From an uncultured Flavobacteriales bacterium (GTDB lineage Bacteria > Bacteroidota > Bacteroidia > CAIKAF01): 64,000 nt of DNA. The position numbers and the translations under genes are program-made. The notes below the pieces were generated by a model. The model did not search any database. It was not told where the DNA came from and saw only the letters and a program-made list of their open reading frames with translations. Location of the stretch: NCBI GenBank assembly GCA_903825395.1, contig CAIKAF010000025.1:1-64000 (forward strand). The letters run 5' to 3'. Shown here piece by piece: positions 1 to 64,000 of this stretch (the stretch's first letter is position 1; each line of letters starts with the position of its first letter).

Positions 1-29
1 ACGTATTTGGGGTGGCGAAGAATAGTTAG

Positions 30-167
30 GGCACTTTTTGGAGTGAACTACGGGAATTTGGGGAAGTTGAAAAATGGAACCAGGTTCGCCTTGGGGAGTC
101 TCAGAAAAGCTTTCTGAATCGTGCAAAGGCAACTTTGCTGGTGCAGGAAGCGGGAGCATGGGAATGA
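30..167 (+). pseudogene. possible 3' remnant of an unidentified gene
   Basis: An open stretch of 45 codons runs from just after a TAG at 27-29 to TGA at 165-167. Its translation (ending in [10 protein letters not shown]) has a protein-like, Glu/Lys-rich composition. There is no start codon. A T5 run at 35-39 could join it to frame 1 upstream (reading IVRALF), so it may be the frameshifted tail of a gene that began outside the window. I recognise no family. The bases between 170 and 480 are purine-rich then C-rich and I see nothing else in them. Confidence 0.2.
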
Positions 168-487
168 GACGGGATGAACTGGCAAATTCATCCTTTTTAC
201 TAGGAGGGGAAATTGGAAGGAGATTTGAGGAGGAGAGGAAAAGAGGAGGGCAAATAAAATTTCAAGTTTCCTTTACGTCGGGTAAAACGTTGGCGACCCG
301 AAGGGCGCGAAGCAACCTTTTTTGGGTAAAGCTTAAGCGCAGCCTTCAGGAAATCGCTATTGGCAACAGCCGACCCCGAAAAGGGGCCCCAACCCCTTAC
401 CCCCCTCAACCGCCCCCTATCAACCCATTAAAACATCCACACCACACAGCCTCCCCCCTTAAGCCCACCTTTATTCTTGGGGCATTT

Positions 488-631
488 GCGGCAGGGATTG
501 AACAAGCTAGCTCGGCTGTTGGCGGAGCCTGCCCCGCGCGGCGCGGAGGCGACTTTAGGAGCCCCCGCAAGCCCGCTGGGGCAGCCTTCCGCCAACTGCC
601 GACTAGCTGTGAAAGCCCGTTTGCCGCCCAA
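488..631 (+). repeat. R1: GC-rich intergenic R element
   Basis: First of about eight related copies. It begins GCGGCAGGGATTGAACAAG, carries the core GGAGGCGAC with GGAGCC downstream, and ends in GTGAAAGCCCG and GCCGCCC. Arms 521-538 and 574-593 are complementary with few mismatches and enclose the core. It lies upstream of der in the + orientation. It closely resembles R8 at the far end of the window, including compensatory changes in these arms. Translating it yields spurious Arg/Pro/Ala-rich ORFs on both strands, which I do not count as genes. Confidence 0.85.
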
Positions 632-693
632 CATATCCAACCCCAAAAAACGCAACTGCTTTCTCTTTCCTCCGTTTCATCCCTATTTTGCCG

Positions 694-701
694 TACCTTT
701 G
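694..701 (+). promoter_or_regulatory. -7 promoter element of der
   Basis: TACCTTTG matches the Bacteroidota -7 consensus TAnnTTTG. It ends only 5 bases before the der ATG, so the transcript would be nearly leaderless. This supports the start at 707 over an upstream in-frame ATG at 74. Confidence 0.7.
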
Positions 702-706
702 CACCT

Positions 707-2011
707 ATGGGAAAAATTGTAGCCATTGTGGGCAGACCCAATGTGGGCAAATCAACCCTCTTTAATCGACTTACAGAAAGCCGACAGGCCATTGTAGATG
801 AATTTAGTGGAGTAACGCGCGACCGGCATTACGGCAAAGCCGATTGGCAAGGAAAAACATTCTCCATCATTGACACCGGCGGATATGTGCGTGGAAGCGA
901 TGATGTGTTTGAAGCAGAAATCCGGAAACAAGTCGATTTGGCCATCGATGAAGCCGATTTGCTGTTGTTCGTTGTCGATTCCACCACCGGAATTACCGAC
1001 CTCGATGAACAAGTGGCCGATATGTTGCGCCGAAGCAAAAAAGAGGTGCTCGTTGTCGCCAATAAAGTAGATAACTTCGAACGCCTGGCCGATATTCACA
1101 CTTTTTACGCCCTTGGACTTGGTGAAGTACATGGCTTGTCATCCATTAGTGGATCGGGCACCGGCGAGCTGCTCGACGCGTTAATGGAAAAACTCGGCGA
1201 TTTCACCGAAGCCGAAGAACTCGATTTGCCCCGAATTGCCATTGTTGGACGTCCCAATGTCGGAAAAAGCTCCATCACAAACCTATTCCTCGGCGAAGAA
1301 CGCAATATCGTTACTCCCGTCGCCGGAACCACCCGCGATTCCATTGATGTTCGATACAATGCCTTTGGCTTCGACTTTTATTTGGTCGACACTGCCGGCC
1401 TACGAAAAAAAGCGAAGGTGCAGGAAGACTTAGAGTTCTACTCCTCATTGCGCTCCGTACGCAGCATCGAACGTGCAGATGTCTGCTTGCTCATGCTGGA
1501 CGCCACTCAGGGCATTGAAAGTCAAGATATTAACATTTTTCATCTGATTCAAAAAAACCACAAAGGCGTGGTTGTTTTGGTGAACAAGTGGGATTTAATC
1601 GAGAAAGATCACAAAAGTGCCGACCGCTTTAAGGAGGCGATTTTGCATAAAATTGCGCCTTTCCGCGACGTTCCCATCATTTTCACTTCGGTACCCGAAA
1701 AGCAACGGGTATTCCAGGCGCTGGAAGCCGCCGTTCAGGTGTATGAAAACCGCAGCCGAAAAATCAAAACCCGCGAGCTGAACGACTATATTTTGCCCAT
1801 CATTGAGGCCTTTCCGCCCCCGGCATACAAAGGCAAATACATACGCATTAAATATGTTACTCAGCTGCCCATTGCGTATCCCGCTTTCGCCTTTTTTTGC
1901 AACTTGCCGCAGTACCTGCGCGAGCCATACAAACGGTTCCTGGAAAACAAACTGCGTGAAAAGTTCACCTTTACAGGTACGCCCATGGAGATTTTCTTCC
2001 GGCAAAAGTGA
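707..2011 (+). CDS. der: ribosome-associated GTPase Der (EngA)
   Basis: Der is a tandem-GTPase factor required for maturation of the 50S ribosomal subunit. The 434-residue protein has two G domains. The first has the P-loop GRPNVGKST at about residues 9-17, DTGG and NKVD. The second has GRPNVGKSS at about 180, DTAG and NKWD. A C-terminal KH-like domain ends in PMEIFFRQK, and the length is normal for Der. The reading frame stays open upstream to 74, but that extension crosses repeat R1 and reads as low-complexity sequence, and a -7 element sits just before 707, so the start is placed there. The gene appears to be transcribed alone. Confidence 0.97.
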
Positions 2012-2019
2012 TTTGTTTT

Positions 2020-2108
2020 TTTGGGGGGCGTGCCGGCCTAAAGTCCGGCACCGGGCTTTCCGCTGCAATGCCCTGCGGGCATTTCCACTGCAATCCCTCG
2101 CCCGGGCC
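2020..2108. repeat. R0: palindromic GC-rich intergenic repeat
   Basis: The segment contains CCGGCCTAAAGTCCGG and then CGGGCTTTCCGCTGCAAT, followed by a near-mirror ATTTCCACTGCAATCCCTCG. Short inverted arms (ATGCCC/GGGCAT; CCGGGC/GCCCGG) would fold into hairpins. It shares the GGGCTTTC and CAATCCCT blocks with the R family but lacks the R core. Similar elements are common between Bacteroidota genes, to my recollection. It lies between the convergent ends of der and lipA. The rest of 2012-2278 shows nothing. Confidence 0.55.
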
Positions 2109-2278
2109 ACCTCAAAATATAATCGATATGAACATCCAAACCGGGTACCGGCGCTGTCTCCTGACTATTGAAACCCAATTCGTGCCGAATTTGGACTGTT
2201 CAACCGGTATAAATTACCCATTTCAAGGAAAAAGAATTCTAGGGCGGCAGAGCCATTTATTTGCTTTGCGCGTAGAAA

Positions 2279-3148
2279 TTAAATGTGCTTTTCCGCATGG
2301 TAACTGGAACGCACCAACGGACCGCTTTCCACAAAAGCAAATCCCTTTTTCTTGGCCTGTTCGCCCAGCCATTCAAACTGCTGAGGAGTTACAAATTCTT
2401 GAACCGGCAAGTGGGATGAGGTGGGTTGCAAATATTGCCCAAGCGTAACAATTTGAACCCCCACCGTACGCATATCGTCTAGGGTTTCAAGAATTTCATC
2501 GGTACTTTCACCCAAGCCCAGCATAATTCCCGATTTAGTGGTTACGCCGGCATCAGAAAGGCGCTTCAATACTTCCAATGAACGGTCGTATTTGGCTTGT
2601 ACGCGGACCAGTTTCGTCAAGCGGCGAACGGTTTCTAAATTGTGCGATACAATCTCCGGCTTAGCATTGACAATACGAGCCAGGTTTTCCCATTTGCCTT
2701 GAAAATCGGGAATGAGTGTTTCGATGGTAATTCCCGGATTCATTTTGCGCACAACCTCAATGGTTTTTGCCCAAATGCCCGAGCCCCCATCCTTCAAATC
2801 ATCCCGGTCAACGCTCGTGATTACCGCATGTTTAAGTCCCATTAGTTTAATGGACTTCGCTACGCGGAGCGGCTCAAAGGGGTCTTCTTCTGCGGGCTTG
2901 CCGGTGGCTACAGCACAAAAGCCGCAGCTCCGGGTGCATACGTTTCCCAATATCATGAAGGTGGCCGTCCCTGCTCCCCAGCATTCCCCCATATTTGGGC
3001 AATTTCCACTTTCACAAATGGTGTGCAGTTTATGCTCGCTAACCAGTTGGCGTACTTTTCGGTACTCTTCCCCCGTAGGTAATTTTACCCTTAACCAATC
3101 GGGTTTGCGTTTTTTTTCTGGAACAGTTGAAAGTATAGAATCCGACAT
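2279..3148 (-). CDS. lipA: lipoyl synthase LipA
   Basis: Radical SAM enzyme that inserts two sulfurs into octanoylated E2 and H proteins to make lipoyl cofactor. Both Fe-S clusters are visible: the auxiliary cluster ligands C45, C50 and C56 in [12 protein letters not shown], and the radical SAM ligands C71, C75 and C78 in CTRSCGFC. The length, 289 residues, is typical. It would serve the lipoyl domain of SucB encoded at 35.0 kb. A -7 element lies 41 bases upstream of the start. The gene is convergent with der. Confidence 0.97.
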
Positions 3149-3188
3149 GAGGCATCAACGTTGAGCGGGTTTTCAATAGAACCGAATT

Positions 3189-3196
3189 CAAAGGTA
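3189..3196 (-). promoter_or_regulatory. -7 promoter element of lipA
   Basis: The minus strand reads TACCTTTG, an exact TAnnTTTG match, 41 bases before the lipA ATG. Confidence 0.55.
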
Positions 3197-3233
3197 AAAA
3201 GTTTGAAGCAAAGGCGCCACCATGAACCAACAT

Positions 3234-3262
3234 AAAAAAAGGGCACCGATGGGTGCCCTTTT
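3234..3262 (-). terminator. intrinsic terminator, works for the upstream minus-strand gene
   Basis: A perfect 7-bp stem GGGCACC (3241-3247) / GGTGCCC (3252-3258) with a 4-base loop is flanked by A7 at 3234-3240, which is the U-tract on the minus strand, and by TTTT at 3259-3262. It ends the transcript of the small secreted protein gene before lipA. This is the clearest rho-independent terminator in the window. Confidence 0.85.
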
Positions 3263-3281
3263 CTTTTGAGAAAATTATCTC

Positions 3282-3740
3282 TTATTTCTTCACGCGCTTG
3301 AAAACAAAACGAGTAATGAAAATACCGTCGTTGTCGTCTTGCCCTCCTTTACTTTCTACCCCACTAAGCACGAAGGCCAAATCCCAACCCTCAGCAGCCA
3401 TTTGTGTCAATTTTGATGACATCAAGGCATCGTTGCTGGCAATGTTTTGAAAATTTATGCCCACACCGCTGTAAAAGTTAAGAAGTTTGGTCTCGTTGAA
3501 GTTGTCAATTTTCAATTCTCCACGCTCAATTTTTCCTTGGTCGCTCTTTTTTCCATCCGTCCGAGCTGTTGTAAACTGACTGGCATCTACATTTTCATTT
3601 TGCTCAATTAGGCGGCTACGGCCTAAACCCATAGGAACAATAGACTCAATCGCGGTCAATACTTTGTACTCATACGTTTGAGCTACAGAAACCGTTGCGG
3701 TTAAAAAGAATGCTACGGCCAACAAGGTGATTTTTTTCAT
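3282..3740 (-). CDS. small secreted protein, DUF4177-like
   Basis: A 152-residue protein with an N-terminal signal peptide (MKKITLLAVAFFLTATVSVA, cleaved before QTYEYKVL). The start at 3740 is preferred over one 21 bases upstream because the signal peptide begins there and a -7 element lies 19 bases before it. The mature part resembles the DUF4177 pattern: a YEYKVL strand at the start, and near the end a conserved MAAEGWDL turn followed by a strand. The role is unknown and it is probably periplasmic. It is monocistronic, with a strong terminator after it. Confidence 0.75.
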   Translation of the reverse strand: MKKITLLAVAFFLTATVSVAQTYEYKVLTAIESIVPMGLGRSRLIEQNENVDASQFTTARTDGKKSDQGKIERGELKIDNFNETKLLNFYSGVGINFQNIASNDALMSSKLTQMAAEGWDLAFVLSGVESKGGQDDNDGIFITRFVFKRVKK

Positions 3741-3758
3741 GATGATTTTAGTTTGAAT

Positions 3759-3766
3759 CAAAGATA
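3759..3766 (-). promoter_or_regulatory. -7 promoter element of the DUF4177-like gene
   Basis: The minus strand reads TATCTTTG, an exact TAnnTTTG match, 19 bases before the ATG at 3740. Confidence 0.6.
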
Positions 3767-3844
3767 AACCGAACGATTAGATAAAACCATCCATTTTGTA
3801 TTAAATAACAATTCAAAGCCGGTCAGCACCCAAGCAATATTCCT

Positions 3845-3852
3845 TACTTTTG
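3845..3852 (+). promoter_or_regulatory. -7 promoter element of the TonB-dependent receptor gene
   Basis: TACTTTTG matches TAnnTTTG and ends 6 bases before ATG 3859. A TTG start that would be in frame at 3850 lies inside this element and is therefore unlikely. Confidence 0.65.
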
Positions 3853-3858
3853 GCGTTA

Positions 3859-6327
3859 ATGCATTGCATGCTCTACAAAAAAGCCCAATTCTTTGCGGCC
3901 ATTTTCGGATTCCTTTTACCCGTCCTTGGCCTGAATAGCCAAATCGGATGGCTGCAGGGCGTAGTTACAGATAGCCTGAACAAGCCCATTCCTTTGGCTA
4001 CCATTGTTTTGGAAAATGGGGCCTACGTTGCTGTGAACGATGCCGGATTTTACCGAATCGAAATGAAGGCCAATCTGCCTCAATTGGTTACGTTCAAGGC
4101 TTACAACTACAAAACTTCGGCCCTTCGCGTTGCCGTTAAACCAAATGAAAATAAACGGCTTGATGTTCGGCTAAACCTACAAAGCCTGAAAGAATACCGC
4201 CTGGAAGAGCGCAGAAAGGAAGACCTGAGTATTGTTGAAATTGAAGTCCAAGACGTTCAGGCCATGCCCGTCCCGGGCGATGCTCTGGTAGCTTTAATAC
4301 GGCAACAAGGAATTGGGGTCGCCGCCGGGAATGAATTGTCATCCGGATACTCTGTACGCGGCGGAAACTACGATGAAAATCTTACCTATGTGAATGGGAT
4401 GGAGGTCTATCGGCCATTTTTAGCCCGTAGCGGACAGCAAGAAGGACTCAGTTTTGTAAATCCGGATATGGTGGAATCCATCGAGTTCTCAGCCGGCGGA
4501 TTTGAAGCCCGGTTCGGAGATAAAATGAGCTCGGTGCTCAATGTGGCCTACCGAAAACCAACCTTGTTCCGTGCCGATGCTGCACTTGGTTTCCTGGGAG
4601 GAAGCCTGCACGTAGAAGATGCCATTTTTCACAACCGATTGAAATACAACATCGGATACCGGTACAAAAGCAACAATTATTTGCTTTCTGGATTGGATAC
4701 CCGCGGAGATTATCAGCCTGTTTTCCAGGATGTTCAGGCTTTCTTGGCCTATGACCCCCATGAAGATTGGGAAATTAGCTTTTTTGGCTCCTTCTCCGAT
4801 AACAATTACCGGGTTATCCCCGAAAATCGACAAACCCAGTTTGGACATATCCAAGAAGCCAAACAGCTAAATGTGTATTTCGACGGACAGGAATCTACTC
4901 GCTTTCAGGTGGGCAGCGGAGCTCTAAACCTGAAATGGTCGCCCGGGAATTCAGAGCACCGGGCCTATGTCAATTCCTTCCGAACCATAGAAGAAGAAAA
5001 TTTCGATGTCCAAGGACAATATTTTTTGGGCGAAATTGAAAACGATTTAGGTAGCCCTAATTTTGGCGAAGTGGTAAATACCACCGGATATGGCACGTTT
5101 TTAAACCATGCCCGAAACCGGATGGAAGGCCAAGTCTGGGCCTGGGGATACGCCGGTGAACATCGAGCTAAATCCAAACGGCTTGAATTTGTAGGCCTGT
5201 GGGGCGCAGAATATAGAAGAGAACTCATCCAAGACCGATTGAGCGAATGGAGCCTGCTGGACTCTTCCGGTTATCTACTTCCCTTTAATGGCCCGGCAGA
5301 CTTGAATAGCATGGAACTGGACGAGGTCCGAAATACTTCTTCTACGCTTCAAAGCCAACGCATTCAAAGTTACATCCAAAGCCGAACAAAATTCTTGCTG
5401 CCCGATTCCTCTAGCCTTTTATTGAGCGCAGGTCTTCGGGCACACTGGTGGGATTACAACCAGCAACTTCTGCTAAGCCCAAGAATGCAATTGGGATTCA
5501 GACCCAATTGGAAAAACGCCTTCCTATTCCGACTCTCCGGCGGATTATACTACCAAGCCCCTTTCTACCGCGAATTGCGCGACTTAGATGGCGTGCTTCA
5601 ACCAGGCGTCAAAGCACAACAGTCCTGGCATGCAGTAATTGGAATGGATTACCAGTTTAAATGGTGGGGCAGACCATTTAAACTTACCGCAGAAGCCTAC
5701 TATAAGCCCTTGTTTGACCTTAATCCCTATAAGATTGATAATGTCCGAATCCGCTACCTGGCCAACAACATGGCACAGGGTTACGCCACCGGATTGGATG
5801 TAAAACTGAATGGGGAGTTTATCCCAGGATTGGATTCATACGTTTCCCTTGGAATTTTAAACACCATGGAAGACCTCGACGGCGACCAAGGCATTGGACC
5901 AGGAGGAAATCCTGTAGAATATGGATTTTTACCTCGGCCCACCGACCAATTCCTCAATGTAGGCGTCTTTTTCCAAGACGAACTTCCCGGTCTGGAACGC
6001 TTTCGAGTCCACCTGAATCTATTGTTCGGAAGCCAATTGCCTTTCGGCCCTCCCAGCGACCTAAGGGCCGCCGATACTCTTCGAAGCCCATTTTACCGCC
6101 GTGTAGATATTGGATTCAGCTTTGTCTTCCTCGATGCCAATAGACCGAAAGTCCATCAAAGTCATATTCGGACCTTTTGGGCATCGCTCGAGTTCTTTAA
6201 CCTTCTAGACATCAACAATACCATTTCCTATTTGTGGATTCGAGACGTTTCCGGGCGCCGATATGCCGTTCCAAATTATTTGACCCCCAGATTAATCAAT
6301 CTAAAACTGGTGCTCCAATTAAAGTAA
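3859..6327 (+). CDS. TonB-dependent outer-membrane receptor with carboxypeptidase-like N-domain
   Basis: An 822-residue outer-membrane protein. A signal peptide (MLYKKAQFFAAIFGFLLP) is followed by a carboxypeptidase-regulatory-like beta-sandwich (about residues 30-110, GVVTDSLNKPIPLATI). Next comes the plug domain (about 130-230, with YSVRGGNYDENLTYVNGMEV and SAGGFEARFGDKMSSVLNV) and a 22-strand-type barrel of alternating aromatic strands to the C-terminus. No SusD partner is adjacent, so it is not a SusCD pair and the substrate is unknown. The start could also be ATG 3868, which begins the signal peptide more typically. The gene sits between divergent and convergent single genes and is probably expressed alone. 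Confidence 0.88.
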   Translation: MHCMLYKKAQFFAAIFGFLLPVLGLNSQIGWLQGVVTDSLNKPIPLATIVLENGAYVAVNDAGFYRIEMKANLPQLVTFKAYNYKTSALRVAVKPNENKRLDVRLNLQSLKEYRLEERRKEDLSIVEIEVQDVQAMPVPGDALVALIRQQGIGVAAGNELSSGYSVRGGNYDENLTYVNGMEVYRPFLARSGQQEGLSFVNPDMVESIEFSAGGFEARFGDKMSSVLNVAYRKPTLFRADAALGFLGGSLHVEDAIFHNRLKYNIGYRYKSNNYLLSGLDTRGDYQPVFQDVQAFLAYDPHEDWEISFFGSFSDNNYRVIPENRQTQFGHIQEAKQLNVYFDGQESTRFQVGSGALNLKWSPGNSEHRAYVNSFRTIEEENFDVQGQYFLGEIENDLGSPNFGEVVNTTGYGTFLNHARNRMEGQVWAWGYAGEHRAKSKRLEFVGLWGAEYRRELIQDRLSEWSLLDSSGYLLPFNGPADLNSMELDEVRNTSSTLQSQRIQSYIQSRTKFLLPDSSSLLLSAGLRAHWWDYNQQLLLSPRMQLGFRPNWKNAFLFRLSGGLYYQAPFYRELRDLDGVLQPGVKAQQSWHAVIGMDYQFKWWGRPFKLTAEAYYKPLFDLNPYKIDNVRIRYLANNMAQGYATGLDVKLNGEFIPGLDSYVSLGILNTMEDLDGDQGIGPGGNPVEYGFLPRPTDQFLNVGVFFQDELPGLERFRVHLNLLFGSQLPFGPPSDLRAADTLRSPFYRRVDIGFSFVFLDANRPKVHQSHIRTFWASLEFFNLLDINNTISYLWIRDVSGRRYAVPNYLTPRLINLKLVLQLK

Positions 6328-6406
6328 TATGCCGATTATCGTTTTGAGGCAATACAAGGACCAAACCATTAAAATTTCCCGCCCCCTTTGATTTAACGGC
6401 CAATAC

Positions 6407-7456
6407 TTAGGGACCCATCAACAGCAATTCCCCAATAACCGTATATGAACTGTTGTTCACCGTTGCCGATGAGCGCAACCGATAATACAGGTATGGAGTG
6501 CTGTTGTTCATGAAGTACAACCCGAAAGGACTTTGGGCAGGACTTAATCCATTCGCAACATTCGGTGGTGCTGAATTGCTGCGCACATCTAAACTGGTCC
6601 AGTTGCTGCCATTGTTGCTGCCTTCCATTACCCAATTGCTGGGAATATGATCGTTCCCCCAGCGCCTCCACATGGCATAGGATTGAACCACCTGTGGAGA
6701 AGTAAACTGAACCCGAATCCAGGTATTCGATACGTCTCCGCTGTTGGAATGCCAACAGCCCGAAATGTCATCCAATGAATTATCAAACGCTTTGGACGCA
6801 GGTCGCGGTGCATCCAAAACGGTACTGGCAGCAAATTGAGTGCCCGGCAAACTTTGACCCGATCCGGCCTTGATTCTTGGAACCTGAACACTCAACTCGT
6901 TTCCATAGGCCACAGGAATTCCTTGCGCCACCACAAAACTTCGCACATAATACGTTCTGCCTGGCAGCAAATTGACAAGGGTGTGCGCCGTTGAACCCAA
7001 GCCGGGCAAGGTAGTTACTTTTAAATTGGAAGTATCAGGACCTGAAAGTGTGTCATAGCACAACCCCTTTATAACCAGGGCGTTTCCTCCATCACTTAAC
7101 AGCGTATAATGCACCCGAAAGCCTTGATACCAAAGGTTATCTACACTGTCTGTTTGAACTTGAGGCGGGACAGGACAGGGGCTATACCAACCGATATTCG
7201 AGCCCCGATAAAACTCCATACAATGCAGATCTAGATTGTAAATCTGCAAGCCTTCCGACGGATTTTGTATGGAATTTCGCTGAGCCGTGGTCAACCGCGG
7301 AGGCAAAAAACCCCGATTCGTATCGCCCAATTCAAGCCCCGCCGATGCATGAGGCGGCACCTGACCCTGACCTCCAATTTTTACTCCTTGCCCAAACAAA
7401 GGAAACGCCAACAACCACACAAATAGGCATCGATGAAATGAATAGAAATGCAACAT
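6407..7456 (-). CDS. secreted surface protein with C-terminal discoidin-like domain
   Basis: A 349-residue secreted protein, taken to start at 7456 where a signal peptide begins (MLHFYSFHRCLFVWLLAFPL). The mature N-terminus carries the Bacteroidota surface-protein motif PRLTTAQRNSIQNPSEGLQI. The middle part looks like a fibronectin-type domain (YYVRSFVVAQG). The last 120 residues resemble a discoidin/F5-8C galactose-binding fold: AFDNSLDDISGCWHSNSG, WIRVQFTSPQVVQSYAMW, NWVMEGSNNGSNW and YYRLRSS. No T9SS tail is visible. A role in glycan binding at the cell surface is inferred from the domain. The same PRLTTAQRN motif recurs in the glycine-rich protein at 55.2-56.7 kb. Confidence 0.7.
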   Translation of the reverse strand: MLHFYSFHRCLFVWLLAFPLFGQGVKIGGQGQVPPHASAGLELGDTNRGFLPPRLTTAQRNSIQNPSEGLQIYNLDLHCMEFYRGSNIGWYSPCPVPPQVQTDSVDNLWYQGFRVHYTLLSDGGNALVIKGLCYDTLSGPDTSNLKVTTLPGLGSTAHTLVNLLPGRTYYVRSFVVAQGIPVAYGNELSVQVPRIKAGSGQSLPGTQFAASTVLDAPRPASKAFDNSLDDISGCWHSNSGDVSNTWIRVQFTSPQVVQSYAMWRRWGNDHIPSNWVMEGSNNGSNWTSLDVRSNSAPPNVANGLSPAQSPFGLYFMNNSTPYLYYRLRSSATVNNSSYTVIGELLLMGP

Positions 7457-7575
7457 ACGCTTAAAAGTAAAAAAACTACATGAAATTGACTCAAAAGTTG
7501 AACCTGGAACGGATTTAACTACAAGGAGTACCATTCAGACCTAGAATGGCTGTGCGCGTATCGAAAAAAAGAATA

Positions 7576-9390
7576 CTACTTAGGCTGTGGGGGCAACTCC
7601 ACCGGACCTCGGGCTGACTTTCGGCCACGCATCCGATCGGCCCGTTGACGCCACCGGTCTGCCTCTTCCACCTGACCATAATAATTTTCATAGCCAAACC
7701 GATTGGCCATCATACTAACACGCAACTGCCGAATCATGCGATGAATTCGGTTCTCGGTTTCAATAACCGCCGGAGACATATCATCAATGACATCTATCTT
7801 TTCTACCACAGGAATATAGGCTGTATCCCGCTGAAGAATGTAAAAATAAGTCAGTGGAACCAGCCTATAGCCTTCCGGCAGAACAACATCTGTCCTTCGA
7901 CCTACTTCTTCATCCACCAATTCAGGACCAAGCAACACCGGCCTTCGGCCTGCATTTTCTCGCATTAATGATTGTATCCAAGCTTCGAATGCAAATTGAA
8001 TTCCGACTGGATTGGGATCTCCTTCTTCAAACGCTTTTAATTTGGGTAGCAAACTATCCATCTGCACTTCGGTTCCCGCCCAAACCTCCGGGTACTTCTC
8101 CTGACCCCGAACCAAATACCAGGGTCTTCGAAATAATTCTTTATCTAAGATTACAACATCTTTACGCTGATTTTCAACTTTCTGTAGATACATACAGGGC
8201 GACACAAAAACATCCCATTGCCGCGTAATAACCAAGGCATTCTCTGGCACACTTTCAAGGGCCGCTGTAGCATACCTCTCCACCAATACATCCGTACTCC
8301 GATCTGCCCGTTCCACATGTTTTGCAAACATCAATACGGGTATAAGTGCCGCCGGCAGGTACGATATCCAAGCCGGCTTTATGCTTTCATACAGATAAGA
8401 AAAGAAGGCATATACAGGAAAAAGCAACAGAACCGTGGCCGATAAATAGTACGGCTCAATATCCGGAATGTCATAATTCGAAGCGTACCAAATGCAAGCT
8501 ACCAATTGAATAAATACCCAAGGCCAGTATTTTCGACCAAACCATAAGCCGGGAAGAGCAGGCAATAAAGTCCAATGCAAATCAACAGGCAAGCCCTTTA
8601 CAAAAAGGCTGATGTTTTCTTTACTGAATTCCCAACCCTGAAACATCCATACTCGGTATTGTGCGCCCGTTACATGATTCCAAAATCCTGAAAAGGAAGT
8701 TAAATCTCCAAAGTAGGCATCGGGGTTTTGCTGGGCCAACATATATAATGCGGCATACATAGGCAGCGCCAAGGAAAGTCCAACGGCCCCCATTTTAACC
8801 AATTCAATGCCCCGCTGCTTCCAGGTAGCCTGAGCTCGCCAAACCACCCATAATAAACCCGGAAGTACCACCACCGAAATCAAATGATTTGTAAACAAAA
8901 GCCCTGTGGCTCCTCCCAACCACAACCAAGCCCTAATCCCTTGCTTCAGTTGATAACGAACCAAAGCCCAAACCCATAAGCCCAATAATCCAATATGGTA
9001 CGCATACACTTCAATGCTCGAGGCCTGAGTCCAAACCCGAAGCGATAAAAAAACCGAAAGCACCGATAAGGCCATTAACCAAGAATTCCCCTTGGAATGC
9101 AACACCCGCAAAGCCATGAAAAAACCATTGGCTCCAAGAACAACCATGAGCAAGTTCAAGGCATTGCTAACCAACAACGGCTCAAAAATCCCAAAAGCCC
9201 GAACAACCAAAAATCCCAAAAAGGTAAAAAGAGGATAGCCGGATGGGTGCGCAATTCCCGGTAAGGATTGAACCGCCGCCAGCTCTCCAGCATCAATCTC
9301 CTGCAAGGTATGCGACATGGTACTGCCATATACCAAAAGTAAAATGGCGTTCAGCATGGCCAAGGGAAGCCAAGAAGGGAACTTCTTCAT
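7576..9390 (-). CDS. DUF2723 multi-pass membrane protein, glycosyltransferase-C-like
   Basis: A 604-residue integral membrane protein of the DUF2723 family. It opens with a transmembrane segment and the family signature DAGELAAVQSLPGIAHPSG, in which the acidic residues sit in a first periplasmic loop as in GT-C glycosyltransferases. About ten further hydrophobic segments follow up to residue 360, and then a soluble C-terminal domain. Family members are predicted protein O-mannosyltransferase relatives. Bacteroidota O-glycosylate periplasmic and surface proteins, so a role in glycosylating envelope proteins is plausible but inferred. The start is ATG 9390, supported by a -7 element 20 bases upstream; a TTG two codons earlier is less likely. 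Confidence 0.85.
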   Translation of the reverse strand: MKKFPSWLPLAMLNAILLLVYGSTMSHTLQEIDAGELAAVQSLPGIAHPSGYPLFTFLGFLVVRAFGIFEPLLVSNALNLLMVVLGANGFFMALRVLHSKGNSWLMALSVLSVFLSLRVWTQASSIEVYAYHIGLLGLWVWALVRYQLKQGIRAWLWLGGATGLLFTNHLISVVVLPGLLWVVWRAQATWKQRGIELVKMGAVGLSLALPMYAALYMLAQQNPDAYFGDLTSFSGFWNHVTGAQYRVWMFQGWEFSKENISLFVKGLPVDLHWTLLPALPGLWFGRKYWPWVFIQLVACIWYASNYDIPDIEPYYLSATVLLLFPVYAFFSYLYESIKPAWISYLPAALIPVLMFAKHVERADRSTDVLVERYATAALESVPENALVITRQWDVFVSPCMYLQKVENQRKDVVILDKELFRRPWYLVRGQEKYPEVWAGTEVQMDSLLPKLKAFEEGDPNPVGIQFAFEAWIQSLMRENAGRRPVLLGPELVDEEVGRRTDVVLPEGYRLVPLTYFYILQRDTAYIPVVEKIDVIDDMSPAVIETENRIHRMIRQLRVSMMANRFGYENYYGQVEEADRWRQRADRMRGRKSARGPVELPPQPK

Positions 9391-9409
9391 AATCAATGAA
9401 TGTTGGTTT

Positions 9410-9417
9410 CAAAGATA
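9410..9417 (-). promoter_or_regulatory. -7 promoter element of the DUF2723 gene
   Basis: The minus strand reads TATCTTTG, an exact TAnnTTTG match, 20 bases before the start at 9390. Confidence 0.6.
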
Positions 9418-9444
9418 CGTTGAGCCTTCGGGCAAAGCTCCATC

Positions 9445-9876
9445 TCAATCAAAAATTCGAAGCAATGACCCATCAAAAGTCGTTTTATAGCGAACCAAAG
9501 GGTATTGACTTGGTCCCGACTCTACCCCTCCGGTAATAATATTAAACCTACTGCCGCAGGCATTCCCCGGACAATCTATATCGGTAAGGTAAAACCCGTT
9601 CGACTCTAAGCTTACCCTTCCACAATCCCCCGTATGGTTCGACGGGCAATGAAGTTCATACGCATTAAATTGATCTATACTGACCCGATAAATTAAAATT
9701 CCTCGGCTACCACCAGGTATCAAGGCATATCCCCCAACCGCTTGCAAATCAACAAAATCCGGATCAAAAACATAGAGAGATATGTCAACCGGAACCCTAG
9801 GAACTCCCGGTGGATATATCGGCGTACAGGCCTGAAGGCCTAAAAAAAGCACCAAAGAAATGAGCGTTTTCTTCAT
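9445..9876 (-). CDS. lipoprotein with Rieske-like fold and altered ligands
   Basis: A 143-residue lipoprotein (signal MKKTLISLVLFLGLQAC, lipobox LQAC). The C-terminal half follows a Rieske [2Fe-2S] domain: a first ligand loop YELHCPSNH, a second loop DIDCPGNACGSRFNI, then the GGVESGPSQYPLVRY segment that in Rieske proteins follows the second Cys-x2-His. The canonical Cys-x-His and Cys-x2-His pairs are not present as such; the second loop has Cys-x4-Cys-Gly-Ser instead of a His. It may bind a different metal centre or none. It is transcribed away from the divergent metalloprotease-like gene 22 bases away. Confidence 0.65.
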   Translation of the reverse strand: MKKTLISLVLFLGLQACTPIYPPGVPRVPVDISLYVFDPDFVDLQAVGGYALIPGGSRGILIYRVSIDQFNAYELHCPSNHTGDCGRVSLESNGFYLTDIDCPGNACGSRFNIITGGVESGPSQYPLVRYKTTFDGSLLRIFD

Positions 9877-9898
9877 GTAAAGCGTAAATTTCGGGATT

Positions 9899-12010
9899 AT
9901 GCGGCAATTTAGGCTGTTTTTACTTCAGGTTCTTCCTTTGTTTTTTTCCACCAACCCTGGTTTTTCTCAGTTGGCCATGGAAAATGGATTCCTTTTGCCT
10001 CCCAAAGATACCCTGTATGCCCTCATGGTTTTTGCCGAAGTAGATTATTCGGAACGCTGCCCGGGTAATCTTGGAGAACCCTGGATTTCAGATTGGACCA
10101 CCCACCCGGGTGGTACCTTACCCCCTCCACAAGCACCCCTTCTTCTTAGCCCTTTCCCAAACCAGGAAAATCCCGGCCTTGTGACACTATTTTATGAGCA
10201 GGCATCGTTCGGGCAATACCAACTGCTGGGCGATTTTATTCCGGAGGTGTTTTCCATCCCTTGCAGCGCTTTACGACCCAAAGAGTATGGCATCCTTCCT
10301 GTGGTTGAAAAGTTGGGACAATTTCTAAACCACCAAGGCTGGAAAACGGCTCAAGGCCTTCCTGCTTATGTTTTTGACCAATGGACGACCACCCGCCCCG
10401 GACAACCCAAAATTAAAAAAGCCGATGGCAAGGTGGATTTGCTCTACGTCATTTGGAAAAACAATCGATACCTGCACGGCATGTCGACCCTTGACCATTC
10501 CGGCTACGGGGTCACTGCATACCAAAGCCCCGCCTTTGGGCCATTCCTAGGTACCAACAGCGCCGCTTCATTCAACCAAGGAAAAGGAGTTGGACATAGC
10601 CTGCATGTTTTGGTATGCGAACACTTGCACGGGCTTTTTGGCGGAAATCATTGGCATTCCGGCGGCGGAGCCGGAACCCATTGCCTTCCCATACCCCCAG
10701 CCAATTACGGACTAACCGGCCAAATGAATTCCAGCATGATTTCATTCTCCGCCTGGGATCGCTGGATGATGAACTGGAAGGCCCCAACAAAAAAATTCCT
10801 AATCTCTGCCCCCAATGCCAACGGACAGGAAACCAATACTGAAAACCTAGAGGCCGAATTGGGCCCCGCCAAGGAAGTGTTTTGGCTGCGTGATTTTAGA
10901 ACAACCGGCGATGCTCTGCGCATTCAACTCCCCTATTTAAATTCAGACAGCCTAAGCTCTAAAGTCAAAAACCAATACCTCTGGCTGGAATACCGAAGCA
11001 TGAACCACCCCACCGAAGAATACCTGAGCCCTCAGCACGATTGCGCCGTTCGCCCCAACAAGCAATTGGAACGAGGAAGCCCGGGGGTTTATGCATACAT
11101 ACAGATTGGAAAAGACCAACGCACCGGAGGACCCGAATTGTACGCAGAACGACCCGATCTCCCAAACAGCCTGGGCTCTTTTCTTTTTCCTCTTCCTGCC
11201 GATGGGCGTTGGGATTTCGCTTTCCGAACCGACCTTAACGCCAAACCACATGGTGGCGCCTGCAGCTGGGGAAATGCCGCCATACCCATTGACCGAAACA
11301 GAAGCCTGCCCAATCCTTTTACGGGATTGCACGACCTTTATCTGGCTTTTGATGCCAACCAAGACGGCAGTCTATTGGGCCGAGAAGACCTCATGCCCGG
11401 ACTCGCCGAAACCGAAGGAGATTCCATAAAATGGACCTACAGAAAAGGCGGCGATGGATTCGATGCCTTTGGCAAATGGAGCGGAAATCAGGAACTAAGC
11501 CTTTCAAGCAACCCGGCTCCCCTTCCGGTGTACACCCAAACTACGCATTACGAATCAGGCTGGACCGCCAACCCTATCGCAGCACATGAAAACCGTAAAA
11601 TTCACCTGAACGGACTACGAATTACCTTCGAAGATGAACCCGACAACTTCCGGGCAAAAGTGACCTTGGAACGCCAAATATATACCCTGTACGGTAAGTT
11701 GCGCTGGTGCGGCCACATCGTTCTGCATGGAACCCATAAACCCAACTTGCGCATTCAAAAGGGCTGCCGACTTTCCCTAGAACAAGGCCAAAGCCCCGTC
11801 GTTGCAAAATCCAGCCCCCAAAACCCAAATATGCTGGAAAATACTACCCTTGAATTGAAAACCGGCTCATCCCTACACATCGAACGGGGTGGCCGACTCG
11901 TACTAAAAGCCGGAACAACCCTACTGGTTCAACCCGGAGCAAATTTGATTAAACACAAAGGCGGTAAAATAAAGGTCCATAAACAAGCTAAAATTGTGTA
12001 TGTCCGCTAA
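9899..12010 (+). CDS. secreted M6-like metalloprotease-like protein with Cys in the zinc motif
   Basis: A 703-residue secreted protein with a signal peptide (about residues 1-23). Around residue 240 it has the segment CEHLHGLFGGNHWHSGGG. This matches the HExxH zinc-binding helix of M6-type (immune inhibitor A-like) peptidases followed by an (F/L)GGN turn, but the first ligand position is Cys240, then E241, H242 and H244. It may be an inactivated relative or use Cys as ligand. The middle is a beta-rich region and the last 130 residues are rows of short hydrophobic strands (LRIQKGCRLSLEQG, LHIERGGRLVLKAG) like a beta-helix rather than a T9SS tail. Its stop overlaps the next gene by 11 bases, so the two are co-transcribed. 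Confidence 0.6.
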   Translation: MRQFRLFLLQVLPLFFSTNPGFSQLAMENGFLLPPKDTLYALMVFAEVDYSERCPGNLGEPWISDWTTHPGGTLPPPQAPLLLSPFPNQENPGLVTLFYEQASFGQYQLLGDFIPEVFSIPCSALRPKEYGILPVVEKLGQFLNHQGWKTAQGLPAYVFDQWTTTRPGQPKIKKADGKVDLLYVIWKNNRYLHGMSTLDHSGYGVTAYQSPAFGPFLGTNSAASFNQGKGVGHSLHVLVCEHLHGLFGGNHWHSGGGAGTHCLPIPPANYGLTGQMNSSMISFSAWDRWMMNWKAPTKKFLISAPNANGQETNTENLEAELGPAKEVFWLRDFRTTGDALRIQLPYLNSDSLSSKVKNQYLWLEYRSMNHPTEEYLSPQHDCAVRPNKQLERGSPGVYAYIQIGKDQRTGGPELYAERPDLPNSLGSFLFPLPADGRWDFAFRTDLNAKPHGGACSWGNAAIPIDRNRSLPNPFTGLHDLYLAFDANQDGSLLGREDLMPGLAETEGDSIKWTYRKGGDGFDAFGKWSGNQELSLSSNPAPLPVYTQTTHYESGWTANPIAAHENRKIHLNGLRITFEDEPDNFRAKVTLERQIYTLYGKLRWCGHIVLHGTHKPNLRIQKGCRLSLEQGQSPVVAKSSPQNPNMLENTTLELKTGSSLHIERGGRLVLKAGTTLLVQPGANLIKHKGGKIKVHKQAKIVYVR

Positions 12011-12449
12011 TCGATATGCCACCCTTTGCCTGGTCTTAAGCCTGTTCTTTTGCACAGCATGCGGAAGCACCCGAAACAATCGGTTCGGAAATCAAGTGAA
12101 TAAAACAGGAAAAAAAGCCCGCGTCCAATCCAATACAAAATCAAAACACCTAAATGCAAAAAAACGCGCTGAATTGCATACCCTTGATTTTTTAGGCGGA
12201 GAATCGAGCATGGATAAAAAAGAACGCCGTAAAAAAGCCAAATCCGCCGATAAAGCTGAAAAACAAAAGGAAAAAGATACAGAACTAACCACCAAGAAAA
12301 CGCTGACCAAAGCTCAAAAAAAGGCCCTGGAAAAAAAGAAAAAGGAAGCTAAAAAACGACACATGGACATCCAGGATAAAGCCACCCAAAAACGCATGAA
12401 AAAAAACAGACGCAAAGCCAAAAAATTCATGAAAAAAGCCGGTGCTTAA
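12000..12449 (+). CDS. small lysine-rich lipoprotein
   Basis: A 149-residue protein starting at ATG 12000 inside the end of the preceding gene. It has a lipoprotein signal (LCLVLSLFFCTACGS, lipobox FCTAC) and then a highly charged, Lys/Ala/Glu-rich helical stretch to the end, with runs such as KKTLTKAQKKALEKKKKEAK. I recognise no family. A possible role in binding peptidoglycan or nucleic acid would be guesswork. Translational coupling to the upstream gene suggests they work together. Confidence 0.65.
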   Translation: MSANRYATLCLVLSLFFCTACGSTRNNRFGNQVNKTGKKARVQSNTKSKHLNAKKRAELHTLDFLGGESSMDKKERRKKAKSADKAEKQKEKDTELTTKKTLTKAQKKALEKKKKEAKKRHMDIQDKATQKRMKKNRRKAKKFMKKAGA

Positions 12450-12530
12450 CCTTTGATTAGTATGGCTACCCCCTTTTTCCCAACCTTTACCAATCGTATA
12501 AAATTCAACAGAATTAAGTTGAATTTAATC

Positions 12531-12538
12531 TAATTTTG
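12531..12538 (+). promoter_or_regulatory. -7 promoter element of the subtilase gene
   Basis: TAATTTTG matches TAnnTTTG and ends 4 bases before ATG 12543, giving an almost leaderless transcript. Confidence 0.55.
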
Positions 12539-12542
12539 AAGC

Positions 12543-14675
12543 ATGCAATTACGATTCCCTCTTGCTTTCTTTTTCTGTTTTTTTACGGCTGCAACGCAAG
12601 CTCAACAGTTGGACGCTCTTCTAAACGGTAGCCTGAACGGACATACATCCTCAGCCTTTTCCGAAATATCAATCCAAGGAAAAAGATATTGGTCTGTTCT
12701 GGCCAAAGTAAACCCTAGCTTTTCCACAGAAACGGCATTGGACAGAGGTATTCTTTGCGGAAAACCTGCCGGAAATGTGCTCTCCCTTAAGGTGCCGGTA
12801 GGGCAAACCCAAAGCTTAATCAACCTGCCCGGACTCGAAATGGCTATGGCCGCTCCTAAGGCATCTCCTCTTTTGGAACGAGCGCGAAAAGACACCCGTG
12901 CAGATAGCGTTCATCAAGGATTTTCATTGCCTACTCCGCTGCGCGGTAAAGATGTGATGATCGGAATTACCGATTGGGGATTTGATTATAGCCACCCTAC
13001 CTTTTACGATAGCGCCTTACAGCAAACCCGAATTGTGGCCGCTTGGGATCAGTTTAAACGCTCTGGCCCCGCACCAAATTCCGGATACGGAACCGAATAT
13101 ACATCTCCCGCCGAGTTGATTCAGGCAGGAACCGATACTTCAAATATCTACGATGTGCATTACCACGGTACTCATGTAGCTGGCATTGCTGCCGGAGCAG
13201 GAGCAGGAACAGCTCATGTTGGAATGGCCCCGGAAGCTGATCTGTTGCTGGTTACTTTTTTGGTCGATGCCGGTGCCGTTCTCGATGCCTTCCAATGGAT
13301 GAAAGAAAAAGCCGACCAAGCCGGAAAACGATTGGTGGTAAATATGAGCTGGGGCCTCTATTACATCGGAACCCTAGACGGTCAATCCCTTCTTAGCCAA
13401 GCTATGGATGCCCTGGCTCAACAAGGCGTTGTTTTTGTTTCCTCCGCCGGCAACAACGGAGACGTCAATTTCCACCTCGATTATACCTTTTCTTCCGATA
13501 CCATCCGCAGCGGCGTAGAAATGTACCCCTTCAGTGCCCACCCCAATATGTGGGGCCAATGCCTCAGTTTTTGGGGCGAACCCGCTCAGCCCTTTTCCGT
13601 TCAAATTGAAATTCGAAACAACTCAAACCAATGGTTGGCATCCAGCTTTTGGTACCACAGCAGTCAAGGCCCCGCTTGGTTGCCCGATACAACCATTTAT
13701 GCCGGTGGCGACAGCGTTCGCATTTCCGTACTTCTGGAATCCGCTCACTTGCTAAACCAACGACCACATGCCCAAATTAAGGTCCAGCAAATTTCGGGTA
13801 ACCTAAAAATAAATATGGTGGCTACCGCATCCTCCGGCCGACTACATGCCTGGAACGTCACAGAACTAAACAATGGAGTTGGAAACTGGGGCATGCCCTT
13901 TTCCGCTTGGGGCTCAGGCTGGATTCAAGGAAATCGAGACTATGGAATCGGAGAACCGGCTTGCGCAGCTTCGGTACTCGCCGTAGCTTCACATACCCCA
14001 GAGTTCTATCCCGCTCCCGGAAGCCCGATGGCCAACGGATACCTTTCCCTGTTCAGCAGCAAAGGCCCCCTAATCACCGGGAAAATGAAACCCGATGTTT
14101 CGGCACCCGGCGGAAACATTACTTCGGCTGTCAATTCATACACCAACGCATCCTATACCTTCGCCGCTTCCGTTCCTTTTAACGGCAGAAATTACCCTTT
14201 CGGAAAAGCCAGTGGAACATCTATGGCCTCTCCTGCCGCCGCTGGCGTAGCCGCTTTGGTTCTTCAAGCCAATCCAAATTTGAGCGCAGAACAGGTGCGC
14301 AACATTCTGCGCGAAACGGCCCGAGAAGACATCCGCACGGGCTCCCTACACGATTCAGGCCATGTGCAATGGGGACATGGAAAGGTTGATGCCATGGCCG
14401 CAGTTCTCAAAGCGCTTAGCATCAGCAATATGGAATTAATTGGAACGGGGAATTCTGTTTCTGTTTTCCCAAATCCCAGCCAGGGTACGGTTCAAATAAA
14501 CAGCCTAAATTGGCCGACCGATGGTCTTGAAGCTGAAATCTTCGACAGCATGGGCCGGCGAATCCGACAACTGCGACTATTCGCCAGCCACAGCAGCAGC
14601 ATCGAACCTCCACTACCCAAAGGCACATACCTGCTCAGCTGCGGCCGCTTACACTGGAAACTTCTAATAAATTAA
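12543..14675 (+). CDS. secreted S8 subtilisin-like serine peptidase with T9SS type A tail
   Basis: A 710-residue exported protease. A signal peptide ends near AATQAQ. The catalytic triad is visible: Asp at about residue 144 (GITDWGFDYSHPTF), His at about 208 (YHGTHVAGIAAGAG) and Ser at about 560 (SGTSMASPAAAGVAALVL), with the oxyanion Asn in SSAGNNGD. The D-W-G in place of D-T-G is common in Bacteroidota subtilases. An insert of roughly 130 residues between His and Ser probably forms an accessory beta domain. The C-terminus (VFPNPSQGTVQI ... GTYLL) is a T9SS type A sorting domain, so it should be exported through the outer membrane. It is likely transcribed from its own promoter at 12531. Confidence 0.92.
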   Translation: MQLRFPLAFFFCFFTAATQAQQLDALLNGSLNGHTSSAFSEISIQGKRYWSVLAKVNPSFSTETALDRGILCGKPAGNVLSLKVPVGQTQSLINLPGLEMAMAAPKASPLLERARKDTRADSVHQGFSLPTPLRGKDVMIGITDWGFDYSHPTFYDSALQQTRIVAAWDQFKRSGPAPNSGYGTEYTSPAELIQAGTDTSNIYDVHYHGTHVAGIAAGAGAGTAHVGMAPEADLLLVTFLVDAGAVLDAFQWMKEKADQAGKRLVVNMSWGLYYIGTLDGQSLLSQAMDALAQQGVVFVSSAGNNGDVNFHLDYTFSSDTIRSGVEMYPFSAHPNMWGQCLSFWGEPAQPFSVQIEIRNNSNQWLASSFWYHSSQGPAWLPDTTIYAGGDSVRISVLLESAHLLNQRPHAQIKVQQISGNLKINMVATASSGRLHAWNVTELNNGVGNWGMPFSAWGSGWIQGNRDYGIGEPACAASVLAVASHTPEFYPAPGSPMANGYLSLFSSKGPLITGKMKPDVSAPGGNITSAVNSYTNASYTFAASVPFNGRNYPFGKASGTSMASPAAAGVAALVLQANPNLSAEQVRNILRETAREDIRTGSLHDSGHVQWGHGKVDAMAAVLKALSISNMELIGTGNSVSVFPNPSQGTVQINSLNWPTDGLEAEIFDSMGRRIRQLRLFASHSSSIEPPLPKGTYLLSCGRLHWKLLIN

Positions 14676-14716
14676 GATTCACCTCTTACTTTTTTAGTCT
14701 ATTAAAGGGAAGAATT

Positions 14717-14859
14717 TGGGCGGCAAACGGGCTTTCACAGGTAGGCCGCGGTTGGCATCGGGTTGCCCTTGGCCTGCGGTGGCTCCTAAAGTCGCCTCCT
14801 CGGCCTAAGGTCAGCAGCCGCTGCCAACCTGGCGGGCTACCTTGTTCAATCCCTGCCGC
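14717..14859 (-). repeat. R2: GC-rich intergenic R element
   Basis: R element in the minus orientation between the convergent ends of the subtilase and amn genes. On the plus strand it runs from TGGGCGGCAAACGGGCTTTC through GGTGGCTCCTAAAGTCGCCTC to TTCAATCCCTGCCGC. Its inner arms (GGTTGGC ... GCCAACC) are complementary but differ in sequence from those of other copies. Confidence 0.85.
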
Positions 14860-14887
14860 AAGGCCTCAAAACCTGAATAAATAGGTT

Positions 14888-15658
14888 TTACTCGAACCGC
14901 AAATGCTTTACCGATTCACCAGAATCCCTAAGCTCCCGCAAGGATTCTATACCAATGTTTAAATGATTGGTGGCAAAATTCTTGGTAACCACAGCATCGT
15001 TCTTGCTGGTCTTAACTCCCTCAGGAACCAATGGATTGTCTGACACCAACAATAAAGCTCCATGCGGTATGCTGTTGGCAAAACCCGTGGTAAATATGGT
15101 GGCTGTTTCCATATCAATGGCACTGGCCCGTATATCTACCAGGTAGTTCTTGAATTTATGATCGTGCTCCCAAACCCTTCTGTTGGTGGTGTACACTGTG
15201 CCCGTAAAATAATCCAACTCAAATTTCCGAATCATGGCCGAAACAGACATTTGAAGCCGAAAACTAGGCAATGCCGGTACCTCGGCCGGCAAATAATCGT
15301 TGGAAGTTCCTTCCCCGCGTATCGCAGCAATCGGCAACACCAAATCTCCTATTTTGGTCTTCTTTAATCCTCCACATTTACCCAAAAATAAGACCGCTCT
15401 TGGAGAAATAGCCGATAATAAATCCATTATGGTCGCCGCCATGGCTGAACCCATACCAAAGTTAATGATGGTGATATTCTCAGCCGTAGCAGACTGCATG
15501 GGCTTCCCTTCTCCCATAACCGGAACTCCAAATTTCTCGGCAAACAAGTCTACATAATTTTGAAAATTAACCAGCAAAATATATTCCCCAAACTGATCTA
15601 AGGGTCTCCCAGTATACCTGGGCAGCCAATCCTTTACTATCTCTTCTTTTGTTTCCAT
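14888..15658 (-). CDS. amn: AMP nucleosidase (short Bacteroidota form)
   Basis: Hydrolyses AMP to adenine and ribose 5-phosphate and belongs to the nucleoside phosphorylase/MTAN fold family. The 256-residue form lacks the long N-terminal regulatory domain of the proteobacterial enzyme. Visible motifs are NFGMGSAMAA and AVLFLGKCGGLK (nucleobase/ribose loops), the active-site segment AIDMETATIFTTGFAN (MetGlu for ribose) and LLLVSDNPLVPEG with the catalytic Asp. The start at 15658 (METKEEIV) is chosen because a -7 element lies 18 bases upstream; an upstream ATG at 15715 would place that element inside the gene. Confidence 0.9.
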   Translation of the reverse strand: METKEEIVKDWLPRYTGRPLDQFGEYILLVNFQNYVDLFAEKFGVPVMGEGKPMQSATAENITIINFGMGSAMAATIMDLLSAISPRAVLFLGKCGGLKKTKIGDLVLPIAAIRGEGTSNDYLPAEVPALPSFRLQMSVSAMIRKFELDYFTGTVYTTNRRVWEHDHKFKNYLVDIRASAIDMETATIFTTGFANSIPHGALLLVSDNPLVPEGVKTSKNDAVVTKNFATNHLNIGIESLRELRDSGESVKHLRFE

Positions 15659-15675
15659 GCAGTTTGATTTATTCT

Positions 15676-15683
15676 CAAAGGTA
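15676..15683 (-). promoter_or_regulatory. -7 promoter element of amn
   Basis: The minus strand reads TACCTTTG, an exact TAnnTTTG match, 18 bases before the start at 15658. The segment 15684-15847 between the divergent amn and adhesin genes is AT-rich and should also hold the adhesin promoter. Confidence 0.6.
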
Positions 15684-15847
15684 ACTTTCCAAGGGCTTAG
15701 AAAAAAACAACGCAAGATTTTGATGGTTTTTTACCTAAAATAAATCCTTTATCAAATTATGTTTAGATAAAATAATGCCTAAAAATGAATTTAAATCACT
15801 CAATTTCATCTAAATTCGTAATCAAACTATTTCTATTTTAAGTAAAA

Positions 15848-18800
15848 ATGCAGAGGGCAATACAAATAGGTTGTACGCTTATCTTTTTTTTCTTAGGCCA
15901 TTTTTTGCAAAATGCCCACGGACAAAGGGATACTCTGTTTTGGTTCGTAGCCCCTGAAGCTGCTCAAAACCATGGCGATCGACCCATTTTATTCCGTTTT
16001 GCTTCGTATGGGCAACAAGCATCCATCTTGATTGAACAGCCTGCCAATCCCAACTTTCCTCCCATGACCTTGAATTTGCCGCCCAACGCGGCTACATCTC
16101 TTGATGTAACTTCTTGGATTAATATGGTGGAAAATAACCCCGCCAATACAGTGCTGAATTACGGCTTTAGAATACGATCAACCGCCGAAATTACAGCCTA
16201 TTACGAAATCAATCCCACCTGCAATTGCAACCCCGATATTTTTACGTTGAAAGGAAACAATGCCCTGGGAACCAGCTTTTTTCTTCCCTTCCAAAATTTT
16301 CTTTCCAATGCCTCCTACGCCCGGTCTGGCTTTGATATTGTAGCTACTCAAAACAACACCAGCATTACCATTACTCCCACCAAAAATATTGTTGGTCACA
16401 ATGCCAATGTTCCCTTTACCATTACACTAAACGCCGGACAAACTTGGAACGGTCGAGCCTCAGGTTTTGGTACCGCCGATCACCTGGAAGGTACGACTGT
16501 TGTTAGCAATAAACCCATAGCCATTACCATCAACGACGATTCCATGTCGGGTGCCCCCTATGGCGGATGCGCCGATATTATGGGCGACCAGATTGTTCCG
16601 GTTAGCCGCGTAGGAGATGAATACATTGTGGTAAAAGGGTACCTGAATGGACCCGATAAGTTTTATGTGCTCGCCACGGCCAATGGAACTACAGTTTCAG
16701 TGAACGGTACTGCTGTAGCTACTTTAAATGCCGGACAAACCTATGTGAACACCCTTAGCAATCCCGTAGCGTATGTCAACACAAGCCAACCTACATATCT
16801 TCTTCATACTACCGGGTTTGGTTGCGAAGTAGGAGGGGCTCTGCTTCCCACCATCGAATGTACAGGCAGCTCAAGCATTGCATTTACTCGATCTACGAAT
16901 GAGTTCTTTGCCCTAAACCTTATCGTTCAAACCGGAGGACAAGGGAGCTTTACCCTGAATGGCAATGCAGCCTTGGTTACCGCCGCCGCATTTAGCCCCG
17001 TCCCAGGTTCAAACGGAGCTTGGATGTATGCCCAAATTAACCTTTCAGGTTCTGTACCCCAAGGTTTAGGATCCAGACTAACCAATTCTACTCACTTGTT
17101 TCACATGGGAATTGTGCATGGTGGAGCTTCTTCCGGTTGCCGATATGGATATTTCAGCGATTACAATAAGTTCCAGTTCAACCTTCAAACACCCCCCGCC
17201 GATACCATCTGTGAAGGAAGCCCCTTTATGCTTCAAGTGGCCCCCATCAACGGAACAACCTACAACTGGACAGGGCCCAATAACTTTACCGCCAACGGCG
17301 ATTCAGTAACCGTGAATCCAGGCCAATTGATCCATGATGGACTGTATATCATCAATGGAAATGTAGGAGCCTGCCCGGTAACTCCAGATACATTTGATTT
17401 AACAGTGATACAGCAGCCGCAAACTCCACAATTGCAATACAACAACCCCCTTTGCGACGGAGATGTGCTTCAACTGCAATCTACACTGCCACAAAACCAT
17501 ACCATTCAATGGTCTGGACCGGCCAATTTTTCAGATTCCATTTCAAATCCTAGCATTTCAAATGTAGATTCTACCCATTCCGGTTTGTATTCAGTACTGG
17601 TATATGATGCCTTTTGCCCCAGCGATACGGCTCAGATTTCTGTAACTGTTCATCCCGTTTTTGCTCATACCCAAACTCCTGTAATCTGCCAAGGAGATTC
17701 CATTTACACTCAAAATGCCTGGCAAACCACTTCAGGAACGTATGTAGATAACCTGAGCTCAATCTTCGGATGCGATAGCGTTGTTACCCGACAACTCACC
17801 GTCAATCCTACCTACAACATTAATCAAAATCCCTCCATTTGCAGAGGACAAACCTATACCCTGCCCAATGGTCAAACCGCTACAAATCCCGGAACATACA
17901 CCTCCCTCCTTTCAACCATTAAAGGCTGCGATAGCCTCATTACATCCCAGCTTATAGTAAATGATACGTTTAGAGTAGCTCAATTCCCGTTTATTTGCAG
18001 CGGAGACAGTCTTCAACTTCCTGATTTGAGCTATGTCACTCAAGCAGGACTGCATTCAGTTACCCTGAACACCATTCACGGATGCGATTCTACCATTGAC
18101 CTGAACCTCTCCCTTTGGCCAACCTACAACCAACAACAGGCCGATTCCGTTTGCCAAGGACAAACCTATACTTTACCCAACGGACAAACAACCACTCAAG
18201 GCGGAGCCTTTATTTCAAATTTGAGTTCCATCAATGGCTGCGATAGCACCATCATCACTATCTTATACCTGAAACCTACCTACAATTTAACCCAATCTCC
18301 AGGCATTTGCGAAGGACAATCCTATACCCTTCCTCATGGACAAATTGTTACAACAGCAGGCTCTTACGTTTCAAATCTCAGCACGGTATTTGGCTGCGAT
18401 AGCACCATAACGACAAACTTAAGTGTTGAAGACACCTTTTTCGTGGCTGTACAACCCCAAATATGCCAAGGTCAATCTCATACCCTACCCAATGGAAATA
18501 CGGTACAACAAGCCGGAAATTATTCAGTAACGCTTTCTTCAGTAGCGGGTTGTGATTCCATTGTTCTTACTCAATTGAGCGTGGCTCCTGTGTATTCACT
18601 CAGCCCTCAAATCGGACTTTGCCAAGGAGATTCTCTTCAATTGCCCGACGGATCTTTTGTTCTTTCAGCCGGAAACTACCCAACATTACTGAGCAGCAGC
18701 CAAGGCTGCGACAGCTTAATTACAACTCAGGTTGTTCAACATTTAACCTATCAAACCACCGATAACCGAGGGTTTTGCCAAGGTGGGTCGTTTATTTTAC

Positions 18801-19852
18801 CCAATGGCCAACAGGTATTTTCACCTGGAACCTATGGTACAACCGTACCCAGTATTTTTGGTTGCGATTCTACCGTTCAAACCCTCCTGGTTCAATGGCC
18901 TATTCATTCCGGAACCGAAACGGTGTTGAAATGCCAAGGAGAAACCTATGTTCTTCCCAATGGAAATACGGTAAGCAACGCCGGTTCATATACCTCAGTT
19001 CTCAGCAATCAATTCGGTTGCGACAGCACCATTGTAAGCACAGTTATTTTCAATCCTACCCATTTTCAAACACTAGATGTTGACTTATGTCAAGGACAAT
19101 CTTGGTCAACCGCAGCCGGACCTCAATCCCAATCTGGAACCTATACCGATTCCTTATCCAATCAATTCGGTTGCGACTCTGTATTTGTTTCTGACATTAC
19201 CGTTCACCCAACCTTTGAAGATACCTTGACCTTCTGGCTTTGTCCAGATTCAGCACACTGGGTTGAAGGTATTCCGTATTTTGGTACAAACACCGTTAAA
19301 GAGCATTTAACGACATCTATGGGTTGCGACTCTATAACCTGGCACAGAACACTAGAAGTGCCGGTAGAACCCAACGTATTGCCCGAGGTGGCCCGAATTT
19401 GCGAAGGTACCCTTAGTTATTCTCTGAATCCGTCTATAGATTGGACATGGACGCCTGGAACCAACAGTCCTTCCATTACCATTGCCGACACCGGACTGTA
19501 TGCGGTGCTTGGTGTGAATAACTATGGTTGCATCATTAAAGACACGGTTTGGGTACGAAATGGATGTGAACCCAGTTTATACATTCCTTCCATCTTTACC
19601 CCCAATGGAGACGGAATCAATGATATGTTCAGGGCTTTTGGAACCCGAATTAGCTATTACCGATTGGATATATTTAACCGCTGGGGCGACCTGTTGTTTA
19701 CTTCCGAAAAAATGGAACAAGGCTGGGACGGAACACACCTGAACATGCCATCTCCGGTTGGAGTGTATTCCTATAAAATCTCGTTTGAGGTGGAAGAAAA
19801 TCTTCCCTTTGATACCGAACCTAGGGTAGGATTGGTGGTTTTAACCCGCTAA
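15848..19852 (+). CDS. large T9SS type B secreted adhesin-like protein with IgGFc-like N-domain and eleven repeats
   Basis: A 1334-residue surface protein. After the signal peptide (residues 1-26) comes a domain resembling the IgGFc-binding protein N-terminal domain (about 130-440, including NKPIAITINDDSM and GDQIVPVSRVGDEYIVVKGY). Two PKD/Ig-like modules follow (about 450-605). Then about 11 tandem repeats of roughly 51 residues (612-1165) follow the pattern CQGQ-YTLPNG-...-G-Y-..-L-S-..-GCDS. Each repeat carries two cysteines that could form a disulfide. The last ~90 residues are a CHU_C/gliding-associated sorting domain (IPSIFTPNGDGINDMF, FNRWGDLLF, GWDGT, GVYSYKI). It is probably exported by T9SS and anchored at the cell surface as an adhesin, by inference from the domains. 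Confidence 0.85.
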   Translation: MQRAIQIGCTLIFFFLGHFLQNAHGQRDTLFWFVAPEAAQNHGDRPILFRFASYGQQASILIEQPANPNFPPMTLNLPPNAATSLDVTSWINMVENNPANTVLNYGFRIRSTAEITAYYEINPTCNCNPDIFTLKGNNALGTSFFLPFQNFLSNASYARSGFDIVATQNNTSITITPTKNIVGHNANVPFTITLNAGQTWNGRASGFGTADHLEGTTVVSNKPIAITINDDSMSGAPYGGCADIMGDQIVPVSRVGDEYIVVKGYLNGPDKFYVLATANGTTVSVNGTAVATLNAGQTYVNTLSNPVAYVNTSQPTYLLHTTGFGCEVGGALLPTIECTGSSSIAFTRSTNEFFALNLIVQTGGQGSFTLNGNAALVTAAAFSPVPGSNGAWMYAQINLSGSVPQGLGSRLTNSTHLFHMGIVHGGASSGCRYGYFSDYNKFQFNLQTPPADTICEGSPFMLQVAPINGTTYNWTGPNNFTANGDSVTVNPGQLIHDGLYIINGNVGACPVTPDTFDLTVIQQPQTPQLQYNNPLCDGDVLQLQSTLPQNHTIQWSGPANFSDSISNPSISNVDSTHSGLYSVLVYDAFCPSDTAQISVTVHPVFAHTQTPVICQGDSIYTQNAWQTTSGTYVDNLSSIFGCDSVVTRQLTVNPTYNINQNPSICRGQTYTLPNGQTATNPGTYTSLLSTIKGCDSLITSQLIVNDTFRVAQFPFICSGDSLQLPDLSYVTQAGLHSVTLNTIHGCDSTIDLNLSLWPTYNQQQADSVCQGQTYTLPNGQTTTQGGAFISNLSSINGCDSTIITILYLKPTYNLTQSPGICEGQSYTLPHGQIVTTAGSYVSNLSTVFGCDSTITTNLSVEDTFFVAVQPQICQGQSHTLPNGNTVQQAGNYSVTLSSVAGCDSIVLTQLSVAPVYSLSPQIGLCQGDSLQLPDGSFVLSAGNYPTLLSSSQGCDSLITTQVVQHLTYQTTDNRGFCQGGSFILPNGQQVFSPGTYGTTVPSIFGCDSTVQTLLVQWPIHSGTETVLKCQGETYVLPNGNTVSNAGSYTSVLSNQFGCDSTIVSTVIFNPTHFQTLDVDLCQGQSWSTAAGPQSQSGTYTDSLSNQFGCDSVFVSDITVHPTFEDTLTFWLCPDSAHWVEGIPYFGTNTVKEHLTTSMGCDSITWHRTLEVPVEPNVLPEVARICEGTLSYSLNPSIDWTWTPGTNSPSITIADTGLYAVLGVNNYGCIIKDTVWVRNGCEPSLYIPSIFTPNGDGINDMFRAFGTRISYYRLDIFNRWGDLLFTSEKMEQGWDGTHLNMPSPVGVYSYKISFEVEENLPFDTEPRVGLVVLTR

Positions 19853-20275
19853 TCTGTTTAAATTCACTTTTCAACATGCACCATAAAAACAAAAAGGAAA
19901 TTTTAATTTCTTTTAGTTATTTATAAGGACTGTTCATTTGTTGGCAACTCTTTTTCTAAATTCCTTGCTTACATTCCTATTCACACTTTATCAACATATT
20001 CTAAACAAGGCTATATTGCTCTTTCTATGGGATAGATTGAGTTTGATTGGTTTATTAACAATTTTATAAACCTGTGAATTGTTCGATGTGAATTTCCTTT
20101 TTTACCGTTCTAGGCAATTCAAATTGTCAATTCTATGCTTGAAACTCAATTAAAATTTCATACTCCTAAATTTGGATTGTTCATAACTCAGCTCGATATA
20201 CACGTATCTTTGTTGAGCAAATAAAAAATTGAACACTTATCAACAGGTTTTAACAGCCTTGTTAACCGTGCAATC
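19853..20275. other. AT-rich 423-bp intergenic region with DnaA-box-like motifs
   Basis: This region holds TTATCAACA at 19988-19996 and again at 20237-20245, and TTATTAACA at 20052-20060. These are one or two mismatches from the DnaA box TTATNCACA. It also has an inverted repeat TTAACA-N4-TGTTAA at 20250-20265 just before rpiB, an AT-rich hairpin near 19897-19917 that may end the adhesin transcript, and the rpiB promoter. It could be a replication-origin segment, given the parS sites 5.5 kb away, or simply a regulatory leader. Evidence for an origin is weak. Confidence 0.3.
20205..20212 (+). promoter_or_regulatory. -7 promoter element of rpiB
   Basis: TATCTTTG is an exact TAnnTTTG match 63 bases before the rpiB ATG. 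The leader would include the TTATCAACA box and the TTAACA/TGTTAA inverted repeat, which could regulate rpiB. Confidence 0.55.
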
Positions 20276-20719
20276 ATGAATACCAATAAACCAACCTTAG
20301 CCATAGGCAGCGATCATGCCGGTTTTGAATTAAAAGCAACCGTATTGGAATATCTTTTGAATAAAGGGTTTTCAGTACATGATTTTGGAGCTTTTTCTTT
20401 AGATAGGGTAGATTACCCTGATGTTGCAAAGGAATTGTCTACCGCCGTTGCAAAGGGTCAATTTGATTTAGGTATTTTGATTTGTGGAAGCGGTCAAGGG
20501 GTTAATATTACCGCCAATAAAACAAAGGGAATTCGATCTGCTTTGGTTTGGAATGCTGAAATAGCTGCGCTTTCCAGGGCTCATAACAATGCCAATGTAT
20601 TGGCTTTACCCGGAAGGTTTATTGAAGCAGAAGAGGCAATTCGATGCATCGAAGCTTTTTTATCTACTCCATTTGAAGGTGGTCGTCATGCCGATCGGAT
20701 TGCTAAAATGGAGGGTTAA
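20276..20719 (+). CDS. rpiB: ribose 5-phosphate isomerase B
   Basis: Interconverts ribose 5-phosphate and ribulose 5-phosphate in the pentose phosphate pathway. The 147-residue protein shows the RpiB signature: GSDHAGFELK near the start, VDYPD, the catalytic Cys70 in LICGSGQGVNITANK, and the phosphate/substrate residues in the RAHNNANVLALPGR segment. The length is typical. Its last 4 bases overlap the end of the convergent thioredoxin-like gene. Confidence 0.95.
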   Translation: MNTNKPTLAIGSDHAGFELKATVLEYLLNKGFSVHDFGAFSLDRVDYPDVAKELSTAVAKGQFDLGILICGSGQGVNITANKTKGIRSALVWNAEIAALSRAHNNANVLALPGRFIEAEEAIRCIEAFLSTPFEGGRHADRIAKMEG

Positions 20720-21090
20720 TCTGAACTTTGATTGCCTTTTTCAACTTCCAATTCAGAATGAAAAAAGTCAATAAACTTTTTATCAGCCCCAACAGAAAAA
20801 AAGATGCGTTCTCCATTTTTATAGAAAAATGAGGTAGGGAGTGATCGTATTTTTAAATGCGTTGCAAGTGCCGCTGTTTTTTCTACCTCAACCCAGATAT
20901 CAATAATTCCAACTTTAAAATTCAGTTCTTTCTGGTTTAAATAACCAAGTAAAATGGCATAGTAATACTCCGTATCTACTAACTTTTTCATGTACTTACT
21001 TGTCCCATCAATATCGCTAATAACAAGAACCATAACTCGGCCTGTTTTTACAAATTCATAGAACTCCTCTATGGTGGTTAGGTATTGCAT
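20716..21090 (-). CDS. thioredoxin-fold protein lacking the CxxC motif
   Basis: A 124-residue cytoplasmic protein with thioredoxin topology: a VMVLVISDI strand, a helix, the VGIIDIWVEVEK strand and SLPTSFFYKNGE, the cis-Pro loop typical of thioredoxins. Where the CxxC should be the sequence reads DIDGTSKYMKK with no cysteine, so it cannot do dithiol chemistry and may be a chaperone or binding partner. It is last in a minus-strand cluster with another thioredoxin-fold gene (28 bases upstream) and two further small genes. Confidence 0.6.
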   Translation of the reverse strand: MQYLTTIEEFYEFVKTGRVMVLVISDIDGTSKYMKKLVDTEYYYAILLGYLNQKELNFKVGIIDIWVEVEKTAALATHLKIRSLPTSFFYKNGERIFFSVGADKKFIDFFHSELEVEKGNQSSD

Positions 21091-21118
21091 ATCGATGTTT
21101 AAATGCGTTCAATTTCCA

Positions 21119-21517
21119 TTAAATTTCATCCAAATCGTGTCGGAACAACAACTTGAATAAAGTATGTCCATCTGCTAATCTGTTGTGGCGTTCAACCGGA
21201 ACTCCATACTCGAACCGAACCACCGAGGGCAACTCTATAATTTCATAATATTTCAATACGTCTGCCTCTTCCTTCACGTTCATCTCTATGATAAACAAAC
21301 CCACCTGCTCTTCCGGATAATAGGCATTTAAAAGGGCCGTATTCCTTGGATCTGCCAGTTCATTTATGGCTATTTCTACCAATGACTGGGCATATTCAAG
21401 TTTTTTTTTGTTTACCTCGCATTCCCAACAGCCTATACCCTCAGGCAATGAAAACATCACAACCGCCATCGGCTGTCGAATAAATTCATCAAAGTTTGAA
21501 AGATGTAAATACTTCAT
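21119..21517 (-). CDS. thioredoxin-like protein with CWEC motif
   Basis: A 132-residue protein starting at 21517 (MKYLHLSNFDEF). A strand (AVVMFSLPE) is followed by the redox-type motif CWEC, a helix, a long middle segment, the strand VGLFIIEMNV and the cis-Pro loop LPSVVRFEYGVPV. The fold and CxxC suggest a thiol-disulfide or redox-sensing role, but the family is not recognised. A start 39 bases upstream is possible. It pairs with the Cys-less thioredoxin-fold protein just downstream. Confidence 0.55.
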   Translation of the reverse strand: MKYLHLSNFDEFIRQPMAVVMFSLPEGIGCWECEVNKKKLEYAQSLVEIAINELADPRNTALLNAYYPEEQVGLFIIEMNVKEEADVLKYYEIIELPSVVRFEYGVPVERHNRLADGHTLFKLLFRHDLDEI

Positions 21518-21618
21518 GAATAAATAGATTTGTTTTAGAAACGAGCCAAGGCCCATTTTTGTACACTCTATTTCTTCATTTAAAGTTGTTTAACGACCCA
21601 GCTGGGTTGTTTTCTGCC

Positions 21619-21969
21619 TTAATCGGCCTTAAAATAGGCAATAATGGCAGTCTTTATAAACTTGTGTTGTTGGGTTGCTGACAGTTCCGGAATGGGCTTG
21701 AGCAATTCAAAATGTGGCCATCCTTCTTCATCCCGTCCAAGAAATCCATAATAGCCGTAGGGCAGCAATAGGGAACAAATGGCCACATGCAGGCATTCCA
21801 TTTTTTGCTGTTTGTTCATTTTAATTGGACCTAAACCAATTTCTTGTAAGCCAATCAACATAAGTATGGCTTCTAAATCGGGCTTATCACCCAATACATC
21901 CTGAAGGGTGTGGAGTAAATTCGACCATTCGGCCTGAAATTCAAGCTCCGGTCGAAGCGTTGAACGCAT
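21619..21969 (-). CDS. conserved-looking hypothetical protein
   Basis: A 116-residue soluble protein rich in helices, with no signal peptide and no motif I recognise. Notable segments are LMLIGLQEIGLGP and YGYYGFLGRDEEGWPHFE. It starts 3 bases after the stop of the upstream lipoprotein gene, so the two are translationally linked, and it precedes the thioredoxin-like pair in the same direction. The tight spacing and coding-like composition support it as a real gene. Confidence 0.6.
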   Translation of the reverse strand: MRSTLRPELEFQAEWSNLLHTLQDVLGDKPDLEAILMLIGLQEIGLGPIKMNKQQKMECLHVAICSLLLPYGYYGFLGRDEEGWPHFELLKPIPELSATQQHKFIKTAIIAYFKAD

Positions 21970-21971
21970 GA

Positions 21972-22331
21972 TTAATTATAGAGTTGCAGTATCTCGCGGG
22001 TGGTTTCACCAGGAATGACACGAACCACGGTCTGACCGACCAAATCTGCTTTTTTACCACTTACATTCAAAACGACTTCCAGTGGCAAATCAGAAATGGG
22101 ATCGGTATGCGTGTAGGAAACTTCTCCTGCTGCGTTGGAATACTTGGTAACATCAATGATTCCTGCTCCATTTCCGGTTTGAATAAACCGAACTTCTGCT
22201 TCAGAAACTTTAAATCCTTGCGCATCAAGCACAGTTACAACAACAGTACCAGGGGCCGGTTCTTCGTAGCATCCTGTAGAGCTAAAAGCTAGGCCCAGAC
22301 TTAGGAAAACAGCGGTTAACGTACGAATCAT
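21972..22331 (-). CDS. small lipoprotein with carboxypeptidase-regulatory/Ig-like fold
   Basis: A 119-residue lipoprotein (signal MIRTLTAVFLSLGLAFSSTGC; Cys at about 21). The mature part reads as a beta-sandwich of the big-Ig or carboxypeptidase-regulatory type (VVVTVLDAQGFKVSEAEVRF, then SNAAGEVSYTHTD). The start at 22331 is set by the signal peptide. Head gene of the minus-strand cluster; divergent from pheS. Function unknown. Confidence 0.6.
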   Translation of the reverse strand: MIRTLTAVFLSLGLAFSSTGCYEEPAPGTVVVTVLDAQGFKVSEAEVRFIQTGNGAGIIDVTKYSNAAGEVSYTHTDPISDLPLEVVLNVSGKKADLVGQTVVRVIPGETTREILQLYN

Positions 22332-22394
22332 AAGTGTGTAATAAATGTAAATGTAGGGATTTTTTTTCATAATCGGGAAATCCACCTGCTGGAT

Positions 22395-22402
22395 TATCTT
22401 TG
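22395..22402 (+). promoter_or_regulatory. -7 promoter element of pheS
   Basis: TATCTTTG is an exact TAnnTTTG match, 15 bases before the pheS ATG. Confidence 0.65.
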
Positions 22403-22417
22403 TAGAAAACTGGAATC

Positions 22418-23398
22418 ATGGAAAAGCTACTGCAGGAAATCAGTCGAAGAATGGCTCAGGCAGATTTAAAGTCAAAAGCAGATTGCGAAGAGTTTAAGCG
22501 CGAGATTCTTGGAAAGAATGGACTATTGCAGTCGGCCATGGATGAATTCAGAGCCCTACCCGGTGCTGAAAAGCCAAAATGGGGCTCTGAATTGAATCGA
22601 TTGAAATCGCAGGCCACAGAGATGCATCAGCAAGCCTTAGATCAACTGGCTACCGTTGTTACTTTGCCCTGGGATGATATTACACTGCCTTCCATTCCTC
22701 TTCCGGTTGGAAGTTTGCATCCACTAACTCAGGTGGAAAATGAACTGACAGCCCTTTTTAACCGAATTGGTTTTCGTGTTGCCACCGGTCCTGAAATTGA
22801 GGACGATTGGCATAATTTTACGGCCTTGAATTTTCCTGAGAACCATCCTGCCCGCGATATGCAGGACACGTTTTTTATGCAAGGCCAGGCCGACCGGTTG
22901 TTGCGAACGCATACCAGCGGAGTTCAGATTCGAACCATGTTGAATCAAAAACCTCCAATACGTGTCATCGCTCCCGGCCGAGTTTACCGCTGCGACAACG
23001 ACGCTACCCATAGCCCCGTTTTTCATCAAATCGAAGGACTAGTTATTGATACCGACGTTTCTTTCGCCCACATGAAGGAGGTACTGTATTATTTCGTCGA
23101 TCAATTTTTTGGAAAAGATTTTGAAGTTCGCTTCCGCCCCAGTTTTTTCCCCTTTACCGAACCTAGCGCCGAAATGGATATTGGTCGGAAAAAACCCGAC
23201 GGAGAAATTGCCTGGATGGAAATTTTAGGATGCGGTTTGGTTGACCCTGCTGTATTGGAGAATTGCAACATCGACCCTGAAGTGTACAGTGGTTATGCAT
23301 TTGGAATAGGAATAGACCGCTTGGCTATGTTGAAGTACCAAATTCCAGATATTCGCTTGCTGTATGAAAACGATGTCCGGTTTTTACGCCAATTTTGA
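22418..23398 (+). CDS. pheS: phenylalanine-tRNA ligase alpha subunit
   Basis: The catalytic subunit of heterotetrameric PheRS. The 326 residues hold an N-terminal coiled-coil (about 1-80), then the class II core with HPLTQVENEL, the DMQDTFF segment, FRPSFFPFTEPSAEMD (motif 2 region), and motif 3 GIGIDRLAMLKY. The length is normal. pheT is not in the window, so the subunit genes are unlinked, as is common in Bacteroidota. A -7 element precedes it and repeat R3 follows its stop. Confidence 0.97.
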   Translation: MEKLLQEISRRMAQADLKSKADCEEFKREILGKNGLLQSAMDEFRALPGAEKPKWGSELNRLKSQATEMHQQALDQLATVVTLPWDDITLPSIPLPVGSLHPLTQVENELTALFNRIGFRVATGPEIEDDWHNFTALNFPENHPARDMQDTFFMQGQADRLLRTHTSGVQIRTMLNQKPPIRVIAPGRVYRCDNDATHSPVFHQIEGLVIDTDVSFAHMKEVLYYFVDQFFGKDFEVRFRPSFFPFTEPSAEMDIGRKKPDGEIAWMEILGCGLVDPAVLENCNIDPEVYSGYAFGIGIDRLAMLKYQIPDIRLLYENDVRFLRQF

Positions 23399-23628
23399 TT
23401 TTTTAGGTGAGTAAAAAAAATTATTTGTAAAATATTGTAAATCAATATTATATATTTAATTATATCTAATTTTAACGCGCTTAGAATTGCGTCAATTCTT
23501 CCAAGCTGCACCACATACCATTTTACACTAAAGAAAATCAGGTTTAAGGGGACTTCAATTTTGAAATCTTCCTTTTCTGTTTCAAATTTTAATCTTCCTT
23601 TTTTGTTTTGTGGAGGTATTGGTTTTGT

Positions 23629-23774
23629 GCGGCAGGGATTGAACAAGGCAGCCCGCAAAGATGGCGGCGGGAGCTACCCTAGGGCGAGGAGGCGACGTGA
23701 GGAGCCACCGCAGCCCAAGGGTAGCCCGTCCGGCAGCTGCGGACTACCTGTGAAAGCCCGTCAGCCGCCCCAAC
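23629..23774 (+). repeat. R3: GC-rich intergenic R element
   Basis: R element between the convergent ends of pheS and mnmG. It runs from GCGGCAGGGATTGAACAAGG to CTGTGAAAGCCCGTCAGCCG. Arms GCTACCCTAGGGC (23673-23685) and GCCCAAGGGTAGC (23713-23725) pair with one mismatch around the core GGAGGCGACGTGAGGAGCC. These arm sequences differ from those of R1, R6 and R8. The AT-rich stretch 23399-23628 before it shows no gene. Confidence 0.85.
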
Positions 23775-23799
23775 GAAATCTCTAATCTGAATCTACAAA

Positions 23800-25662
23800 T
23801 TAGCGGCCCAAGAAAACAAGCAGGATGGCGATGTCGGACGGAGAAATGCCGCTGATGCGGGCTGCCTGTCCGACCGTTTGCGGCTGCTGTTGTTTGAGTT
23901 TAAGTCGGGCCTCCATAGAAAGACCATGAATGCTCATGGGGTCGAAATCTTCCGGAATGCGCACATAATCCAATCGCTTTATCTTTTCTGCGGTGTCTTT
24001 TTCGCGCTCCATGTACCCTGCATATTTGATGCGAATTTCGGCATCTGTAATGGCTTCGGGAGACGCATTCTGCAATTGAAGTTTCAGCGTTTCATCGGCC
24101 GATGCTAGCCATTCAAGGCTAATTCCAGGGCGCGAAAGCAGCATGGTCCAGCGCATTTTTTGCGGAATTTCGGAACTATCTATAGAGGCCAATTGTGGAT
24201 TGATGTGCTCGGGATCGGCGCTGTTTTTGGAAAGAAACTGTGAAATTTGCTTGCTTTCTTGCAGCTTTTTATTCAGTTTTTCCATGCGTTCGTCGGAGAT
24301 TAGGCCCAATGTATGGCCGAGCGGACTCAGGCGTTCATCGGCATTGTCTTGCCTTAGCAAAATTCGATATTCTGCGCGCGAAGTGAACATGCGGTAGGGC
24401 TCATCGGTGCCTTTAAGAATTAGATCGTCGATGAGGACTCCGATGTAGGCTTCGTCTCGGCCCAGAACAATGGGATCGTGGTTTCTGACCTTTTGAACGG
24501 CGTTAATTCCGGCCATCAGTCCCTGGCAGGCGGCCTCTTCATAGCCGGTGGTACCGTTGATTTGCCCGGCAAAAAACAGGCCATCGATCAGCCGTGTTTC
24601 TAGTGATAGCTTTAGCTGTGTGGGAGGGAAGTAATCGTATTCAATGGCATATCCGGGTCGGAACATCTTTGCATGTTCAAGTCCGGGAATTTCTCGAAGC
24701 GCTTTTGATTGAACGTCTTCGGGAAGGGAGGTTGAGAAACCGTTCAGGTAGATTTCCACGGTATTCCAGCCTTCGGGTTCGATGAAGAGTTGGTGCCTAG
24801 TTTTATCTGCGAATCGGTTTATTTTATCTTCTATTGAAGGGCAATAGCGTGGTCCTAGGCTTTTAATGGCTCCGTTGAACATGGGGCTGCGATCAAATCC
24901 GCTTTCCAGAATTTCATGAACCAGGGGATTGGTGTAGGTAATGTAGCAGGGGAGTTGTTGGTTAGGAAGCTTCAGATTTTCGTATGAAAACCGTTCGGGC
25001 TGTTCATCTCCGTCTTGCCGATCGGTTTTGCTGTAATCGATGGAGCGTCCGTCGATGCGGGGTGGTGTTCCGGTTTTCATTCGTCCCGACTCGAATCCAA
25101 GAGCCACGAGTTGTTCGGTTATGCCGTATGCTGCAGGTTCTGCTGCCCTGCCTCCGCCGTAGTTTTTTTCTCCGATGTGGATTAAGCCATTCAGGAACGT
25201 GCCTGAGGTAAGTACTACCGTTTTCCCGGCAATGTGGTTTCCGCGTGCTGTAATAATTCCTTTCAGGCTTTGTTCTTGCAGCCACAGTCCTTGAACCGGT
25301 TCTTGCCAAAAATCAAGGTCTGGGATTTGTTCCAGATATTGCCTCCAAAGATCGGCGAACAGTTGTCGGTCGTTTTGTGTTCTAGGGCTCCACATGGCAG
25401 GTCCTTTGGAGCGGTTTAGCATGCGGAATTGAATTCGAGAGCGGTCGGACACTTTACCCGAGAGTCCGCCAAGGGCATCAATTTCTCGTACAATTTGGCC
25501 TTTTGCGATTCCGCCCATCGCGGGATTGCAGGACATTTGTCCTATGCGCGACAAATCCATGCTTACCAATAGGGTTTTGGCTCCGCGGTTGCCTGCCGCG
25601 GCCGCCGCCTCGCAGCCGGCATGACCGCCCCCAACAACTATAACATCGTACACATCTACCAT
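23800..25662 (-). CDS. mnmG: tRNA uridine 5-carboxymethylaminomethyl modification enzyme MnmG (GidA)
   Basis: An FAD-dependent enzyme that, with MnmE, modifies U34 of tRNAs. The 620-residue protein has the Rossmann FAD motif [11 protein letters not shown] near the N-terminus, [26 protein letters not shown], and the C-terminal [14 protein letters not shown]. The start at 25662 ([10 protein letters not shown]) is normal for the family. An upstream ATG at 25725 is rejected because the extra codons cross a parS site. The gene is often near the replication origin in bacteria, which fits the parS sites here. Confidence 0.96.
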
Positions 25663-25677
25663 GGCTTTTTTTGAACA

Positions 25678-25693
25678 TGTTCCACGTGGAACG
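25678..25693. other. parS: parS centromere site 1
   Basis: TGTTCCACGTGGAACG contains the perfect 14-bp palindrome GTTCCACGTGGAAC, which equals the Pseudomonas parS core and is a close variant of the B. subtilis consensus. ParB binds such sites and spreads to segregate the origin region. It lies 15 bases upstream of the mnmG start, so ParB binding could also affect mnmG transcription. Confidence 0.85.
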
Positions 25694-25825
25694 CACCACA
25701 TGAACTGCGCAAAAATACGCAGCATTGCTGAATTTTAGTCCCTTTTCGGTTGATTTTCCTGACAACTGGCATTGTGGCTTCTTGGCACCAATTGTTTAAT
25801 TCCAATTTCATCGAATCAAGTAAAA

Positions 25826-25841
25826 TGTTCCACGTGGAACA
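25826..25841. other. parS: parS centromere site 2
   Basis: TGTTCCACGTGGAACA is a perfect 16-bp palindrome with the same 14-bp core as the site 148 bases away. Two such sites within 165 bp in an otherwise gene-free stretch are very unlikely by chance. The remaining intergenic sequence 25842-26046 shows no gene. Confidence 0.88.
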
Positions 25842-26046
25842 TTTTGTGCATTCCATAATAAAATTGCAACATTTGAATTGGATTCTGTGCGGGTGGATTG
25901 GACTGAAAGTAGCATTTGGTGGTCTCTTATTTCTTTGGAAAATAAAGGCAGGAAATTTGAATTAGCCTTTACAAGAGGGTGAATTCGCCAATACATCTGG
26001 CATAAAATTCGTTTTTCGGACCATTCTAAAATACCAAAGATGAGGG

Positions 26047-27165
26047 CTAAAACCAAGCCGAAATGCCAACCGTGATTTGGCCGTTGTGTTGAGCTTCTGC
26101 CCCTTGTGCATTTCGAAATACCCGTTCAAACCCATAAAAATAACGGCCTTCTACGCGGAACAAAAACCGATCCCAGCCATGAACATTGAAGCACAAGCCC
26201 GAACCCAACACATGAAAATTCTTATTTTGAGTTTGTGGTTGAACCAACACATTGTTTTGGTCTCTGAAATATTCCAATCGACCGGAAAGGGAGAACGTGG
26301 GGTTGAAGCGGTAGCGGGCAATTCCATTTAGACTATACCAAATGGGATTGGACTCAGAGCCTAGGCTGTCTTTTTTCATCTGCATACCCAGATACATGCT
26401 GGATGTGAAATCCCATTTTTTTCCGGAATAAATCAAGAACACATCGCTGAATAGACGGGTTCGGTATTCAGGAGTCGAATCTGAAGCCTCGTCTCCGATG
26501 TAGGTATTCCAATTTAAAATCAGTTTTTTGCTCGGCCGGTATTCCAGTTGCGTCGCCACAGCCTTACCCTCATTGTATTCGGTGATGTTCTGCCATCCGT
26601 TAATTCCATACACACTTAGGGTTAGCTTTTCAGAAAGGGGAAACTGAGCCTTTATTCCAGTTAGATAATACGGCACGTTTTCGGCGGCCAGAGAACGGGT
26701 GTACATCAAATGGTCTTTTGATAAATAGGACTCGTTGGTGAAAGGCGAACCAATTACTCCTGCCGATATCCAAGCATTGTAGTTCTTAAAGGGCTTAACC
26801 CCAATGCTGGCCTCCAACAAAAACTTTAAGGGCTCTGGCTCGTTTTGATAATTGACCATCATAAAGGTACCATAGCCCGCCACAAGCCTAGATTGCAAAC
26901 GAGGAGAGCGGTACCGTAAATCGAGGTAGGCTAGGTTGATGTTCATTTCATTGTGACGCGCCGAAGAGCTGAGGTAATCTATGTTTTTTGAAATGGGCAA
27001 GGAACTGTTGTACGAATAATACGTGTCAATAAATCCACCAATACTCATGTTGCCAACTTGAACATTGGCCAGGGTATCGATGGTAGCTGTATTAACAACT
27101 TGAGCTTTTGGGGCGCCAAGGCCCAGAAATAAACCAACCAAAATGGGTAAAATACCGTATTTCAT
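26047..27165 (-). CDS. outer-membrane beta-barrel porin, OmpL-like (BBP2 type)
   Basis: A 372-residue outer-membrane protein starting at 27165 with a signal peptide (MKYGILPILVGLFLGLGAPK). It shows GGFIDTYYSYNSSLP, the family's first barrel strands, and alternating hydrophobic/aromatic strands to the terminal ...VGISAWF, ending in Phe as barrels do. It fits the beta-barrel porin-2 (OmpL-like) family. The frame is open a further 48 codons upstream (to 27309), but those codons come from dispersed repeat P1, so the longer start is an artefact. The gene separates mnmG from the ybeY operon, which are usually neighbours. Confidence 0.8.
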   Translation of the reverse strand: MKYGILPILVGLFLGLGAPKAQVVNTATIDTLANVQVGNMSIGGFIDTYYSYNSSLPISKNIDYLSSSARHNEMNINLAYLDLRYRSPRLQSRLVAGYGTFMMVNYQNEPEPLKFLLEASIGVKPFKNYNAWISAGVIGSPFTNESYLSKDHLMYTRSLAAENVPYYLTGIKAQFPLSEKLTLSVYGINGWQNITEYNEGKAVATQLEYRPSKKLILNWNTYIGDEASDSTPEYRTRLFSDVFLIYSGKKWDFTSSMYLGMQMKKDSLGSESNPIWYSLNGIARYRFNPTFSLSGRLEYFRDQNNVLVQPQTQNKNFHVLGSGLCFNVHGWDRFLFRVEGRYFYGFERVFRNAQGAEAQHNGQITVGISAWF

Positions 27166-27249
27166 ATCGGGGATGTTTTCGGGTGCAAGGTAAGCCATAA
27201 TGAGCAAAGCCCAAGGTTTTCCAAATCCTGGAATGTATTCCACAGTAAT

Positions 27250-27402
27250 ATCTTCTACAATAATGTCAGCCCTACGGGGTTCTGGTGTTGTGAGTTCCAA
27301 TATTTCCAAGGGGGCTTAAAACTGGATATCGGCCTCTGTGCCCTTTGCGCCGACATAGAGCTCTTTGCGGTAAAAAAACGTCAAAGCCGAAAGCAGTTTA
27401 GC
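27250..27402. repeat. compound repeat P1-S1
   Basis: It consists of unit P (TTCTACAATAATGTCAGCC and then the CTACGGGGTTCTG block) followed by GGGGGCTTAAAACTGGATAT and the S block CTGTGCCCTTTGCGCCGACA ... TTTGCGGTAAAAAAACGTC. The same order recurs at 43.4 and 58.2 kb. On the minus strand P reads through as EPRRADIIVE in frame with the porin gene. From 27403 to 27619 I see nothing further. Confidence 0.75.
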
Positions 27403-27619
27403 CCAAGGTTTTCATCAAGAAATAGGATAGAGCAGGAAAGGAAATGAGGCGGTTGAAGTTTGGGAAAGGTTCGAATGACCGGCAGAGATACGGCTCTCAA
27501 AACCCTGAAATTCTAAACTGGCCGCCGATCTTAACCTTTAAGGTCCCCCAATCCCCCAAATGTTCCTAAAAAATACAATAAACTGAAAATCAATATTTTA
27601 AAACCTATTTCCCTTCGAT

Positions 27620-28054
27620 TTATTTCTGCTGTTTCCAAGCCCGAACCGCCAAACAGGCATCTTCAGCCGATCGCATCTCGACCTTATCGTTCGCGTTTTT
27701 ATCCTTAAATCCCAACAAATGCAACAGCCCATGCACCATTACGCGGTCTAATTCTTCTGCGAGCATGTGGCCATTGGAACGGGCATTTTCTTTTACCCGA
27801 TCCACGGAAATATACAGTTCACCATGGATGGGGTCTTGAGGAATACGCGCCCGCAAATCAAAGGTAATGATGTCGGTATAATCGTCGTGGTTTAAATGCC
27901 TCTGATTCATTTCTAAGAGCTCCTCATCGCGCATAAAAATGATGTTTAGCGACTCGATTTCTTTGCCTTTATTGTTCGCACATTGCAGCAACCAGTCTCG
28001 GCGTTGCCTGTGGTTTCCAGCTCTCCAGCCCCAAGTTGAAAAAAATCGAATCAC
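27620..28054 (-). CDS. ybeY: endoribonuclease YbeY
   Basis: A zinc-dependent RNase for 16S rRNA 3'-end maturation and ribosome quality control. 144 residues, with the signature HGLLHLLGFKD near residue 110. The third metal ligand, usually the His right after the Asp, is not in its usual place (the sequence continues KNANDK), as in several Bacteroidota YbeY proteins. It starts with GTG at 28054, sharing 4 bases (GTGA) with the upstream gene's stop, and so is translationally coupled. The HGELYIS and ITFDL segments are typical. Confidence 0.9.
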   Translation of the reverse strand: MIRFFSTWGWRAGNHRQRRDWLLQCANNKGKEIESLNIIFMRDEELLEMNQRHLNHDDYTDIITFDLRARIPQDPIHGELYISVDRVKENARSNGHMLAEELDRVMVHGLLHLLGFKDKNANDKVEMRSAEDACLAVRAWKQQK

Positions 28055-28479
28055 GATACCCGAAAGATTAAGTCAACTTGTCGCCCTTCATCGGAGTAGC
28101 TCAGTTCATCGCTCAATCTCCGCATTAAAAATATGCCCCTTCCACATTCGCGTTCTAGGTTTTCAGGCAAGGTTGGATCGGGCACATTTTCTTCGCAAAA
28201 CCCAGGTCCACAATCTTTTACAGCAAATCTCAAGGTGTGGTCGCTGTAGGCATAAAACAGTTCAAATTCGGGCAGACAGCCACCGGGACATCCATGCTGA
28301 ATGGCATTGTTCGTGGCTTCACTCAGGGCAATCAGCACATTTCCCAAATAGTCCAACGAAATGGCATGCGCATCAAACAGGTGCTGGACCAGCTGCTCTA
28401 CGGTTCGAAGCGATTCCGATTGAGCCGGCAGGGTCAGATGCCCGGAAGGCGCTGAAAATACGTTAGGGGAGGTATTCAT
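28051..28479 (-). CDS. ATP-binding protein, anti-sigma-factor (RsbW-type) kinase-like
   Basis: 142-residue HATPase_c_2 domain protein. The GHKL motifs are the N-box ALSEATNNAIQHG, the G1 box VKDCGPGF and the G2 box ERECGRGIFLMRRLSDE. These proteins phosphorylate anti-anti-sigma factors or otherwise act in partner switching. No STAS-domain partner is visible in the window. It lies between DUF4175 and ybeY with 4-bp overlaps on both sides (ATGA and GTGA), so it is certainly part of that operon. The order DUF4175 - ATPase - ybeY - mnmG is common in Bacteroidota, to my knowledge. Confidence 0.85.
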   Translation of the reverse strand: MNTSPNVFSAPSGHLTLPAQSESLRTVEQLVQHLFDAHAISLDYLGNVLIALSEATNNAIQHGCPGGCLPEFELFYAYSDHTLRFAVKDCGPGFCEENVPDPTLPENLERECGRGIFLMRRLSDELSYSDEGRQVDLIFRVS

Positions 28480-31400
28480 GGGGCTGTAGAATTGAAATAT
28501 TCTGAAACGCGTTGTTTGTAATAAGGCTTGAAAGCAGGATTGGCAAAGCGTAAAAATTCCGTTTCATGTTCTCTCCGCTTGCGGTATTCTTCCAGAATTT
28601 GTTCCGGCAATTTCCAATCTTTCAGGTTTTCGTTTGATTCCCGTTTTTCATCTTGATCTTGCTTGCGCAAGGCCTTTTCTGATTCCATCATGCGCCGGGT
28701 AATTTCTTGTTGCCGAAGTAGCGTTTGCGCATTGATTTGCTTGTTTAAAATATCCCGTTCGGTCTCCTCCATTTTCTTCATCATTTCAGCCATACTTTTT
28801 CTTCCGTCTTCGCCCATATCCTTCATCATCTCTTCCATTTGTCGACGTATTTGCTCTTGTTCTGCGGCCATTTGGGCGAGTTTTTTAGATTGTTCCCCGC
28901 TTTTACCCCCTTCTCCTTGACCGGGTTTACCTTGCTTATCGTTCTTCTCTCCCTCTTTCTTTTCCTGCATTTTCTTTTGCATTTCTTCCATTTTCTTCTG
29001 CAATCCCAGCTGACGCTTTATCATTTCCTGCATTTGTTCCGGTTTGCTGTTTCCGGGCTTATTGCATTGAGATCCGCCAGAAGAGCCCATGGAGTTCATT
29101 TGCTGTTGCATTTGGTCCAAGGCCTCGCTAAGCATTAAAGCTAGGTTGTTCAGCCCGGTCATGGCTTCTTGCTGTCTTGAAGCGGTGGTAGGATACATCC
29201 GGTCTGCCCCTGCTTCAATGGCCGATTGCATGCCGCGCCGAACTTTCAACAGTTCGTCCATCACTACATTTTCCAAATCTGGAACCCGCTTGCTAAGCGC
29301 AATCAAAGAGTCTTCCACCTGACGGGCATCGGTTGCCAAGCCCCGCTGTTTCCGTAATACATCCCGCATCAATCCATCGCTTTGCCTGCCGTTTTTGTGT
29401 TGATCCAACAAGGCTTCTTGAGAAAAACTCAACTGAAGAACATCGTCCAACAAGGCCCGCAAGTCTTCCATGTTTTCTCCCTGCTGAGCCGAGGCCATGC
29501 TTTGCTGCTGTTCCTTCATTTTTTGAGCCATCTTTTTCATTTTTTGAGCCGCCGATTTTTGCTTGGGGCTCGCTTTTTCCGGCTGATTTTTCTGCAGTTC
29601 TTCCTGGGCATCGTTCATTTCCTGTTCAATGTCCTGCATTTCATCTTCTTTGGGCAGCTCAAGGTCGTTGGGTTTTTCCAATTCCTTGTTTTTCTCGTCC
29701 AGCTCCTTCATTTGTTTTTCAAGGGCTTCGGCCTCTTTTTTCAGCTCGGCCTGTTTCTCTGCTTTGCTGGCATTGTCCTGGCTTTTATCTTTTTCAAGGG
29801 CTTCTTGCTTCTTTGCCAATTCTTCCATCTGCTGAATGGCTTCTTGCAGGCGCTGTTCTACTTCAAATTGCTTGAAAAGTTCTAAGGTTCGGTCCAATTC
29901 CCGTTCTACCTGCTCGTTGCTCATCTCGAGCTGATCCATCATTTTCTTCAGCTCTTCTTTCGAGATTTTATCCATGAGCTGTTCCAGCTGTTTCAGCATA
30001 TTTTCAACCTTACTGTCCTTCAATTCATCGAGTAGTTCCTCGATTTTTTTCTGTTTATCTAAAATAGATTGCTCTGTTTTTGATATATTCTCATTCCTAA
30101 GGTTATTTTCCTTTTGTTTTTCTTGAAACTTCTGCATTTCTTCCTGCAGCTTCATGCGTTGTTCCAACAGGGCTTTTAATTGTTGTTTTTCTTGCCAGCC
30201 CGGATTTTTCTGGTTCAACAGGTCTCGTTTTAGTTTTTCAGATTGTTCTTTAAGCGATTCCAGCTCTTTGAGCTGTTCTTGCATTCCCTTTTGAATTTGT
30301 TCGCTGGCCTCTTTGCGTTCGGCAGCCACTTCTTCTCGGCTTAAAATTCGGTGTTGCACCACGGGCGTTCGTGCAGATTTTGGCCCATTCACCCCATCAT
30401 TATCCCAAACTACGAAGCAGTACGAAAGCTGATCGCCCAAATTAAACCCCAGGCTGCCTAAATCTACAGGATGTTGAAAACTAAGCAAAGGATCTCGGCT
30501 CAGAACCGGGAGAGCCACACGCTTCCATTCGGAAAAGGGAAGATTGGGGTCAGAGGAATAGTAAAATGCAATTCGGCTTAGTCCATGGTCGTCTTTTGCT
30601 TGTCCAAGAAATAAGATGCGCGACAAGGCTAAGCTGTCGGCCACCGATTCCACTTGAATTTCCGGATAGGCATCAGGAATCACTCGGACTGAATACAAGG
30701 CGCTATCGGGCTGACGAAAGCGTTCATTTCCGGCTTTCAGGCCAAGAACAAAGGACTGCATAGCCCGGCGAGAGAAACGGATTTTATTTTCGGCATTCGG
30801 ATTCATGTGTTGGATACTGTCGGTCCAATACAACCAGATCTGCCGGGCATCTTTCCACAGCATCTCCCAATCCAGTTTGGTTCCTGCCGGAACAGTTAAG
30901 TCTTGAGGGTTCAATACCTCCTCATCCTGCATATTCAGGTAGGAGGGATAATCCAATCTCACTTTCATGTTCAGCAACATTGGCCGGGGCAATACAGATA
31001 AGGTATAATTTCCGGTTTGGTGGTCGCCCGAACTGAAAAAAAAGTTCATGTCGCGGGAGGGATTTTTAAACATGTAGCTGTACACCTGAGGCGCTTCTTC
31101 TGTCATGCGGTAGGCGGCTCCACCCAAGTGCAGAAAAAGGACTTCAGGAAGCTCGTTTCCCGACAGTTTAATTTGAAGTTCAAAATCTTGGTGAGCCGGC
31201 GTACTTAGGCTGGAGTTTAGAATTTTCACCTGATAGGGAGGAGGTGGCAGATACACCTGTTGATAATTAAAAAGGCGTTCAGATCCCTGGGTAATCGCTT
31301 CCGGTTGGGCAATCCAAACCAAGGCGAGGACAGATGCAGGAATCAACAGCCAGGGGATTCGCTTTCGGCTCACACTGAAATCAACCGCCCGGTGAAAGGC

Positions 31401-31826
31401 GAAGGGACTCAGCTGTTGGGTTCGTTGTTCTATGGAAGCCAGCAGCAGCTCTCGGCTATTTCCTTCGGTATTCAACATGTCTTGCAGTTGAAGGGCATTG
31501 ATTAGGCGGTCGCCGATGCCGTCAAAATGGGCGCCGACCTTCAGTGCCGCTTCGGAATAGCTCATTCTTCGGCGCAATCGGTACAGAGCCAATATTGGCC
31601 GCACCACATAATAGCCCAACAAGGCAGCGTTGCCCAACAGAAGGGAGTAAAATAGGGCAGCGCGCACCGGTCGTTCAAAACGCCCCAGGTATTCTGAAAA
31701 CGTAAACAGCAAAAAAGCGCTAAGGCCAAGCCCCAGAGCAAATAGTCCGCCCCGCAAAAACTCGTTCAGGTAGTACCTGCGAATGTATGCGTCTAATTTT
31801 TGCTGAAGTTCGGTAGCGTTGTGCAT
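28476..31826 (-). CDS. DUF4175 family membrane protein with long coiled coil
   Basis: A 1116-residue protein. Two transmembrane segments lie near residues 25-45 and 58-80 (after RRYYLNEFLRGG) and a third near 155-170. They are followed by a periplasmic beta-rich domain (about 180-500). A very long Glu/Lys/Gln-rich coiled coil runs from about 510 to 1080, with the low-complexity stretches KSGEQSKK and EMQKKMQEKKEG. The architecture and N-terminus match DUF4175, whose molecular role is unknown; it is conserved next to ybeY in Bacteroidota. It heads the operon with the ATPase and ybeY. The coiled-coil composition makes the plus strand C-rich and spawns false ORFs there. Confidence 0.88.
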   Translation of the reverse strand: MHNATELQQKLDAYIRRYYLNEFLRGGLFALGLGLSAFLLFTFSEYLGRFERPVRAALFYSLLLGNAALLGYYVVRPILALYRLRRRMSYSEAALKVGAHFDGIGDRLINALQLQDMLNTEGNSRELLLASIEQRTQQLSPFAFHRAVDFSVSRKRIPWLLIPASVLALVWIAQPEAITQGSERLFNYQQVYLPPPPYQVKILNSSLSTPAHQDFELQIKLSGNELPEVLFLHLGGAAYRMTEEAPQVYSYMFKNPSRDMNFFFSSGDHQTGNYTLSVLPRPMLLNMKVRLDYPSYLNMQDEEVLNPQDLTVPAGTKLDWEMLWKDARQIWLYWTDSIQHMNPNAENKIRFSRRAMQSFVLGLKAGNERFRQPDSALYSVRVIPDAYPEIQVESVADSLALSRILFLGQAKDDHGLSRIAFYYSSDPNLPFSEWKRVALPVLSRDPLLSFQHPVDLGSLGFNLGDQLSYCFVVWDNDGVNGPKSARTPVVQHRILSREEVAAERKEASEQIQKGMQEQLKELESLKEQSEKLKRDLLNQKNPGWQEKQQLKALLEQRMKLQEEMQKFQEKQKENNLRNENISKTEQSILDKQKKIEELLDELKDSKVENMLKQLEQLMDKISKEELKKMMDQLEMSNEQVERELDRTLELFKQFEVEQRLQEAIQQMEELAKKQEALEKDKSQDNASKAEKQAELKKEAEALEKQMKELDEKNKELEKPNDLELPKEDEMQDIEQEMNDAQEELQKNQPEKASPKQKSAAQKMKKMAQKMKEQQQSMASAQQGENMEDLRALLDDVLQLSFSQEALLDQHKNGRQSDGLMRDVLRKQRGLATDARQVEDSLIALSKRVPDLENVVMDELLKVRRGMQSAIEAGADRMYPTTASRQQEAMTGLNNLALMLSEALDQMQQQMNSMGSSGGSQCNKPGNSKPEQMQEMIKRQLGLQKKMEEMQKKMQEKKEGEKNDKQGKPGQGEGGKSGEQSKKLAQMAAEQEQIRRQMEEMMKDMGEDGRKSMAEMMKKMEETERDILNKQINAQTLLRQQEITRRMMESEKALRKQDQDEKRESNENLKDWKLPEQILEEYRKRREHETEFLRFANPAFKPYYKQRVSEYFNSTAP

Positions 31827-31949
31827 GAGGGTTAAGCGGCTTGTTAAACGTCAAACGAGCGGTTTAGGTTGCAATGCAGGGGCAAAGAAACCGTTACTTT
31901 TTCAGCTTTCCTACTTTGGTAAAAAAACAGTTCAGGCATTACTGCCAAC

Positions 31950-32077
31950 TTTTACCACAGAGGCCGCCAAGGGAGCCGCAAAGTTTCACAAAGGTTTGAG
32001 GTTGGATGAGAGCGAACTCATTTTGATTATATCCCTTCTGCGCCCTTTGCGCCGACATTGTGCCCTCTGTGGTAAAA
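31950..32077. repeat. S2: complete-looking S element with terminal inverted repeats
   Basis: A perfect 14-bp inverted repeat, TTTTACCACAGAGG (31950-31963) and CCTCTGTGGTAAAA (32064-32077), bounds a 128-bp unit. Inside are GCCGCAAAGTTTCACAAAGG on the left and CTGCGCCCTTTGCGCCGACA on the right, a second nested complementarity. It has no coding capacity. It looks like a miniature inverted-repeat transposable element. It lies between the divergent DUF4175 and sucA genes. Confidence 0.75.
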
Positions 32078-32186
32078 ATCCCGGCTCAGGCTTGGCCCAC
32101 AGTTTTTACCAAAACGCCCACCAAGAAAGCCTCAGCCTTCACAAAGGGAATGTCCTCAAAAGAAAACCGACCTCCCATAAATTTCT

Positions 32187-32194
32187 TACTTTTG
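32187..32194 (+). promoter_or_regulatory. -7 promoter element of sucA
   Basis: TACTTTTG matches TAnnTTTG, 36 bases before the sucA ATG. The downstream sucB and DUF4293 genes follow with gaps of 2 and 15 bases and no visible promoter of their own. Confidence 0.6.
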
Positions 32195-32230
32195 TTCCGA
32201 ATGCTGAATTACGCTTAAGGATATCGTCGC

Positions 32231-35011
32231 ATGGACCCTTTTTCCTATCTAAGCAATGCCTCTCCCGAATCGGTGGAAGCCTTGTACCAAGCCTACCTAC
32301 AATACCCCGATAACGTGGATGAAACCTGGAGAAATTTCTTCAAAGGGTTTGAATTTGCCCAACAGCATTTCCCTCAACTGCCCACGGCCGACCACTCCTT
32401 TAGCTCCAAAGAATTCAACGTTATGGCCTTGATCGAAGGCTATAGAACCCGAGGGCACCTGTTCACCAAAACCAATCCCGTCCGTGAACGCCGTTCCTAC
32501 AGCCCCAACTTGGCACTGGAACAATTTGGCCTCTCGGCCGCCGATCTCGAAACGGTGTTTCAGGCCGGAGTACAAATTGGCATGGGTCCCGCCAAACTTA
32601 AAGACATTGTCGCCTACCTCGATGCCGTGTATTGCCACCACATTGGCATCGAATTTATGTACATCCGCGACCCCGAAAAACTACAGTGGCTCAAAGAACA
32701 ATTTCACGAAATCAGTCACGAACAAGCCTTTAATACCTCCGAAAAACTCGAAATCCTCGAAGCCCTGAATCAGGCCGTTGGATTCGAAAAATACGTGCAC
32801 CGTAAGTTCGTAGGCCAAAAACGCTTTTCACTGGAAGGCGGCGAAAGCCTGATTCCCGCCTTGGGCGCCGCCATTCAACGCGGAGCCGAAAACGGCGTAC
32901 AATCCGTTGTTATGGGCATGGCCCACCGCGGCCGACTCAATGTGCTGCGCAACGTGTTCCAAAAACCAGCCGCCGAAATCTTCGCCGAATTCATGGGCAA
33001 TGCCTACACCGAAAGCAACTTCGATGGCGACGTGAAATACCACCTCGGATACGACGGCACGGTGAAGACGCCTTCGGGACATTCCATACAACTGAACTTG
33101 CTTCCCAACCCTTCGCACCTTGAAGCCGTAGGCCCCGTTGCCGAAGGACTGGCCCGCTCTCTGGCCGATGCCGATTTGGGCGGAGACCTGAAAAAGGTGA
33201 TGCCCATCGTGATTCATGGAGATGCCGCCATCGCCGGACAAGGCGTTGTCTATGAGCTGGTTCAAATGTCCAAACTTGAAGGGTACAAAACAGGAGGCAC
33301 CCTGCACCTGGTGGTCAACAATCAGGTGGGATTCACCACCAACTACTTGGAAGGCCGTTCTTCAACCTACTGCACCGATGTGGCCAAGGTGGTCGATGCG
33401 CCCGTTTTTCATGTCAATGCCGACAACGCCGAAGCCGTGGTCCGCGTAATGCGCCTGGCTGTGGCCTACAGGCAACGCTACAACGAAGACGTTTTTATCG
33501 ATTTGCTGGGCTACCGCAAGCATGGACACAACGAAGGCGACGAACCCCGCTTCACCCAACCCCTGCTCTACAAAAACATCGACAAGCACCCCGACATCTA
33601 TCAACTGTATAAAAAACAGCTCATGGAAGCGGGCCTTATTGATGCGGCTCAAGCCGAACTCCGCGAAAAACAATACGCCGCCCACCTGGACGAAGAGCTC
33701 GAAAAAAGCAAAAAGGTACAGGCCGCTTTTGTCCGGCCCTTCTTGGGAGCCCGATATTCCAAGTTCAAAAAAGCCGGATTGGCCGATGTAGAAAAAAGCC
33801 CCGCCACCGGACTTCCTAAAAAAACCCTTCAATCCTGGTTGCAGGCTCTAAATACCCTTCCGGCCGACAAAGCCTTTCTGAAAAAAATTGCTAAGATTTT
33901 CGCCGATCGCCAGGAAATGGTCAACAACGACCGATTGGATTGGGCCTTGGGCGAAGCCCTGGCCTATGCCAGCGTTTTGGCCGAGGGCGGGCATGTGCGC
34001 CTCAGCGGACAAGACTGCGTGCGCGGCACCTTCTCGCACCGGCATGCCATTGTCCGTGTTGAAGCTTCTGAAGAAGAATACACCCCGCTCAACAACCTAC
34101 CCGGCAAAAAAGGGCCATTCAATGTGTACAACTCCCTGTTGTCGGAATATGCCGTCCTTGGTTTTGAATACGGCTACGCCCTTGGCGCTCCTTCCGGATT
34201 AACCCTCTGGGAAGCTCAGTTTGGCGATTTCAACAACGGAGCCCAAATTGTTATTGACCAGTACATTTCCAGCGGCGAAGACAAATGGCATACCCAAAAC
34301 GGATTGGTGATGCTGCTTCCCCACGGCTACGAAGGCCAGGGGGCCGAGCACTCTTCCGCCCGCCTGGAGCGCTTCCTGAACCTCTGTGCAGAACTAAATA
34401 TGCAGGTGGTGAATTGCACCAGTCCGGCCAACTTCTTCCATGCCTTGCGCCGGCAACTGCACCGTCCCTTCCGTAAACCGCTGGTGGTCATGAGCCCCAA
34501 AAGCCTGTTGCGCCATCCTCAATGCGTCAGTTCCATCGACGACTTTGCCGGCAAAACCGTCTTCCAAGAAGTCATTGACGATGCCGAGGCCACTTCGGCC
34601 AAAACCACCACACTGGTGTTTTGCAGCGGCAAAATATACTTCGAACTGCTGGAGCGCAAGCGGGCTGAAAACGCCGGTCACATTGCCTTAATCCGCATCG
34701 AACAGCTTTTCCCATTCCCGGCCGCTCAGGTAAACCAAATCATTGAGGGCTATCCTGCGGCCAAGCGATTCATTTGGGCTCAGGAAGAACCCGAAAACAT
34801 GGGGGCCTGGAGTTTTATTCTCCGTGCCAACCACAAAAGCCAAAAGCGGGTATTGCCTTTGGAGGTCATTGCACAGCAAGCCTCTGCCAGTCCGGCCACC
34901 GGTTCTCCCAAAGAAGCCGCCCGCCGACAAGCCGACATCATCAACCGGGTTTTTGAAACCCCTAGTGCTAAAAATTCAACACCGCGGAAAGCCACCGCCA
35001 AATCTGCCTGA
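32231..35011 (+). CDS. sucA: 2-oxoglutarate dehydrogenase E1 component
   Basis: Thiamine-diphosphate-dependent decarboxylase of the TCA-cycle 2-oxoglutarate dehydrogenase complex. 926 residues, typical for SucA. It has the E1o N-terminal motif ([19 protein letters not shown]), [11 protein letters not shown], the TPP/Mg motif [14 protein letters not shown] followed by [10 protein letters not shown], and [19 protein letters not shown]. It is followed 2 bases later by sucB, so E1 and E2 are made together; no E3 (lpd) gene is in the window. The last ~60 residues are Ala/Ser/Pro-rich and may be flexible. Confidence 0.97.
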
Positions 35012-35013
35012 TT

Positions 35014-36255
35014 ATGATTTTATCCATGAAGGTGCCCAGCCCGGGCGAGTCCATATCGGAAGTGCAAATCGCCTCCTGGCTCAAAGCCGATGGCCAATAC
35101 GTGTACAAAGATGAAGACCTGGTGGAAGTCGATTCCGACAAGGCCACCCTGGCCATTCCTGCCGAGGCCTCAGGAATACTTAAAATTACCATTGCCGAAG
35201 GCGAAGTGGTGAAGGTGGGCGAAGAAATCTGCACCATCGACACCTCGGCAAAAGCGCCCGAAGGCGAAGCGGCGGCTCCGGTAGCGGCAGCGGCTCCGGT
35301 TCAAAAAGAGGCGGCAGCCCCGGCGCCCAGCCCGGCCCCGGCGTCCACCCCCGCTCCTGAAGCCAATGCAGCGGCCATCCCTTCGCCTGCGGCGGCCAAA
35401 ATCATGCGCGAGAACAACCTAAGTCCGGCCCAAATTCCCGGCAACGGCAAAGACGGCCGCATCACCAAGCAAGATGTGCTGGCAGCACTGGCCAAAGGCT
35501 TCGCGCCTGTACCCTCCGCCGGCAGCCGATCTCTGGAACGGAAAAAAATGAGCATGCTCCGCAAAAAAGTAGCCGAAAGGCTGGTTTCCGTTAAAAACGA
35601 AACCGCCATGCTCACCACCTTCAATGAGGTAGACATGACCGCCATTATGGCCATGCGCAGCCGCCACAAAGAGCAGTTCGGCAAAGTGCACAACATCGGT
35701 TTGGGCTTCATGTCCTTCTTCACCAAAGCCGTTACCCAGGCCCTAGAGGCCTTCCCGGCGGTGAATGCCATGATTGACGGCGACGAAATCGTGTACCACA
35801 ACTACTGCGACGTAGGCATCGCCGTTAGCACCCCAAAAGGGTTAATGGTGCCGGTAATCCGCAACGCCGAAGACCTGTCCCTGGCGGGCATCGAGCAAGC
35901 CATCAAAGACCTGGCCATCAAAGCCCGCGACGGCAAACTCAGCATCGACGACATGAGTGGGGGCACCTTTACCATCACCAACGGCGGCGTGTTTGGCTCG
36001 CTCATGTCCACGCCCATCATCAATCCTCCGCAGGTCGCCATATTGGGCATGCATAAAATACAAGATCGGCCGGTGGCCGTCAATGGAAAGGTTGAAATCC
36101 GGCCCATGATGTATTTAGCGCTCAGCTACGATCACCGCATCATTGACGGTAAGGAATCGGTCAGCTTCCTGGTGCATGTCAAAGAATCGCTCGAGAATCC
36201 GGAGCGCATGCTGTTTGGCGGCAAATCGCCGGAAGAAGTCTTGTTGGGACTGTAA
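35014..36255 (+). CDS. sucB: dihydrolipoyllysine-residue succinyltransferase (E2 of the 2-oxoglutarate complex)
   Basis: 413 residues. Domains are an N-terminal lipoyl domain with the modified Lys43 in VDSDKATLA, an Ala/Pro-rich linker (about 85-120), the peripheral subunit-binding domain (about 122-158, [20 protein letters not shown]) and the acyltransferase core with catalytic SYDHRIIDG (His near residue 373, Asp four positions later). LipA at 2.3-3.1 kb would supply the lipoyl group. MILSMKVP is the natural start; the family often begins at the second Met, residue 5. Confidence 0.96.
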
Positions 36256-36270
36256 CGTTGGGTTAGAATC

Positions 36271-36699
36271 ATGATACAGCGCGTACAGACCTTATGGATG
36301 CTGGGGGCCATGCTCAGCCAAATCATCTTAGCCTTTTTGCCCTTTGCCGCGGGCCAGGATTGGAGCTATTCCGCTTGGAGCTTATTGAATGGAGGCACAG
36401 GACTTCCCGGTGCGGCCACCCTATTGACGGCCTACGGCATGGGTTTAATCATGCCGTTCATGGCCATATTTCTGTATAAAAAGCGCAAAGTACAGGCGCG
36501 GGTATTGGTGTATGGACTGGTATCGCAGGGCTTATTCGGCATATTTGCCTGGACACGGGCCTTGGGTATGGAGGGCTTAGAATTGAGCCGTTGCGCGGGC
36601 TTATTTTGGCCCATCATCAGCATCGTATGCTTATCCTTGGCCATTCGTGGCGTCATGAAAGACGAGGCCTTGGTGCGCAGCATGGATCGCATCCGTTAA
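36271..36699 (+). CDS. DUF4293 membrane protein
   Basis: A 142-residue protein with four predicted transmembrane helices (about residues 8-26, 47-66, 78-95 and 108-126). The N-terminus MIQRVQTLWMLGAMLSQI is the hallmark of DUF4293, a Bacteroidota-restricted family of unknown function. It starts 15 bases after sucB in the same direction, so it may be read through from the suc promoter. Repeat R4 follows its stop. Confidence 0.85.
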   Translation: MIQRVQTLWMLGAMLSQIILAFLPFAAGQDWSYSAWSLLNGGTGLPGAATLLTAYGMGLIMPFMAIFLYKKRKVQARVLVYGLVSQGLFGIFAWTRALGMEGLELSRCAGLFWPIISIVCLSLAIRGVMKDEALVRSMDRIR

Positions 36700-36735
36700 G
36701 GGCGGTTGTAAAAAATTAGAATAAAAGAATGGAAT

Positions 36736-36888
36736 TGGGCGGCTGCGGGCTTTCCGGGCTACTCCGCGCCGGGCGAGCGGGGCAGCAGCGGTCTGCGGTG
36801 GCTCCCAAGGTCGCCTCCTCGCCACGCGCTGCCATCCGCCGCCCGTCTTGCGGGGTAGCCTCGTCAATCCCTGCCGCGGGCGTGGTGG
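36736..36888 (-). repeat. R4: GC-rich R element, left border of the toxin-antitoxin island
   Basis: R element in the minus orientation between the convergent ends of DUF4293 and AbiEii. The segment 36857-36888 is a perfect 32-bp inverted match to 39789-39820 in R5, including 11 bases (CGTGGTGG side) that other copies lack. Core on the plus strand: GGTGGCTCCCAAGGTCGCC. The stretch 36889-37021 is G/T-rich with no gene. Confidence 0.85.
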
Positions 36889-37021
36889 TTTGGGAGGCGG
36901 GGTTGGGGATTTTGGGTTGGCTTAAAATGGGTATTTGTATTGTTGTTGGTTTTTGGCAATCAGTTATTAGGTATAGTTGGGAATTTTAATTCAAACTTCC
37001 ATTCCACGGCCTGAAGTTGTT

Positions 37022-37927
37022 TTAAAAATTCATTATATTGATTATCAAATCATCAAAACCAGGTTTGTTCTCTTCGTAGATCATTTCTTCTTTCATTTTG
37101 GCGTAATCGTTTTCCCAATTGGCTATCACTTGTTTCGGAGGAATAGGGTTAAGCCTATGTGGATGGTGAAAATTGTAATCAACTGCGCTTACTCTTGAAA
37201 ACGTGTATCTGTGCGCAACTATGGTCTCATAGAGCACTTTATTGTTGACGGCTTTTTCAGCTATTCCGGCTTTTATCAAATGATGCACATCGTACAAATG
37301 ACGACTTAATCTATCGACCCGCATTTTTGCCGGCGGTCGATGAAATTCCTCATGAAGCAAGAATAACTTCTCTAAGAAAGTACGTTCTGCAATTGCTGTT
37401 GGAACTTTAAACACAGGTGCTGCAAAATCTTTATCCGCATAAATCTCATCTACGAGCGAACCAAATGTTTGAACAGTAAAAGGTTCTCTCAATGAACGGC
37501 AACTTACCTCTATTTGTACTCTTGGTAAAATGTAATCAGAATCAGCAGGTATAATATTCGAATAATAGATTTCCAAGATTCTTGGGTCTTGGTCGCGTTC
37601 TCCTGTATCAACAACCTTAAAAATAAGATCGTTGTACCCATTTTTTAATAATTCCCCTTTCAGCTCTTCAAAGAAAGTTCCTGCCGTATAGGCTCCTGCT
37701 GTCTTTCTGAGTTTGTTTCTTTGGTTCTTTCCTAAATCTCCTTTAAAACCAAAAAATGCTGGGTCAATAGCCAAATCAATATCTTCTGAAAGGCGGTTTA
37801 TAAGCTTCCACGCTTTGCTCAATGATGTTCCACCTTTAAATACCAAATGCTGGGCAATTTGCATTTGGAAGATGATTTCCAAAGTGCGGCTGACCCACCA
37901 GTCTTTTTCTACTGCAAAAGGTTTCAT
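37022..37927 (-). CDS. AbiEii-type nucleotidyltransferase toxin (5' end possibly frameshifted)
   Basis: A 301-residue protein of the AbiEii/AbiGii toxin family, a nucleotidyltransferase fold. Motifs are VEKDWWVSRTL, HLVFKGGTSLSKAW (G-T-S motif) and RLSEDIDLAID (D-x-D metal site), with later YDVHHLI. Such toxins act in type IV toxin-antitoxin systems and some block phage. The codons upstream of ATG 37927 still read family-like protein (...YKIDAAEKAAIFTEIAAQ) but no in-frame start exists. A perfect ATGA overlap with the antitoxin stop exists at 37992-37995 and would be in frame with one more T in the T5 run (37987-37991). It therefore either starts internally at 37927 or carries a 1-base frameshift. 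Confidence 0.75.
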   Translation of the reverse strand: MKPFAVEKDWWVSRTLEIIFQMQIAQHLVFKGGTSLSKAWKLINRLSEDIDLAIDPAFFGFKGDLGKNQRNKLRKTAGAYTAGTFFEELKGELLKNGYNDLIFKVVDTGERDQDPRILEIYYSNIIPADSDYILPRVQIEVSCRSLREPFTVQTFGSLVDEIYADKDFAAPVFKVPTAIAERTFLEKLFLLHEEFHRPPAKMRVDRLSRHLYDVHHLIKAGIAEKAVNNKVLYETIVAHRYTFSRVSAVDYNFHHPHRLNPIPPKQVIANWENDYAKMKEEMIYEENKPGFDDLIINIMNF

Positions 37928-37991
37928 CCCCTTTTGTGCAGCAATCTCAGTGAAGATGGCGGCCTTTTCGGCTGCGTCTATCTTGTAAAAA

Positions 37992-38597
37992 TCATATTTG
38001 GCTACAGGTCAGTCCTTTTTTAATCATTTTTTGAATCCAAACTGGAGCCAGAGCAATGTCGTGTTTCAGGTCTTTTTCATCTTCCTTTTTGAGCAATTCG
38101 AATATTTTTTTACCCTCGTCTTCTGTTACATTTCCATTGCCAATTTCTTTTAGGGCCTGAATGACCAATCGGCTAATCTTGCCTTTTGCCAAAAGATTTT
38201 TTGGGGTGGTCCTTTTGAATTTAATGGTTCTTTTACCCACCTTTATTTCTCTTGGTGATCCATCAGTAAGTAAAACAATGTTCATCGGAACCTGTGTACT
38301 TAACCCGACGGCATTCAACGCATAACCTCCGGTGGGCACGGTTCTTATCCTATCTCGTTTGGCAATGGCTTCGGCTACCTCTTCTGCAGATGGGGAAATG
38401 GGCCCAATCCATTTGCTGATTTTTGGGCGAACATAAATGCCCTGTGCCACTCGGACAATGATGCCTGCCTTTTCTAAACGAAAAAGGGCTAGCCTCACTG
38501 CCTCTGATGATCCCAAATCACTGAAATCTGAAGGCAACAACAACTCTCCTTCAGGTAAGGCGTGTATTTGTGCTGCTATTTTTTCCTGTATGCTCAT
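37992..38597 (-). CDS. AbiEi/DUF6088-type antitoxin and transcriptional regulator
   Basis: A 201-residue protein. The N-terminal winged helix (about 10-60: LLLPSDFSDLGSSEAVRLAL, FRLEKAGIIVRVAQGIYVRP) is the DNA-binding part typical of AbiEi and DUF6088. The middle part (TGGYALNAVGLSTQVPMNIV, then a SPREIKVGKRTIKFKRT stretch) is the conserved antitoxin domain. It neutralises the AbiEii toxin encoded just downstream and represses the pair. A 29-bp inverted repeat lies 12 bases upstream of its start. Confidence 0.8.
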   Translation of the reverse strand: MSIQEKIAAQIHALPEGELLLPSDFSDLGSSEAVRLALFRLEKAGIIVRVAQGIYVRPKISKWIGPISPSAEEVAEAIAKRDRIRTVPTGGYALNAVGLSTQVPMNIVLLTDGSPREIKVGKRTIKFKRTTPKNLLAKGKISRLVIQALKEIGNGNVTEDEGKKIFELLKKEDEKDLKHDIALAPVWIQKMIKKGLTCSQI

Positions 38598-38608
38598 CGC
38601 TCGACTTC

Positions 38609-38637
38609 TGTAACAAATTTAAGTAATTTTTGTTACA
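38609..38637. promoter_or_regulatory. inverted-repeat operator upstream of the AbiEi gene
   Basis: TGTAACAAA (38609-38617) and TTTGTTACA (38629-38637) are a perfect 9-bp inverted repeat with 11 bases between. It lies just upstream of the antitoxin start, where AbiEi proteins are known to bind inverted repeats and repress their operons. The remaining sequence 38640-38808 shows nothing. Confidence 0.7.
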
Positions 38638-38808
38638 AGTTGCAAGGCGAGAGTTTCTCAGGGCACTATAGGACACTAAGCGGACCTAAGTTCGGAAAGA
38701 TTCAAGCTGTACACGAACATGTAAATCAGTAACTCGAAACGCGAATTCTAGTTTATCTGGTTTTGTAGGAAGAGGCCATTTTCAGTATAACAGGGCTGTA
38801 GCTTTGGG

Positions 38809-39108
38809 TTATGCAGCGTTCCCTTCAATGGGATTAATTTTATTAAACACTTGCTCTTTTTGAGTTCGCTCTTCTTCCAGGTCGTAATCATTTTGAAGCC
38901 CCAACCAAAACGTAGCGCTTGTTCCGAAAAATTTGGCAAATCGAAGCGCGGTATCGGCGGTAATTCTTCGATTGTCCTTGATGATTTCTGAAATGCGGGT
39001 TTGAGGGAGAAACGTTTCCTTTGCCAAACGGTACGCAGAGATCTCCATGGGAATTAAGAATTCCTCAAGTAGGATTTCGCCCGGGTGAATATTTTTTAGC
39101 TTTTCCAT
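38809..39108 (-). CDS. higA: HigA-type addiction-module antitoxin
   Basis: A 99-residue XRE-family helix-turn-helix antitoxin. The signature HPGEILLEEFLIPM opens the protein, then the HTH (about 24-50: ISAYRLAKETFLPQTRISEI) and FFGTSATFWLGLQNDYDLEE, typical of HigA/VapI. Its toxin gene should sit directly upstream; only a 42-codon remnant is found there, so it now appears to be a solitary antitoxin. It could still protect against an incoming HigB or act as an autoregulator. Confidence 0.88.
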   Translation of the reverse strand: MEKLKNIHPGEILLEEFLIPMEISAYRLAKETFLPQTRISEIIKDNRRITADTALRFAKFFGTSATFWLGLQNDYDLEEERTQKEQVFNKINPIEGNAA

Positions 39109-39118
39109 ATCTGCAAGT

Positions 39119-39244
39119 TTAATGGTAATCTACTATTCTGATATCGTAAGCATCATCATTGATCCATTTAAAAATGATTCTCCATGGATTGTTAATCCGA
39201 AGACTGTAGTATTCTTGATTATTAATTCGAATGCTATAATATCC
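39119..39244 (-). pseudogene. truncated higB toxin remnant
   Basis: Forty-one codons without a start, preceded directly by an in-frame TAG (39245-39247), end 11 bases before higA. The C-terminus reads INNPWRIIFKW and then DDAYDIRIVDYH, matching the end of RelE/HigB toxins. The fragment also repeats itself (YYSIRINN then YYSLRINN), so it has suffered an internal duplication as well as loss of the 5' half. The bases 39245-39314 upstream are AT-rich with a short GTCATTGCGACGTGCG piece and no gene. Confidence 0.75.
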
Positions 39245-39314
39245 CTATAGTTTACCTTTTATTTCTTTTAATTTTTGTCATTGCGACGTGCGAAAATCGT
39301 TCTCCTTCTGAGCA

Positions 39315-39689
39315 CTATAAATCATTCTTAAATTCCGCAATTTTATTATGATTGAACTTGTCTTCGTGTTCTTCAATTTGATACAAATTAAGACCACTTA
39401 CATGTCCACTTAGCAATGACTTTGATAGTATTGCAACCAATTTCTTCCCGTTGAAGAACTCTGGCATTTCGATTATCCGTGAATTTATTCCAAATTGTGA
39501 ACCAATAAAAAAAGGGATTCTGTGTTCTTCAATTTTTATGAACTCATCCCATTCGACAGTATCAATGATGGCTTCATCAATTTCAAATGGCGGATAATCA
39601 ACATTAAGTTTTTTAAATCGTTTTTGTCCATGATCCTGGTCGTTTTTAAACTTCTTAATCCAATATTTGGTCCAAGGCCAGTCTTCCAT
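39315..39689 (-). CDS. hypothetical protein, possibly 5'-truncated
   Basis: A 124-residue charged, soluble protein (MEDWPWTKYWIKKFK at the start, then FEIDEAIIDTVEWDEF). The frame stays open 15 codons upstream of the ATG with protein-like content (VVVHNYNK), ending at a stop close to R5. The gene may have lost its 5' end where R5 sits. A different frame is also open across the same bases (KGLDEFREVNYPLL), which hints at a frameshift. No family is recognised. It sits in the accessory island beside the broken higB. Confidence 0.4.
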   Translation of the reverse strand: MEDWPWTKYWIKKFKNDQDHGQKRFKKLNVDYPPFEIDEAIIDTVEWDEFIKIEEHRIPFFIGSQFGINSRIIEMPEFFNGKKLVAILSKSLLSGHVSGLNLYQIEEHEDKFNHNKIAEFKNDL

Positions 39690-39788
39690 AGTTTTGTTAT
39701 AATTGTGAACAACAACGGATAGTTTACTTCTCGAAACTCATCCAGGCCTTTCAAATATACTCCATGTATTTTATTTTCCCTAAAGCCC

Positions 39789-39944
39789 CCACCACGCCCG
39801 CGGCAGGGATTGACGAGGCTTGCCCGCAAGGGTGCCGGCGGCCGCTGTTGCGCGGCGAGGAGGCGACCTTGGGAGCCACCGCAGCCCGCAAACAGCCCGC
39901 CCGGCAACCGCGGACAAGCCCGGAAAGCCCGGCTGCCGCCCAAC
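39789..39944 (+). repeat. R5: GC-rich R element, right border of the toxin-antitoxin island
   Basis: R element in the plus orientation. Its first 32 bases (39789-39820) are the exact inverted copy of the inner end of R4. Core CGAGGAGGCGACCTTGGGAG; inner arms GCTGTTGCG / CGCAAACAGC. It lies 41 bases beyond the end of tsaB. The bracketed segment 36.9-39.8 kb holds only toxin-antitoxin and hypothetical genes. Confidence 0.85.
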
Positions 39945-39985
39945 GATCCTAACTTCCCAAAAATCTGGGTATATCCCCTTAAAAA

Positions 39986-40630
39986 TCACGCTTTTAACCC
40001 CGGTGTGAAGGCCTTTAGGTAGTGCGGCTCCAAGTAGGTGGCGTCCGCGAATTTTTGCTCCCGCATGTAGCGCAGCGCCAACTGAGCAAAAGCCGCTCCC
40101 ATGGGCAAGGACCCCAACACTCTACCGTAGCCAAAGGCCTGTGCCAATTTCGGACTCCCGTCGCCGCCAATCCAGGCCCCCTGCAAATCGTCCGCCGAAT
40201 GGACGACCAAGGCCGTATCGGGCGTTAAACGCTCCCCCTGCGCACTGTAGGTCGCCGTGTACACTTCCATGCGGCGGGCATCCATAACGGGCATCAGCAG
40301 GTCCTCAGGACTGTTTTGCCCCGGCAAAGCCATGACCATGGCACGGGCCAGCACATCCAGCGTGGGAATGGCCAAAATGGGCACCTGAGCGCCGAAAGCA
40401 TAGCCCTTGGCGACCGAAGCGGCAATGCGCAAGCCGGTGTACGAGCCCGGCCCCAGCGTAATGGCGACGGCATCGGCCCGATGCCCCTGCAAGGCCTGCT
40501 GAGCCAATACGGTCAGCATGGAGGCATGCTGCATGGGCTCCGTCAGTTCATGCCAAACCGCAAGTTCTTCTCCCTCCACCAATCCACAGCGGCAAATGGC
40601 CGTGGAAGCGTCCAACAGCAGAATGCGCAT
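39986..40630 (-). CDS. tsaB: tRNA threonylcarbamoyladenosine biosynthesis protein TsaB
   Basis: The partner of TsaD in making t6A37 in tRNAs; an ASKHA-fold protein. 214 residues, with LLLDASTAICRCGLVEG at the start and the signature ITLGPGSYTGLRIA near residue 60. The start ATG at 40630 overlaps the TGA of the upstream adaptor gene by one base, so it is coupled to it. A TTG one codon earlier is less likely. Confidence 0.92.
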   Translation of the reverse strand: MRILLLDASTAICRCGLVEGEELAVWHELTEPMQHASMLTVLAQQALQGHRADAVAITLGPGSYTGLRIAASVAKGYAFGAQVPILAIPTLDVLARAMVMALPGQNSPEDLLMPVMDARRMEVYTATYSAQGERLTPDTALVVHSADDLQGAWIGGDGSPKLAQAFGYGRVLGSLPMGAAFAQLALRYMREQKFADATYLEPHYLKAFTPGLKA

Positions 40631-41913
40631 CAAGGCTCAATCATGGTTTCGTACAGCAGCGATTTGTCCACCACTTGTATGGCATCGCCCGATTTCAGGG
40701 TTTTGGAAATCAGGGAATAGGGTCCGGAAATGACCTGCCGGTAATTTCCGAGTCCCGATTTGATTTCGATGTACTGCAGGTCTTGGATGCCGGTTTCGAC
40801 TTCCAGCATTTTGGCTTTTCCGGAGTCGGCGACGAAGACGTATTCTTTGAAGGTGGATAGGCTGGATGCCGGCTGTGTGGTGTCGGCCCGGGCCACCACC
40901 GCTCCAATGGGAATGGATTTGACGTTGTTGGCCCTGCGGGTGCGGATATCGACCGAGGCCGACATTCCCGGGCGGAAGGGCGACATTTTTGAGTTCAGGC
41001 CCACCAGCAAGTCTTCGTACGAACTGCGCAAAATGCGGATGCGCACCTCGAAGTTGGTGACTTGATCAGAAGATATAATGGCGTTTTGCCCGGCAGGCGA
41101 ATTGGCGATGGAGGTAACCACACCGGTAAAACTGCGGTTGGAATAGGCATCTACGTCGATGCTGGCGGTGTCGCCCAATTTTACTTTTACGATGTCGTTT
41201 TCATTCACTTCTACGCGCACTTCCATGTTGCTGAGGTTGGCGATGCGCAGCATTTCGGTGCCGGTCATTTGGGCCGTACCGACAACGCGTTCGCCTTTTT
41301 CTACATCGAGGCGGGAAACGACTCCATCCATGGGCGACAGCAGTCGGGTGCGGTTTAAGTTCTCGCGGGCGGCTTTCAGTCCGGCTTCTACGCTGCGTAC
41401 GTTGTAGGCGGCACCATCTACCGCCTGCTTGGCAGCTTTTAATTCGTTTTGAGCTACCAGATAGGCCGATTTGCTTTGCTCATACTCGGCTGCCGATATG
41501 GCTTCTTTTTTGTAGAGCTTGGTGCTGCGCTCAAAGGCCAGTTCCGATTGTTCAAATTGGGCTTCGGCCTGCGATTGCCGCGATCTTGCCGAGGCCAATC
41601 CGGATTGGGCTTGACTCACCATGGCCTGCATGCGGTCGTTTTCTGAGGCATAGATTTCGGGATTGATTTCCATCAGCAATTGCCCTTCTTTGACCGAATC
41701 TCCTTCCATAACAAACAGCTCTACGATTTCTCCCGATACGTCGGAACTGATTTTCACTTCCATTTCGGGCTGGATTTTTCCGGAGGCCGATATGGTTTCG
41801 ACGATGTCGCGCACTTCTACGCTGTCGGTGTACACCATTTGTTCTTCCGAGCCCCCGCATTGCACCAGGAACAGGCTTACTGAGATAAGAGACAAAAGGA
41901 CGGTTGTTTTCAT
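40630..41913 (-). CDS. efflux periplasmic adaptor (HlyD/MFP family) lipoprotein
   Basis: A 427-residue membrane-fusion protein. The signal ends in a lipobox (SVSLFLVQC). It has a biotinyl-lipoyl-like half-motif (VSGEIVELFVMEGDSVKEG), a long alpha-hairpin coiled coil (about 95-200), LSPMDGVVSRLDVEKGERV, and a beta-barrel domain. Such adaptors bridge an inner-membrane pump to a TolC channel. The TolC-type gene lies immediately upstream (2-base gap), but no ABC or RND pump gene is in the segment, so the pump must be encoded elsewhere. Confidence 0.88.
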   Translation of the reverse strand: MKTTVLLSLISVSLFLVQCGGSEEQMVYTDSVEVRDIVETISASGKIQPEMEVKISSDVSGEIVELFVMEGDSVKEGQLLMEINPEIYASENDRMQAMVSQAQSGLASARSRQSQAEAQFEQSELAFERSTKLYKKEAISAAEYEQSKSAYLVAQNELKAAKQAVDGAAYNVRSVEAGLKAARENLNRTRLLSPMDGVVSRLDVEKGERVVGTAQMTGTEMLRIANLSNMEVRVEVNENDIVKVKLGDTASIDVDAYSNRSFTGVVTSIANSPAGQNAIISSDQVTNFEVRIRILRSSYEDLLVGLNSKMSPFRPGMSASVDIRTRRANNVKSIPIGAVVARADTTQPASSLSTFKEYVFVADSGKAKMLEVETGIQDLQYIEIKSGLGNYRQVISGPYSLISKTLKSGDAIQVVDKSLLYETMIEP

Positions 41914-41915
41914 CG

Positions 41916-43280
41916 TTATTTTATGATTCGTTGGCCCTGGTAAAATTCCAGCACCAAGTGTTTAAATAAGGCATCAAATTTGGCGATGGCCAGCTCGGTT
42001 TCGGCGTTGAACAGCTTGGTGGTGGCATCGTTCATTTCAAAGGCATTGGCCGCTTGTACTTCAAATCGAGTTTGAATGTAGGAATACGACAGGCGCAGGG
42101 CCTCGGCATTTTTCTGGTTGGCCTCCAGGGTTTTTTCTGCGGCTTGGGCGTCGGCCCAGGCTCGATACACGGTGTTGCGAAGGGTTTGGCGTTCTTGAGT
42201 TAAGGCCAATTCTGCACCAATCATGTTTAGTTTAGCCCGCTGAACAGCGGTGCGCACGCCCAATCCGTTAAAAATCGGAACGGAAAGGCTCATGCTTAGT
42301 GTTTGAGAATTGTTCAGGCGGACTTGATCGAGGAATGGAATGGGGGCAGAATTGGGATCTAAGGGGTTTTGCTTTCTCAATTCAGAATATACGGTGTTGA
42401 TGCGGGCTCCGGCGCTGATGCTGGGAAGGTATGAACCCCGCGAGGCCCAGAGGGACTGACGGCCTGCGGTTACTCGGGCCTCGGCCGCCAACAATCCCGG
42501 CCGGGAGCCTTGGGCGGCCTGAAACAGCTGATCTGGACTCAATGCCGCTGCCGATTTAGCGGGCAGAGCGCGAAGCAAGGCAAGGGTTTCGGTGGTGTCA
42601 ATTTGGATGTCAGGGCTTGGCAAATCCATGGCTTGACTTAAGGCGAGTTTTGCCAATGCCAGGGCGTTGTTGGCCCGCACCCGTTGAATTTCTTGGCTGG
42701 AACGCTGAGCCTCAAGCATCAGCCATTCGCCTTTGTTTAGGGCTCCGTTTTCGTACAACAGCTTGGTGCGGTCGCACTGAGCCTGCAGCAAGCGCAGCTG
42801 CTGGTCTGCGATTTGGGCGCGCTCTTGAGCAAAAACGGTTTGCAGGTACAAATCGGCAACATTCAGGTATAAATCGTCCAGCGCTTGCTGGAAATCGTAC
42901 TTGGCGGCTTCGCGGTTGCTAATGGCGCCTCGTAGGGTATGGTAGCGCTGAAGTCCACCAAACACCAACATGTTGGCCGAGGCTCCGGTGAAAAAGGTGC
43001 TGTAGTTGTCGTTTTGCAGCGTCAATGAATTGGGGTCAAAGCTCAACCCATAGTTTTCTGAAAAGTCGGAACTGAGGTTGGCGGTGGGCAGCATTTGAGC
43101 CCAGGCCTGATGAAAACCAAGCCGGGCTTCATCTACCCTCAGTTGCACTTGCTTTAAGCCGATGTTTTTTTCTCGGGCATGTTCCAGGCAGCGTTGCAGT
43201 GTCCAGACCTCCTGAGACATCAGAGATATGGGCAGTACAACCATCAAGCTAAGGAAAAAAAGCCTCCCAAGGTTTTTCAT
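41916..43280 (-). CDS. TolC-family outer-membrane efflux protein
   Basis: A 454-residue outer-membrane channel. A signal peptide (MKNLGRLFFLSLMVVLPISL) is followed by two homologous OEP repeats of long amphipathic helices (CLEHAREKNIGLKQVQLRV; later LRNTVYRAWADAQAAEKTL) and YNLRQAxx-like strands. The start at 43280 is set by the signal peptide; an upstream ATG at 43298 adds six residues. It heads the operon TolC - adaptor - tsaB. Confidence 0.88.
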   Translation of the reverse strand: MKNLGRLFFLSLMVVLPISLMSQEVWTLQRCLEHAREKNIGLKQVQLRVDEARLGFHQAWAQMLPTANLSSDFSENYGLSFDPNSLTLQNDNYSTFFTGASANMLVFGGLQRYHTLRGAISNREAAKYDFQQALDDLYLNVADLYLQTVFAQERAQIADQQLRLLQAQCDRTKLLYENGALNKGEWLMLEAQRSSQEIQRVRANNALALAKLALSQAMDLPSPDIQIDTTETLALLRALPAKSAAALSPDQLFQAAQGSRPGLLAAEARVTAGRQSLWASRGSYLPSISAGARINTVYSELRKQNPLDPNSAPIPFLDQVRLNNSQTLSMSLSVPIFNGLGVRTAVQRAKLNMIGAELALTQERQTLRNTVYRAWADAQAAEKTLEANQKNAEALRLSYSYIQTRFEVQAANAFEMNDATTKLFNAETELAIAKFDALFKHLVLEFYQGQRIIK

Positions 43281-43330
43281 GTGGGTAAAGGTCTGCATTC
43301 CTTTTCAATGTTTGGGTTGGTATCACGTTA

Positions 43331-43387
43331 AAAAGTACAAAGCCAGCATATTCGAGACGGCTGAATGGGGGTTTTCGAGGTTCGGGC
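43331..43387. repeat. 57-bp direct repeat, copy A
   Basis: It begins AAAAGTACAAAGCCAG and ends TTTTCGAGGTTCGGGC. Copy B at 43702-43758 differs at about 8 positions. The two copies flank the compound P2-S3 element, which suggests the block was inserted with a duplication or brought in by recombination between copies. Confidence 0.7.
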
Positions 43388-43390
43388 TTC

Positions 43391-43592
43391 AAGACCTTCT
43401 ACAATAATATCACCCCTTCGGGGTTCTTATGTAGTGAGCGCCAATAATTCCATGGGGGGCTTAAAGCTGAATATCGCCCTCTGTGCCCTTTGCGCCGACT
43501 TGTAGCCCTTTGCGGTAAAAAAAACGTCAAGGCCCGCCTGCCATTTTTTAACACAAAGGCCGCAATGGGGGCCGCAATGTTCGCAAAGGAGC
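43391..43592. repeat. compound repeat P2-S3
   Basis: Unit P (CTTCTACAATAATATCACCC, then TTCGGGGTTCTT) is followed by GGGGGGCTTAAAGCTGAATA and the S arms (CTGTGCCCTTTGCGCCGACT, TTTGCGGTAAAAAAAACGTC, then CATTTTTTAACACAAAGGCC). The same order and adjacent sequences appear at 27.3 and, reversed, at 58.1-58.4 kb. From 43593 to 43701 there is no gene. Confidence 0.75.
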
Positions 43593-43701
43593 TCCGTGAC
43601 CTAACTTGGCCAATTAGTACTACAAATGCCCCACAACAAGAAAGGCAAACAATTGATTATAAGTGAGTTGTTGTACAATCAAAAAAGGTGGACGAGTCAG
43701 G

Positions 43702-43758
43702 AAAAGTACAAAGCCAGTATATTCACCACGGTTGCATGGGGGTTTTCGAGATTTGGGC
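43702..43758. repeat. 57-bp direct repeat, copy B
   Basis: Second copy of the repeat at 43331-43387, in the same orientation and offset by 371 bases. It ends 33 bases before the stop of the Ig-like lipoprotein gene. Confidence 0.7.
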
Positions 43759-43790
43759 GTGCAGGAAGCGCAAGTAGATTTGGGTTTGGG

Positions 43791-45350
43791 TTATTCCCAA
43801 ACAGTTTCTACATCAAATCCCGGTTTTAGCAGGAAGGGCTTTTTCGAAATGTAGGTTTTTTCGGGCAGAGCCTTGTTTTTCCAATTTCCGGGATTGCATC
43901 GGCCATCTGAATTTTCGTCTTCTGTGTGCAGCAAGAGGTACTCTCCAACGGGCAAGGTCAGGCTTCCCGACAGTCCATCGGGCTTCATATTGAATGGAAG
44001 TCGTAGCCCTTGTTTGGTTTCTGCCCAGATTAGGCGCGGGGTATTGGGCTTGGAGCGGAACAGAACGGTCCATGTTACAAAATTCCGATCGGCCTCAGCA
44101 TCGAATTTTAGTTCGCCGGGCAGGGCTTTTTCGGCGAAGATGTCGATAAATGCCGCGCTGTCCCAGGCAAGGCGATATGTTTTGTTGGGAAGGAAATCGA
44201 ATTGAATGGAGGCACGGCCCCGATTTAAGCTGAGGTTAAAGGGAATCTTGACGCTGTCTGCCGTTAGCCGGAACTGCTCTGGATAGGCTTGTACAATAGG
44301 GCGGGAGTAGCTGAGTACCCAAGGCATGGAAGAGGGGCCCTCAAGGGCAGGCTTGCCCGGTTTTGGCGGCTTAAGCATCCCCTTTGGATACAGGGTACGC
44401 CTCAGCAGGGAGTTGTCGGCCAATAGGGCAATATTCAGGCTGTCCATCCGACCGGTACTGGGCAGCCAGACCACACAGGAATCGACCGTGCCCGAGTCCC
44501 GTTCCAGCAGCATACCGCTCAGGTCTTCCGGAGAATCGACGAGTTCTATGGATTGGGCGGGGAGATTCAATTTCAAGGCCCATTTGCCGCCATGCAGTTC
44601 GGTGGCGGAACGAATGGCCTGGGAATCTGGTTCTTCTTTAAACATCCAAATGGTATCGGAGCGAAAGGGTTTTGCGGGGGTCAATTCGAATCCAATCCAT
44701 TCTGCCCCGGGGCGGTTGTATATGAAATCCGGAGCGCTTTCTCGAAGGCCCAGCAGGTACAAGTCTTGGTTGGGAAGGTAATTCAGCTTTACCCATCCGG
44801 ACGAGTCGGCATATCCCAAAAATTCAGGGCGCCGTTCGGCATTTTGGGCGGTTATGGGGCTTCGGTAGGCCATACATACCGCGCCGGCCAAGGGCCGCCC
44901 CGTTTTGCTGTCCAGCAATCGGCGCTCAATCCAAGCAGAATCCAGCACCGGGCCGGTACTAAAAACGTAACTTAATCCTTTTGATACATTGGCTTCGGTA
45001 ATGTCGCGGATGGCCGAACCAAAATTGATTTGGTAGGTGGTGTTGGGCAGCAGGCTGTCCTTAAGAGTTATGAGTACCGATTTTCCGCGCACGGTGAGGA
45101 TGGGCGGTTGAGCTTGTGGGGGGCTTATTTGCACTTCCCTTTGTCCGTTTTTCAGGTCGATCCACTCATTAAACGTCAAAAGCAAGTTGCCTGTTTGTAC
45201 ACCGGTAGCGAAGGTGTCGGGATTGGTGAAGAGCAAGCGCGGAGGCTGTTTGTCGGTAGGTCCACCTGTGGGCATAACCGGATTTGCACAGCTGAGCCAG
45301 GAGAGGCAGAACAACAGCAGCAGACCGATTAAAGGAGTTTTCCTTCCCAT
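43791..45350 (-). CDS. lipoprotein with N-terminal bacterial Ig-like (Big_5) domain
   Basis: A 519-residue lipoprotein (signal ending LSWLSC). The mature N-terminus carries PTGGPTDKQPPRLLFTNPDT, the entry of a Big_5 Ig-like domain (about 30-130, with LTFNEWIDL and NTTYQINFGSAIRDITEAN). A carboxypeptidase-regulatory-like part and further beta domains follow, ending in YLLLHTEDENSDGRCNPG. This architecture is widespread in Bacteroidota, with unknown role; the protein sits on the inner or outer membrane. Its start lies within the last 22 bases of the fRMsr gene, so the two are co-translated. Confidence 0.8.
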   Translation of the reverse strand: MGRKTPLIGLLLLFCLSWLSCANPVMPTGGPTDKQPPRLLFTNPDTFATGVQTGNLLLTFNEWIDLKNGQREVQISPPQAQPPILTVRGKSVLITLKDSLLPNTTYQINFGSAIRDITEANVSKGLSYVFSTGPVLDSAWIERRLLDSKTGRPLAGAVCMAYRSPITAQNAERRPEFLGYADSSGWVKLNYLPNQDLYLLGLRESAPDFIYNRPGAEWIGFELTPAKPFRSDTIWMFKEEPDSQAIRSATELHGGKWALKLNLPAQSIELVDSPEDLSGMLLERDSGTVDSCVVWLPSTGRMDSLNIALLADNSLLRRTLYPKGMLKPPKPGKPALEGPSSMPWVLSYSRPIVQAYPEQFRLTADSVKIPFNLSLNRGRASIQFDFLPNKTYRLAWDSAAFIDIFAEKALPGELKFDAEADRNFVTWTVLFRSKPNTPRLIWAETKQGLRLPFNMKPDGLSGSLTLPVGEYLLLHTEDENSDGRCNPGNWKNKALPEKTYISKKPFLLKPGFDVETVWE

Positions 45351-45796
45351 TTTTTTGCCAGCATTTCCAACAAATGGCTCAAATAGGTCGCGTCTTCTTC
45401 CCCGTAATAATTAAAGTCGGTTGAATCTAAATCGAGCACGCCTACAATTTGTTGATTTACCCGAAAAGGTACAACAATTTCAGCGTTGCTGGCGGGACTA
45501 CAGGCAATGTGCCCTGGGAAGGCATGTACATCGGGAACGATGAGGCTTCGGTTTTCGTTCCAGGCGGTACCGCAAACTCCTTTTCCTTTTGCGATGCGTG
45601 TGCAGGCTACGGGGCCTTGAAATGGACCAAGGATAAGCTCTTCTCCGCGCACGAAATAAAAGCCTGTCCACCAATTTCCAAGTCCTTCATGCAATACGGC
45701 GATGAGGTTGGCTGCTGCCGGTAAAAAATAGGCTTCGTCTTTAAATAGAGCCTCGGTTTGCCGAACGAGATGCTTGTAGGTCGCTTTTCGATCCAC
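45329..45796 (-). CDS. free methionine-(R)-sulfoxide reductase (GAF domain)
   Basis: A 155-residue GAF-domain enzyme that reduces free Met-R-sulfoxide with thioredoxin. The three cysteines C65, C75 and C99 have exactly the 10 and 24 spacing of the yeast and E. coli enzymes (PVACTRI, GVCGTAW, HIACSPAS). GEEDATYLSHL at the end is also typical. It uses a GTG start 6 bases after nqrF, so it is probably part of the nqr transcript, linking respiration to oxidative damage repair. Confidence 0.92.
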   Translation of the reverse strand: MDRKATYKHLVRQTEALFKDEAYFLPAAANLIAVLHEGLGNWWTGFYFVRGEELILGPFQGPVACTRIAKGKGVCGTAWNENRSLIVPDVHAFPGHIACSPASNAEIVVPFRVNQQIVGVLDLDSTDFNYYGEEDATYLSHLLEMLAKKWEGKLL

Positions 45797-45802
45797 GGGG
45801 AA

Positions 45803-47110
45803 TTAGCCACCAAAGTCGTCGAAGGCCACATGCTCGGGGGGAACACCCCAATCGTCGCACATTTTAACTACTGCCTGGTTCATCATGGGAGGTCCGCAGA
45901 AATAAAACTCGATTTCTTCGGGTTCAGGATGCTTGCTTAGGTAGTTGTCGATGAAGGCTTGGTGAACGAATCCAAGGAATCCGTCTCCGGGGGCGTCAAG
46001 CGACTCCTTCACCTGCCAGTTGTCTTCGGGTGTAGGTTCAGACAAGACCACGTAGAACTTAAAGTTGGGGAACTCTTGTTCAATCTTGCGGAAATGGTCG
46101 ATGTAGAACAATTCGCGCTTAGATCGGCCTCCATACCAATACGACACCTTGCGGTTGCTTTTCAGGGTGTGGAACAGGTGGAAGATGTGGGCACGCAAGG
46201 GAGCCATACCGGCACCTCCGCCCACGTACACCATTTCTTTGTCGGTGTTTTTGATGAAGAATTCACCGTAGGGGCCGGAGATGGTTACTTTATCTCCGGG
46301 TTTGCGGCTAAATACATAGCTGGAGCAGATGCCAGGAGGCACGTTCATCCAGCGGTTGTTGGCCCGATCCCATGGTGGAGTAGCAATCCGAATGTTCAAC
46401 ATGATGATGTTTCCTTCGGCGGGGTGATTGGCCATGGAATAAGCGCGGAAGATGGGCTCTTTGCTGTCAAGGGTAAGGTCCCAAAGGTTGAATTTATCCC
46501 AATCTTCTTTAAACTTATCTGGACCTGCAGGATCTTCAGGATGAGGAGTGATGTCGAAATCCTTGAAGTTGGTTTGGAAGGCCGGTACATCCACCTGAAT
46601 GTAACCACCTGCCTGAAAATCAAGCGTTTCTCCTTCGGGCAAACGAACAATAAATTCTTTGATGAAGGTGGCTACGTTGTAATTGGAAACCACTTCGCAC
46701 TCCCATTTTTTAATTCCGAAGATTTCTTCCGGAATTTGAATGTTCATGTCTTGTTTCACCTTAACCTGGCAACCTAGTCTCCAGTTTTCTTTTATTTCTT
46801 TGCGTGAAAAATAGGGGGCTTCGGTGGGAAGAATGTCGCCTCCGCCTTCCATGACCTGACAACGGCACATGGCGCAGGTTCCGCCTCCGCCGCAAGCAGA
46901 GGGCAAGAAAATTTTTGCATTGCCAAGAGTTGACAACAGCGTGCCACCCGCAGACACTTCAATAGGTTCTTGACCGTTAATTGTAATTCGTACGGGGCCT
47001 GTTTGAGTCAGTTTTGACTTGGCAAAAAGAAGCAAGGCTACCAACAAAATGATGATGGTTAAGAAGACGGCTACTGCCGCAATCAAAAGCGTTGTTGAAC
47101 TTGGGCTCAT
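45803..47110 (-). CDS. nqrF: Na+-translocating NADH:quinone reductase subunit F
   Basis: The electron-entry subunit: oxidises NADH via FAD and passes electrons to a [2Fe-2S] cluster. 435 residues: an N-terminal transmembrane helix (about 5-28), the plant-type ferredoxin domain with [12 protein letters not shown] (three cluster Cys) and a further Cys near 110, the FAD-binding RAYSMANHP, and the NADH domain with [12 protein letters not shown] and the terminal YFCGPPMM. The length is close to NqrF elsewhere. Last subunit gene of the operon. Confidence 0.97.
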
Positions 47111-47131
47111 AGGGTTAAGTTGCTGTCAAGA

Positions 47132-47746
47132 TTATATTTTAATTCCACTAAAGCTAAGGAATGCGATGCCCATCAAACCGGTTAGGATGAAAGCAATTCC
47201 AAGGCCTCGAAGAGGTGCTGGGATATTAGAATAGCGAAGTTTTTCGCGGATAGCGGCCAGGGCTACGATGGCAAATGCCCAGCCCACGCCGCTGCCAACG
47301 GCATAAACGGTGGCCTGGCCCAAACTTGGGAAGTCTTTTTCTTGCATAAACAAAGCGCCCCCTAAAATAGAGCAGTTAACAGCAATCAGTGGCAAAAAGA
47401 TGCCAAGTGAAGAGTACAGAGCTGGGGTAAATTTCTCAACCGCCATTTCAACCAATTGAACAACGGCTGCAATTACAGCGATAAACATAATGAAGGACAA
47501 AAACCCAAGATTAACGTCCTTCAGACTATCGCCCATCCAAGAAAGGGCTCCTGCCTTCAGCAAATAATTTTCCAACAGATAGTTGATGGGAATCGTGACC
47601 GCCAAAACGAAAATAACGGCAATTCCAAGGCCAAGGGCCGTATTTACTTTTTTAGATACGGCCAAATAGGAACACATGCCTAAGAAATAGGCAAAAATCA
47701 TGTTCTCGATAAAAATCGACCGTACAAATATGTTTACTAGTTCCAT
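47132..47746 (-). CDS. nqrE: Na+-translocating NADH:quinone reductase subunit E
   Basis: A 204-residue membrane subunit with six transmembrane helices. It begins MELVNIFVRSIFIENMIFAY, has the characteristic FLGMCSYLAVSKK, and NCSILGGALFMQE with the Cys that coordinates the inter-subunit Fe of NqrD/E. Adjacent to nqrD (19-base gap) and nqrF (21-base gap) in the operon. Confidence 0.97.
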   Translation of the reverse strand: MELVNIFVRSIFIENMIFAYFLGMCSYLAVSKKVNTALGLGIAVIFVLAVTIPINYLLENYLLKAGALSWMGDSLKDVNLGFLSFIMFIAVIAAVVQLVEMAVEKFTPALYSSLGIFLPLIAVNCSILGGALFMQEKDFPSLGQATVYAVGSGVGWAFAIVALAAIREKLRYSNIPAPLRGLGIAFILTGLMGIAFLSFSGIKI

Positions 47747-47765
47747 GGTAATGCTGAACTTAAGG

Positions 47766-48434
47766 TTAATTGGCTTCGATTAATTTTTGGTTCTTACTGC
47801 GCTGAATCCAAATGATAATACCCACCATGATTAATGCCATAGGAGGAAGAACAAATAATCCATTGTGTTTGTAGCCAAGATCTAGAGCCCATTGGCCAAT
47901 GATTGGGAATCCGAGAATGCTACCACTTCCTAGTAGTTCGCGAACGGCAGCAACGGCCACAAGAATTAGGGAATAACCAAGGCCATTACCAATTCCATCT
48001 AAAACAGAGGGCCCTGGCTTGTTGGCTAAAGCAAAAGCTTCTAGGCGGCCCATTACGATGCAGTTTGTAATGATTAGCCCCACAAAAACCGATAATTCTT
48101 TACTTACATCGTAAGCATACGCTTTTAGAGCCTGATCAACCACGGTAACCAAGGCCGCTACGACTACGAGCTGAACGATAATTCGCACTCGACTTGGAAT
48201 TAAATTTCGAATCAGAGAGATAACGAAATTGCCCATAGCCACCACAAAAGTGAGGCCCAAACACATAAATAAAGCTGGTTTTACTTGAACCGTTACAGCT
48301 AGGGCGGAACAAATACCCAAAACCTGAACAGTGATAGGGTTGTCGTCGTTCAGCGGATCGGTTATTAACTTCCGGTCTTTGGCGGTAAACAGCGGTTTCC
48401 GCACCTTTTCAATTGCGATGGTTTCCGTGCTCAT
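47766..48434 (-). CDS. nqrD: Na+-translocating NADH:quinone reductase subunit D
   Basis: A 222-residue homologue of NqrE with six transmembrane helices and an inverted topology. It has LGICSALAVTVQVKPA and FVGLIITNCIVMGRLEAFAL; its Cys (LGIC) and the one in TNC contribute to the Fe site at the D/E interface. It starts 2 bases after nqrC ends. Confidence 0.97.
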   Translation of the reverse strand: MSTETIAIEKVRKPLFTAKDRKLITDPLNDDNPITVQVLGICSALAVTVQVKPALFMCLGLTFVVAMGNFVISLIRNLIPSRVRIIVQLVVVAALVTVVDQALKAYAYDVSKELSVFVGLIITNCIVMGRLEAFALANKPGPSVLDGIGNGLGYSLILVAVAAVRELLGSGSILGFPIIGQWALDLGYKHNGLFVLPPMALIMVGIIIWIQRSKNQKLIEAN

Positions 48435-48436
48435 GG

Positions 48437-49222
48437 TTAAGGTATTACTACGTTTGAGGTCAAATTAGCCTGTTGGGCTGTTGAGAGAAGTCCAGACTTT
48501 TTAATAAAAGCATCAAAGGCTTTAAGGTATTTTTGAAGCATATTATTGACGCCGTCAGAGGTAATTGTACCTCCAGAAATACCATTTACCACGTGTTTAT
48601 ACCCCTCACTAGTTTCGGGAGTTTTGCCTTTTTTCTCAACAAATACCCCTCGAAATTCAGATTCTTGGTATATTTTTTTCCCTTTGGAGAGGGCGAATTG
48701 ATCCTGGAAAATAGCTTGTTTAATTTCAGCTCCTAATCCAGGGGTTTCACCTTTATGGTCGAAGATAGCGTAGTAAACAGAATTCAAATCTGACTCAATA
48801 GCAATGTAACCCCAAATTGGACCCCATAAGCCGGTTCCTCTCATGCCTAGAATGTAACGCGTGGTGGAACCGTCTTGAAAGATGAACATGGGGTACATTT
48901 GTTCGGCCTCTGGTTTTTTCATTTCCTTAGCCAAATCCAGATTGAAGGCATCTATACCTACAACTTCGGCCCCATCGGCCTTATACACTTTGGATTGTTT
49001 GATGAATTTATCAAACTGTTCATCGGCTTCTTCACGGGTCAAGGATTTGCCAAGGGCAGCAGATAAGATGTTTTGACGCTTTTCCATCTCCACACTTTTT
49101 TCATATGGCGCATTGGTGATTTCAAAAACCACAGTGAGCAATACGCCCACCAATACGACCAGCACCGCTGAGAAGATCAGCGTGTAGCTATTGCTTTCTT
49201 TATTAACCATGGGTTGCGACAT
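48437..49222 (-). CDS. nqrC: Na+-translocating NADH:quinone reductase subunit C
   Basis: 261 residues. One transmembrane helix (about 12-32), then a periplasmic FMN domain. The covalent FMN-threonine motif is SGGTITSDG, followed by VNNMLQKYL. PxGLWGPI appears as TGLWGPIWGYIA. The start at 49222 overlaps nqrB by 20 bases; an internal ATG at 49210 (MVNKESNSYTL) is also plausible. Confidence 0.96.
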   Translation of the reverse strand: MSQPMVNKESNSYTLIFSAVLVVLVGVLLTVVFEITNAPYEKSVEMEKRQNILSAALGKSLTREEADEQFDKFIKQSKVYKADGAEVVGIDAFNLDLAKEMKKPEAEQMYPMFIFQDGSTTRYILGMRGTGLWGPIWGYIAIESDLNSVYYAIFDHKGETPGLGAEIKQAIFQDQFALSKGKKIYQESEFRGVFVEKKGKTPETSEGYKHVVNGISGGTITSDGVNNMLQKYLKAFDAFIKKSGLLSTAQQANLTSNVVIP

Positions 49223-50408
49223 TTAGACGTTTTAAACGACGATTGATGTTCCCTTGAACCACATAGTGGTCAATCAAAGGAGCCATAACGTTCATAAACA
49301 GAATGGCAAGCATCATGCCTTCTGGATAAGCGGGGTTTAGCACGCGAATAATAACAGCTAAAACACCGATTAAGAATCCATATATGTATTTTCCTGTGGG
49401 TGTTTGAGCGGCTGTTACTGGATCGGTAGCCATAAACACTGCCCCGAAAGCAAAACCACCAAAAATCAAATGGTAATAGGGAGGAATTGCTAAATAGGCA
49501 TTTTCAGGAAAGGCACCGCTAAATCCATTCAACAGATATCCCATGGCCAATCCGCCTAAAGCAACGGAAGCCATGATTCTCCAGCTTCCAATGCCGGTAA
49601 TCATTAAAATGGCGGCACCAATTAGAATGGCTAGCGTACTAGTTTCGCCAACCGACCCCGGAATTAAACCGATAAAGCCAGCCCACAAAAAATCAGCCTG
49701 TGAAGCAAAAGACTGGCCGCCCATCGCGGCAACATCTCCGCCAGCTTTAGCAAACTGAGCCAGAGCCGTTTCGCCGGTGTATCCATTCACCACTTGGTCA
49801 GAAACGCCAGAAATCCATACTTTATCTCCTGAAATGTCGGCCGGATAGGCAAAGAACAAAAAGGCCCGAGCCGTTAAGGCCACGTTCAAAATGTTCATTC
49901 CCGTACCACCAAACACTTCTTTTCCAATAACTACGGCAAAAATCACCGCCAAGGCGAGCATCCACAAAGGCAAATCGGGAGGACACACCAAAGGAATCAA
50001 CATGCCGGATACCAAATACCCTTCATTGATTTGATGGCCTTTAATGATGCAGAATACAAACTCAACACCCAAACCTACACCATACGAAACCACCACCAAT
50101 GGAAGCACCTTCCACATTCCATACAGGAACATATCCATGAATGCGGCTTGTTCGCCCAAGGCCAGGAAGTGCTGATAACCAACATTGTACATTCCGAACA
50201 ATAGGGCGGGTACCATGGCCAAAATCACCATTGACATGGTGCGTTTTAAATCTATTCCGTCGCGGATATGAGCTCCTTTGTGGGTGGCATGGCCGGGGGT
50301 GAATAAAAAGGTGGCGAAGCCATCAAACAAGGGCCAATACTTCCTCCATTTTCCTCCTTCGGCAAAATGGGGTTCAAAGTTCTCAACGATTCTTTTCAGG
50401 GGTTTCAT
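49203..50408 (-). CDS. nqrB: Na+-translocating NADH:quinone reductase subunit B
   Basis: The 401-residue core membrane subunit with about ten transmembrane helices, covalent FMN and riboflavin. It opens MKPLKRIVENFEPHFAEGGK. VFGGTGMNILNVALTARAFL is the conserved quinone-site region, and GYTGETALAQ contains the FMN-linked Thr in an S/T-G-x-T motif. The C-terminus overlaps the nqrC start. Confidence 0.96.
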   Translation of the reverse strand: MKPLKRIVENFEPHFAEGGKWRKYWPLFDGFATFLFTPGHATHKGAHIRDGIDLKRTMSMVILAMVPALLFGMYNVGYQHFLALGEQAAFMDMFLYGMWKVLPLVVVSYGVGLGVEFVFCIIKGHQINEGYLVSGMLIPLVCPPDLPLWMLALAVIFAVVIGKEVFGGTGMNILNVALTARAFLFFAYPADISGDKVWISGVSDQVVNGYTGETALAQFAKAGGDVAAMGGQSFASQADFLWAGFIGLIPGSVGETSTLAILIGAAILMITGIGSWRIMASVALGGLAMGYLLNGFSGAFPENAYLAIPPYYHLIFGGFAFGAVFMATDPVTAAQTPTGKYIYGFLIGVLAVIIRVLNPAYPEGMMLAILFMNVMAPLIDHYVVQGNINRRLKRLNVATHG

Positions 50409-50435
50409 ACTACCAAATCTGTTTTTGTATCGTGA

Positions 50436-51824
50436 TTAATGATGAACGGGTTCTTTGCGGCTATCTACCAATTCGCCGTACAGCAAATCGTGGGCAGCGC
50501 GCACCATACTTTGTGATTCAATTTTCGAGGTGCAGGCAAATTCGCACAAGGCAAAATCTTCGGGCGACACCTCATAGATTCCCAAATTCTCTTGCAATTC
50601 AATATCTCCGGTATGAATGGCTTTCAGCAATTGCACAGGATAAATATCCATGGGGAAAACCTTCTCGTATTCTCCGGTAACCACAAAGGCCCGGTGTTCG
50701 CCGTGCATGTTGGTGGTTAAGGCATACTTTTTAGAAGGCGTTAGCCAAGAGAAGAAGGTGCGGGATAAGCTAAACTTATCGAATCCGGGGGCTGCCCAAC
50801 CAAAAAATTCCCGGTGCTTCCCTTCAGGTATAATGGTTACCTGATGGTGGTAAAAACCAAGGTAACCCTCTTCTCCAACAGAATCGCCGGTTAGCGCATT
50901 GCCCGAAATAATGCGGTTGCCAAACTCGGTAGATTGCAGCTTGCGGTCTTTCAAAATAGAGGCCATGCTGCTGCCTTGAATGGCATCTACATAAACCGGG
51001 TTTTCAACCGATGAGCCAACTAAGGCCAGACGGCGGTGGCCATCAAAGCGGCCTTCAGCAACCAGGGTGCCAATGCGCGCCACGTCTTCTGCCTGAACAT
51101 ACCAGGCAAACTCACCTTTATTGATGGGCGAAATATGGTGCATTTGTACGCTCACATTTCCTGAAGGGTGTGGGCCATCAAAAATTACATGTTCAACGCC
51201 TGAAATGGAACTGCCGAATTGGGCGGAGTTCGATTTGGCATGTGTGGTCAAATACACTGGGGCTCCAGAAACCTTGGCTAGTACGTTCAGCCCTTTTTGA
51301 AAGGCATCCATTTTACCCTCCAGCAAAAATTCGATGGAAGGAGCTAAGGGAGCCGAATCAAAAGCGGGAACAACCACTGCTTTGGGTTTGATATCAGGAA
51401 AAGCTACCGCATCAAATGGTTTTGTGCGGATAAAAGCCCAAGCTCCGTGCGCGCACAGATATTCAGCCAAGGCAACGGCATCGGCTTGTTCAGCATCAAT
51501 TTGAGGAATCTGCGCCGACCGAATGGATTTATCGGCTAGAATTTTTATTCCCAAAAGTACCCGCTTCGGACCCCGTACCACTTCAACCACTTCTCCGCTC
51601 ACCGGAGAAACGACGCGGTAGGCCGGATTGTTTTTATCGAAAAACAAAGGAGTTCCCGCCAATACCTCATCGCCGGCTTGAACCAGCGTTTTTGGCTTAA
51701 TTCCCACAAAATCTGTGGGTTTAATCATAACGGTTTCGGGAGCGGAAGCCTGTTCCAAGGTCTTGGACGCTTCGCCCAGCAATTGGATGTTCAGGCCTTT
51801 TTTTAGGTGTATGGTTTTTGCCAT
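50436..51824 (-). CDS. nqrA: Na+-translocating NADH:quinone reductase subunit A
   Basis: The 462-residue cytoplasmic subunit, first gene of the six-gene operon. It opens with KTIHLKKGLNIQLLGEAS, and has PKTLVQAGDEVLAGTPLFFD and the RPVSPVSGE-like VVSPVSGEVVEVVRGPKR loop, both typical of NqrA. It participates in quinone binding with NqrB. A -7 element 27 bases before the start is likely the operon promoter. Confidence 0.96.
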   Translation of the reverse strand: MAKTIHLKKGLNIQLLGEASKTLEQASAPETVMIKPTDFVGIKPKTLVQAGDEVLAGTPLFFDKNNPAYRVVSPVSGEVVEVVRGPKRVLLGIKILADKSIRSAQIPQIDAEQADAVALAEYLCAHGAWAFIRTKPFDAVAFPDIKPKAVVVPAFDSAPLAPSIEFLLEGKMDAFQKGLNVLAKVSGAPVYLTTHAKSNSAQFGSSISGVEHVIFDGPHPSGNVSVQMHHISPINKGEFAWYVQAEDVARIGTLVAEGRFDGHRRLALVGSSVENPVYVDAIQGSSMASILKDRKLQSTEFGNRIISGNALTGDSVGEEGYLGFYHHQVTIIPEGKHREFFGWAAPGFDKFSLSRTFFSWLTPSKKYALTTNMHGEHRAFVVTGEYEKVFPMDIYPVQLLKAIHTGDIELQENLGIYEVSPEDFALCEFACTSKIESQSMVRAAHDLLYGELVDSRKEPVHH

Positions 51825-51851
51825 GCCTCTGTATGTAACTTAAGTTGCGTG

Positions 51852-51859
51852 CAAATTTA
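51852..51859 (-). promoter_or_regulatory. -7 promoter element of the nqr operon
   Basis: The minus strand reads TAAATTTG, an exact TAnnTTTG match, 27 bases before the nqrA ATG. Confidence 0.55.
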
Positions 51860-52030
51860 GAAATATCTTTACATGTGCCTCTGTCCTTTGGCTCGAAAAC
51901 ATAAAAATCTTTCCGCCGCCACTAGAACACCTTACTTTATGGGAACACCGCATCTGGAAAAAGGGTTCAGGCGGGGGCTGATTTTTTAATGGGGAATTAG
52001 GGTTTGAGGCACCCGCGCCCCTGACCGCTC

Positions 52031-52140
52031 CGGAAAGCCCACAGGGCAAGGGCCCAGCACTGCCGGAGCGAGGAGGCGACCAAGGGGAGCCACCGCAGCC
52101 CGTTGCAGTGCCGGCCCTGGCCCGAGGACTTGCAGGTAGG
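52031..52140 (+). repeat. R6: divergent GC-rich R element
   Basis: It keeps the R core (CGAGGAGGCGACCAAGGGGA then GCCACCGCAGCCC). Arms GGGCCCAGCACTGC (52050-52063) and GCAGTGCCGGCCC (52105-52117) are complementary. The ends differ from the standard (CGGAAAGCCC on the left; GAGGACTTGCAGG on the right), so it may be a hybrid with a related repeat type. It lies between the divergent nqrA and lipoprotein genes; 51860-52030 contains no gene. Confidence 0.75.
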
Positions 52141-52231
52141 GCAGGAAAAGGCGCCCTAAAAAAAATTAAAAAGTTGCGTTAAGCCCTTGCGAGTCAGGCA
52201 ATCTCTTCCGTACTTTGCAAAAAACAAAACC

Positions 52232-52621
52232 ATGAAACGCATTCTATCTACTTTGCTGCTGGGACTTGTCATTTTGTTCAGCTCCTGCGAAAAATCGACT
52301 ACCGACTGGCTGGTTGAGCGCCCCTGGGAAGTTCAATCGCTGACGGCCGCCGGCACAGATATTCTACCCTTCGTTTCACAGGGGCAGCCCGTTTCTTTGA
52401 TTATGGATCGGGAAGGAAATTTTGATTTGGATTTGGTGGCCATTCAAATTGCCGGCACCTGGTCGCTGTCAGAAGATGAAAAGCAATTGATCGTAGAAGG
52501 CGAAGGCCAAACGACTACTTGGAGCATTCAAACCTTAAAGGAAGGGGAATTGAGAATGAGTACCAACCTGGACTTGATGGGCATTCCTCAGAACGTGCAG
52601 TTGTACGCCATTCAGCAATAA
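52232..52621 (+). CDS. small lipoprotein, lipocalin-like
   Basis: A 129-residue lipoprotein starting at 52232 with the signal MKRILSTLLLGLVILFSSC. The mature part (WLVERPWEVQSLTAAGTDIL, then WSLSEDEKQLIVEGEGQTTT) resembles the small lipocalin-like domain of many Bacteroidota lipoproteins, in which an opening W-L...W sequence is followed by a beta-barrel. The function is unknown. A weak promoter-like TACTTTG lies at 52211-52217. An upstream ATG at 52187 adds 15 residues ahead of the signal peptide and is rejected. Confidence 0.65.
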   Translation: MKRILSTLLLGLVILFSSCEKSTTDWLVERPWEVQSLTAAGTDILPFVSQGQPVSLIMDREGNFDLDLVAIQIAGTWSLSEDEKQLIVEGEGQTTTWSIQTLKEGELRMSTNLDLMGIPQNVQLYAIQQ

Positions 52622-52694
52622 TTCGCGCATTTTTCGGGGAAAAGAGGCTTGGCGCAGAATGCGCCGTTGTTGGCTTTTGCCCAAAAGAAAAGTT

Positions 52695-52702
52695 TACCTT
52701 TG
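52695..52702 (+). promoter_or_regulatory. -7 promoter element of the FKBP gene
   Basis: TACCTTTG is an exact TAnnTTTG match, 15 bases before ATG 52718, and it lies inside the longer open frame, so translation should not begin at 52649. Confidence 0.65.
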
Positions 52703-52717
52703 GGCAAAACCATCCCT

Positions 52718-53221
52718 ATGAATATTGAAAAAGATGCGGTGGTAGGCATTACCTACACCCTAAAAGAAGCCAACAGCGGCGATGTGGTCGAAACGGTAAC
52801 CGAGGCGCAACCCTTTTATTTTTTGTTCGGTTTCGGCAATTTGCTGGAAGAGTTTGAAGGAAATTTGCAGGGCAAGCGCAGCGGAGATTCCTTTGATTTT
52901 AAGCTGAGTCCAGAACAGGCATACGGGCCTGTTGACAGTACAGCCATTGTAGATTTGCCTGTTTCGGCCTTTATGATTCAGGGGCGGTTTGCCGAAGAAT
53001 ACGTGAAAGAGGGCGAAACCATTCAAATGCAGGATCCCGATGGCAATGCGCTTCCCGGAAAGGTGCTGAAGCGCGGGCTGGAAACGGTGACCATCGATTT
53101 CAATCATCCGATGGCAGGCAAGCATTTGCATTTCGCCGGCACGGTGGTAGAGGTGCGCTCAGCCACGGAAGAAGAGCTGGATCATGGCCACGTGCATGGT
53201 CCCGGCGGACATCACCATTGA
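52718..53221 (+). CDS. SlyD-type FKBP peptidyl-prolyl isomerase
   Basis: A 167-residue cytoplasmic PPIase and chaperone. The FKBP part (GITYTLKEANSGDVVETV, then PFYFLFGFGNLLEEFEGNL and DFKLSPEQAYGPVDS) encloses an insert-in-flap chaperone domain (about 70-125). HPMAGKHLHFAGTVVEV closes the FKBP fold. The tail DHGHVHGPGGHHH is a His-rich metal-binding end like that of SlyD, so it may also handle nickel. The promoter at 52695 sets the start at MNIEKD. Confidence 0.93.
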   Translation: MNIEKDAVVGITYTLKEANSGDVVETVTEAQPFYFLFGFGNLLEEFEGNLQGKRSGDSFDFKLSPEQAYGPVDSTAIVDLPVSAFMIQGRFAEEYVKEGETIQMQDPDGNALPGKVLKRGLETVTIDFNHPMAGKHLHFAGTVVEVRSATEEELDHGHVHGPGGHHH

Positions 53222-53240
53222 TTTTTTTTTGGGGGGGGGA

Positions 53241-53382
53241 ATTCGGGCTTTCAGGGGTAGTCCGCGTCCAAACGGGGCGGCCCCAGCGGCTTTGCGTGGG
53301 CTCCTAAAGTCGCCTCCGCAGCTCGCGGGCCCGGCCCGTTCGGCCTTGCGTGCTACCCTCTTCAATCCCGCCCCCGGCCGCC
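53241..53382 (-). repeat. R7: GC-rich intergenic R element
   Basis: R element in the minus orientation between the convergent ends of the FKBP and CotH genes. On the plus strand it has ATTCGGGCTTTCAGGGGTAG, the core GTGGGCTCCTAAAGTCGCCTC and TTCAATCCCGCCCCCGG. Arms CAAACGGGGCGGCCCC and GGGCCCGGCCCGTTCG are complementary with some mismatches. Confidence 0.8.
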
Positions 53383-53400
53383 TCAAACCCAAAGCGGGAA

Positions 53401-54906
53401 TCACTTTTTTAGAATGCGAAAGGGCGAAGCATTGGCCCGATGCAACAGGTACATACCGGCCGGGAAATCCGCCAGGTCAATGTAGGGCTGAATCAAAGGT
53501 CCCTCCCACCAAACGCGGCCCCAAATGTCTGTAATTCTTAGGGGCTCAGGTCCAGATTCCACGTTCAGCCAAAACCGGCCATCGGTTGGATTTGGTCCAC
53601 CCGGCGCTTGGCCAAGGTCTTGAATGCCCAATCCCTGCAGTTGAGTTAAAGCCGAGGCATGCCGAGAAGAAATATAGGGCTTAACCGCCCAAATGTCGGA
53701 GTTTACACTGAAATTCTGACTCCATCGCTGTTCGTCGCCCAAGTAAGCATTGCTGCCATTGTAATTGGGGTCTTGAGCAATAAAAGGTTGCAATTTTAAG
53801 CGCAAACTGTCCAGCCGAGGAAACAAATGCCCGGGATTAAAGACGGTGGCCAGATGCTGTTCCACATAGCCTTCAAAATCTGCGCGGAATTGGCTGTTGG
53901 CCAAAATTTTGTAAGCCAAGGGCGCATCGGCCGTTGTGCCATTCCCCCATTGATGAATGTCGCGGTCGTCCACATCCGGGCAAACGTTCCAATGGATTCC
54001 AAAGGTGTTATCCATGTCGAACGGAAAGTACTCCCAACGCCCGGCCTGAGGGGCCCAATACAGGTAGTAGTTGTTTTTGTTGAAGTAGTAATTGTCCCAA
54101 TGTCCAATTAGAATTTCCATGGCTAGGGCTTTGAGGAAGCCTTGAACATTGAATCGGCTGTCAATCCCGGCCGAGAACTGGCTGCTGCTGCTTTGATGAA
54201 TAAACTGAATAAAATCAAGTAAGCCGGAATAATCGTCGCCGGCTTCCAGGGTTTTTAAGTCGTAAGCGCGCTCATTGAGGGGCGATGGATTTACGATGTT
54301 TTTATAGGTTTGTTCCAGTGGGCCTTCCCAGCCCAGATTGGCGGGCCAGGTGCATTTAAACAATGGGCCCAGAGGATTGCTGCCAAATCGAGTTTGCACA
54401 AACATTTGGTCGGCATATTCCGACAAAATGCGCAGTCCTTGGTATTGTCCGTTGATGTAGAGGGCCACAGGATTGCAGCGTGGAACAGAAATCCCGGCTT
54501 TTTCCATCAAATACGCGGCGGTCAGCTCACGCGCCATAGAGGGGTCGTTTCGTGAGCCATTCAGAGCCAGGTGTTTGTGGCCTTGCAGGGTTTGGCCGGG
54601 CAGCCATTGGTTGATGTCGATTCGGTAGCTGAGTTTTCCGGTTGGCGCATTTCTCGAGGTGTTTCCGCGCAGCCGAATGGCAACAGGGGCAAGAGTATCC
54701 GACTGGTCGTACACCAAGGTGCAAAGGAATTCCCGATTGGTCCATCGTTCTGCCGAACTCCACAGCAGGTTTAAGGAATCTGAGCTTAGTTGAATGTCGA
54801 TGCGGTGTACCTGTTCGTCGAACAGCGTTCCATTGGACGGGTAAATGGCATGCTGAGCGAAAGCCGCAGTAGAAGCGAAGGCGAGTAGAAAACAGCGCAG
54901 CAACAT
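53401..54906 (-). CDS. secreted CotH-family protein
   Basis: A 501-residue exported protein (signal MLLRCFLLAFASTAAFA). It belongs to the CotH kinase family: IRLRGNTSR near residue 90, HLALNGSRNDPSMARELTAA, GLRILSEYADQMF, MEILIGHWDNYYFNKNNYYL and EYFPFDMDNTFGIHW with the metal-binding Asp residues. Members are atypical protein kinases that phosphorylate secreted proteins or act as structural coat proteins. A C-terminal stretch (LRITDIWGRVWWEG ... GMYLL) resembles a T9SS type A domain. The start at 54906 follows a -7 element by 5 bases; a longer frame to 55014 crosses an S element. Confidence 0.85.
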   Translation of the reverse strand: MLLRCFLLAFASTAAFAQHAIYPSNGTLFDEQVHRIDIQLSSDSLNLLWSSAERWTNREFLCTLVYDQSDTLAPVAIRLRGNTSRNAPTGKLSYRIDINQWLPGQTLQGHKHLALNGSRNDPSMARELTAAYLMEKAGISVPRCNPVALYINGQYQGLRILSEYADQMFVQTRFGSNPLGPLFKCTWPANLGWEGPLEQTYKNIVNPSPLNERAYDLKTLEAGDDYSGLLDFIQFIHQSSSSQFSAGIDSRFNVQGFLKALAMEILIGHWDNYYFNKNNYYLYWAPQAGRWEYFPFDMDNTFGIHWNVCPDVDDRDIHQWGNGTTADAPLAYKILANSQFRADFEGYVEQHLATVFNPGHLFPRLDSLRLKLQPFIAQDPNYNGSNAYLGDEQRWSQNFSVNSDIWAVKPYISSRHASALTQLQGLGIQDLGQAPGGPNPTDGRFWLNVESGPEPLRITDIWGRVWWEGPLIQPYIDLADFPAGMYLLHRANASPFRILKK

Positions 54907-54911
54907 AATGT

Positions 54912-54919
54912 CAAATATA
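54912..54919 (-). promoter_or_regulatory. -7 promoter element of the CotH gene
   Basis: The minus strand reads TATATTTG, an exact TAnnTTTG match, ending 5 bases before the ATG at 54906, so the transcript would be nearly leaderless. Confidence 0.55.
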
Positions 54920-54972
54920 CACAAAGATGCCTTGGTCGCCGGTGCGGTAGAAAATGGGCATATGGGGCTTGA

Positions 54973-55108
54973 TTTTTTTACCACAAAAGTCTCCATAGTC
55001 GGCGCAAAGTTCACAGAGGGAATGCAGTTGTTGCGTGGGAGAGCAGGAGTTTTGAGCCACCTTTACGCACATTGCGGCTTCCTTGGCGGCCGTTGCGGTA
55101 AAAAAGGC
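54973..55108. repeat. S4 repeat element
   Basis: The ends TTTTTTTACCACAA and TTGCGGTAAAAAA are inverted. Inside are AGTCGGCGCAAAGTTCACAG on the left and CACATTGCGGCTTCCTTGGC on the right, both also seen in S2, S3 and S6. Size 136 bp, close to S2. It sits in the gap between the CotH and glycine-rich genes. Confidence 0.75.
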
Positions 55109-55169
55109 ATTATGCCTTGATTGGATTTTTTACTACAAAGAGGCCCTGTTGAGAATTCGGTTTGGGGGT

Positions 55170-56744
55170 TTACCAGGAAACCACAACTTGTCCGTGTCCG
55201 GATTGGAATCCGGAGCTGTTGTTTTGGCTGGTTCCGGTGTTGTAGGATCCTCCGCCCCCGCCAGCGCCGTTGCAGTTGGTACCGCCACCACCGCCGCCGG
55301 AGTAACCGCCACCACCGCCACCCCCGTGGTTTCCGTTTTGGCAGCCATATATAAAGGTGTCGCCACCGCCGCCGCCGCCAAAGCCTCCGGTAGAGCTACC
55401 TCCGGTGCCGCCATTGACGATGGCTTGCCCCCCGTTTACTCTTGGGGCCGAACCGCCGTTGCTTAAGTATCCTGCGCCGCCCCCGGCATTTCCCCAGCTG
55501 CCACTGCACAGCGAACCGCTGCAGGTTCCTATGGCTCCGCCGTTTCCATTGCTTCCGGCTGCTCCGCCTCCGGTGAGCATTCCGGCTTGAGCTGTATTGG
55601 TTGTGACGCCGTGGCTTTGTGCATTGTTTCCATAGGAATTGTTGTGTCCGGTGCCGCCACCGCCACCGGCGGCGATGAGCAATCCGGTACCGCGCTTAAC
55701 CACGAAGCTGCCTCCGCCACCGCCATTTCCAACGGAATTGGGTGCAGATAAGCCTTGTTGCCCGACCAGAATGTCGAGGGTGTCTCCACCCGAAACAGAA
55801 AACGTACCGATCATGCGGGCTCCTTTCCCGCCACCTCCACCGCCTTCGGCCCCGCGGGCTTCAAGTGTTACGGAAGTGGTACAAGCTCCCACCACAAACA
55901 TTTGCCAGTTTCCGTTGGGACCCGTAGATGTGGCATTAAAGGTTTGGCTTCCGGACTGATAAACGCAATTTGTAACCGTAACCTGAGCGGTGTCGGTGGC
56001 CGAGCATCCGTTGATGGTTTGGGTTAGAATAACGGTGTAGGTGCCGGCTTGGCTCCATGAAACGGAAGGACTGGCCGATGAGCTGCTGCCGGGATTTCCT
56101 GAGGCAAAGCTCCACTGATACGTTCCGCCGGATTGCTGACTGCTAAAGGTGGCCGGAGAGTTTAAGTAAACGCCGTTGGGAACCACGATGCTGGGGTTAA
56201 CCGAAACGCTGTTGATGGTTGTTGAAGCGGGAGACGAACTGCCACAACCGTTGTTGGCGGTGACAGAAATTTGTAGGTTTCCGGTGCTGTTGTTGGAGGA
56301 AGCCGTCATAATCAGGCTGTCTTGCCCGGCGGTAATTTGCCAACCGGTTGGAACAGACCAGGTGTAATCGATGGCTCCGGGAACTGCAGCAATGCTAAAT
56401 TGAATCCCGGTGTCGCCCGGACAAATATTGGGAATGGCAGTAATGCTTCCTGGAGCGGGGGGAGGCGTGGTGCAATCGCAGGTTACATTGTTCCATCCGC
56501 CCGGGAAATAGACCTGAACGCAATGGACACTGCTGTTGTAAATTTGAAGACCAATAGCCGGATTGGCAATGGCATTTCGTTGAGCCGTACTTAGTCGGGG
56601 CATGAGTAGGCCTCGGTCATTAAAATCAATTTCAAGCCCGGCACTGGAGTGGGGGGTAGAGGATTGGTTGGAGATGATAACGCCTTGGGCGTTTACGAGC
56701 AGGGGGATGCAGAGTAGGAAGAAGGCTCTGAAGAAAGCATGCAT
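55170..56744 (-). CDS. secreted glycine-rich surface protein with PKD-like domains
   Basis: A 524-residue secreted protein (signal MHAFFRAFFLLCIPLLVNA). The N-terminus carries PRLSTAQRNAIANPAIGLQI, the same surface motif as the discoidin-like protein at 6.4-7.5 kb. Two Ig/PKD-like modules (about 95-260: AIDYTWSVPTGWQITAG; YQWSFASGNPGSSSS) precede a C-terminal glycine-rich domain (about 290-524). That domain is full of Gly runs and Asn and resembles the ALK/LTK-type glycine-rich fold. No T9SS tail is seen. The Gly codons (GGN) make the plus strand C-rich and create Pro-rich false ORFs there. Confidence 0.75.
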   Translation of the reverse strand: MHAFFRAFFLLCIPLLVNAQGVIISNQSSTPHSSAGLEIDFNDRGLLMPRLSTAQRNAIANPAIGLQIYNSSVHCVQVYFPGGWNNVTCDCTTPPPAPGSITAIPNICPGDTGIQFSIAAVPGAIDYTWSVPTGWQITAGQDSLIMTASSNNSTGNLQISVTANNGCGSSSPASTTINSVSVNPSIVVPNGVYLNSPATFSSQQSGGTYQWSFASGNPGSSSSASPSVSWSQAGTYTVILTQTINGCSATDTAQVTVTNCVYQSGSQTFNATSTGPNGNWQMFVVGACTTSVTLEARGAEGGGGGGKGARMIGTFSVSGGDTLDILVGQQGLSAPNSVGNGGGGGSFVVKRGTGLLIAAGGGGGTGHNNSYGNNAQSHGVTTNTAQAGMLTGGGAAGSNGNGGAIGTCSGSLCSGSWGNAGGGAGYLSNGGSAPRVNGGQAIVNGGTGGSSTGGFGGGGGGDTFIYGCQNGNHGGGGGGGYSGGGGGGTNCNGAGGGGGSYNTGTSQNNSSGFQSGHGQVVVSW

Positions 56745-56943
56745 GGAAATCGAATTTTGCTCTAATTTACAGCAATTTAAAGAAATGGGTTGTGCCCTTC
56801 AACCGAAGTGGGTTTAGGCCTTTACTTCGAAAGGGCCTTGATGATTCTATCGTGTTGAATAACAACATCTTTCATAAACAACACAAAGGGAAAAGCGGAG
56901 TGTTTGGTGTTTGCTTTAAAGAAGTCGCAAATTTCTTTGAGGG

Positions 56944-56990
56944 TTTTTTAACCACCAAGCACACCAAGTCGGCGCAAAGGTCACAGAGGA
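56944..56990. repeat. S5: short S element copy
   Basis: A half-copy: TTTTTTAACCACCAAGCAC, then AGTCGGCGCAAAGGTCACAG, ends GAGG. It is immediately followed by an ATG that is in frame with a gene remnant. The stretch 56745-56943 before it shows nothing. Confidence 0.6.
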
Positions 56991-56991
56991 G

Positions 56992-57162
56992 ATGTCGTGC
57001 AGCGAGTGCCTTAGGGAATTACTAACCTCCTTCTTCCGGGATTTTGACCAATACCAAGATGCTTCTACGCATTATAAAAGCAGATTAAATGATCTCGTGG
57101 CAAAAAATCCGAATTTAAAAATCATGATGGAGGAGTTCGGCTTAGAGCAATCCGTATTTTAA
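56992..57162 (+). pseudogene. remnant of a gene interrupted by S5
   Basis: A 56-codon frame. After a few codons it reads a protein-like sequence (FFRDFDQYQDASTHYKSRL, then NDLVAKNPNLKIMMEEFGL) to TAA at 57160. The first few codons (MSCSE) come from the junction with S5, so the true 5' part has been lost or replaced. I cannot name the family. From 57163 to 57363 I see only an AT-mixed stretch with a weak promoter-like TACCTTGT. Confidence 0.45.
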
Positions 57163-57363
57163 ATAGGAAAGTCAAACGCAATTGCTGGACCGATTGGGAA
57201 TTCCGGGATCAAGCCTGCATCATTATGGTAGATCCTACATGGTGTGAAAACCAAGACACCAGAAAAGTCGATGGTACCCCCACCCACCCAAAAGCCAACT
57301 TTCTGCTTCTCCCTGACCTCAATTTCGTACCTTGTCCTGACTAACGATTAAATTGAGTTGAAC

Positions 57364-58005
57364 ATGATGAACCGACGTCGATTTATTCGCCAAACGGCAA
57401 CAATTGGAGCAGCCGCCATTTTGGCCCCCGGTTTGGCCTCGGCCGAAACCCTGCGCGACCCGAAAAAGAAAAGCGAATCCCGCCTATGGGTGGTTTTCTC
57501 CGGCGGAATTGCACTACACATCGCCGATTTGGACGGCTGGAACGTCCACGAACAAACACCTCTTCCTTCCTTAGGCCCCGTTGAATCGTTCAAGCCCTTG
57601 AATTATACAGGCATGGACCCGCAACGGCACCGCGCCCTGGCCAAATATGCCCTTGAACAAAACGGCTTCGACCCCGGCTCAGGGAAAATATTCAGCAACC
57701 AAAGCGGAGGACTTGCCGAAGATTTGGCCCTAATCCAATCCATTCCCCAATGGATTGAAAAGCAAGCCCACCTCGCCCTAATTCTTAGCAGTACCGAAGC
57801 GGCCCACTCCAGTCTTAAGCGCTATAAATTGAGCCTTGAAGCCGTCGGAAAGGCCTTGGGCTCGGCTTTCCAAGCCTGTGGAGCCCGCCCCGGCATAACC
57901 CTGATTTCTCCCATGGGCCGAAACCGTACCCCAAATGCCATGGGCGGCCTTGACCACCACCACCCCGATTGCTTAAAAGAGGGCTGGTTGGCCACCTTCG
58001 CCTAA
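57364..58005 (+). CDS. Tat-exported protein, DUF1501/alkaline-phosphatase-superfamily-like
   Basis: A 213-residue protein with a twin-arginine signal (NRRRFIRQTATIGAAA), so folded export via Tat is likely. The mature part has VFSGGIALHIADLDGW near its start and ends ISPMGRNRTPNAMGGLDHHH, like the EFGRTP...GGRDHH segment that closes the active site of DUF1501 and related alkaline-phosphatase-superfamily proteins. It is about half the usual length of that family, so it may be a compact relative or a fragment. The two Met at 57364 and 57367 are equally possible starts. Confidence 0.6.
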   Translation: MMNRRRFIRQTATIGAAAILAPGLASAETLRDPKKKSESRLWVVFSGGIALHIADLDGWNVHEQTPLPSLGPVESFKPLNYTGMDPQRHRALAKYALEQNGFDPGSGKIFSNQSGGLAEDLALIQSIPQWIEKQAHLALILSSTEAAHSSLKRYKLSLEAVGKALGSAFQACGARPGITLISPMGRNRTPNAMGGLDHHHPDCLKEGWLATFA

Positions 58006-58126
58006 GGCTTCAATTTATTCCTGACCTGTCCACCTTTTTGATTGTTTTATAACTTCTTTGCTGCCAGCGGTTTGAATTTCTTGCCCTGCAGAATTTGTTG
58101 TACCAATTGGACAAGTTCGGTTGCGA

Positions 58127-58369
58127 GGCTCCTTTGCGAACCTTCGCGGCCTTTGTGTTAAAAAATGGCGGTTGGGCCTTGATGTTTTTTTACCGCAAAG
58201 AACACAATGTTGGCACAAAGTCCACAAAGGGCAATATCCAGGTATAAGCCCCCCTTGGAAAGATCGGAGCTCAGAACATCAGAACCCCGTAGGGGTGAAA
58301 TTATTATAGAACATATTGGAGCTCAAAACATCAGAACCCCGTAGGGGTGACATTATTGTAGAACACATT
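58127..58369. repeat. compound repeat S6-P3 with two tandem P units
   Basis: The S part (CCTTTGCGAACCTTCGCGGC, TTTGTGTTAAAAAATGGCGG, TTTTTTTACCGCAAAGAACA) is followed by GGGCAATATCCAGGTATAAG. Two adjacent 52-bp P units follow at 58266-58317 and 58318-58369, each with the block CATCAGAACCCCGTAGGGGT and encoding EPRRGDIIV on one frame. It is the reverse-oriented copy of the 43.4-kb compound. The stretch 58370-58460 is otherwise featureless. Confidence 0.8.
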
Positions 58370-58460
58370 GAAGCCCGGTGGTACGAACCGGACAAGCTAG
58401 AAAACCAAACCCCAAACGCCATAGGCCCCTTTGCCTACTTTCGCCGAAATCCCCAATGTA

Positions 58461-59618
58461 CTATTCTAAACCTTTATGGCCGCGGTCCTCCTCCTGTTTT
58501 AAGGCCTGTGCCGCCGCTTCAATAAATCCCCAACCCAGCCGCGGCAACGTGGCCTCTGTGGCCATAATGACTACCACATCGTGCCGATTCAACTCCTCCA
58601 CTAAGTTCAATTGCTGTACGGTGGTTTTCCGATCAAAATGCTCCGGATACACTTCGTGGTTGTAAAACCAAAAATGCCCGGGATCAAAACTTCGGGAAAT
58701 TCCAAAATTGAATAATCCCCAATAAAAGCTATCGCTCACCACCAATACAGCCGGCCTTCGCTTGCCCTGTTCTACTTCAAACTTTAATTTAGGATACGCC
58801 ATGTTGAAGGAAGGCATGTTCCAAAATAAATTCATGCCTCCGGCAATGTCGCAATCGCTGCCCTTAGGCTGATCCCAATCTACTTCATCCCAAGAAATCC
58901 GAGGCATCCTCCACCCACAATGGGCTTCGATGCTCCGAATCAGGGAATCGCCCGCTACGGCCATGCCATATTCGCTCCAATGAATCCCAAGCTGAGGGTA
59001 CAGCGGGTATTTGGATTTGGTTTTTTGTTCCAGAAAATACCGATGAAAATCCAAAACAGGGATTCCCCGCTGCTGAGCCTCCGCGGAATAATGGGCATAA
59101 TTGCTGGGCCCCCTACGGCTAGCCCAACCCTTTGGAATGTACTCGGAATAATAGGAGCCTTTGCCCGCAGCAAAAACCAACAACAGCAATTTCCCCTGCT
59201 TCTGTAGGCGATCATGAATGTACTGCAATCGCTCCATTTGCCGGCAAATGCTATCGCGGCCAATGAAATCAAGACCATAATAGGCCTTAATGTAATTTTC
59301 TTCAAATAAATAACCCTGCTTTCCAATAACCACCCCCTTTGCCTTGGCTTTATTAAATAAGGTGTAATTGAGTTGGTTGTTGGTGCGAATAAATAAAGGA
59401 TAAAAGCCCACATGGGAATTCAGCCATTCTTCGGCTTCAACCTGAAGGGTTCCATCCCACCAGGCTGCAATTCCACCTTCCGGTTTGCCCGGCGCTTCAA
59501 TCGCCCCCTGCAAAGGCTTTAGCCGAATCAGTCCCGTTATGCCCTGAAGGGCAGGCAGACTCAAGGCCAACATCCAACCCCACCACAACCATCTTCGTTT
59601 ATGCCCCAGCTGCTTCAA
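58461..59618 (-). CDS. AlgJ-like SGNH-fold acetyltransferase accessory protein
   Basis: A 385-residue protein with an N-terminal membrane anchor (about 10-30). The AlgX/AlgJ-like SGNH domain is recognisable: GKQGYLFEENYIKAYYG, LLLLVFAAGKGSYYSEYIPK, GIHWSEYG with the catalytic His, and VVSDSFYWGLFNFG with the Ser. In alginate and related systems this protein acetylates an extracellular polysaccharide together with an MBOAT partner. The MBOAT gene overlaps its start by 4 bases (ATGA). Confidence 0.85.
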   Translation of the reverse strand: MKQLGHKRRWLWWGWMLALSLPALQGITGLIRLKPLQGAIEAPGKPEGGIAAWWDGTLQVEAEEWLNSHVGFYPLFIRTNNQLNYTLFNKAKAKGVVIGKQGYLFEENYIKAYYGLDFIGRDSICRQMERLQYIHDRLQKQGKLLLLVFAAGKGSYYSEYIPKGWASRRGPSNYAHYSAEAQQRGIPVLDFHRYFLEQKTKSKYPLYPQLGIHWSEYGMAVAGDSLIRSIEAHCGWRMPRISWDEVDWDQPKGSDCDIAGGMNLFWNMPSFNMAYPKLKFEVEQGKRRPAVLVVSDSFYWGLFNFGISRSFDPGHFWFYNHEVYPEHFDRKTTVQQLNLVEELNRHDVVVIMATEATLPRLGWGFIEAAAQALKQEEDRGHKGLE

Positions 59619-61036
59619 AATCGAAAGTAAATAAAGGGGTTAAACGAAAATCCAAGAATACCAGACAAACAAAACCAAAACAGGAGTAAGGAGAAGAAGG
59701 ACATGGCCAGGTGTCTTCCCTGGCTATGCTGCCCATAATACACCCAGCGCTGAACGCGCGCTCCGCCCGGCAGCAAGACCCAAAACGCAAACAGCAAGCC
59801 CAAAATCAGTCGGGTCCAAACCTCTGGCTCTATCGGTATTGCTGTGGTTCCAGATTCCACAAACATGCGATGGAAAAAGGGCCATACCCGATCCAGCGAT
59901 TCAATTCTAAAAAACACCCAGCCGACCAAGACGATAAAAAAGGTGAGCAGCCGAGGCATCCACGGTCCAATTCGCCCATACCAATTCAGCAAAAACCACC
60001 GTTCCAACACCAAAAATACGCCATGGTAGGCCCCCCAAACCACGAACGACCAAGAGGCGCCATGCCAAATGCCGGATGCCAAAAACACCAGCCATAAATT
60101 TAAATAGGTTCTCCAGGCCCGCCCCCGGTTTCCTCCCAATGGAATGTACAGGTACGCGCGCATCCAGGCGCCCAATGTCATGTGCCAGCGCCGCCAAAAT
60201 TCCGTGATGCTCCCCGCAGTGTATGGATTGTTGAAGTTCTCGGGCAACCGGAAGCCCATGGTTTGAGCCAAGCCCAAGGCCATATCTGAATACCCCGAAA
60301 AGTCGAAATAAATTTGAAGGGTGTAAGCCAGGATGCCCAACCAGGCCGTGGCGGAACTCAAATCGCCGGAATCAAGGCCAAAAACCTGGTCGGCAAAGGC
60401 GCCCACCTGATTGGCAATCAGCACCTTTTTTGCCAATCCCAGGCCAAACCGATACAATCCCTGCAGCCGATTGTCAGCGGTTTCCTCGGCACTGCGGTCT
60501 TCAATTTGCCCGGGCAAATCATGGTAGCGAACAATGGGGCCCGCAATCAACTTCGGGAATAAGATGATGTACAGTTGATAGTCCCAAAAGTTATTCAGGG
60601 GCTTATGCACTTTTCGATATACATCCACGACATAGGTAATGGTTTCAAAGGTGTAGAAGGAAATGCCAATGGGCAGAATGAGCTTGGTCCAATGAATTCC
60701 CTGAACGCCCAGGGTTCCTAAAACAACATTCAGGTTTTCAATAAAAAAGTTGGAATACTTAAAGTAAACCAACAGCCCCAAATTCAGTAGCAATGAGGCA
60801 ATTAAAATCAGCTTACGCTTCCAGGACTCCGGAGCTTGATCCATCCATTTTACTAAATGAAAGTCCAAAAAGGTGCTGCCCAGAATAACAAAAATAAATC
60901 GAGGAGCCCCCCAGCTGTAAAAGACAATGCTGAAAAGCAAAATCACCACATTTTTCATGCGCTGAGGCGCCCAAGTGTAGCAAAGCAAAAACAGGGGCAA
61001 AAAGTACAGCAGGAAAACAATGCTGCTAAAGACCAT
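59615..61036 (-). CDS. MBOAT-family O-acyltransferase (AlgI/DltB-like)
   Basis: A 473-residue inner-membrane protein with about ten transmembrane helices. The AlgI signature is clear: YSWGAPRFIFVILGSTFLDF, YFKYSNFFIENLN, LPIGISFYTFETITYV, YFDFSGYSDMALG, FWRRWHMTLGAWMRAYLYIP, and LASGIWHGASWSFVVWGAYH containing the catalytic His. It moves acetyl groups across the membrane for the AlgJ-like protein downstream. The target polymer is not encoded here. A weak -7 (TACTTTG) lies just upstream. Confidence 0.92.
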   Translation of the reverse strand: MVFSSIVFLLYFLPLFLLCYTWAPQRMKNVVILLFSIVFYSWGAPRFIFVILGSTFLDFHLVKWMDQAPESWKRKLILIASLLLNLGLLVYFKYSNFFIENLNVVLGTLGVQGIHWTKLILPIGISFYTFETITYVVDVYRKVHKPLNNFWDYQLYIILFPKLIAGPIVRYHDLPGQIEDRSAEETADNRLQGLYRFGLGLAKKVLIANQVGAFADQVFGLDSGDLSSATAWLGILAYTLQIYFDFSGYSDMALGLAQTMGFRLPENFNNPYTAGSITEFWRRWHMTLGAWMRAYLYIPLGGNRGRAWRTYLNLWLVFLASGIWHGASWSFVVWGAYHGVFLVLERWFLLNWYGRIGPWMPRLLTFFIVLVGWVFFRIESLDRVWPFFHRMFVESGTTAIPIEPEVWTRLILGLLFAFWVLLPGGARVQRWVYYGQHSQGRHLAMSFFSLLLFWFCLSGILGFSFNPFIYFRF

Positions 61037-61142
61037 AGGGCAAAGTAACGCAGAATTGGGAGGAATTTAATGGCTATCGGTTCGAATCTGGCATTGAATC
61101 GATGGATTCGACGAAGTGGCCGGCGGATCTAAATTTCCCCCC

Positions 61143-62741
61143 TCAAAACATAATTCCCCCCTGAAAGCCCAATCCCAGCGGCACCCCCGATGAGCCCGGC
61201 AAGGAATTGGCCGATTGAAGCCGCACAAACGCAGAAGGACCAACATAGAAGGAAATGCCTTTCAAACCTCCATACACCACCGCCGCCGAAACCGCTCCGC
61301 GCAAGGTCAGTGTCCGCAATCCCTGAATTTCTCCCGCCTCGCTCCGATCTAAGGCCGAATACACCTCCACCCCTTGGCTCAGTACCAGTCCCGGCATAAA
61401 TAATGCCTCGGCCCGCCAAGACCAATCCGCTGTCCGAAGTCCCTTCCTCTCACCAGAACGAAAACTCAACCCCACCGCCGCCGAAACTTCGATCAATTCT
61501 AGCTCCAATCCCAGCATCGGAGCCTGCAACCAAGAATCGGCATTTAGGCTATATGCCTCTCCTTCCGGAGCAAAATAGTCCACCTCCATGCCCAATCCCG
61601 AAACGGGCCCCATGGGCGATAAGATGTTGCTGTGCACCGGGCCCGATGCTACCGAATTGAGAGGAGCATACTGCAATGCCGCCCGGTTAAAGTGCTGCAA
61701 CTCGCGCTGTATGCGAAGCCCCGTATTCAGGGCAAAACCCGCCCCTAGGCGCCGTTCAACTCCCACCTGAAGGTGCCACTCGCTCGATCTAATGCGAGCC
61801 TCACTGTTTTCATCCAACGACACCTGCTGAGGAAGCGCATGTTGCCCATGAATCAATCCCCAATTCAAACCGGTCCGCACATCCATCCGCCACCGGCGTT
61901 CAACAGCAACGCCAGCAACGTTTCCCTCCTCCTTTCCTAATCTAGAATGGCTAAGGCTTGATTCCGCCCCTGTTTCCACCTCTAAATCCTGTGCAGCAAC
62001 AGCATCAGAAACTGCATCCGCCAGCAAATCAGGACGCTCTGCTTCAGGCCGATGGCCTCCATTCAATAAAGGCAGCTCGGACCCCGCAGGTTCCATGTTC
62101 GCATCCGATTCTTCCTGCATTACCTGCCCCGCTTCGCCCAACAAAAGCCCTTCGGCAACCTCAATTCCTTGACCGTTTGCTCCCAATTCCAAAATCGCCA
62201 TCGGCCCCGTTTCACTCAACAAAAGGCTTTTGTCAACCTCAAGTCCTTCCCCGGCCGGGAAATCCACCCTGGCTTCCTGCTCAACAGCCAACAGCCCTGA
62301 AACATCCGAGCCGACCAAGGCCGCCTCTTTGTTCCGACTCCCAGTCCGAATGGCCATGGCTGCACCCTTTCTAGAATGGGTCTCAGAAGGGTTGTCGTCC
62401 AACCCGTCCTGCAAAGCAGGTTCTTTCCAGCGCGGACCTTCGGGCATAAACACCGGCTCTTCAGTCGAAACAGAGCGAAGCGGATCGACCGATTCCGACC
62501 GAGCAAGCCCAATCAGCACCGCCAAGGCCAAGGCCCCGACATACCCAACGGCAATCCAGGAGGGTTTAGCGCGGGATATAGGAACAGAGCGCAAGGCCAC
62601 CCAGCTTCGGCTGGGCGATGGAGCAAAAGATGAAAATGCAGAGCGCATCTGTCCATCGAAGCTCTGTCGCCTTGGCGGGGCCTCGGGTTCCCAGCCATCA
62701 AAGGCCTGGCGAAACATCGTATCCAGCGTCCGCTTGCTCAT
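61143..62741 (-). CDS. dual-membrane-spanning anti-sigma factor with outer-membrane barrel domain
   Basis: 532 residues. A short cytoplasmic N-terminus (about 1-58: TLDTMFRQAFDGWEPEAPPR) is followed by one transmembrane helix (about 60-78: WIAVGYVGALALAVLIGL). Then comes a long acidic, low-complexity linker (about 80-260). The C-terminal 270 residues read as an outer-membrane beta-barrel (MDVRTGLNWGLIHGQ, ISFYVGPSAFVRL, ending GGIMF). This layout matches the dual-membrane-spanning anti-sigma family described in Bacteroides. Its start overlaps the sigma gene's stop by 4 bases. The role inferred is to hold the sigma factor until an envelope signal is sensed. Confidence 0.72.
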   Translation of the reverse strand: MSKRTLDTMFRQAFDGWEPEAPPRRQSFDGQMRSAFSSFAPSPSRSWVALRSVPISRAKPSWIAVGYVGALALAVLIGLARSESVDPLRSVSTEEPVFMPEGPRWKEPALQDGLDDNPSETHSRKGAAMAIRTGSRNKEAALVGSDVSGLLAVEQEARVDFPAGEGLEVDKSLLLSETGPMAILELGANGQGIEVAEGLLLGEAGQVMQEESDANMEPAGSELPLLNGGHRPEAERPDLLADAVSDAVAAQDLEVETGAESSLSHSRLGKEEGNVAGVAVERRWRMDVRTGLNWGLIHGQHALPQQVSLDENSEARIRSSEWHLQVGVERRLGAGFALNTGLRIQRELQHFNRAALQYAPLNSVASGPVHSNILSPMGPVSGLGMEVDYFAPEGEAYSLNADSWLQAPMLGLELELIEVSAAVGLSFRSGERKGLRTADWSWRAEALFMPGLVLSQGVEVYSALDRSEAGEIQGLRTLTLRGAVSAAVVYGGLKGISFYVGPSAFVRLQSANSLPGSSGVPLGLGFQGGIMF

Positions 62742-63298
62742 CCCTCCTGTTGTTGATGGGGTTTAAATCCATACAACCGATTCACCTGTTCCTGTAAAAT
62801 TCGCCGCGCCCGCGCCAATTGCGATTTCGAGGTGCCTTCCGAAATGTGAAGTCGTTCCGCAATTTCCTTGTGCGAATAGCCTTCAATGGCAAATAAGTTA
62901 AAAACCAGGCGGTATCCGGGCGGCAGCGCCTGTATGAGTTCCAACAGCATTTCGGCCGACAAATTATCGTCAAATGCGGGTGCCGGAACCTGCAATTCTT
63001 CTCCGTCTTCTTCCGGCGCATCCACCGTCAGCAGCGCTTTTTTTCGGTAACGCTCAAGAGCGGTATGCACCATAATGCGCCGCACCCAGGCTTCCAGCGG
63101 CCCCTGGCCTCGGTAGCTTTCCAAATGCAGAAACATTTTCATGAATCCTTCCTGAAGAACATCTTCGGCTTCAACCGCGTTTGGTGCGTAGCGCAGGCAC
63201 ACGCCAAACATCAGCGGAGCCAGCCGTGCATACAATTCATTTTCGGCGCCGGCATTGCCGTTCAGGCATTGTTCTATTAACTCATTTAGGGGCAGCAT
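62738..63298 (-). CDS. ECF-type RNA polymerase sigma factor
   Basis: A 186-residue sigma-70 factor. Region 2 (LMFGVCLRYAPNAVEAEDVL, QEGFMKMFLHLESYRGQG) is followed by region 4 with the helix-turn-helix EGYSHKEIAERLHISEGTSK then SQLARARRIL. The start at 63298 (MLPLNELIEQC) is typical; a longer frame to 63442 is rejected because it overlaps the whole Kazal gene on the same strand. The region 4 end and the overlap with the anti-sigma gene mark it as part of an autoregulated pair. Confidence 0.92.
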   Translation of the reverse strand: MLPLNELIEQCLNGNAGAENELYARLAPLMFGVCLRYAPNAVEAEDVLQEGFMKMFLHLESYRGQGPLEAWVRRIMVHTALERYRKKALLTVDAPEEDGEELQVPAPAFDDNLSAEMLLELIQALPPGYRLVFNLFAIEGYSHKEIAERLHISEGTSKSQLARARRILQEQVNRLYGFKPHQQQEG

Positions 63299-63545
63299 TC
63301 GAATCGGTCGGGCATTCGCCGGGAGTAAATCGCAACACGCCAGCCGCTTCGGCAGTACAGTCGTTGCTGTAGGTTTTGCCATCGCAACCGCACACAGGCT
63401 CATACACTGCGGGGCAAAGCAATCCCAGGTCGGGCTTGCCAAGGCAGGGCGGCTCGGCAGCCGAGGTCCCGGTATTTACCTTACATGCGCCGGTCAGGGC
63501 AACCCCAAAAATCAAAATCAAAAGGCGATGATATGCAGGTTTCAT
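63282..63545 (-). CDS. small lipoprotein with Kazal-type protease inhibitor domain
   Basis: An 87-residue lipoprotein starting at 63545 (signal MKPAYHRLLILIFGVALTGAC). The mature part is a Kazal domain: CLGKPDLGLLCPAVYEPVCG, CDGKTYSNDCTAEAAGV and the final PGEC, with the six Cys in the expected order. Kazal domains inhibit serine proteases. Its last 17 bases overlap the sigma gene start, so its translation is coupled to that of the sigma factor. A longer frame to 63728 crosses repeat R8 and is rejected. Confidence 0.85.
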   Translation of the reverse strand: MKPAYHRLLILIFGVALTGACKVNTGTSAAEPPCLGKPDLGLLCPAVYEPVCGCDGKTYSNDCTAEAAGVLRFTPGECPTDSNAAPK

Positions 63546-63595
63546 TGTTCCGAAGATAGGCTTTTGCTGCTGAATCTGCAAAAGAGCTGAGGTGG

Positions 63596-63738
63596 GGGCG
63601 GCTGCCGGGCTTTCACAGGTTGTCCGCGGTTGGCGGAAGGCTGGCCCAGCGGGCTTGCGGTGGCTCCCAAGGTCGCCTCCGCGCCGCGCGGGCCAGGCTC
63701 CGCCACCCTTGCGGGCAACCTTGTTCAATCCCTGCCGC
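63596..63738 (-). repeat. R8: GC-rich intergenic R element
   Basis: R element upstream of the Kazal-sigma operon, minus orientation, almost the mirror of R1 in sequence. Arms 63632-63651 and 63687-63704 pair. The middle reads TGGCCC where R1 reads TGCCCC, and the partner arm changes in step (GGGCCA versus GGGGCA). Confidence 0.85.
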
Positions 63739-63754
63739 AGGCGGCCTTAAACGA

Positions 63755-64000
63755 AAAGAGGCCGGGAATACAAATTTGTGTGTGTTTCGATGGTAGCCGC
63801 CAATACGCTTAGTTTTAATTAATACACCATTTTACTCGCTTTATGTGTCGTAAACTAAAATTTCATAAATTCTGGAATCACCCTTTTTACATCAAGAATC
63901 GTATCTTAAATGTCATTTTTTCAGACAATTAGTATTTGGAACTAAAAATTATTTTAACAAACTTTGACATAATTCGTAAACCAATCTACTAAATTTTATA
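63755..64000. other. AT-rich end segment, no gene seen
   Basis: About 245 bases of AT-rich sequence after R8. I see no open frame with protein-like content and no RNA gene. It may be regulatory sequence for a gene outside the window. Confidence 0.5.

Follow-up and report, generated by a model that had tools for sequence, protein, structure and literature searches.

The parS pair and its surroundings

The window analysed here is a stretch of 64,000 nucleotides beginning at base 1 of contig C25 in the genome of an uncultured Flavobacteriales bacterium (2,625,067 bases in 33 contigs). It carries mnmG, a pair of palindromic sites upstream of this gene and, further upstream, a group of genes that recurs in relatives. 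The features of the locus are as follows.

23800..25662, minus strand: mnmG (gidA), tRNA uridine-5-carboxymethylaminomethyl modification enzyme (Pfam GIDA, E 2.8e-162, and both C-terminal domains)
25678..25693, no strand: parS site 1, TGTTCCACGTGGAACG, with a perfect 14-bp core at 25679-25692, 15 bp upstream of mnmG
25826..25841, no strand: parS site 2, TGTTCCACGTGGAACA, inside a perfect 24-bp palindrome at 25822-25845
26047..27309, minus strand: BBP2-family porin gene (domain match), between ybeY and the parS pair in this genome
27620..28054, minus strand: ybeY, ancestral neighbour of the parS-mnmG junction (domain match and gene order of relatives)
28051..28479, minus strand: HATPase_c_2 protein, member of the conserved upstream cluster (domain match and gene order of relatives)
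28476..31826, minus strand: DUF4175-like protein of 1116 aa, member of the conserved upstream cluster (sub-threshold DUF4175 match)

Both sites contain the perfect 14-bp palindrome GTTCCACGTGGAAC and both fit the 16-bp parS consensus TGTTNCACGTGNAACA. Their starts are 148 bp apart, as the initial annotation had stated. The 24-bp palindrome around site 2 reads AAAATGTTCCAC followed by GTGGAACATTTT. The gap between site 1 and the mnmG ATG at 25662 is 15 bp when measured from the 16-mer, in agreement with the distance first given, and 16 bp when measured from the 14-mer; site 2 lies 163 bp upstream of the gene. A longer mnmG start proposed by the ORF caller (ATG 25725) would place site 1 within the reading frame. 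Since MnmG homology begins at 25662 and the DNA upstream of it is unconserved in congeners except for the parS block, we regard site 1 as intergenic.

We then scanned the whole genome for further copies, and the exact 14-mer was found only twice, both times at mnmG. The chance expectation for a given 14-mer in 2.6 Mb is ∼0.01–0.02, and the reversed motif, taken as a control, had 0 copies in the 2.63-Mb genome; a chance origin of the sites is therefore excluded. Other copies with one or two mismatches across the genome were non-palindromic and no commoner than those of the reversed-motif control. The motif is thus confined to this locus and not evenly scattered, and the presence of just two exact copies in 2.63 Mb, separated by 148 bp, agrees with the few sites at one locus that are characteristic of parS.

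A parS-type ParB in the same genome

The genome of the window has one ParB-family gene, located on contig C20 directly after parA in a parA-parB operon. Its product has the N-terminal, HTH and C-terminal dimerisation domains, and its nearest solved relatives are chromosomal ParBs. R173 and G201 of ParB (Caulobacter numbering) contact parS, Q173/R201 confer Noc specificity, and lysine at positions 184/179 is treated as permissive (Jalal et al. 2020, PMC7383237). We observed that R173, N178, G201 and R204 are all kept in the ParB of this genome. R173 and G201 were invariant in 31/31 alignable Bacteroidota ParBs, position 184 was K or R in these proteins, and position 179 was mostly Y. The partner expected of parS is hence present, as a single parA-parB operon with parS-type recognition residues.

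The 16-mer of site 2 is identical to parS2 and parS3 of P. aeruginosa, which are bound by the ParB of that organism (PMC4368675), and by analogy we infer that the window organism's own ParB would bind the two sites. The likeness to the oriC-proximal parS1-4 of P. aeruginosa extends to a small, probably origin-proximal cluster and to one ParB with parS-type residues. Unlike in P. aeruginosa, parS is here unlinked from parAB, only two sites are present in the genome, they stand at the mnmG boundary, and parS is 0.4–0.9 Mb away from dnaA in relatives of the window genome. The Noc-binding sites (NBS) of Bacillus are also palindromic sites for a ParB paralogue. However, the sites described here are of the parS type and only two in number, and the lone ParB-family protein carries R173/G201 instead of Q173/R201; a Noc/NBS nucleoid-occlusion system was rejected.

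The presence of ParB and parS in relatives was also compared. One relative with a 0.5-Mb genome is without ParB and without parS, yet it has kept mnmG, which speaks for a centromere. Speaking against it, no ParB-domain protein was detected in two relatives having 12 (G048) and 2 (G039) parS sites in all, perhaps due to assembly gaps. At a contig end of G048, a unit of 99 bp that contains a parS is repeated in tandem at least six times (L156:13202-13823 on C24; also C40 and C43).

Conservation of parS at the ybeY-mnmG-methyltransferase junction

The DNA upstream of mnmG in congeners is essentially unalignable with that of the window, save for an invariant 15-bp parS block, whose distance from the start codon is unchanged. 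The position of site 1 was kept in 5/5 congeners examined. The position of site 2, on the other hand, was shared among congeners only by G003, a near-identical genome of nearly the same species, and site 2 is therefore recent or lineage-specific.

We looked for GTTYCACGTGRAAC in 60 relatives and observed it in 54, mostly 1–2 per genome; controls were 0 in all but one. Among the 55 relatives with mnmG, 47 had a parS at ≤3 kb from this gene. Two further relatives had a one-substitution parS near mnmG (G025, ATTTCACGTGAAAC; G057, GTTTCACATGAAAC). These variants occupy the usual place before mnmG, at G025:C22:6622 and 7541 (ATTTCACGTG...) and at G057:C80:3294 (GTTTCACATGAAAC), with no canonical site. 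The ParB of G057 carries T179/R184 in place of Y179/K184, and going by the sequences, variant parS and ParB residues may co-vary.

A set of 80 named Bacteroidota loci was collected with MnmG as the only criterion (Flavobacterium, Chryseobacterium, Pedobacter, Chitinophaga, Tenacibaculum and others). parS lay ≤2 kb from mnmG in 63 of them, and control matches were 0 in 1.54 Mb. One locus counted among the negatives (L253) nevertheless ends at a contig break, and another contig of its genome has a parS pair immediately beyond an mnmG end. The sites were commonly 9–30 nt ahead of the mnmG start and 7–10 nt past its stop. A composite of half a parS and the N-terminal codons of MnmG was found in 53 of 296 genomes of the phylum, many of them outside the class of the window (control 0); this count is a lower bound, as it takes in upstream sites alone, and these only within a narrow gap.

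Two of the named loci contain longer runs of sites. In Terrimonas ferruginea, nine parS are crowded into 0.95 kb upstream of mnmG (L203:9057-9952), and in a Flavobacterium six sites follow one another in the interval from ybeY to mnmG (L206:8810-9036). These runs are local expansions of the cluster.

The usual gene order is a DUF4175-like gene and an HATPase gene, followed by ybeY, parS, mnmG, parS and a methyltransferase gene, the sites being on one or both sides of mnmG. We examined loci where this order is broken and observed the following. Eight loci, mostly from Saprospiraceae and relatives, have an mnmG lacking these neighbours, and none had a parS within 10 kb. The genomes of all eight have 1–2 parS elsewhere, close together in six cases. 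The parS pair is directly behind ybeY in one of them (L298), with mnmG elsewhere, and in L296 and L301-L303 the sites are between the genes for threonine synthase and an M1-peptidase-like protein. In these five Saprospiraceae-type loci (L296, L298, L301-L303), where mnmG has been relocated, the parS pair adjoins the M1-peptidase-like gene. Two other genomes (G020 and G030) have retained the sites with the methyltransferase gene and without mnmG, and another (G053) has retained them with ybeY and without mnmG. In Pedobacter-type genomes it is ybeY that has departed, and parS is still with mnmG. Taken over the loci, parS was present in 45 of 50 with an adjacent ybeY or methyltransferase gene vs 8 of 16 without (Fisher p 0.0015, a statistic that ignores phylogenetic kinship).

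As parS usually stays behind when mnmG leaves the ybeY-mnmG-methyltransferase cluster, we take it to mark a chromosomal locus and not to be an operator of mnmG. The linkage to mnmG belongs to the locus and not to the gene itself, and it is far broader than the initial annotation had it.

In other bacteria, the gidA-gidB-parA-parB origin cluster associates mnmG (gidA), parS and the origin region. In contrast, these Bacteroidota have parA-parB and mnmG apart, and only parS stays with mnmG. Bacteroidota parS were reportedly also detected by an earlier consensus search, in the 2007 survey of Livny et al. The link between parS and mnmG in Bacteroidota was not found in the literature that we searched, which did not cover this likeliest prior report, and no priority is claimed. 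parS has been found by consensus search in Bacteroides caecimuris and Muribaculum intestinale, according to the passages concerned of a study that is alike in phylum, in using parS clusters with GC skew to place the origin, and in that the origin was not always at dnaA (PMC10197239). Neither mnmG nor ybeY nor a conserved gene address comes up in these passages of the study.

Origin proximity and function of the sites

Since the genome of the window is in 33 contigs, its own origin could not be placed, and the placement by GC skew was done in relatives only. The skew within its own 75-kb contig was too noisy for this purpose, and the local skew averaged over the named loci was dominated by gene strand. 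The window itself does not give an oriC, as its near-consensus DnaA boxes are at chance level (14 vs 13.3 expected); an oriC/DnaA-box cluster within it was therefore rejected.

The clearest case among the relatives is G049, a nearly closed genome of 2.85 Mb. Its GC skew stays below zero until 1.32 Mb and is above zero from 1.345 Mb onwards (change point R2 0.81, permutation p 0.0005), parS is at 1.347 Mb, dnaA at 0.921 Mb and parB at 2.080 Mb. In the congener G004 (1.57-Mb contig), the cumulative skew has its minimum at ∼0.95 Mb and the best single change point is at 0.84–0.86 Mb, about 25–90 kb from parS at 0.929 Mb; dnaA is at 0.017 Mb. The distance between dnaA and parS in these two relatives is thus 0.4–0.9 Mb. 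The fit was looser in G036, with the best change point at 0.71–0.76 Mb and parS at 0.589 Mb (120–170 kb apart). In G010 the skew was consistent with the position of parS and not significant. G054 disagrees: its skew is lowest near 1.9 Mb and its parS is at 0.018 Mb; its sampling is coarse and the skew changes sign several times. The initial annotation had proposed that the sites mark an origin-proximal domain. This proposal is supported, in relatives, by the sharp flip at parS in G049 and the proximity in G004, more loosely by G036, and it is contradicted by G054. In the passages concerned of the study that includes two Bacteroidetes, the origin was likewise not systematically at dnaA and was placed by parS clusters and skew (PMC10197239).

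With high confidence we consider the two palindromes to be the chromosomal centromere (parS of a ParABS system) of this Bacteroidota genome. In the genome itself this reading draws on the sites, their uniqueness, a matching ParB with the recognition residues, and the conserved ybeY-mnmG-methyltransferase address. The earlier identification of the sites as parS accordingly stands, given that they have no further copies in the genome, are the same as known ParB targets letter by letter, occur with a parS-type ParB and form an invariant block in diverged DNA. By analogy with other bacteria, the single ParB, whose gene is next to parA on contig C20, would nucleate as dimers on both sites and then form closed CTP-bound clamps, which would slide over the neighbouring DNA including mnmG. 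ParA would then move the ParB-parS complex and in this way draw the origin regions apart after their replication. We take the element for an ordinary ParABS centromere, and its notable part is the strictly conserved gene address in Bacteroidota.

The centromere could also have a dual use, ParB loading beside the gene tuning mnmG expression as well, which would explain the narrow spacing to start and stop. We consider this unlikely. The spacing is indeed narrow on both sides of mnmG, and a precedent exists in P. aeruginosa, where ParB represses genes beside the intergenic parS3/4 and not those beside the intragenic parS1/2 (PMC5521831). However, the same spacing would be expected wherever genes are tightly packed with short gaps between them, and ParB loss leaves the neighbours of parS unchanged in B. 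subtilis and S. pneumoniae (PMC7022226). An effect of ParB on mnmG expression, which the initial annotation had raised, is possible on the strength of the P. aeruginosa analogy.

Much less probable is that the palindromes are primarily an operator of mnmG, at which a regulator, perhaps ParB, would bind just upstream of the start to control transcription. The strong clustering of the upstream gap at ∼9–30 nt before the start codon would fit an operator, as would the repression by ParB of promoters beside parS3/parS4 (PMC5521831). On the other hand, many genomes have sites only past the mnmG stop codon, the Saprospiraceae mnmG outside the cluster is without a site and the pair is elsewhere (once directly at ybeY), the sites of G020, G030 and G053 are with the methyltransferase gene or ybeY and not with mnmG, and parS is tied to the neighbouring cluster as counted above. 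As parS is usually left behind when mnmG relocates, an operator as the main role was rejected. We also asked whether parS keeps a constant spacing to the Bacteroidota promoter motif (TAnnTTTG); the positions of the motif were scattered and showed no pattern.

That the sites are RNA hairpins (a terminator or 5′-UTR structure) and not DNA sites is hardly credible: palindromes can fold and one lies in the probable 5′ UTR, but the predicted fold of the region was no more stable than shuffles (z −1.05), the exact letters are kept and not mere self-complementarity, with only the Y/R position varying, and some sites are found within mnmG itself or in unrelated surroundings.

Returning to the centromere, we lean slightly towards the view that in Bacteroidota it has kept one address, the ybeY-mnmG-methyltransferase junction, since before the classes split, and that this may be the remnant of an ancient mnmG-parS-origin cluster from which parAB and dnaA moved away. 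If so, parS at the junction would locate the origin more reliably than dnaA throughout the phylum. An address that holds phylum-wide would let the origin domain be recognised by a simple sequence mark in Bacteroidota draft genomes and MAGs, in which dnaA misleads as an origin marker (a general caution in the passages concerned of PMC10197239), and origin-based tools, for instance growth-rate estimation from coverage, would become checkable. The chromosome organisation of Bacteroidota is poorly known, and according to the same passages no known condensin homologue was found in the two Bacteroidetes of that study (PMC10197239). A fixed, minimal centromere of 1–2 sites is therefore a practical start for ChIP-seq, labelling and segregation work. 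The conserved address also raises the question of what has kept parS so close to the mnmG boundaries, at tens of bases, over such a long time.

Two other regions of the window were recorded. At 37022-38597 (minus strand), an AbiEii-type nucleotidyltransferase toxin gene stands beside a gene for a DUF6088 protein with a weak AbiEi-antitoxin match, and the two are likely to be a type IV toxin-antitoxin pair. At 15848-19852 (plus strand), a secreted protein of 1334 aa is encoded that has an IgGFc-binding-like domain, repeated 'CQGQ.YTLPNG' units and a type IX secretion C-terminal domain.
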